From a virus: a stretch of 24,806 nt of DNA. Location of the stretch: IMG/VR virus record IMGVR_UViG_3300022927_000107, positions 1 to 24,806 of that record, one strand, 5' to 3'. Positions 1 through 24,806 of this stretch are shown here, in pieces. The first letter of the stretch is position 1. Every line of letters begins with the position of its first letter. The notes beneath the pieces are model-generated. The model was not told where the DNA came from and ran no database searches. It saw only the letters and a list, made by a program, of their open reading frames with translations. The translations under genes were made by a program, and so were the position numbers.

Positions 1-1320
1 GCCTTTCATTTTGCCTTCTTCCATAGCAGGAACATCAACATCACGTTCAGCCCATTCTGCGTCCACATCTTCCTGGGCCGCTTGTAATGCTTCGTCGTGT
101 AACTCACCACCTGGCTGTACCATCTGTGTACACCATTCGTCTGTCAGTTTGTTGTTGCCGTCACCATGACACCAACCCTGTAACGATTTGGGATCTACGA
201 ACGCACGATTCTGCTCATGGTCAACGACCACTGTGTAGCGTACACCACCGTAACCTGGCTCGCCATCGTCACCTGCGTATTCCCATTCCATCTCACCTTC
301 CCATGAGTCAGGATCAAAGCCCTCACCTAGGTCTAATTGGGTCGTTTCATCAGCCCAACTACTGAATTCTTGTATTTCTTTCATAACAGAGTCCCTCGCC
401 TCTAGTTTGTTAAGCACTGGAATCGCCTGTTCAATTCTAGTGTCTAATAATGTTTGTGTGAACATCTCTCTGATCTTGTCAGTGGTTTCACTGTGTTCTT
501 GTTCTTGTTGAGGACTAAATGCGTCTAGTTCCTCTCTATATCCACGACGTCCGATCATCTTCTTGACTTTCTTTTTCAAGTTAGCCAAGTGTCTGATACC
601 AGTCTCAACCATTAGATCAGCACCTGCGTCTGTCCACTCTTTACCTCGAGCTGAACGTAAGAACTGTTCTAATACTTTGATGTCATCAACCATCTCTGAG
701 ATGTAAGCACCAAACTCATCATATGGTAAACCGCCCTCTGAACAGTGTCTTGCCATGGCACGACCTGCGTATAACTTAGTGAAGGGCAACTTAAATCTCT
801 CTCCCTCTGCTGTCTCAACATAAAGTTTCGCCACGTTTCTATAACGGGCATCGCCTTGTTCTTCATCGATTGGCTTAGAGTGAACGATCTTAAGTTTTGC
901 TTCTTTGGTTGGTTTCGTGTATGATGTGTTCTTGTAGCCGTAGTATTTAGATTCAGTGACTGCGGCCATGGACTTCATTGCATGTTTTAATTTGTTCATG
1001 TGTTTGAGTTCAAATCCCATCATGTTCCTGCGGCTAAAGTGTCTTAGTTGATACAAGAAATCGTACCAATTAGCCTTGTCATTCATCTCCATGGAACGCC
1101 CTAACCTATCACCGTAGAACACTTCCAATGTTCCCTCAGGTGTTATGGTTATGACTACCGTTCCATAGTTAGTGTCGCCTACTTTATAATCAAATGTGAA
1201 TAGGTCTGCCTCTTTGGCATCACCTGTTTCTTTGCCTTTGGCATCGCGAGTCATGACATCAAAGTTTTTGACTGCCAATAAATCGTATAAATTCTGTCTA
1301 ATTTGGTCTGTGGATATCAT
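1..1320 (-). CDS. Large conserved phage protein of unknown function, C-terminus outside window
   Basis: An open frame of 440 codons runs from an ATG at 1320 off the left edge, so the C-terminus is missing. The start is placed by a late promoter (GATAAATA) eight bases upstream; no Shine-Dalgarno is visible. The product is soluble-looking, with no signal peptide or membrane segment. Residues about 150-195 hold a basic/aromatic stretch containing the words RYRNVAKLYVET and RFKLPF. Residues about 240-262 are strongly basic (KKKVKK, GRRGY), and the part after about residue 325 is acidic and rich in Trp, Gly and Asp. I recall similar proteins as conserved hypotheticals in marine myoviruses, but know no function. 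It lies downstream of the terminase on the same strand with its own late promoter, so a late virion or assembly role is inferred only. Confidence 0.85.
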   Translation of the reverse strand, partial: MISTDQIRQNLYDLLAVKNFDVMTRDAKGKETGDAKEADLFTFDYKVGDTNYGTVVITITPEGTLEVFYGDRLGRSMEMNDKANWYDFLYQLRHFSRRNMMGFELKHMNKLKHAMKSMAAVTESKYYGYKNTSYTKPTKEAKLKIVHSKPIDEEQGDARYRNVAKLYVETAEGERFKLPFTKLYAGRAMARHCSEGGLPYDEFGAYISEMVDDIKVLEQFLRSARGKEWTDAGADLMVETGIRHLANLKKKVKKMIGRRGYREELDAFSPQQEQEHSETTDKIREMFTQTLLDTRIEQAIPVLNKLEARDSVMKEIQEFSSWADETTQLDLGEGFDPDSWEGEMEWEYAGDDGEPGYGGVRYTVVVDHEQNRAFVDPKSLQGWCHGDGNNKLTDEWCTQMVQPGGELHDEALQAAQEDVDAEWAERDVDVPAMEEGKMKG

Positions 1321-1328
1321 ATTACGAG

Positions 1329-1336
1329 TATTTATC
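1329..1336 (-). promoter_or_regulatory. T4-type late promoter GATAAATA
   Basis: GATAAATA on the minus strand lies eight bases before the ATG at 1320. By T4 rules (the octamer spans about -13 to -6), transcription would begin near 1323, leaving a leader of about three bases. Confidence 0.7.
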
Positions 1337-1340
1337 TAAA

Positions 1341-2909
1341 CTAAAACATTATGAATGGCAACGGTTCAACGTCAACATCTGTGTGATCTGTCATGTTCTC
1401 GCCCAGATCCTTGTGGTACTGCTGTATCTGTTGCATCATTCTCACTGCCAATACTGTAGACATCACTAAGTCATCGTGCTCTCCCAACTTGGCTTGGTAA
1501 CTGGTTCCGGAGGCAACGAACTGCTTGAGCTCGCTGATCAGGGCCTTGCTCTGTATCTTGAGCCTGCCTGACTCTATCAGTGTCTTCATCTTGGCACAGG
1601 CCGCTATCTTGGTCTTGTTCGTGGTATTGAATCCCTTGCGGAAACGCCTTCCCTGTCCCGCTTTCTTGTCCTCTGACAGGAACAGTCCCTTGATGTTCTC
1701 CTCACCGTAGTCCGCTATCGATATCAGTGCGGCCTCGCCGATGGTGTTGTTCTCAACGGAGAAGTAGACATTGTTTGAGTCGACTCCCCTGTCAGCCAAG
1801 TGCTTGATTATGTCCGAGAACACCCTGGTCTGTTCAGGTATGGGAGTCTTGTTGTGTTTCCACTCTGCTAACTGCGTCATGGTAGTAGCATCAAACACTT
1901 CCATTGCGGCATAGTCTCCTCCCGTTCCTAGGCTTGGGTCCCAGGCCACGGTGTATATGTGATCGGGAACCACAGTGCCGTACCAACGAACCTGACCAGT
2001 CCTATCCGTGGGCTCTATGCCCACCATATCCATTAAGTATATGGGGTTGATCAATGTCTCGTCCACGTTGATGAACTCGCACTCCATCTCACGGCGGAAA
2101 CGTTCCTCGCCCAGTTTGGCACGTTCCTCGTCTGCCCACTTGTCGTCCCTGTCCGGATGTTCCTTCCAGTAACTCCTATAGGCCCTGAAGCCGTTTATTC
2201 CCAGTTCTGTCGTATTGCCGTTGACGTCTTCTGTCTTGTTCGCACCCTTCCATAACAGTGCGAACTGATCCTCATCACTGCTGGGTGTGGATGTTATTAT
2301 GGCCTTACCACCCGTTGCCAGTGTGGGTGATATCGAGGTCCAGAACTCCTTGGCTATGGTAGGTCTCACGAAAGCGAACTCGTCACAGTATAGCAACGAA
2401 ATGGACATACCTCGACCAGTGTTCTCAGTTGTGGTCGCCGAGACTATACGGCTTCCGTTGTCAAACTCTATGCTACCCTTGTTGTAACTGACGGCGCCTG
2501 CCCTGATGTGATCAGGACATTCCTCATAGGCATAACGTATGCGTTGCATGATCTCTTGTGCTCCGGAGAACTTGTGTGCGGCGATTAAGATAGTCGAATC
2601 AGGAACGAACATGGCATACCATAACAAGTAACCCGCGGCTGATGTTGACTTACCCGTCTGCCTAGGCATCATTGATATTGAATAGCGATAGTTGTGATAT
2701 GTGTCTATCAAGCGTTCTTGGTATTCATAGGGATCATACTTGATACCACCACGGGTAGGGTGCTGTATGTGAAAGAAATTCTCTAGAAAATATCTAGGAC
2801 CTGTTTTAGGATCAGCACACTTCTTGAACTCCTCTATCTGTTCAACAGTGTAGCTCATCTTCTTGTGAGCTTTTTTAATTAATACACCGTCTAATGATTT
2901 TTGTGCCAT
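1341..2909 (-). CDS. gp17: Large terminase subunit, DNA-packaging ATPase/nuclease (gp17)
   Basis: This is the packaging motor of T4-like phages, which docks on the portal, pumps DNA with its ATPase and cuts concatemers with its nuclease. At 522 residues it is shorter than T4 gp17 (610). The Walker A motif RQTGKST is at residues 83-89 and Walker B LLYCDE ends at D176/E177. A TST coupling motif lies at 207-209. The C-terminal RNase H-like nuclease domain shows D324 in VAWDPSLG, E386 in YFSVENN and D479/D480 in GEHDDL, matching the acidic triad of gp17. The start codon overlaps the stop of the 65-residue upstream gene (TAATG), implying translational coupling. The small subunit gp16 is not adjacent but about 6 kb away. 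Confidence 0.97.
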   Translation of the reverse strand: MAQKSLDGVLIKKAHKKMSYTVEQIEEFKKCADPKTGPRYFLENFFHIQHPTRGGIKYDPYEYQERLIDTYHNYRYSISMMPRQTGKSTSAAGYLLWYAMFVPDSTILIAAHKFSGAQEIMQRIRYAYEECPDHIRAGAVSYNKGSIEFDNGSRIVSATTTENTGRGMSISLLYCDEFAFVRPTIAKEFWTSISPTLATGGKAIITSTPSSDEDQFALLWKGANKTEDVNGNTTELGINGFRAYRSYWKEHPDRDDKWADEERAKLGEERFRREMECEFINVDETLINPIYLMDMVGIEPTDRTGQVRWYGTVVPDHIYTVAWDPSLGTGGDYAAMEVFDATTMTQLAEWKHNKTPIPEQTRVFSDIIKHLADRGVDSNNVYFSVENNTIGEAALISIADYGEENIKGLFLSEDKKAGQGRRFRKGFNTTNKTKIAACAKMKTLIESGRLKIQSKALISELKQFVASGTSYQAKLGEHDDLVMSTVLAVRMMQQIQQYHKDLGENMTDHTDVDVEPLPFIMF

Positions 2910-3106
2910 TACTTACCTTTGGGCATTGGGTTCTCACCTGTTAAGTGAGGTTGTGAAAACCACAACTGGAACCACTCTTTATCACCTGGTCTAATATTAT
3001 GTTTACGTTGATAGGCCGCTTTTTCAGATGCTGTATGAGATATGTTTTCTCCCATATCAGGTGTGTCTTTAACGCCTGCTAGCCTCTTTAAGTCTTTGAT
3101 GTCCAT
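2909..3106 (-). CDS. Small conserved protein coupled to the large terminase
   Basis: This 65-residue hydrophilic protein has no recognised domain. Its C-terminal half carries DKEWFQLWFSQPHLTGE, a Trp/Phe-rich stretch that I recall in short hypothetical proteins next to terminase genes of marine myoviruses. Its stop codon overlaps the gp17 start by one base, and a late-promoter-like GTTAAATA lies five bases before its ATG, inside the end of the methyltransferase gene. No Shine-Dalgarno is visible, so the transcript may start at the ATG. A role in packaging is inferred from this coupling only. It is not gp16, which is recognised elsewhere in the window. Confidence 0.8.
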   Translation of the reverse strand: MDIKDLKRLAGVKDTPDMGENISHTASEKAAYQRKHNIRPGDKEWFQLWFSQPHLTGENPMPKGK

Positions 3107-3110
3107 ACAG

Positions 3111-3758
3111 TTATTTAACTGCTAACGTGGCCTTTTTCTTCGCCAATACGCAGTTATAAGTGTCCTGTGTTACTCGTCCGGTCTCGTTGTGTGTGATAGG
3201 CACGCTGGCGTTGCGATACCACTCTACATCAAATCCCGCCCTCATGATGAGGCTCTGTAACATAACCTCGTTCATCACGGAATAATGCGTGTCCCAATTC
3301 TCGTACTGTCGGGCATTCATAGGAGCCGGCATCTCGACATACAGCAAGCCACCCTTCTTGAGCAATCTGTTGTATTCCATGAGAGCGATCATGGGGAACA
3401 CTGAATGTTCGAGAGAGTGCCTACAGAATATGAGATCATACTTGTCGTCATCGTCCTTGATGAAGTTGATATCTCCCTTGATGACCTTGTGTTTCTTCTT
3501 CCCACAGGCCTCGATGTCACCCGCGGTCCATGTGACTCCGGTCAAGTCCTTGTAGCCCATCGACTTCATCTCATCCATGAAGTAGCCCACGCCACAGCCC
3601 ACGTCCAATATCTTGGCTGTCTTTTTAAGTTTTAAGGGTTTGATGAATTGTTCCACTACCTGACCCACTACCGCTTGTAGCTCAGGAATCTCTCCCTCGT
3701 CCTTCATAGTGTTTAGCAGGAAGTCGTAGTATAATTTTAATTTTGCCGCGTCAAACAT
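3111..3758 (-). CDS. SAM-dependent methyltransferase (class I)
   Basis: The 215-residue product carries the class I methyltransferase fold. Motif I, ILDVGCGVGYF at residues 50-60, binds S-adenosylmethionine. GDINFI near 95-100 fits motif II, and the stretch around YDLIFCRHSLEH (107-118) is typical of the Methyltransf_11/23 type. A following LLKKGGLLYVEMP segment supports the fold. The substrate cannot be read from sequence; small-molecule, sugar or protein targets are all possible, and nothing indicates a DNA methyltransferase. The ATG at 3758 is preceded by a good ribosome site (AGGAAAGAG). A weak late-promoter-like GATAAGTA lies at 3783-3790. It sits directly before the terminase operon. 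Confidence 0.85.
   Translation of the reverse strand: MFDAAKLKLYYDFLLNTMKDEGEIPELQAVVGQVVEQFIKPLKLKKTAKILDVGCGVGYFMDEMKSMGYKDLTGVTWTAGDIEACGKKKHKVIKGDINFIKDDDDKYDLIFCRHSLEHSVFPMIALMEYNRLLKKGGLLYVEMPAPMNARQYENWDTHYSVMNEVMLQSLIMRAGFDVEWYRNASVPITHNETGRVTQDTYNCVLAKKKATLAVK
3112..3119 (-). promoter_or_regulatory. Variant late promoter GTTAAATA before the terminase gene pair
   Basis: GTTAAATA lies five bases before the ATG at 3106. The same octamer at the same spacing precedes the gene at 10048-10410. It overlaps the 3' end of the methyltransferase gene. One base departs from the GATAAATA/TATAAATA form. Confidence 0.5.
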
Positions 3759-3849
3759 TTTCTCTTTCCTAGTTGTTTGACTTACTTATCGTGTCTATTA
3801 CGGGTGGTAGATAAATTTGGTGGTGTTTATGATCTCGTAGTCCGGAGCG

Positions 3850-4490
3850 AACTCCTTATACGGCTTTTTCAGTGTATTCACTCCGGTCCCATCCTAGCAA
3901 ATACTTAGCCTTCCAATCATTCTGTGCGAAACCTTTTAGGGGTAGCCAATGATCCCTCATTGACCATATGCGTTCCGCGGCATAGTCCCAATCTATCTGT
4001 TCTATGCGTTCCTCGAACTCGTACAGCCTCGACTCGAACTGCTCGAAGTCGTTGAAGTCCAATTCGACGTGCAATACCTCGAAGACCTCTCCGTCATCGG
4101 TGACACCGTCCAAGTCAAAGTCCCACCCCCACTGCTGTCTGGTGCGTAACAGTAGGTCTGCCTGTGGTATCCTCTTCTTGATCTCCGTCAACTGCTCACG
4201 TGCTCCGTCCTGGAAGTCACATCTGTGTAACAGCATGGCATGATCCAGTATGAGCTTGGGATGATCTATCTTCAACCATGTCTGTTGCCAACAACAATGG
4301 TTCAGTATGGGGTCAGTGATGGGATGGCGCTCCATGTCGTAGTATCTGCGTTCTGCCATGCAGAGCTCGAAGCCATCCTTGTCATAGTATTGGAAGTCTT
4401 TGGCGTAGGGTGCGAACACCAATGGTGTTGAACATTTAGGATCTTGGACTAAGGGAACATTAATCCTGGTAAACACGTTAACTCCTTATA
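3850..4490. repeat. 11-base direct repeats bracketing the gene at 3856-4476
   Basis: AACTCCTTATA occurs at 3850-3860 and 4480-4490. On the coding strand each copy reads TATAAGGAGTT, combining a stop codon with a Shine-Dalgarno. The right copy serves the GTG start at 4476. The left copy has no start codon at useful spacing after it. Confidence 0.6.
3856..4476 (-). CDS. Hypothetical acidic phage protein, GTG start
   Basis: I do not recognise this 206-residue protein. It starts with GTG at 4476, chosen because a strong Shine-Dalgarno AAGGAG (4482-4487) lies five bases upstream; that site overlaps the stop of the preceding lectin-like gene, so the two are coupled. The N-terminal half has a HCCWQQTW stretch and aromatic clusters. 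The C-terminal half is rich in Asp, Glu, Phe and Trp (for example FNDFEQFESRLYEFEERIEQ) and looks helical. There are no membrane segments. An 11-base repeat, AACTCCTTATA in plus-strand sense, brackets the gene. A 24-codon open stretch follows in the +1 frame past its stop and may be a lost or frameshifted tail. Confidence 0.8.
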   Translation of the reverse strand: MFTRINVPLVQDPKCSTPLVFAPYAKDFQYYDKDGFELCMAERRYYDMERHPITDPILNHCCWQQTWLKIDHPKLILDHAMLLHRCDFQDGAREQLTEIKKRIPQADLLLRTRQQWGWDFDLDGVTDDGEVFEVLHVELDFNDFEQFESRLYEFEERIEQIDWDYAAERIWSMRDHWLPLKGFAQNDWKAKYLLGWDRSEYTEKAV

Positions 4491-5508
4491 AATCCCACTT
4501 GTTGCTCAAATAGTTCTCAATGTTCTGTATCTCTGCGGAGGTCAGTGCCTTCTTGAACAGTATGGCCTCTGCCATGTAGCCCACGTGTCCGTTTGACCCG
4601 CCACCGTTCTCATTACCTAAGTCAAATGTTGTCTGTGATGCGTTGGTTGTCGCTCCCACGGTGCCCGTGAATGACAGTGTCTTAGCAGTCTTATCTTTTC
4701 TGTATACTAATCTTGCGGCATTGCCAGTCTGGCTACCGTCAAACGCTAATGTGTGTATGGCCCAATTGGTGTTAGCCTCACTAGCCACTGTTGCTGTCGC
4801 ACCCTCCATGCCCACTGTCATTGTCGTGCCATTGGCGAACATGGCCAAGTCACCGCTAGTGGTGTCTGACAGGTGTTTGGTGCCCGTGGTGTTATCAAAC
4901 TTGCTGAGTATGAACATCGTGAAGCCTGGTTGGCTCTGTAGATCAGTGAATGGGTTGATAGTTAAATGATCATTGCCGTCAAACTCTAAGTAACCATAAC
5001 CGTTCAACGGTGTGGTGTTCTCGTAACTTGGTCTCGCCGCGGCACCACCACTTGGATTGGCATTATGTGCCAGGACGGATTTATCAGTCCACTGAGTGAT
5101 CTTGCCCTCATCAGTCGCACTCGGAACGAACTGATCAGTGTCAGCACCATCATACCAGAACTGTAAGGTCACAAACGTGGTTGGTGAAACTGCTTCTTCT
5201 GGATCATCTGCCGGTGTGACTAACACACCTACCGAGGCCGCTCCCCATGGTCTCCCCAAGGTCAATACGTCGCCGTCCGCTGTATTATCTACTATGGCGT
5301 TGCCAGAGTATTTCGTTGGTAATAGATCAATGCTCTCTACGTTTAGTGATCTGTAATAGTTGACAGTGTCATCACCACTGCCCGTGATGGAGTATGAACT
5401 TGCCGCGGCTGTGACCGTCTTGCCCTGTCTCTTTGCCTCGGCGATTTCAAGTTTCTGCTCTTGTTTGAGCTGTTTTGATGATTGTGTTGATATTCCGTTA
5501 AGTGCCAT
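4486..5508 (-). CDS. Virion decoration/adhesin-like protein with a LamG (concanavalin A-like) domain
   Basis: The product has 340 residues. Its start, MALNGIST followed by a Lys/Gln/Glu-rich helix, resembles a recurrent N-terminal module that I recall in marine phage virion proteins. After about residue 105 comes a jelly-roll lectin-like domain: LQFWYDGADTDQF, a GYLEFDGNDHL strand, the FTMFILSKF strand, and the closing signature ALTSAEIQNIENYLSNKW that ends many LamG/concanavalin-like domains. These domains bind glycans or decorate capsids and fibres. The likely role is therefore an exposed virion protein that adheres to host surface sugars or particulate glycans; this is inferred. A late-promoter variant (GGTAAATA) lies five bases before the ATG, with no ribosome site. 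The downstream gene is coupled through an overlapping Shine-Dalgarno. Confidence 0.85.
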   Translation of the reverse strand: MALNGISTQSSKQLKQEQKLEIAEAKRQGKTVTAAASSYSITGSGDDTVNYYRSLNVESIDLLPTKYSGNAIVDNTADGDVLTLGRPWGAASVGVLVTPADDPEEAVSPTTFVTLQFWYDGADTDQFVPSATDEGKITQWTDKSVLAHNANPSGGAAARPSYENTTPLNGYGYLEFDGNDHLTINPFTDLQSQPGFTMFILSKFDNTTGTKHLSDTTSGDLAMFANGTTMTVGMEGATATVASEANTNWAIHTLAFDGSQTGNAARLVYRKDKTAKTLSFTGTVGATTNASQTTFDLGNENGGGSNGHVGYMAEAILFKKALTSAEIQNIENYLSNKWDL

Positions 5509-5513
5509 AACAC

Positions 5514-5521
5514 TATTTACC
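5514..5521 (-). promoter_or_regulatory. Variant late promoter GGTAAATA
   Basis: GGTAAATA differs by one base from GATAAATA and lies exactly five bases before the ATG at 5508. The T4-style start point falls on the A of the start codon. Confidence 0.55.
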
Positions 5522-5535
5522 TTAACGGAACGATG

Positions 5536-5667
5536 TTATTTAGGAACGCAGTTGTTGACCTTGACTCCGCCCTTCATCTTGGTGCCCTGTTTCTTGTAAC
5601 CCTTCCAGCACTTGGGATCTAGGCGTTGCTTGGTCTTCTTCTCGTTTACTACTTCTCTGATCTTCAT
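5536..5667 (-). CDS. 43-residue Lys-rich protein with an internal-protein-like N-terminus
   Basis: A small frame starts at ATG 5667, overlapping the stop of the thermonuclease gene by four bases (ATGA), and ends at TAA 5536-5538. It begins MKIREVVNE and continues with a very basic body (KKTKQR, GYKKQGTKMKGG) ending VNNCVPK, with two cysteines (20 and 40). Short proteins with a similar KGTKMKGGxxVNNCVP tail are familiar to me from marine phages, with no known function. The N-terminus resembles the capsid-targeting leaders of its operon neighbours, though VNE is a poor match to the (I/L)xE cleavage rule. The late promoter of the next gene lies just past its stop. Confidence 0.75.
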   Translation of the reverse strand: MKIREVVNEKKTKQRLDPKCWKGYKKQGTKMKGGVKVNNCVPK

Positions 5668-6137
5668 TTCTTCTCTCGTGCTTCCTTGATCACTGCCGCG
5701 TCATACTCTGCCCTGTCCACGACGTTCTCACGTAACAGTTTTTCCCTGTTGACTAGGTGTTTGGCTTGTATTTCTTCTTTTGATCCGCCAAAGTATGCAA
5801 CAGCGTGTCCTTCTTCAACGAGAATGTCCGTAACCATTCTTCCGTCGGGTGCAACGAAGTCACCTAGGATACGTCCAAATTTGCCTTTCATATCCTCTCC
5901 ATTTTTATTGATTTGTGTTTTAAGAATTGCTGTCTTTCCTAGCAGTGATTTTAATCTAGCCTTTGATGCTAAACCAAATACTTTCTCTACTTTATCACGT
6001 GTTCTTGATTCTGGTGTGTCAATGCCCATTATTCTTACACGCTCATCCTTTAACCAAACACCAAATCCTAAGTCTATATCCACGTCTACCGTGTCACCGT
6101 CAACGACTCTATTGACGTGAACTCTATACTCGTACAT
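5664..6137 (-). CDS. Staphylococcal-nuclease-like thermonuclease (SNase domain)
   Basis: The 157-residue product is a complete SNase-fold nuclease without a signal peptide. The calcium and catalytic residues of micrococcal nuclease are all present: VVDGDTV places D15 at the D21 position, RVRIMGIDTPES supplies R35, D40 and E43, and GKFGRILGDF supplies R89 for R87. Such enzymes cut DNA and RNA to short 3'-phosphate products using calcium. The gene sits between small head-interior-like genes, with a GGGGGG stretch acting as the only possible ribosome site, partly buried in an inverted repeat. Its AT-rich codon choice differs by eye from the flanking small genes, suggesting separate acquisition. 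Host DNA breakdown, or packaging for injection, are both possible and unproven. Confidence 0.93.
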   Translation of the reverse strand: MYEYRVHVNRVVDGDTVDVDIDLGFGVWLKDERVRIMGIDTPESRTRDKVEKVFGLASKARLKSLLGKTAILKTQINKNGEDMKGKFGRILGDFVAPDGRMVTDILVEEGHAVAYFGGSKEEIQAKHLVNREKLLRENVVDRAEYDAAVIKEAREKK

Positions 6138-6138
6138 C

Positions 6139-6154
6139 TTAACCCCCCGGTTAA
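6139..6154 (-). promoter_or_regulatory. Inverted repeat enclosing the ribosome site of the thermonuclease
   Basis: TTAACC and GGTTAA form a perfect 6-base inverted repeat with a four-base loop. On the minus strand the six Gs lie five bases before the ATG at 6137, so folding would hide the only Shine-Dalgarno candidate. Confidence 0.5.
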
Positions 6155-6166
6155 TGTTTTAAAAAT

Positions 6167-6295
6167 CTATTCTTCCCAGTCCTCGCAGTAGGTACATTCG
6201 CACTCGGTACATTCCCAACACTCCTGGCAACTCATGCCACAGTGTGCGTTGCACCCGCAGTTCTTACACCTTACTTGTTCTTTTTCCTCTGCCAT
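6167..6295 (-). CDS. 42-residue cysteine-rich, metallothionein-like protein
   Basis: The frame runs from ATG 6295 to TAG 6167-6169 and overlaps the end of the upstream gene by 25 bases in another frame. Ten of its 42 residues are cysteine (10, 13, 15, 19, 23, 26, 29, 32, 34 and 37), spaced mostly as CxC and CxxC, with one histidine (H18). The ends are acidic (MAEEKEQ and EDWEE). The spacing suggests binding of zinc or another soft metal, or a small disulfide or ferredoxin-like fold. I recognise no family. A real gene is likely because the cysteine pattern is non-random, and because it fills the gap between two coupled genes in the same operon. The ribosome site (AGAAAAAG-like) is weak. Confidence 0.7.
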   Translation of the reverse strand: MAEEKEQVRCKNCGCNAHCGMSCQECWECTECECTYCEDWEE

Positions 6296-6654
6296 TTTGC
6301 TCCCATCACTGGTGATTGCTTATTGGTATCTTCCATCTCTCCGGATGGTCCCTCTGCTTCTGGTTTTGTCTTGAGACCCATGGCCTTGTTCGCGGCATCA
6401 ATCATCTTGCGTTCTGCCTCTGTGTAGGCGCCCATGTATGGTCTGGTTGTTATGAATGCTTCTGTGTCTATGTCTGAATCGTCACCAGGGGCACGTGCCA
6501 TCAACATGCTGGCACGATACATGCCATAGTATCTGTCCATGTCTGCTGTATATGCTCCGGGAGTTGCCGCGGCGTGTTGCTTGTTCATCTTTCCGGGACG
6601 CTTGCCGCCCATGCCACCGTAAGGAGCCTCAGTTATGAAGTCCTTGGCACGCAT
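6271..6654 (-). CDS. Candidate head-interior protein with capsid-targeting leader (ITE/A)
   Basis: This 127-residue protein begins MRAKDFITE followed by APYGG. That fits the T4 prohead pattern, in which an amphipathic leader of about ten residues ends in (I/L)xE and is removed by the prohead protease. The rest is Met-, Gly- and Ala-rich and basic at the C-terminus (KWQRKKNK), with no recognised domain; the middle (YTEAERKMIDAANKAMG) looks helical. Its ATG overlaps the stop of the upstream gene (TAATG), and its last 25 bases overlap the cysteine-rich gene. Function is unknown; packaging in the capsid is inferred from the leader and neighbours. Confidence 0.8.
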   Translation of the reverse strand: MRAKDFITEAPYGGMGGKRPGKMNKQHAAATPGAYTADMDRYYGMYRASMLMARAPGDDSDIDTEAFITTRPYMGAYTEAERKMIDAANKAMGLKTKPEAEGPSGEMEDTNKQSPVMGAKWQRKKNK

Positions 6655-7157
6655 TAGTTGTTGACCTTTGCGCCTTTACGCCACTGGTAGCACGACCAGT
6701 ATTTTGCCTTGGTCTTGTCTTTCGCAGACGCCTTGTCACAGCCATGTCTGGCACGGAATGACTTACGTCTCTTTGGATCGTCTCTCTTGATTGATAGGTT
6801 GGGATCGCCAAAGCGTACAACTTTCACGTTGCCTGACTTGGGGTCCTTGACATATACCTTGAATTTTTTCTTTGGATTCTCTGAGGTCCTGATGGGATCA
6901 TTCAGTTTTACCTGTTTGCCCTGGTACTCTGCCTCGTCGAACACTGCGAACTCAACGCCTGGTTCAAACTGGCATCCGCAACTTTCAAGCATGGCCTGGC
7001 AGTCCTCATCCATGATCAATGTGATTGACTCGTCATCGTGTGATTCAACGATGGATTCGATCACCGTGTCTAGGTTAATGATGAAGTCAACATGGTCATC
7101 CGTTACTGGATTGGCATGGCTCCTCTCTGCTTCTGCTAGATACTTCTTGAAAGACAT
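6654..7157 (-). CDS. Candidate head-interior protein with a conserved C-terminal RHxC...YWSCxxW domain
   Basis: The 167-residue product starts MSFKKYLAE then AE, again a capsid-targeting-like leader with an LxE cleavage site after E9. Residues about 15-75 are acidic. Residues about 97-161 form a basic domain with FKVYVKDPKSGNVKVVRFGDP, RRKSFRARHGCDK and KYWSCYQW. This domain, with its conserved RHxC and YWSCxxW, recurs in many phages as a conserved hypothetical; H138, C140 and C156 might bind metal. The gene is coupled on both sides by TAATG overlaps. An internal or scaffold-associated head protein is the best guess; direct evidence is lacking. Confidence 0.85.
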   Translation of the reverse strand: MSFKKYLAEAERSHANPVTDDHVDFIINLDTVIESIVESHDDESITLIMDEDCQAMLESCGCQFEPGVEFAVFDEAEYQGKQVKLNDPIRTSENPKKKFKVYVKDPKSGNVKVVRFGDPNLSIKRDDPKRRKSFRARHGCDKASAKDKTKAKYWSCYQWRKGAKVNN

Positions 7158-8485
7158 TATTCAGAATCCTTATATTCCTTGTAAAGATCCATCATGCTCT
7201 CTGCTAGATCTTCTTCCTTTTCATGTAAGGGGAATGAGTTAGATTTTGCCGCTGACTTTGGCTTGGGTTCGTTAACGCCACCTGACATCTTGTTCAACTG
7301 TGTGTCAACGTCAGCAACTCGTTCTTTTGGAGTGTTGGAGTACTCGATCTCTCTTTCTTCCTCGACTGCCTCTTCCTCGCCCTCGTATTCCTTGTATCCA
7401 TCTGAACGCATGCCAGATAGTTTTAGTAGATTCTTGATCATGTCAACGTGATCACCGTTAGCACTGACGTTCACGTTCTCGTTACCTTGATCATCGATTG
7501 ACTGTGTCAATGTGACACCCTCATTCAACTGTTCTGTGTATTTCTTCTCGAAGTCTTCCATCATAGAGTCTAGGTTCAACTCCTCTGACTCCTTCTTGGG
7601 ACGTCCACGTTCTCTCTTAGGAGCATCTGGATCCACTAGTGGCTCTTCAGGTTCCAATGATTGAACTTTAACACCGCCTTGTGTATATTTGTAATGGCGT
7701 TTCTTGCCATCTTTGAATGTAACAGTAAAGCCTTGAGCACCATCTTCTGGACGATCCATTTGAACTTTGTGTCCTTCTTTCTCATGTTTGTCAACGATAC
7801 CTTTAACATGGGCAGGATCATATGCTTCGTCTAATTCAATTTCTTCTACTTCCTCAGAAACTTTTTCGTTCTTCTCATACTGCTCTGGAGTAGTGTCTTC
7901 TTCTTTCATATCTTCTTTATCTTTGGCCGCTTTCTTCATTGACTCTTCTTTGTCGCCATCCTTGTCCAAGTCTAGGAAGTCTGGTTTTGCTTCTTCGATC
8001 GTTTCCTCAACGCCTTCATACATCTGAACACTTTGGACTATTGCACCTTCGCCGCCTGCTGAGTAGTCTTCCTTATCTTCGCTCTGTAAGATATCATACG
8101 CCTTTGCTTCAGCTTCTTGTTTAGAGTTTGCTTCTACATCCATTTCATATGTAACAAGATCAGTGGCTTTTACAAACCATTCTGCTTCTGTTAACGCTTT
8201 TTCTTTTACTTCAACTGACTCGTTTGTAGTGTCAGGAGCATCTGTTTGAACATTTAATGTTTGGATACCTGCTAGTTTAGCATATTCTACAGGAGTTTCT
8301 TCTGCCACAGGTTGATATACGTCTTGACCTGTTGCCGAAACTTCTTGTGTTTGAGGCATTAGAGTATTGGTAGTCGCAGGGTTGGTAGGGTTGTTCATCT
8401 TCTCTGCGTTCTCAATGGCTCTTGCTTGATCCTCATTTGGGTTTTCAATTTGTTTTAATTTGTTTAATACGTCATACATTTCCAT
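7157..8485 (-). CDS. Acidic modular protein with multiple prohead-protease-like sites, candidate scaffold/core polyprotein
   Basis: The 442-residue product is very acidic and low in aromatic residues. It contains sites of the T4 prohead-protease form (I/L)xE followed by a small residue: LTE100/A, IEE165/A, LDE220/A, LNE322/G and LAE429/S, plus LHE422/K. Between them lie distinct modules: a possible small domain (101-165), a Lys/Glu segment with an EF-hand-like DLDKDGD loop (172-178), a compact FTVTFKDGKKRHYKY module with an AT-hook-like RERGRPKK (291-298), and a GVTLTQSIDDQGNENVNV module (323 onward) of a type I recall repeated in marine phage proteins. The ATG has an AGGAG ribosome site overlapping the upstream stop. 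A cleavable scaffold or internal polyprotein is inferred. Confidence 0.85.
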   Translation of the reverse strand: MEMYDVLNKLKQIENPNEDQARAIENAEKMNNPTNPATTNTLMPQTQEVSATGQDVYQPVAEETPVEYAKLAGIQTLNVQTDAPDTTNESVEVKEKALTEAEWFVKATDLVTYEMDVEANSKQEAEAKAYDILQSEDKEDYSAGGEGAIVQSVQMYEGVEETIEEAKPDFLDLDKDGDKEESMKKAAKDKEDMKEEDTTPEQYEKNEKVSEEVEEIELDEAYDPAHVKGIVDKHEKEGHKVQMDRPEDGAQGFTVTFKDGKKRHYKYTQGGVKVQSLEPEEPLVDPDAPKRERGRPKKESEELNLDSMMEDFEKKYTEQLNEGVTLTQSIDDQGNENVNVSANGDHVDMIKNLLKLSGMRSDGYKEYEGEEEAVEEEREIEYSNTPKERVADVDTQLNKMSGGVNEPKPKSAAKSNSFPLHEKEEDLAESMMDLYKEYKDSE

Positions 8486-8497
8486 GGTCTATGTCTC

Positions 8498-9082
8498 CTA
8501 TCTAGCAAACGACTTAACGTCTGGTAGTTTTGGTTTCACGCTACCCATGGCTGACTTATCACCCATCGGTAAATCATTTGTTGTCTGTGCCTTTGGTGTT
8601 TCTGGAGCCGCAAACTTGAATCTCGTTGTCTTTTCTGGTAGGGCGTGTGATGGATCAGCATAATCCTCACCTGCTTTCTTGGCTTCCGGGCAGTCCGGCA
8701 TGTCCTTCTCTAGGATCGGGCCTTCCTCTGGCTCGGAACCCTCGTTCTCTTCCCAGGATTTAGCGAAATGCTCGCTGACCACCTTGATCTGAGACTTGGG
8801 CTTGTTCGTGCATGCCTCAAGCATTTCATATAGTGCGTCAGCACTTGCTGGATATGCCATCTCAACGTCAAATGAGCAGACTTCCATGTTCTTGACGCCA
8901 GGAAAATCAGTTGGCTGTTCCATGACAGGTGTCGTCTTGGGTGAACTCATGTTCACTAGATCGAACTTGCCCAACTGTGATTCGAGTTCCTTCAGGCACT
9001 CTGCGTCACATCCACCAGCAACCTTGACCCTGTACTTGTAAGTCTGTTCTGCTTCTATTAAATATTCGTAATATGTTTTCAT
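8498..9082 (-). CDS. Head-interior-type protein with IPIII-like capsid-targeting leader
   Basis: The 194-residue product begins MKTYYEYLIE then A, closely resembling the T4 internal-protein leader MKTYQEFIAE, which directs IPIII into the prohead and is cleaved after (I/L)xE. A conserved region follows: YKYRVKVAGG, then KTTPVMEQPTDFPGVKNMEVCSFDVEMAYP, which I recall from hypothetical proteins in marine T4-like phages. The C-terminal third is Pro-, Lys- and Asp-rich and probably disordered. It is the first gene of the seven-gene operon ending at 5536. A consensus late promoter TATAAATA and a GGTAGGG ribosome site precede it. Delivery into the capsid is inferred; the mature function is unknown. 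Confidence 0.88.
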   Translation of the reverse strand: MKTYYEYLIEAEQTYKYRVKVAGGCDAECLKELESQLGKFDLVNMSSPKTTPVMEQPTDFPGVKNMEVCSFDVEMAYPASADALYEMLEACTNKPKSQIKVVSEHFAKSWEENEGSEPEEGPILEKDMPDCPEAKKAGEDYADPSHALPEKTTRFKFAAPETPKAQTTNDLPMGDKSAMGSVKPKLPDVKSFAR

Positions 9083-9103
9083 AATTTTTCCCTACCTTGA
9101 CTG

Positions 9104-9111
9104 TATTTATA
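9104..9111 (-). promoter_or_regulatory. Consensus late promoter TATAAATA of the head-interior operon
   Basis: TATAAATA lies between the gp16 stop and the ATG at 9082, with a leader of about 16 bases carrying a purine-rich ribosome site. It is embedded in an inverted repeat, ACTGTA and TACAGT, with four bases between the arms. Confidence 0.8.
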
Positions 9112-9116
9112 CAGTT

Positions 9117-9614
9117 TTATTCATTTGAGTCTTTATTTTTCAGTAGTTGCTCCAGGAGTTCGTTGCGATCCAGGATGTGTCCCTCTCCCGTCTCTATGTT
9201 CTCACCCTTCTTGTGTGCTATCTGTTTTTCTCTCTGATCTAACTGTGCCTTCTTCAACTGTAGATCAATCATTTTCAGTTTCTTGTTGATCTTGGCCGTC
9301 TTTGCGGTTATGGCATGTCCTAGCATACCGCTGGCCACACCGAATATCTCACTGGCAAAGCGTGAATCCACGTTCATTCCCAGATCCATCAGGTCCTTGT
9401 AGGAGTCCTGTGCCAGTTGTCCCAGCTCATCCATCTCCTGATCGCTGGCTTCCAGTCCCTTTACCGTGGGTAGTGCAGACTCTATCTTATCGATATTCTT
9501 AATGGTATCCGCGGGAATGGGTGTGTTTGCCTGTTCTATCGGTGTCGTTAATTCGTTCTCTTCCTGTTCCTCGATGGGATCAAGATCAAACATCTCTTCT
9601 AATTTCTTAGTCAT
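9117..9614 (-). CDS. gp16: Small terminase subunit (gp16-like)
   Basis: The 165-residue product has the length (T4 gp16: 164) and architecture of the T4-like small terminase, which forms a ring that recognises DNA and stimulates gp17. It has an acidic disordered N-terminus, then a central helical pair at about 60-125 (DELGQLAQDSYKDLMDLG, FASEIFGVASGMLG, KINKKLKMIDLQLKKAQ) matching the coiled-coil oligomerisation core of gp16 homologues. The last part is charged. Its ATG overlaps the gp4 stop (TAATG). In T4 and cyanophages gp16 and gp17 are neighbours; here they are about 6 kb apart. Sequence similarity in this family is weak, so the call rests on pattern and length. Confidence 0.7.
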   Translation of the reverse strand: MTKKLEEMFDLDPIEEQEENELTTPIEQANTPIPADTIKNIDKIESALPTVKGLEASDQEMDELGQLAQDSYKDLMDLGMNVDSRFASEIFGVASGMLGHAITAKTAKINKKLKMIDLQLKKAQLDQREKQIAHKKGENIETGEGHILDRNELLEQLLKNKDSNE

Positions 9615-10048
9615 TATCTAGCACCACTCCTAAATATGTCTTCCTCTGTTACCACACGGAAGGTTATGCCGTTGGCCTTACACCAACGAGCGGCCTGTTC
9701 CCACTTGGCATGATTGAGGGCAACTGTCTCTCTCAACCTACGGTTCTGGTTCTTGCTCTCAATGATGCTCTGGTTCTTTGGTTTAATTTCTACCAGTTCC
9801 GTTATTAATTTACCATGTTTGTTCTGGTACTGTACTAAAAAGTCAGGTATGTAGTTGCGTTGTCTGCCAGTGAAAGGATCCTTGTAGGGTATCTTGACGG
9901 ACTCATTGGCCCACTTGGTGACGCTAGGGTGTGTGTCGCAGAATCTCATGAAAGCGTGTTCCCAACCTGAGCGGTAGTGGGGTCCTTTCGTGCCCACGTA
10001 CTTCTCGGGATTGAGTAGGACGTAGTCTCCCTGTGCCCACTTGGCCAT
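9614..10048 (-). CDS. gp4: Head completion protein gp4, TnsA-like nuclease fold
   Basis: The 144-residue product matches the gp4 (gp50/gp4) head completion family, which seals packaged heads before tail joining. It shows the TnsA-N-type nuclease fold: YRSGWE with E30, RNYIPDF with D69, and VEIKPK with E87 and K89 form the E-D-ExK active site. The stretch FCDTHPSVTKWANESVKIPYKDP is typical of gp4 homologues. Length agrees with T4 gp4 (150). The gene lies between a small unknown and gp16, coupled to both by TAATG overlaps, in a cluster of late morphogenesis genes. Confidence 0.9.
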   Translation of the reverse strand: MAKWAQGDYVLLNPEKYVGTKGPHYRSGWEHAFMRFCDTHPSVTKWANESVKIPYKDPFTGRQRNYIPDFLVQYQNKHGKLITELVEIKPKNQSIIESKNQNRRLRETVALNHAKWEQAARWCKANGITFRVVTEEDIFRSGAR

Positions 10049-10410
10049 TACTTGACCACGTTTCGGGCCGCGTAATAGTTAGGTTGTTGTACCACGCTGA
10101 CGCCCACCAAAGTTGATTTTGATCTAAGGCCGTTGAGATAGTATGCCACCGTTTGTGATAGTGTAACGGCATCTCCCGAGGCCTTGAATTCCTTGAGCAG
10201 TTCGTCTTGTGTTATGTTGTATGCGTCCAGGATCTGGAAGAATACCGCAGTGAAGTCATCTGCGATGTCGTTATCATATCCATATGACTTGAAGAATGTC
10301 CTAACTATCTCGTAGTCATTCTGACTGATCGATGTGGTCTTCTTATAGAACTCATCTGTCAGTGTTACTGACTGTTCCTGTGTGTCTTTTGTTACGTTAA
10401 CTGTGCCCAT
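10048..10410 (-). CDS. Small conserved structural-cluster protein of unknown function
   Basis: The 120-residue product is helical-looking, with QNDYEIVRTFFKSYGYDNDIADDFTA and a C-terminal VSVVQQPNYYAARNVVK tail. I recall similar small proteins ending in a YxARN motif next to gp54/gp4 genes in marine myoviruses, with no assigned role. A late-promoter variant GTTAAATA ends five bases before the ATG at 10410, and no ribosome site is present, so the mRNA may be leaderless. Its stop overlaps the gp4 start. Position suggests a part in tail or neck assembly. Confidence 0.8.
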   Translation of the reverse strand: MGTVNVTKDTQEQSVTLTDEFYKKTTSISQNDYEIVRTFFKSYGYDNDIADDFTAVFFQILDAYNITQDELLKEFKASGDAVTLSQTVAYYLNGLRSKSTLVGVSVVQQPNYYAARNVVK

Positions 10411-10415
10411 AATAG

Positions 10416-10423
10416 TATTTAAC
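10416..10423 (-). promoter_or_regulatory. Variant late promoter GTTAAATA
   Basis: Same octamer and same five-base spacing to the start codon as at 3112-3119. The predicted start point is the A of the ATG at 10410, giving a leaderless transcript for the small gene, gp4 and gp16. Confidence 0.5.
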
Positions 10424-10429
10424 CTACCA

Positions 10430-11779
10430 TTATGTGTTTCTGTTGATTTCTGCGGTGCTGTTCACGGGACCATTGTATGTTACTGTCTGTCTTGTCGTCG
10501 TGGTCACGCTACCGTCGGCATTGGTGATGGTCTCCGTCAAGTCAGATCTAGAATATCCCCTGACTCCTGGGGCTGGGCCACCTGCGGTGTTTACAGGCGA
10601 ATTGGTATTCGCGTTGACCAAAGTTGTTGGCCTGTTGTTTGTAGTTGTATCCTGTTTAGGACCATTTGGAAATGCCACGTAGTTCTCTAATGCCGAATCA
10701 GGAAGGTTTGAGTTATATTCAGCCTTTCTGGGCGGGGTTGGGAAATTAGTAACTGCCTTCGTGGCCGCAGGTATTCCTTCTCTGATCACGGCACCCAATA
10801 CTTCTTTCTTGGCTCCTTTGATTCCATCTCTATCAACAGTCTGTACGACTCTGCCCACTTTCTTGGCCGCACCCAGTATGTTACCTGATGCCAGATCCTC
10901 AACAACACCAACACCAGCATCTAGCAGGCCTCCCTGGCCCAGTATGCTATTGTTGGATCCCGCACGGCTCAATGAGCTTGGCTCCTTGTCGTAGTGTTCT
11001 GCCTGTGCGAAACCTGGTATAGGTGCTCCTGTGCTACCATTGATGGCACCAGCACCGTATTTGACTGTCTCATATCTGATCTCCATGCTGTTGGCCATTG
11101 GTTGGCCACCTTCAGAATAATCATAGGTGTCGTGTCTGTATGATGTGATCTGTGGATTGATCAATGTGTATGACACGAAGTTATGTTGGCTCATGCCATA
11201 TATCGTGATGTCCTTAAAGAAGCTCGGTTTCGTTCCAGAACCGCCATCTTCCGCTGAATAACCCCAATCGTTGCCGGCACGTTGCTGATCATAGATATCT
11301 CTTCTATTGTAATCAGATCTGGCACCAGGTGCTTGATTTGATAATGCCGTGTTGCCCTCTACCGTTCCGTAGGGCTGGCTGGGATCCTTGTAGTAGTATT
11401 GGAAGTATTTGAACCATAGGCTACGTGCCAAGTCGCCATGGTCGTCGTGGAACTCCACGGTAACTGGTTCGTAATTGATCTTCGAGTGTACCAGTCTCTT
11501 GCGATTGTATTGATTGAAGGTATCAACATCAATAGAATAGTTAGGCAACGTGATGTTCTTGACCAACAAGCTCAACTTGCTTTGGTCCGTCGCTCCAAAT
11601 GCTGACCTAAGACTAGGCAACTCTGCCACGTTCAAGTTAAAATACACATGAAATAAAAACTTGTAACGTGGTGCGAGCTCGTAGCCAGCCGACCTAAAGG
11701 TCTTGGATGCGTGCCTATAATCTTTTAGATAGTCACTGCCCAGGAACCCCTTAAGAATGTCCCCGAAGATGCCTGCCAT
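10430..11779 (-). CDS. gp54: Baseplate tail-tube initiator (gp54-like)
   Basis: The first 260 or so residues match the gp54 tail-tube-fold protein of marine T4-like phages, which caps the baseplate and starts tube polymerisation. Seen are DYLKDYRHASKTFRSAGYEL, PRYKFLFHVYF, the FNQYNRKRLVHSKINYEPV strand, FHDDHGDLARSLWFKYFQYYYKDP, and FVSYTLINPQITSYRHDTYDYSEGG split across the fold. At 449 residues it is much longer than T4 gp54 (320). The extra C-terminal part after about residue 270 is Gly/Ala- then Thr/Asn-rich and ends in a repetitive TETITNADGSVTTTTRQTV stretch. It follows gp19 by five bases on the same transcript. Confidence 0.85.
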   Translation of the reverse strand: MAGIFGDILKGFLGSDYLKDYRHASKTFRSAGYELAPRYKFLFHVYFNLNVAELPSLRSAFGATDQSKLSLLVKNITLPNYSIDVDTFNQYNRKRLVHSKINYEPVTVEFHDDHGDLARSLWFKYFQYYYKDPSQPYGTVEGNTALSNQAPGARSDYNRRDIYDQQRAGNDWGYSAEDGGSGTKPSFFKDITIYGMSQHNFVSYTLINPQITSYRHDTYDYSEGGQPMANSMEIRYETVKYGAGAINGSTGAPIPGFAQAEHYDKEPSSLSRAGSNNSILGQGGLLDAGVGVVEDLASGNILGAAKKVGRVVQTVDRDGIKGAKKEVLGAVIREGIPAATKAVTNFPTPPRKAEYNSNLPDSALENYVAFPNGPKQDTTTNNRPTTLVNANTNSPVNTAGGPAPGVRGYSRSDLTETITNADGSVTTTTRQTVTYNGPVNSTAEINRNT

Positions 11780-11784
11780 CTAAA

Positions 11785-12402
11785 TTAGCCTGTAACTACT
11801 TCGCCTAATGCTCTACCAACACTAGTACCAACGCCGGCACCCAATGGTGTTTGTACAGCGTTATCAAACCTAATAGTCAATGACACTGTTGCTGGTGCTG
11901 ATTCACCGTAGTTCAAGTCGTTGTAGTTAACTGATGTTAGGTAACAACCGTATAGTTCCCATGTCTCTAACACGTTTGGTTCATTAGCACCGTTACCGCC
12001 GTCTAACACTTCACAACGTGTGATGAACTTGTAGTCAATACCAGCCGCGGCTGATGACTGTTCCATGAAGTCTAGTTGTTTCTGTAACTGCTCACCAACG
12101 AGCTTGGCAACACTACCAGAAGCATCGTCACGTAATTCAACTGTGACATCTTCCCAGGTGTGCTTACCTGCCAATCTCATACGTGAGTTGTATAGGTCAA
12201 TAGTCATGTCATCAAAGCTCACTGATGGTCTAGCGAATGAGATAACCTGTTTGGTTAGTTCACTTCTTGGTGTTGAAACACCTAAGTTCTCAAATACCGT
12301 TCTAAAACGATATTTTAATTTGGGCATTAACAGACCTTGTGTAGCATTAGACTGATCTGATGCTAAAGGCACTGTCATTTTTGTTAATGATGAAACTGCC
12401 AT
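11785..12402 (-). CDS. gp19: Tail tube protein gp19
   Basis: The 205-residue product matches the T4-like tail tube subunit (T4 gp19: 163 residues), which stacks in hexameric rings inside the sheath. Typical are KYRFRTVFENLG, VISFARPSVSFDDMTIDLYNSRM, KHTWEDVTVELRDD and a closing VSLTIRFDNAV strand. The frame extends 13 codons further upstream to 12441, but that ATG would lie inside the late promoter. The start at 12402 has AAGGAG eight bases upstream and the family's MAVSSL-type beginning. It has its own late promoter and is insulated from gp18 by a terminator, which fits its need for high expression. gp54 follows directly. Confidence 0.95.
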   Translation of the reverse strand: MAVSSLTKMTVPLASDQSNATQGLLMPKLKYRFRTVFENLGVSTPRSELTKQVISFARPSVSFDDMTIDLYNSRMRLAGKHTWEDVTVELRDDASGSVAKLVGEQLQKQLDFMEQSSAAAGIDYKFITRCEVLDGGNGANEPNVLETWELYGCYLTSVNYNDLNYGESAPATVSLTIRFDNAVQTPLGAGVGTSVGRALGEVVTG

Positions 12403-12431
12403 GTGTATTTCTCCTTGTTTCTTATGTATCG

Positions 12432-12439
12432 TATTTATC
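12432..12439 (-). promoter_or_regulatory. Late promoter GATAAATA of gp19
   Basis: GATAAATA precedes a leader of about 25 bases with AAGGAG. It lies immediately downstream of the gp18 terminator and upstream of the gp19 start at 12402. Confidence 0.8.
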
Positions 12440-12452
12440 AACTGCTGGTCAC

Positions 12453-12476
12453 AAAAAATGGCACCGAAGTGCCATT
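12453..12476 (-). terminator. Rho-independent terminator after gp18
   Basis: On the minus strand AATGGCAC, a TTCG loop and GTGCCATT form a perfect 8-bp stem with a UUCG tetraloop, followed by a run of six Us. It lies 22 bases past the gp18 stop codon. Confidence 0.92.
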
Positions 12477-12497
12477 ATCTGCGTATATTATTCTATA

Positions 12498-15400
12498 CTA
12501 TAAATTACCTGCCTGTATGTCGCCAGTGTTCTTGATTCTGATCGGAATGTAGATGAACTCTGCCGACTTGGTTGGTTCGATAGCGATGTCAACATAAAGT
12601 TCGTTTCTATCAATACGTGCTGGTGTGTTGTTAGTGTCATCACACACAACCAAGTAGTCATAGATACCGCGTTTAGCAGTAACATCGTTCAGTAACTGTT
12701 CAGCCGCTTGCTTGACCTCGTTACGTGTCAATGTGTCATTTGGTTCGAAGATGTAGTTTCTACCAAGTGTCTCTAATCTGTCACGTAGGTAAGCAACGAG
12801 TCTTGATACGTTGATCCTATCAAGTGCTGATGGAGTCGATGCTACGGTCTTCTGACCGTAGTTCTGTAAGCCACCGCCCGGTAAGTTAGTCAATGGGTTG
12901 ACCTTGTTCTCATATAACGTGTCACGTAGTCCCTGTCTGACAGCGGTCTGTGTGAACTCACCCGTTGATGAGCTGACATAACCTAGTGCTGTCGCGTTAT
13001 CGATGGTACCACGTAATCCACCTGCTGGTGCTAACCAAGGATAACCGATCTCATCTGATCTTACTATCGTTCTTAGCATCATATGGCTTGGTGGAACCAC
13101 AACAGTGTTACCTGAGAGGTCGTTTGTCCTACCACATGGATAGAACACAGCCGCATATGGGTCTGCTGTTACTAATCCGTCTTCACTGTCAATACCAGCA
13201 CCGAACGCATCCGTTGCCCAGTTAACGACAGCAGTACCTGTGTCTTCCAATCTCATCGGTGTGTCACCGACCACGAATGCTGTGTTGTTCCTGTCGTTGT
13301 TTAATGTTACTAGGTTTTGGATCAATTCTGGATAACCAGGTGCCGCTAATAAGTTAAACTGTCTCTGTTCCTCACGGATCGCTGTGTTTGCGTCCACGCC
13401 TGATTTTAACTTGTCTGTTACGATCTTACGTACAGCCTTACGTCCTTGATATGCTGAGCCATCTGCCTTGTTACCTGAAACCGTAACCCAAGCATCCTTC
13501 TCAGTCGGTAAAGTGTCATCTGGATAGTCAACGCCGTTAAATCTGTTTGAATCAAACTGCTTAACGTTGAAACCGGAACGTCTAGTGTTAACTAATAACA
13601 TACCTTCTGGATATAATGTTGCCGTAGGTGCGTCAATGTCAAGATAGTTGTTTGTCAATAATGACTTGATTGTTGGTAAGTCGTCGGTGACAGGATCTGT
13701 CGTGCCATTGCCTGCCCAACGAGCATCAGCAAATAACACACCGTTCTCTGTCGTTTGGTCCGTCTTGTCAATGGTCACCCATTGATCAACTGAGCTCACT
13801 GACTGCCAACGCTTGATCTTAACGTCTTCCAAGTCACTGGTGTCGATCCAAAGATCACCATACACAAGTGCCGAGTCATCTGACTGTAATGTTGGAGCAC
13901 TGGCGCTCACGATAGGACCGTTTGGCGAAGTTGCTGATAAGTCATAGCCACGTGAATCTGGATCCACGTTCTGATAACCCTTCCAAGCGCCGCCGTCCTG
14001 TATCATGATATCCCACTGATCGCTCGCTGAGTAGTACCAGTAAGTACCATCTGCTGGATCCTGTGTAGGCTCACTTAATTTTGCTGTGTATGTTAATGGA
14101 ACATAGTTAGATAATACTAAGTCTGAGTCATTACCTGCTCTAACGTTATCCAATGTGCTTGAAATGCCAGCATCAGCAACAGGAGTACCTGATGTATCTT
14201 TAAGTACGATAACACCGCCTTCTGTGTGTTTGATCTGGATCTCGCCTGTTGCTGTGACACTTGCTACAGTGTTGGCAACGTTGGCACTGTTGAAATCACT
14301 TACGAAGTCAGCAACTGTTGTACCACTCAATGCAACAGTAACCGCCGAAGTTAAAGTCGTTGAGTTCTTAGCACTTGCTTGGATAGTGAATGTCTCAGAC
14401 GCAACGAATGTCGGTGTTGATGTGTCGTTGTTTGTTGTGACGACAGTCTCACCTGTTGCGTATCTGTAATATGCCTTGTAAGTTGCGTTGTCTGCCTCTG
14501 TTGAGTCATACTGAACATATAATGTGTCAGCCGCAACGTTCTTACCACCACCGCTTGGATCGATGTTCTTAAGTGCTGTCTGATCATTTTCATAGATAGG
14601 AGCACTTGTTGTAGTCCAAACGTTTGTGGTTGAGTTGTATCTCTTAATAACTAGCTCAGCACCGTTGTTAACTGCTGTGGTCTTGATCCATACAGAACCT
14701 GTAGGACGAGGAGCAGTGTCAGTTGACTTCCAACGTGGGTTGGTATAGTGCTGTGACTGTTGTAATCTTGGGTAGTAATATGTGCCCGCTGACAAACCAG
14801 CGTCAGTGAGGATAGAGCCTGAGCCGTTTGCTAATACTAAAGCACCTTCTAAACTTGATCCATCAACTGACACTTCTGAGTCAGCGTAGATCTCAATCTT
14901 GTTGTTAACAACATCTGCTGTAACACCAGCGATAGCCGCTGAGTTGATAGCAGTCTTAAGGTCTGTTAGCGTAGTACCGCCAATGGTAACTGTCGTACCT
15001 TGGATGACTATGCTGTTTCCGTTCGTTAATGAAGCAGATGAAACTGTGCCTGTCACGGTAGCATGGCTGTTATGCCAATCATCTGATCCCACTAACACCC
15101 AACTGTTGTCTCTGTTCTTGTAGTAAACTGGATTGTTGGCATTCGTAGCAACCACAGCGTAACTACCAACAGCACCGATAGATGTCTTAGGCACGCCGCC
15201 GGTCAAGTCATCTGTTGATGTGATAACTGTCGGAACTTTATTGGTAAATGTCTCTGTTGATGCTGACCATTCATGTATGCCCCATTTGGTCTCGGCAGTA
15301 TCTAACCACCATGAGTTGTTAGTTGCCTCTCCCAATGGACGTGCCAATGATGCCGCCAATGCGTTCAGATCAACGTCAACTCGCTGTACGTATGCTCTGT

Positions 15401-15713
15401 TGGAAATACCCAACACGGAGTATGCCGCCAATAAGCCGTATTCGTTTAGTTCATAACCGTTAATTGGTGTACCAGCACTTGTGTTGTAGAAAGTCGGGTT
15501 ACCATATAATGAAACCAATTCTCTCTGGCTTGTTACCAAATTAACTTTGTTAGCGTTGGCCGCTGTCGTGCCAGTCGCTGTCGATGTAGATGTTCCACTT
15601 GTCTTATCTTGTGCTGTCGCAATCAAGATATAAGGAACTGAATTCGTCGGTGCAGGAACGTATTGACTTTGATCAACTACGCTTACCTCGACTCCTGGGG
15701 ATACTAATGCCAT
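12498..15713 (-). CDS. gp18: Tail sheath protein gp18, enlarged
   Basis: The contractile sheath subunit. It begins MALVSPGVEVSVVDQS, as expected for sheath proteins, and the C-terminal polymerisation domain (about 690-1071) holds PGYPELIQNLV, the conserved YPWLAPAGGLRG (891-902), NVSRLVAYLRDRLETLGRNY and a closing FIYIPIRIKN strand. At 1071 residues it far exceeds T4 gp18 (659). The surplus lies in the outward-facing middle (about 150-660). This contains two related modules of the form GTTVxxxxxTxLxDLxxxINSA...VxxxIxI (about 225-310 and 440-515), interleaved with several Trp-rich motifs (NSWVLV, NVWTTT, GAWKGY, DQWVTI). It is transcribed alone: late promoter and AGAGG ribosome site upstream, terminator downstream. 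Confidence 0.96.
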   Translation of the reverse strand: MALVSPGVEVSVVDQSQYVPAPTNSVPYILIATAQDKTSGTSTSTATGTTAANANKVNLVTSQRELVSLYGNPTFYNTSAGTPINGYELNEYGLLAAYSVLGISNRAYVQRVDVDLNALAASLARPLGEATNNSWWLDTAETKWGIHEWSASTETFTNKVPTVITSTDDLTGGVPKTSIGAVGSYAVVATNANNPVYYKNRDNSWVLVGSDDWHNSHATVTGTVSSASLTNGNSIVIQGTTVTIGGTTLTDLKTAINSAAIAGVTADVVNNKIEIYADSEVSVDGSSLEGALVLANGSGSILTDAGLSAGTYYYPRLQQSQHYTNPRWKSTDTAPRPTGSVWIKTTAVNNGAELVIKRYNSTTNVWTTTSAPIYENDQTALKNIDPSGGGKNVAADTLYVQYDSTEADNATYKAYYRYATGETVVTTNNDTSTPTFVASETFTIQASAKNSTTLTSAVTVALSGTTVADFVSDFNSANVANTVASVTATGEIQIKHTEGGVIVLKDTSGTPVADAGISSTLDNVRAGNDSDLVLSNYVPLTYTAKLSEPTQDPADGTYWYYSASDQWDIMIQDGGAWKGYQNVDPDSRGYDLSATSPNGPIVSASAPTLQSDDSALVYGDLWIDTSDLEDVKIKRWQSVSSVDQWVTIDKTDQTTENGVLFADARWAGNGTTDPVTDDLPTIKSLLTNNYLDIDAPTATLYPEGMLLVNTRRSGFNVKQFDSNRFNGVDYPDDTLPTEKDAWVTVSGNKADGSAYQGRKAVRKIVTDKLKSGVDANTAIREEQRQFNLLAAPGYPELIQNLVTLNNDRNNTAFVVGDTPMRLEDTGTAVVNWATDAFGAGIDSEDGLVTADPYAAVFYPCGRTNDLSGNTVVVPPSHMMLRTIVRSDEIGYPWLAPAGGLRGTIDNATALGYVSSSTGEFTQTAVRQGLRDTLYENKVNPLTNLPGGGLQNYGQKTVASTPSALDRINVSRLVAYLRDRLETLGRNYIFEPNDTLTRNEVKQAAEQLLNDVTAKRGIYDYLVVCDDTNNTPARIDRNELYVDIAIEPTKSAEFIYIPIRIKNTGDIQAGNL

Positions 15714-15741
15714 AATTTTAATCCTCTTAAACTGTTACGAA

Positions 15742-15749
15742 TATTTATT
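15742..15749 (-). promoter_or_regulatory. Late promoter AATAAATA of gp18
   Basis: AATAAATA precedes a leader with AGAGG and the gp18 ATG at 15713. It forms one half of a divergent promoter region. Confidence 0.75.
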
Positions 15750-15801
15750 CAATTCGCTGTAATCTTGCGGTATTAAAGAGCCTTTATAAAGGTTTAACTT
15801 T

Positions 15802-15809
15802 TATAAATA
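15802..15809 (+). promoter_or_regulatory. Consensus late promoter TATAAATA, plus strand
   Basis: TATAAATA lies six bases before the ATG at 15816; the predicted start point is 15815. There is no Shine-Dalgarno, so the transcript would be essentially leaderless. A perfect palindrome CCTTTATAAAGG lies at 15781-15792. Confidence 0.7.
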
Positions 15810-15815
15810 TCGTAT

Positions 15816-16160
15816 ATGAAAAGACCTATCTGCGGTGCTTGTAAGCATAACATGTGTGCCATTAACTACAAACGCAACGGCAAGACATACTATCGTAGCC
15901 GTTGCATGGTCTGCATCAATAGGAATCGTAAGATACGACTTCCCGAACCTAGATGGAGAAGCAAGGGGTATGCCAAAAAAGGTACTTGTGACCTATGCGG
16001 TTTCCGTGCCAAGCACGGCAGTCAGATAATGGTATATCATATGGACGGTAATCTTAACAACGCTGACCTATTGAATTTGCGTAGCGTCTGTTTAAATTGT
16101 TCTGCCATAGTGCACAGAGAATCAAATTGGAAACTTGGTGACCTAACACCAGATAAGTAA
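15816..16160 (+). CDS. Zinc-knuckle, HNH-like protein
   Basis: The 114-residue basic protein has four cysteine pairs: C6/C9, C30/C33, C58/C61 and C92/C95. The second half reads CDLCGF, YHMDGNLNNADLLNLRSVCLNC and a following His (H100). This is the arrangement of HNH/recombination endonuclease VII-like proteins, where H75, the D77-x-N79 loop and the last CxxC hold zinc and the active site. Similar proteins beside gp18 are familiar to me from cyanophages, usually as hypotheticals, so nuclease activity is uncertain; a structural or regulatory zinc protein is the alternative. A TATAAATA promoter sits six bases before the ATG. The decarboxylase-like gene follows 18 bases downstream. Confidence 0.85.
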   Translation: MKRPICGACKHNMCAINYKRNGKTYYRSRCMVCINRNRKIRLPEPRWRSKGYAKKGTCDLCGFRAKHGSQIMVYHMDGNLNNADLLNLRSVCLNCSAIVHRESNWKLGDLTPDK

Positions 16161-16178
16161 TCATTTAAGGAGTAACAT

Positions 16179-16547
16179 ATGGCATCACAATATTGGGGAT
16201 ATCACTTAACGCTGGACTGTCATGACTGTGACCGAGACAGCATCAAGGACATCGACGGGGTCAAGGAGTTCATCAAGGAGCTCATGAAACGCATTGACAT
16301 GAAGCCCATCGGAGAGACAAGGGTGGAATACACTGCCGCCGAGTTCCCGGACAAGGCAGGACTGACTGCCGTACAGATCATCGTGACATCCACGATAGTT
16401 GCTCACTTCATTGACTCTACCGGAGATCTCTATCTTGATGTGTTCAGTTGTAAGCAGTTTGATATTGAAACTGTTGTGACCACAGTCGATGAGTACTTTA
16501 AACCCAGCAACACCAGGGTCAACTTCTTGACTAGGCAGGCTGGTTAA
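16179..16547 (+). CDS. speD: S-adenosylmethionine decarboxylase-like protein (SpeD family)
   Basis: The 122-residue product matches the short AdoMet decarboxylase-like family found in bacteria and phages. It starts YWGYHLTLDCHDCD and holds GLTAVQIIVTSTIVAHF and GDLYLDVFSCKQFD. In classical SpeD, self-cleavage at ESH yields the pyruvoyl serine. Here S71 of TSTIVAHF aligns with that serine, H76 with the catalytic His and C91 with the catalytic Cys, but the Glu is Thr. If active, it would make decarboxylated AdoMet for polyamine synthesis, useful for DNA packaging or host metabolism. AAGGAG at 16167-16172 marks the start. Its end overlaps the convergent dNMP kinase gene by 17 bases. Confidence 0.75.
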   Translation: MASQYWGYHLTLDCHDCDRDSIKDIDGVKEFIKELMKRIDMKPIGETRVEYTAAEFPDKAGLTAVQIIVTSTIVAHFIDSTGDLYLDVFSCKQFDIETVVTTVDEYFKPSNTRVNFLTRQAG

Positions 16548-17136
16548 GTAGAAGTTCTACCTGTTGGTATAGATCGTCTAACGATCCGTTGTTATCCAGT
16601 GTGGCATCAAAGTCTGTGCCGATCCAATCGTATTCGGATCTATGCACTCCTAACTTTTCCAATGTCCTAACATCATTAGCCGCGGCATGCTGATACCAAC
16701 CGGGTCTATCACCTCTGGTAACTTCAATACAAACAGCACCCAGATCTTTTAACATCTTAACTTCGTTTTTAAAACGGACATCTGAAATAACGATATCGTC
16801 ATCTGTCTTGCGTAGTTTGTTCTCTAAACTTGCTAACCACATATCATCATGGAAGTGTCCTCTGATGACATCTGTGCCAACGTGCTGTAGAATCCATCTA
16901 GGTGTTAGGTGCGGAATACCTAAACGTTCTGCCCACCATTCGTCTACCTGTTCACGCCATTCACGACTAGATTTTGAACGACCTTCTAGCATGTCACGAT
17001 CCCATCCAAATATCTCGCACATGGCATTCTTGAGATTGCCTGCGAAACTCTCTCGCCTGTATTCGTGTATGTTAACTAGGTAGTCTGCTACCGTATCCTT
17101 GCCCGATCCTATGAGTCCGCTTATGGCTATGATCAT
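16531..17136 (-). CDS. gp1: Deoxynucleoside monophosphate kinase (T4 gene 1-like)
   Basis: The 201-residue product is a P-loop kinase of the T4 dNMP kinase type, which phosphorylates dNMPs for phage DNA synthesis. The P-loop GLIGSGKDT is at residues 7-15. RESFAGNLKNAMCEIFGWDRDMLEG fits the nucleotide-binding segment, and PRWILQHVGTDVIR and DDIVISDVRFKNE are hallmarks of the family. T4 gp1 is longer (241). The start overlaps the stop of the exonuclease gene by ATGA, so the two are coupled under the sigma-70 promoter at 17664-17692 and are probably early. The 3' end overlaps the convergent decarboxylase-like gene. Confidence 0.93.
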   Translation of the reverse strand: MIIAISGLIGSGKDTVADYLVNIHEYRRESFAGNLKNAMCEIFGWDRDMLEGRSKSSREWREQVDEWWAERLGIPHLTPRWILQHVGTDVIRGHFHDDMWLASLENKLRKTDDDIVISDVRFKNEVKMLKDLGAVCIEVTRGDRPGWYQHAAANDVRTLEKLGVHRSEYDWIGTDFDATLDNNGSLDDLYQQVELLLNQPA

Positions 17137-17657
17137 TTTAGTTTTGTGATTCCTAGATGTTTGATACAGTCTTGTAGCATTGTAATTTGTCGTTTACAGT
17201 CATCTAATGCGTGGTGGCTTGCTGATTTAGCTTGAGGACAATCAGGCCAAAGTGCGTATACTGTTCTAGCATCACGGACATTCCAAAACTTCCAGGGCAA
17301 ACTAACACCAAGTTCTTTATAAGCGTGTTCCAATATGTTCATATCAAATGTAGGCCCGTTTGCCCATATCCTGTTGCTTTGCCATATCAGTTTGCCTAGT
17401 TCATCCAAGCACTCGTGTAGATCTCTGCGACCTACTTCCTCAAATACTTCTCGCTGTGCTTCTGGAACTTGATGTGCCCACCATTCAATGGTGTTGTCAT
17501 CTGTCTTACGATTTGGTTGGCTTTCGGGTGTTACTCTAGCATAGAAATGCCTGTCAGGCCAGCCAGTGGATAGTGGGTCAAAGACCTGAGCCGCTATGGT
17601 CATAATCATAGCGTCTGGGCCTGTTGCTAGTGTTTCTATGTCGATCATTAAATCCAT
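17133..17657 (-). CDS. dexA: DEDDh 3'-5' exonuclease (DexA-like)
   Basis: The 174-residue product has the DnaQ/RNase T fold. DIE at D6/E8 forms Exo I, GPTFD ends with D105 (Exo II), and HHALDD provides H148 and D153 (Exo III). NTIEWWAHQ is typical of the T4 exonuclease A/Rv2179c-like group. T4 DexA is 227 residues, so this is a compact form. It would degrade single-stranded or structured DNA ends, or host DNA, to nucleotides that the next gene product rephosphorylates. The ATG at 17657 is exactly where a perfect sigma-70 promoter would start transcription. No ribosome site exists; an in-frame ATG three codons later also lacks one. Confidence 0.88.
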   Translation of the reverse strand: MDLMIDIETLATGPDAMIMTIAAQVFDPLSTGWPDRHFYARVTPESQPNRKTDDNTIEWWAHQVPEAQREVFEEVGRRDLHECLDELGKLIWQSNRIWANGPTFDMNILEHAYKELGVSLPWKFWNVRDARTVYALWPDCPQAKSASHHALDDCKRQITMLQDCIKHLGITKLK

Positions 17658-17683
17658 ACTAGCATTATACTACCATATGGATT
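17651..17683. repeat. Inverted repeat across the dexA promoter, possible operator
   Basis: AATCCATA (17651-17658) and TATGGATT (17676-17683) are perfect 8-base inverted repeats flanking the -10 hexamer. The right arm also overlaps a CCATATGG palindrome (17673-17680) in the spacer. Confidence 0.55.
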
Positions 17684-17692
17684 TTATGTCAA
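17664..17692 (-). promoter_or_regulatory. Consensus sigma-70 promoter of dexA and gene 1
   Basis: TTGACA (17687-17692), a 17-base spacer and TATAAT (17664-17669) match the bacterial consensus perfectly. The expected +1 is 17657, the A of the dexA start codon. It lies directly behind the stop of the upstream basic-protein gene. Confidence 0.95.
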
Positions 17693-17694
17693 CC

Positions 17695-18096
17695 TTATTT
17701 GCGTTTAGGTCCTTTTGGAGATATCTTCTTTAGGAAGGGTGTTTTTGGTTTGGCACGTTTTGACGTGGCCACTTTCTTTGGTTTCAGTGATTTCTTGAGT
17801 GCGTCCCTGCGTTTGAACTTGTTTAGAGCTTGCATTATACGACTTGCTACGTTTACCTTTTTGGTCCTTTTTGCCTTACGTGCCTGTCTAAACTTGGTCC
17901 TAGCACGTGTCTTTTTCATTTGAGCCCGTTTAGCAACATCGATATTTGCTCCACACTGGCTAGGAGTTGATACTAACCTACCTGCTCGGTTACCTGTCTC
18001 GCAACGCCATTTCATCTTGACCTTGGCCTTTCCGGTACCGCCCTTGCCCACACGGGCAAACACCATACCTTCAGTTATGATCTCGGATATCTTCAT
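17695..18096 (-). CDS. Very basic candidate DNA-binding internal protein with cleavable leader
   Basis: The 133-residue product begins MKISEIITE then G, a capsid-targeting-like leader with an ITE/G cleavage site. After cleavage about 124 residues rich in Lys and Arg remain. They include a conserved-looking KMKWRCETGNRAGRLVSTPSQCG segment (two cysteines), IDVAKRAQMKKTRARTKFRQARKAKRTKKVN in two halves, and a tail of KxxKPK repeats. I recall proteins with this WRC...PSQCGAxIDVxKR core in many marine phages, without function. The charge suggests binding packaged DNA, like the basic T4 internal proteins. Its ATG overlaps the stop of the gp13-like gene (TAATG), placing it in a late operon. Confidence 0.85.
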   Translation of the reverse strand: MKISEIITEGMVFARVGKGGTGKAKVKMKWRCETGNRAGRLVSTPSQCGANIDVAKRAQMKKTRARTKFRQARKAKRTKKVNVASRIMQALNKFKRRDALKKSLKPKKVATSKRAKPKTPFLKKISPKGPKRK

Positions 18097-18851
18097 TAAC
18101 CGATTACCCAGCTCAATGGTTCTGAGTGATCTGTGAATGTTGCCAGATCAGCGATGAGCCTATCCATCTCTGCCTGTGCCTCTGCCTTGATGGCCGAACC
18201 GTTTAACGGAGTACCCCCGCCCGGACCAGCGATCGTGGCAAACTTCTCACGTGCCTCACCAATAATCATCTTACCACCGGCGTAGGTATAGTCACGTAAC
18301 CATTGTAGGATAGGTGGATCCTGTAATAACACCACCTCTGGTTTGTAGTTATAGTGCCATAACAGCAGTTCCTCACCGCTTGCCTTTGGATCACGCATTA
18401 TGGTTAACTTCTTGGTCACGGGTTCGTAGTTAAAGTTCATATGTCCGCCAAACATACGCATGGCCAGTTCGACATATTGGCTATACATGTCAAATGTTGC
18501 CAGTCCGCCCGCATAGGAGTAGTTCAATAGGTAGACATTCAGTGTTGCTGATGAGAACGGATCAAAACTTGATGAATAAGGTCCTGTGGCATCTCCCATC
18601 GTTCTACGGAAGATCTGTCTGACCGATTGAACTTCCGTTGGAAGTGTGTAGACATTCTGATTCTCTGTCAGTTGTAACAGGGAGTAAGATTCCTCGTGAG
18701 CATTCTGTGCCCTAGCTCTGTATGTCAGCAAGGCTTTTGAATATGCCGTCTCGTAGTGTTTGGGATCGAGTTCTGTGTCGATTATGCCCTCGCCCAAGCG
18801 ATTGGCAACGTAGTCAAACACGTCCTGTTTTAATTCTGTTAATGTAGCCAT
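18096..18851 (-). CDS. gp13: Neck/head-completion protein (gp13-like)
   Basis: The 251-residue product resembles T4 gp13, which completes the head-tail neck. It has an N-terminal helical start (LTELKQDVFDYVANRLGEG), a central beta region with PTEVQSVRQIFRR, and a C-terminal block WLRDYTYAGGKMIIGEAREKFATIAGPGGGTPLNG. The last block parallels the T4 gp13 segment that ends in LPGGVTMNG followed by an acidic helix. The closing EPLSWVIG also fits. T4 gp13 is 309 residues. Neck protein gp14 is encoded nearby on the other strand behind a late promoter with an identical 20-base sequence. Assignment to gp13 rather than another neck protein is moderately sure. Confidence 0.65.
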   Translation of the reverse strand: MATLTELKQDVFDYVANRLGEGIIDTELDPKHYETAYSKALLTYRARAQNAHEESYSLLQLTENQNVYTLPTEVQSVRQIFRRTMGDATGPYSSSFDPFSSATLNVYLLNYSYAGGLATFDMYSQYVELAMRMFGGHMNFNYEPVTKKLTIMRDPKASGEELLLWHYNYKPEVVLLQDPPILQWLRDYTYAGGKMIIGEAREKFATIAGPGGGTPLNGSAIKAEAQAEMDRLIADLATFTDHSEPLSWVIG

Positions 18852-18869
18852 TGTCTTCTCCGTTGTAAC

Positions 18870-18877
18870 TATTTATC
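18870..18877 (-). promoter_or_regulatory. Late promoter GATAAATA of the gp13-like operon
   Basis: GATAAATA is followed by a short leader with CGGAG before the ATG at 18851. Together with flanking bases (18859-18878) it forms a 20-base sequence also found before gp14. Confidence 0.8.
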
Positions 18878-18888
18878 GGAGACGTTGA

Positions 18889-20022
18889 TTAAGTTGCTTT
18901 AATGATGATTAGGTTCTCGTTGAAGCGACCGTTGACTGACGTGGCCGTGGTCTTTAGGTCATCGAACAGTTTACGGCTATCTGGCTTGCCTGCCATGCGT
19001 AGTTGCTTGAGGAAGTCCTCTGGCTTCCGCAAGGTCTTCTGGCTTGACTTGTTGGTGTCAAAACCCAGGATGCTGGTGCCCTTGACCATAAAGACCTTGG
19101 CATAGTCATCCGCGACGTAGTATTGTAGTTTGCGGTTCTTGGTGTTGTAGACCCAGAGCTCGCTTGACTTAAGAATTTTAGTAGGTTCTACCGTTTCTAA
19201 CTTGAACTCCTCGTATCGTCTCATGTGTTTCAGTTTCCTGACGATCTTCTCTGGTGGCTGTGGTTTTTTCTTTCTTGTGCCTACCTTAGCCTTCTTGCTC
19301 TGATGATATGCGTCTAATTCTGCTATAATCGCCGCACAGTAGTTGATCATGTTCTTTTGCTGGGTCTTAGTCGCCCAACCGTAGCCCTCGCTTAAATCAG
19401 CGTCTACGTCAGCAACAGCATCCTTGAGCTCATTTTGCTGTTTAATCCACATGTCTTTGACCAGAGAGACATGCTGTGCCAGGATATTATAGTTGGCTAA
19501 TACCTGTTGTATGCTGTCTGGTTTCTCACTGGCTCTCATTTCGCCCTCACAGTATTTGTCCCATATAGCATCAATCTCGGCCGCGGCCTCGTGTGCCTTG
19601 GCTATCATTATTTCCTGTATGTTTGGTCTATTGGGTTTATCCTTGGCCGCTTCTTCATCATCACTGGCGGACTTCTGATGATTTGCTATTGCTTCTTGGC
19701 AACGTTTTACGATAAAGTCTTGTTCGTGTTCTGTTAGTTCCAGACCAATCAAGGCCATCCTGGAATACCAACCACATGATGTGGGAGTCCAGGAATCTTT
19801 GATCTTAGTAAAGTCCTTGGCCAGTGCTTTGTGCTTGTTTAGTTCAAGCCATTCTGCTATCCACTTCTTGGCGACTTTCTTGTCTTGGGTATAGTTATAC
19901 CAGTTACACCTGCGAGCAAGTTCACGCTGGCGCAGTTCAGCCGAGGGCTGGCCATCAAACATCAATTCATCACCGTAGGCCTTCCTGTCCTCGATCGATA
20001 TCTTCGCTGGTTTTACGCTCAA
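18889..20022 (-). CDS. Conserved phage protein of unknown function, TTG start
   Basis: The 377-residue product is mostly helical and charged up to about residue 265. A C-terminal domain (about 285-377) carries KSSELWVYNTKNRKLQYYVADD, FMVKGTSILGFD and KTLRKPEDFL, then NGRFNENLIIIK. I recall this C-terminal domain in hypothetical proteins of cyanophages and pelagiphages. A basic stretch KKAKVGTRKKKPQPPEK lies before it. The TTG at 20022 is preferred because it overlaps the upstream stop (TTGA) and gives an uninterrupted frame. The next in-frame ATG is 20 codons in and lacks a better ribosome site. It is transcribed with the 87-residue gene from a sigma-70-like promoter. Confidence 0.8.
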   Translation of the reverse strand: MSVKPAKISIEDRKAYGDELMFDGQPSAELRQRELARRCNWYNYTQDKKVAKKWIAEWLELNKHKALAKDFTKIKDSWTPTSCGWYSRMALIGLELTEHEQDFIVKRCQEAIANHQKSASDDEEAAKDKPNRPNIQEIMIAKAHEAAAEIDAIWDKYCEGEMRASEKPDSIQQVLANYNILAQHVSLVKDMWIKQQNELKDAVADVDADLSEGYGWATKTQQKNMINYCAAIIAELDAYHQSKKAKVGTRKKKPQPPEKIVRKLKHMRRYEEFKLETVEPTKILKSSELWVYNTKNRKLQYYVADDYAKVFMVKGTSILGFDTNKSSQKTLRKPEDFLKQLRMAGKPDSRKLFDDLKTTATSVNGRFNENLIIIKAT

Positions 20023-20282
20023 AGTAGTTGTCCCATCATGATCATCTTTTGATAGTCTGCTATCATTGTGTTACATCTTTCCTGTAATTCTATAAAGTTC
20101 CGTGTTGCCTTGTGTTGCCTGCGACACTCAATTTCCGCTTTACTTAACTCAGAAACGAGATCACAGATATTTTTGTTTATCTTCTCCAGGTCTATCCTGA
20201 CGTGATAAGGTAGGTTTTTCGTGGATTCTTGTAGTTCCATGTCCACTCTCGGCCAGTCAACTGAAGTGTCAATTCGTAGCAT
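20019..20282 (-). CDS. Small helical phage protein of unknown function
   Basis: The 87-residue product is predominantly helical with heptad-like spacing (LEKINKNICDLVSELSKAEIE, then FIELQERCNTMIADYQKM). It ends GQLL, and its stop overlaps the next start by four bases (TTGA), so the two genes are coupled. The start at 20282 coincides with the expected +1 of a sigma-70-like promoter, and no Shine-Dalgarno is present. I do not recognise a family. It may act together with the downstream 377-residue protein. Confidence 0.75.
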   Translation of the reverse strand: MLRIDTSVDWPRVDMELQESTKNLPYHVRIDLEKINKNICDLVSELSKAEIECRRQHKATRNFIELQERCNTMIADYQKMIMMGQLL

Positions 20283-20288
20283 AACACT

Positions 20289-20317
20289 ATTTTATCACTT
20301 TTGTATTTTTAGGTCAA
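20289..20317 (-). promoter_or_regulatory. Sigma-70-like promoter with extended -10
   Basis: TTGACC (20312-20317), a 17-base spacer and TAAAAT (20289-20294), the latter preceded by TGA as an extended -10. The expected +1 is 20282, the A of the start codon. Confidence 0.7.
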
Positions 20318-20328
20318 CCAAAACTGGC

Positions 20329-20336
20329 GATAAATA
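20329..20336 (+). promoter_or_regulatory. Late promoter GATAAATA of the gp14-gp15 operon
   Basis: GATAAATA lies 20 bases before the gp14 ATG at 20357. The surrounding sequence CGATAAATAGTTACAACGGA (20328-20347) is identical to that upstream of the gp13-like gene. Confidence 0.8.
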
Positions 20337-20356
20337 GTTACAACGGAAAATAAAAT

Positions 20357-21490
20357 ATGCCAAGATTATCGCTATACAGACCAAACAAGACTAACGACTA
20401 TAAGTTCCTAGACAAGACCATCAGTGAGATGTACACCACAGGTGGCGTGGATATATTTGTCCATAAGTATCTGGGTCCTAAGATAGTGGGCGACAGTTCA
20501 GTCAGAGATCAGGGCGATGTCACACAACCAACATATGACACCTTGGATCCATTAAATGTTGAGGATTTATTGTTCCTTGAGAACAGGAACAGAGACTACG
20601 ATGACGACATCTATGTCATGCGTGGTGTATATAACGTACAGGACATCGACTTTGATCTATCACAGTTTGGCTTGTTCCTGAACGGTGACACCTTGTTCAT
20701 TACGTTCCATTACAATGACATGATCGACACATTGGGACGTAAGTTGGTAGCAGGTGACGTATTGGAGTTTCCTAACTTAAAAGACTATCATCCGCTAGAT
20801 CCAAACAATCTGATACCCAAGGCACTGCCAAGATATTATGTGATACAGGATGCGGCATTTGCGGCTGAGGGCTTCAGCCCGACTTGGTTACCGCACCTAT
20901 GGCGTGTCAAGGCAACACCAATGCAGGCCACACAGGAATTCGATGACATCCTGGACAAACCGATCGATCCAGACAATCCTGGCTCAGGAACCATCGAAGA
21001 CTTCGTGTCGATGAAGAACAAGGATCAAGAGATCAATGATGCCATCGTACAGCAGGCAGAGGTCGAAGTTCCACGCAGTGGTTATGACAATACGGCATTC
21101 TACGTCACAGCGACTGTTGATGATGAACCTGTCAAACCGGGCACCACACCCACAGTTGACGGTTACCTAGTAGGATACATGACCGGTAATAACGTTCCAC
21201 CGAACGGGTTACCTGTGACACCGGGAGTAAGTTTCCCTGCGAACCCCAGCAATGGTGATTACGCATTGAGATTGGATTACTTCCCTAACAGATTATTTAG
21301 ATTTGATGGCACCAGATGGGTCAAGGTAGAGGATGGCGTGAGAACAGAATTAACACCGGGCGATACAGATAATAAGACACTGAAAGAATCGTTCCAGAGC
21401 AATCGGGCAACGGTAGCAACAACGGACAGGGGTAATATACCAAGTAGCCAAGCATTAAGTGACTTGCTTAACCCCAAAAAGGATAACTAA
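20357..21490 (+). CDS. gp14: Neck protein gp14
   Basis: The 377-residue product matches T4 gp14 (256), which with gp13 forms the neck collar that joins head and tail. The signature PRYYVIQDAAFAAEGFSPTW followed by LPHLWRVK (158-185) closely parallels T4 gp14, as does the N-terminal NDYKFLDKTISEMYTTGGVDIFVHKYLG region. The extra C-terminal part includes a Trp motif, RLFRFDGTRWVKVEDG (about 315-330), of the kind also found in gp15 and gp18 of this phage. A late promoter with a weak GGA ribosome site precedes it. Its stop overlaps the gp15 start (TAATG). Confidence 0.94.
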   Translation: MPRLSLYRPNKTNDYKFLDKTISEMYTTGGVDIFVHKYLGPKIVGDSSVRDQGDVTQPTYDTLDPLNVEDLLFLENRNRDYDDDIYVMRGVYNVQDIDFDLSQFGLFLNGDTLFITFHYNDMIDTLGRKLVAGDVLEFPNLKDYHPLDPNNLIPKALPRYYVIQDAAFAAEGFSPTWLPHLWRVKATPMQATQEFDDILDKPIDPDNPGSGTIEDFVSMKNKDQEINDAIVQQAEVEVPRSGYDNTAFYVTATVDDEPVKPGTTPTVDGYLVGYMTGNNVPPNGLPVTPGVSFPANPSNGDYALRLDYFPNRLFRFDGTRWVKVEDGVRTELTPGDTDNKTLKESFQSNRATVATTDRGNIPSSQALSDLLNPKKDN

Positions 21491-22899
21491 TGGCAGGACA
21501 GACAGTACCCTTCTTTTACGATGACCAGATAAGGCGTTTCCTCATACAGTTCACGAGGATGTTCTCCAACTACCAAGTCGAATATGGAGTTGATGACTCC
21601 GGTGCGGCCACACTGGTACGTGTTCCGGTGAGATACGGAGATGCGTCGAGACAGGCATCACAGATAATCGCACAGAATTCAAGAAGCAAGATGCCTAGTG
21701 CTCCTATGATGACTTTCCATATAACGGCATTGGATTACGCTAGAGATCGTGTACAAGAACCCTACTTCGTTGATCGCAAGACACTGAAACAGAGAACATG
21801 GGACGAAGACACCCAGACCTATGAGAACACACAGGGCAACGCATTTACAATAGAACGTTTGATGCCTGTGCCATACAATATGACCATACAGTTGGACGTG
21901 TGGGCATCCAACACGCAACAGAAGTTACAGATACTGGAACAGATATTACCCATGTTTAACCCCAGCCTAGAGATACAGTCAACGGACAATTACATCGACT
22001 GGACATCTCTCAGTGTTGTGGAACTTACGGGTGTTAACTGGAGCTCTAGGACAGTTCCGTCGGGCACAGATGAAACCATCGACATGGCCACATTGACATT
22101 CAGCATACCTATATGGATCACCATGCCTGCTAAAGTTAAGAAACTGGGTGTGATACATAAGGTCATAGCATCCATATACGACACCGACGGCAATGCCGCG
22201 GATGCCATAGTAGATGATGATATCTTAATGGGCACCAGACAGAAGATCACTCCCTTTGGTTACCAGGTCATACTGATAGGCAATCAATTACAGTTATTGA
22301 GACAGGAACAGGTGGATCCCTCGAGGGACACGCTGTCAGCACCGGCAGAGATCAGTGCCACTGATCCGGTAAAATGGCAGGGCTTCATCGACAATTATGG
22401 TGCTCTACGTGATGGCATCAGTCAGATCAGACTGACATCCGAACACACAGACACAGAGATAGTGGGCACTGTTGCCCTACATCCGAGCGATGACAGGTTC
22501 CTATTGTTCAGTTTAGATTCAGATACCATTCCCACTAACACGCTATCGGCACTGACGGCAGTCATTGATCCATTAGCCAGTGGTCCTGGAGTGGGATTGG
22601 CAACAGCGGCCAGAGGACAGCGATATCTATTGACAGATGCCATAGGTAATGCCAGCGATGATGAGAACGCAGTGGCATGGGGCAATCTAGTGGCAGATAA
22701 GAATGACATCATAGAATACGACGGTGGGGTATGGAACGTGGTCTGGGACGCATCAAATCAAACACCGGATCAATCAACTAACATCACTGATTTCGTTACC
22801 AACGCTACGACGGGCATACAGTATAAATGGACCGGTACCGAGTGGGTAAGAAGTTATCAGGGCTTATACAGAGGTGGAAATTGGAGTCTAGTCCTTTAA
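21490..22899 (+). CDS. gp15: Tail sheath stabiliser and completion protein gp15
   Basis: The N-terminal 230 residues match T4 gp15 (272), the ring that terminates the tail and contacts the neck: FFYDDQIRRFLIQFTRMFSNYQVEYG, VRVPVRYGDASRQ, MPVPYNMTIQLDVWASN, LQILEQILPMFNPSLE and a closing TLTFSIPIWITMP. The protein is 469 residues, so the second half is an added region. It contains two Trp-rich motifs near the end, DIIEYDGGVWNVVWD and GIQYKWTGTEWVRSY, resembling those in gp14 and gp18. It is translationally coupled to gp14 and overlaps the start of the Nudix gene. Confidence 0.93.
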   Translation: MAGQTVPFFYDDQIRRFLIQFTRMFSNYQVEYGVDDSGAATLVRVPVRYGDASRQASQIIAQNSRSKMPSAPMMTFHITALDYARDRVQEPYFVDRKTLKQRTWDEDTQTYENTQGNAFTIERLMPVPYNMTIQLDVWASNTQQKLQILEQILPMFNPSLEIQSTDNYIDWTSLSVVELTGVNWSSRTVPSGTDETIDMATLTFSIPIWITMPAKVKKLGVIHKVIASIYDTDGNAADAIVDDDILMGTRQKITPFGYQVILIGNQLQLLRQEQVDPSRDTLSAPAEISATDPVKWQGFIDNYGALRDGISQIRLTSEHTDTEIVGTVALHPSDDRFLLFSLDSDTIPTNTLSALTAVIDPLASGPGVGLATAARGQRYLLTDAIGNASDDENAVAWGNLVADKNDIIEYDGGVWNVVWDASNQTPDQSTNITDFVTNATTGIQYKWTGTEWVRSYQGLYRGGNWSLVL

Positions 22900-23324
22900 A
22901 CGCAGTCGGCGTCTGGTTCTATTCCAGATCCACACAGCGATATCTATATCTATTACGCAACGATCCCAAACATCCTGGAACGTGGGGACTGCCGGGAGGC
23001 AAGGTCGAGGAAGGGGAGAGCCTACTGGATGCCATGAAGCGAGAATGTTCCGAGGAGATAGGAACATTTCCCATCGCAGAGCGTGTCATTCCCATAGAAC
23101 AGTTCACGTCAAACGACGGACGCTTCGTATATCACACGTTCTTCGCAGTGGTACCCACTGAGTTCACACCACTATTAAACAGCGAACACTTGGGTTATGC
23201 GTGGATCAATAACAATGAGATACCCAAACCTCTACATCCAGGTCTATGGTCCACAATGAACATCGAGGAAGTTAAGAGTAAGGTTAAGGTAGTCGAGGAG
23301 TCATTTAGACATCGCAGTAGCTGA
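22881..23324 (+). CDS. Nudix hydrolase, TTG start
   Basis: The product contains a full Nudix box, GKVEEGESLLDAMKREC followed by SEEIG, matching GX5EX7REUXEEXGU. Such enzymes cleave nucleoside diphosphate derivatives; T4 has NudE.1 for ADP-ribose and dinucleotides, but the substrate here is not predictable. The frame opens at an ATG at 22827 deep inside gp15, giving 165 residues. I prefer TTG at 22881, because GAGGTGG at 22871-22877 supplies a ribosome site there and the Nudix fold (NAVGVWFY) begins just after, giving 147 residues. It overlaps the end of gp15 by 19 bases and the convergent gene at 23305 by 20 bases. Confidence 0.88.
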   Translation: MESSPLNAVGVWFYSRSTQRYLYLLRNDPKHPGTWGLPGGKVEEGESLLDAMKRECSEEIGTFPIAERVIPIEQFTSNDGRFVYHTFFAVVPTEFTPLLNSEHLGYAWINNNEIPKPLHPGLWSTMNIEEVKSKVKVVEESFRHRSS

Positions 23325-23982
23325 TCCACTGATCGTATGTCATCTCTGAGAAGTTTCTGCAGTCCTTCCATTTAGCGGGAGTGTCGACTGAGACCCTGTC
23401 TCTCACCAGGTAGGATACCCTTATGAACTTGGTCTTGGTGTATGTCTGCATGATCTCATATATCTCATTGGCCAACTGGGCATTCTTTCCATCCTCAAAG
23501 TCGTAGCCTATCATGAAGACCTCACTGTGTCCATCGAATGCTGGTAACCAAACGGCAGTAGCCCAATCACTCAGTAACTGGCCGTAGGGTATGAGATAGA
23601 GCTCACCGGGAAACTTCAACAACTTGCCGGCCGATGAATATACCACCGTGTTGACCACGTACTTGCTGTCCACCAACTTCTGTAGCCTTTCCACATCTTT
23701 CGTTATGTAGAAATTACATGTGATCTCGTCACAGACGCGGCCCGCACCGTATGACTGTAACCTGAGCTTGCCTAACAGGCCACCTCGATGGTTCTGTAAT
23801 CGTTTGATATTGAATTTAGATCTGGATGCCCCGTCCGCTATCGCGACGGCACGTCCTGATATGTGTTGATTTTCAATTGGATTTTGGACCCACTCACGGT
23901 CCTGGACTTTCTTGCCGTTGACTATGCGACTGTTGGTTACAACGAACTCGCCCTCGTAGTCTGAGCGATAACGCTCATCCAT
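23305..23982 (-). CDS. Conserved phage protein with Rossmann-like N-terminal motif, function unknown
   Basis: The 225-residue product contains GRAVAIADGASRSKFNIKRL (about 43-62), which parallels a VIGNGPSR-type motif I recall in marine phage hypotheticals. It continues with YGAGRVCDEITCNFYI, FPGELYLIPYG, and FDGHSEVFMIGYDFE, then a C-terminal YTKTKFIRVS strand. The alternating strands suggest a nucleotide- or sugar-phosphate-binding alpha/beta fold, and a link to glycan modification is a guess. The ATG at 23982 follows the stop of the fibre-like gene by one base, with AAGGTG as ribosome site, so both share the late promoter at 24701. Its end overlaps the Nudix gene. Confidence 0.8.
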   Translation of the reverse strand: MDERYRSDYEGEFVVTNSRIVNGKKVQDREWVQNPIENQHISGRAVAIADGASRSKFNIKRLQNHRGGLLGKLRLQSYGAGRVCDEITCNFYITKDVERLQKLVDSKYVVNTVVYSSAGKLLKFPGELYLIPYGQLLSDWATAVWLPAFDGHSEVFMIGYDFEDGKNAQLANEIYEIMQTYTKTKFIRVSYLVRDRVSVDTPAKWKDCRNFSEMTYDQWISYCDV

Positions 23983-23983
23983 G

Positions 23984-24673
23984 TTACACCTTGCCTACAG
24001 CTACTTCGATTACACCCTCTCCGTCATCAGTTTTTGCTTCTAGAGCTTTACCAACAACAGAACCTGGAACAAAATTTTGTGGATCCCATGTTTGGGCATG
24101 TCCACTAGTTGATGATGTTACTAATAGATCACCTCGTGTGATTGGACCAACTACCTTACATGGAACTCGTCCCGTAAGTGCGATATCTTGACCTTCTGTG
24201 CCTTGATTCATTTTATAAGCAGGATCTGTAGAAACAATACCTAACACTTTATGGTCAGCAACAGTTGAACAAGCAGTTGCTTCTTTTGGACCGCCAATGA
24301 CTACAACAGTTCCTGCTTCATACATGTCATCTGTGGCATAACGTTCGGCCAAGTCAGCATACTGTGCTGATGTTGATTTAGCAAATACCGTATTAAATCC
24401 TACTGTTGCGTTACCAATATTACCAACTCCGTCTGCCGAGCCATTCAATGCTCCGCTGGTTATGGTTGGTGTTGTTAACGTTGGTGTTGTTAAGGTCTTG
24501 TTTGTCAGTGTTTGCGTAGATGCTTCACCCACCATTGGTTCTCCGCCCGCTGTGGTTCCATCATGTGCGACTAATACGTTTTTATCTGTGTCGTAAGATA
24601 TCTCACCAGCAGAACCTGTGAACGCATTGTTCTGTGCTGTTGTTCCTCTTCTAAATTGTAGCGTGGTAGGCAT
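23984..24673 (-). CDS. Tail-fibre/virion protein with repeat shaft
   Basis: The 229-residue product begins TTLQFRRGTTAQNNAFTGSAGEISYDTDKN, an N-terminal module common to phage fibres and major-tropism-determinant-like proteins (shown here as continuous motifs TTLQFRRGT and GEISYDT). It continues with a short shaft of repeats, TLTNKTLTTPTLTTPT. The C-terminal domain (about 95-229) has AQYADLAERYATDDMYEAGTVV... and is a compact beta-rich domain known to me from cyanophage virion proteins. It is probably a fibre or baseplate-associated receptor-interaction protein. Codon choice is AT-richer than in the next gene. It starts at 24673 with GAGG/AGGA ribosome sites under a late promoter. Confidence 0.85.
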   Translation of the reverse strand: MPTTLQFRRGTTAQNNAFTGSAGEISYDTDKNVLVAHDGTTAGGEPMVGEASTQTLTNKTLTTPTLTTPTITSGALNGSADGVGNIGNATVGFNTVFAKSTSAQYADLAERYATDDMYEAGTVVVIGGPKEATACSTVADHKVLGIVSTDPAYKMNQGTEGQDIALTGRVPCKVVGPITRGDLLVTSSTSGHAQTWDPQNFVPGSVVGKALEAKTDDGEGVIEVAVGKV

Positions 24674-24700
24674 TTCCTATTTCCTCTGTATTCTTTTCGT

Positions 24701-24708
24701 TATTTATC
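24701..24708 (-). promoter_or_regulatory. Late promoter GATAAATA of the fibre-like gene
   Basis: GATAAATA lies 27 bases before the ATG at 24673, with GAGG and AGGA ribosome sites between. It begins just past the stop of the gene at the right edge. Confidence 0.8.
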
Positions 24709-24713
24709 TTGTG

Positions 24714-24806
24714 TTAAGCACCCACATAGGCTTCTTCGTCACCAAGATCAATGGTTGTTGTTGACCCAATTGGCTCCATCTGATCATACACAGTTCCCAA
24801 TGAAAC
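24714..24806 (-). CDS. C-terminal 30 codons of a protein extending beyond the right edge
   Basis: An open frame runs in from the right edge and ends at TAA 24714-24716. The readable residues, VSLGTVYDQMEP... to EEAYVGA, are acidic and give no family match. It precedes the fibre-like gene on the same strand, separated by a late promoter, so a virion protein is plausible but not shown. Confidence 0.65.
   Translation of the reverse strand, partial: VSLGTVYDQMEPIGSTTTIDLGDEEAYVGA

What the first reader, a model, noticed from the sequence alone, without database searches (positions are those of the whole stretch)
5536..9082. A seven-gene operon that looks like a head-interior cargo cassette
Three proteins of the operon begin with leaders ending (I/L)xE before A: MKTYYEYLIE/A (8498-9082), MSFKKYLAE/A (6654-7157) and MRAKDFITE/A (6271-6654). 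The first is close to the T4 IPIII capsid-targeting leader MKTYQEFIAE. A fourth, MKIREVVNE, is a looser match, and MKISEIITE/G occurs in the basic protein at 17695. All seven genes are coupled by overlaps or short spacing and follow one consensus late promoter. T4 internal proteins are injected with DNA and counter host defence, so the mature bodies here are candidates for injected effectors.
Basis: partly seen in the sequence, partly recalled or inferred. Interest (0 to 1): 0.75.

Follow-up and report, generated by a model that had tools for sequence, protein, structure and literature searches.

The report
Cleavable head-cargo leaders in marine phages
Several proteins of this uncultured T4-like phage start with a short, swappable leader that very probably sends them into the virus head and is then cut off at the same kind of site as the coat protein, so such leaders can be used to list proteins the virus may carry into its host.

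Summary
The window is a 24.8-kb fragment of an uncultured T4-like jumbo myovirus; its nearest isolates are PA5oct and MIJ3. Three cassette proteins (8498-9082, 6654-7157, 6271-6654) start with 9-10-residue leaders ending (L/I)xE|A. The weaker one (5536-5667) and the basic protein at 17695 belong with them.

The leader sites look functional. In 45 distinct leaders of the 8498 family the conserved positions include 4, 7, 8 and 10, those shown to matter in T4 IPIII. Relatives' coat proteins mature at the same site, (Y/H/F)LxE|(N/A/S). A model trained on these leaders ranks IPII, IPIII and gp24 among T4's top four. The second leader type, MRAxEF(I/L)xE, sits on 22 unlike bodies in viral contigs, and Lys at the cut position is at least six times rarer.

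"Seven-gene cargo cassette" is too broad. The 442-aa acidic protein, the SNase and the Cys-rich 42-mer have no leader. The 8498 protein is conserved, syntenic and acidic; its PA5oct homologue is in virions but lacks the cut-site Glu. It looks more like a permanent inner-head part than a variable effector. Injection and anti-defence roles remain untested.

The parts
9104..9111 (-). T4-type late promoter consensus TATAAATA, about 21 bp upstream of the first leader gene
   Evidence: exact match; 0.53 expected per window by shuffling, so supportive only
8498..9082 (-). 194-aa protein, leader MKTYYEYLIE|A then an acidic (pI 4.8) body with a predicted ferredoxin-like core; conserved head-interior candidate
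   Evidence: phrog_14802 virion structural protein in 36 of 40 members, phrog_2667 internal head protein in 11 of 40; PA5oct homologue EST35_0202 detected by ESI-MS/MS; AF2 model, fold matches
9053..9082 (-). leader MKTYYEYLIE of the 8498 protein; predicted cut after the codon ending at 9053
   Evidence: positions 4, 7, 8 and 10 conserved in 41, 43, 42 and 40 of 45 distinct leaders
7157..8485 (-). 442-aa acidic protein (pI 4.4), no leader; five internal (L/I)xE|(A/G/S) sites after residues 100, 165, 220, 322 and 429; candidate core or scaffold-like protease substrate
   Evidence: 5 sites vs 0.98 expected, reached in 0.15% of shuffles; homologues mostly 2-5 sites vs about 1 expected; next gene after the 8498 homologue in PA5oct (EST35_0203) is in virions
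6654..7157 (-). 167-aa protein, leader MSFKKYLAE|A; C-terminal domain of phrog_7595 / weak DUF5754
   Evidence: leader kept in homologues (MKTFKDYLAE|S, MKSLDEYLKE|A/T) or replaced with a different N-terminal part
7131..7157 (-). leader MSFKKYLAE of the 6654 protein
   Evidence: found by a model trained only on 8498 leaders, 0 of 7,162 decoys score as high
6271..6654 (-). 127-aa basic protein (mature pI 9.3), leader MRAKDFITE|A; commonest body found behind MRAxEFxxE leaders
   Evidence: no Pfam or PHROG match; leader Glu in 22 of 23 distinct leaders; 73-member body cluster
6628..6654 (-). leader MRAKDFITE of the 6271 protein
6167..6295 (-). 42-aa Cys-rich zinc-ribbon-like ORF, no leader
   Evidence: conserved next to 6271 in relatives
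5664..6137 (-). 157-aa SNase-domain nuclease, no leader
   Evidence: PF00565 E = 2.6e-12, phrog_452 endonuclease E = 2.4e-31
5536..5667 (-). 43-aa basic peptide (mature pI 10.3) with leader MKIREVVNE|K
   Evidence: family members carry MRAQEFITE|A (L307) and MRASDFITE|L (L012) before the same CWxGxxKxGxK body; 2 of 7,162 decoys score as high with a model trained on 17695 leaders
17695..18096 (-). 133-aa very basic protein (mature pI 12.0), leader MKISEIITE|G (18070-18096); outside the cassette but same leader class
   Evidence: homologues MKINEIIIE|G, MRFEEFVVE|A; MRA-leader relatives L225, L226, L265, L292

Best explanation
The leaders on the proteins at 8498, 6654, 6271, 5536 and 17695 are capsid-targeting propeptides of the T4 internal-protein type. 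Late in infection they bind the protein into the prohead core (aromatic/aliphatic residues at P7, P4 and P3). The phage's gp21-type S77 protease then cuts after the Glu, as it does on the coat protein, leaving the body free inside the DNA-filled head. From there some bodies can pass into the next host with the DNA. Shown by sequence: the leaders, their conservation, the matching coat-protein site, and their sharing among unlike bodies. Inferred: targeting, cleavage, virion residence and ejection. The 8498 protein is most likely a conserved inner-head component and the acidic 7157 protein a core substrate. The 6654, 6271, 5536 and 17695 bodies are better candidates for delivered or DNA-associated cargo.
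For: Conservation in homologues falls on positions 4, 7, 8 and 10 as well as Lys2; in IPIII positions 4 and 7 control targeting and 8 and 10 processing (PMC9026906). Coat proteins of relatives mature at KYLKE|NASAG, KHLAE|ASVAG, KYLAE|SASAG, NYLAE|AAGTG, RHLTE|AATAG and RFLVE|NASAG by alignment with T4, matching YLxE|(S/A/N). Relatives encode an S77 protease between gp68- and gp22-like genes. Census of 1,988 N-termini: 23 score >= 10 against 0 of 7,162 decoys. T4 control: top four of 258 ORFs are gp61.1, IPII, IPIII and gp24. The two PA5oct ORFs scoring >= 10 (EST35_0150, in the place of T4 gp67, and EST35_0238) are both flagged as MS-detected virion proteins; by my count of the tables about 93 of 443 CDS are flagged.
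Against: PA5oct EST35_0202 is in virions but its leader (MKSFRDYYDAS) lacks the cut-site Glu; Phosso lacks it too and L040/L041 have Asp, so cleavage is not universal in the 8498 family. P1' behind MRA leaders is nearly unrestricted, wider than at the 8498-type and coat sites. The fragment has no protease or coat gene, so the within-genome comparison rests on relatives. Mature 8498 is acidic whereas T4 IPs are basic. The late-promoter motif is not enriched before leader genes. There is no direct virion or N-terminal data for this phage.
Confidence: 0.82

Rival explanations
1. The leader is a core-binding or assembly tag only: it recruits proteins to the prohead, but cleavage is optional and the proteins are permanent structural or core parts, not injected cargo.
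For: The 8498 family is conserved, syntenic and found in virions in PA5oct although that leader has no Glu. In IPIII an Asp at position 10 blocks processing but not targeting, and L040/L041 have exactly that change (MKPYIQYLLD).
Against: The Glu is kept in 40 of 45 and 22 of 23 distinct leaders, the Lys control is depleted, and several bodies look like enzymes or regulators, which a purely structural tag would not predict.
Confidence: 0.3
2. The leader serves something else, for example an N-terminal amphipathic helix for membrane or tail attachment, or an element that favours translation start, with the LxE ending coincidental.
For: Two leader proteins run straight into Tat-like signal sequences, and leader helices are predicted.
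Against: Does not explain the match to the coat-protein cut site, the recovery of known gp21 substrates in T4, or the P1 Glu preference.
Confidence: 0.06
3. The similarity is chance or plain common descent of one gene family, so the leader carries no shared function.
For: The loose (hydrophobic)xE pattern is not enriched genome-wide, and its window P is 0.06.
Against: The same leader stands before 22 clusters of unlike bodies, and the trained model separates 23 N-termini from 0 of 7,162 decoys.
Confidence: 0.03

Closest known systems
T4 internal proteins IPI, IPII, IPIII and their capsid-targeting sequence (CTS)
   Same: 10-residue N-terminal leader, aromatic at 4 and 7, aliphatic at 8, Glu at 10, cut motif L/I-x-E; leader shared by unlike bodies
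   Different: bodies unrelated to T4 IPs; second leader class MRAxEF(I/L)xE with 9 residues and free P1'; the 8498 body is acidic and conserved across jumbo phages
T4 gp67, gp68 and gp22 prohead core proteins
   Same: the 7157 protein is acidic with several internal (L/I)xE sites, like these core substrates
   Different: not in the gp20-gp23 block (relatives have their own gp67, gp68 and gp22 there); no sequence match
T4 Alt (injected ADP-ribosyltransferase)
   Same: head-carried enzyme with a short cut propeptide; the analogous idea for leader-bearing kinase-like, hydrolase-like and nucleotidyltransferase-like bodies here
   Different: no Alt homologue found; Alt leader scores low in the model
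phrog_14802 (virion structural protein) and PA5oct EST35_0202
   Same: sequence family and gene order of the 8498 protein
   Different: the PA5oct leader lacks the P1 Glu
Ejection proteins of giant phages phiKZ and SPN3US
   Same: head-carried, protease-processed proteins delivered to the host
   Different: motif A-x-E (SPN3US) or S-x-E (phiKZ) and often propeptides over 100 residues (PMC5694885); unrelated proteins

Membership tests
T4-type CTS internal head protein | short N-terminal propeptide with targeting residues at 4 and 7 | tested here: met
   8498 family: F/Y at 4 in 41 of 45, Y at 7 in 43 of 45; the MRA class keeps F at P4 and L/I at P3 but has Ala at P7
T4-type CTS internal head protein | cut motif L/I-x-E at the leader end | tested here: met
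   L8 in 42 of 45 and E10 in 40 of 45; E9 in 22 of 23 for 6271; absent in the PA5oct and Phosso members
T4-type CTS internal head protein | gp21-like S77 protease whose coat-protein site matches | tested here: met
   in relatives only: PF03420 in 10 of 15 records, coat site (Y/H/F)LxE|(N/A/S) by alignment; the window fragment does not reach these genes
T4-type CTS internal head protein | same leader on unlike mature bodies | tested here: met
   22 body clusters behind MRAxEFxxE
T4-type CTS internal head protein | present in virions | tested here: inconclusive
   PA5oct homologue of 8498 and two PA5oct leader proteins are flagged ESI-MS/MS; nothing for the 6654, 6271, 5536 or 17695 proteins
T4-type CTS internal head protein | leader removed in the virion | not testable with these tools
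   needs N-terminal or semi-tryptic proteomics
T4-type CTS internal head protein | ejected into the host with DNA | not testable with these tools
   needs an infection experiment
T4-type CTS internal head protein | basic mature body | tested here: inconclusive
   pI 9.3 (6271), 10.3 (5536), 12.0 (17695) fit; 7.8 (6654) neutral; 4.8 (8498) does not
T4 IPI/IPII/IPIII protein families proper | homology of the mature body | tested here: not met
   only the first 45 residues of 8498 touch phrog_2667; no body match
gp22/gp67-type core substrate (for the 7157 protein) | acidic, several protease sites | tested here: met
   pI 4.4, 5 sites vs 0.98 expected
gp22/gp67-type core substrate (for the 7157 protein) | gene position in the gp20-gp23 block and sequence homology | tested here: not met
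   those genes exist separately in relatives; no family match

The most novel reading that the evidence does not exclude
T4-like jumbo phages of natural waters use two interchangeable leader types as a general head-export signal, resembling the end of their own coat protein's propeptide. Behind it they load a large, quickly changing set of unrelated proteins (kinase-like, peptidoglycan hydrolases, nucleotidyltransferase-like, basic DNA-binding-like proteins, coat-arm mimics) that are cut free in the head and delivered at infection, so the leader alone allows a catalogue of injected effectors in uncultured phages.
Probability: 0.45. Interest if true: 0.8.

Novelty: new variant of a known kind. 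Interest (0 to 1): 0.65.

Why it matters
Which proteins a phage carries in its head and delivers at infection is hard to learn without the virus in culture. If the leaders work as inferred, a 9-10-residue start that matches the coat-protein cut site flags head cargo directly in metagenomic contigs. That points at new families of early host-takeover or anti-defence proteins and extends the T4 CTS rule from T-even phages to distant jumbo phages. It also suggests a simple, testable route by which any gene can become virion cargo.

Tried and rejected
Loose (hydrophobic)xE census: no genome-wide enrichment; replaced by position-specific models with decoys. Late-promoter enrichment before leader genes: none (TAAATA in 29% vs 24%, P = 0.29). 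Function from structure: AF2 gives a ferredoxin-like core for 8498 (pTM 0.47) and a weak model for 6654 (pTM 0.46); PDB matches of 8498 are generic small alpha/beta folds (S6, PII, HPPK) and say nothing about function. PDB sequence searches were empty. PADLOC gave only a generic SNase match. Megablast against phages found nothing. Seven-gene cargo unit rejected because three genes have no leader. Atu_ph07 virion proteins could not be checked because the list is in a supplement.
Full report
WHAT THE WINDOW IS. The window is a whole IMG/VR record of 24,806 bases. Its terminase is 54% identical to that of Pseudomonas phages PA5oct/MIJ3, then Sinorhizobium phage Phosso and Agrobacterium phage Atu_ph07, so it belongs to the T4-like jumbo myoviruses. 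No near DNA match to the 4-12 kb stretch exists among phage records. Genes around the finding, on the minus strand, are sheath, two tube-like proteins, a head-closure TnsA-like protein (phrog_218), a coiled-coil protein, the seven genes of the finding, and on to terminase. The gene order around the 8498 protein is the same in PA5oct.

THE OBSERVATION. All coordinates, overlaps and leaders are as reported. The strict ending (L/I)xE|(A/G/S) at residues 9-12 occurs in 3 of 7 cassette genes and 4 of 31 window genes, against 0.9% of internal Met windows (P = 2e-5 and 1.5e-4). A looser pattern is not significantly enriched. A TATAAATA lies about 21 bp before the first gene.

LEADERS IN HOMOLOGUES. 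I collected relatives and read their starts. In the 8498 family (74 proteins, 45 distinct leaders) the consensus is M-K-x-F-x-x-Y-L-x-E|S. Positions 4, 7, 8 and 10 are kept in 41, 43, 42 and 40 of 45 (Lys2 in 41), while 3, 5, 6 and 9 vary. Work on T4 IPIII found targeting mainly at residues 4 and 7 and processing at 8 and 10, with Asp at 10 blocking processing but not targeting (PMC9026906). The match is position by position. L040/L041 carry Asp at 10. PA5oct (MKSFRDYYDAS) and Phosso (MKNFYEYLSSVK) have lost the Glu but keep most of the rest; the PA5oct protein is nevertheless flagged as found in virions by MS. The 6271 family has MRA-x-(E/D)-F-(L/I)-x-E, Glu in 22 of 23, followed by almost any residue.

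THE COAT PROTEIN IS CUT AT THE SAME SITE. The fragment lacks gp20-gp23, but relatives have the full block: portal, gp67-like, gp68-like, S77 protease, gp22-like, coat. Aligning coat proteins at the T4 maturation site (T4: SFLTE|AEIGG) gives KYLKE|NASAG, KHLAE|ASVAG, KYLAE|SASAG, NYLAE|AAGTG, RHLTE|AATAG and PA5oct RFLVE|NASAG. These share P4 aromatic/His, P3 Leu, P1 Glu and a small or polar P1' with the 8498-type leaders (YLTE|S, YLAE|S, YLVE|N). The sites were located by alignment, not measured.

A GENERAL CODE. Models trained on the leaders were run on 1,988 N-termini of six relatives and PA5oct: 23 score 10 or more, against 0 of 7,162 internal-Met decoys. Some training families are among the 23. 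Independent hits include clusters in G002 and G007, and PA5oct EST35_0150 (in the place of T4 gp67) and EST35_0238, both flagged MS-detected. About 93 of 443 PA5oct CDS carry that flag by my count, so two of two is modest evidence. On T4, which was not used for training, the top four of 258 called ORFs are gp61.1, IPII, IPIII and gp24, of which the last three are known gp21 substrates (PMC9026906). T4 IPI and Alt score low, so the model does not find every CTS. The ORFs fall into 22 body clusters, and 87 of 120 contigs hold other relatives of this phage group. The same pattern with Lys at P1 gave 20; several of those are internal, and those in the 6271 family mostly have an LxE three to four residues further on (QLSE, QLAE, DLKE).

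WHAT THE BODIES ARE. Behind MRA leaders: the 6271 family (the majority), 17695-like basic proteins, a DUF6267 protein (L241, E = 2e-32), SLT transglycosylase (L281, marginal), glycoside hydrolase 19 (L286, E = 5e-16), a protein matching the T7 gp0.7-type kinase profile (L196, E = 1.6e-4), and, by eye only, nucleotidyltransferase-like and zinc-peptidase-like proteins. This is what a delivery tag would look like, but no function was tested.

WITHIN THE CASSETTE. 8498: conserved, syntenic, acidic, predicted ferredoxin-like core; phrog_14802 'virion structural protein' in 36 of 40 members. I read it as an inner-head component. 7157: no leader, acidic, five internal cut sites vs 0.98 expected, a similar excess in homologues; core-substrate-like. 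6654 and 6271: leader plus variable body; absent from the PA5oct gene row, so accessory. 6167 and 5664 (SNase): no leader, so no sequence reason to place them in the head. 5536: small basic peptide with leader.

NOVELTY AND LIMITS. CTS-tagged internal proteins are known in T-even phages, including unlike bodies with CTS-like starts (PMC9026906). I found no description for this group in the held library, which lacks most subscription journals. New here are the second leader class, its free P1' and broad body range, and the match with the group's own coat site. Targeting, cutting, virion residence of the accessory proteins and injection are inferred.

Noticed in passing
T4 gp61.1 (L337:18966-19130 -); L279:3148-3342, L280:4174-4383: A small protein made of a capsid leader followed by a near copy of the mature coat-protein N-terminus. 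T4 gp61.1 MKTFKEFIKE|DMVAGDSGGNPENISIGTTSGAVVNKGP aligns with gp23 across its cut site (score 82, shuffle maximum 47 of 1000); marine L279 E|NASAGATGSGSIATV matches the coat protein E|NASAGSTVSGNIATL (68 vs 46). L167 (6222) is weaker and L209 not significant. No functional description found.
   Followed up: partly
L156 (G002 297068-297964), L167 (G007 162570-162968): Two leader proteins run straight into a Tat-like twin-arginine signal: MRISEIIVE|APTDVSRRGFLKGLASIAAS and MRAQELLVE|ITRRDFLRGAGAVAGSAALGSAQA. This would fit delivery into the host followed by export, or a signal peptide only.
   Followed up: no
L167 (G007 161989-172194), L153 (G002 232144-245081): Clusters of nearby leader-bearing ORFs with unlike bodies, separate from the window-type cassette.
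   Followed up: no
window 2909-3106 and 7157-8485; gp22-like proteins of G001, G002, G007, PA5oct: A short (R/K)LAG(L/I/V) motif ends the gp22-like scaffolds (RKLAGL, KRLAGLK, RRLAGIK) and recurs in the ORF before terminase (MDIKDLKRLAGVKD) and in the 7157 protein (EYAKLAGI); possibly a shared docking motif.
   Followed up: no
window 7157-8485, residues about 164-195: The stretch KPDFLDLDKDGDKEESMKKAAKDKE (EF-hand-like DxDxDG loop) is the best conserved part of the acidic protein across distant relatives and is what phrog_24078 matches.
   Followed up: no
L050, L054, L056, L059, L063, L064, L067, L069, L077: The C-terminal domain of the 6654 protein also occurs behind an unrelated N-terminal part (MRIGEITKDVIKES..., MLVREVLERP...), so the domain itself is swapped between contexts.
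   Followed up: no
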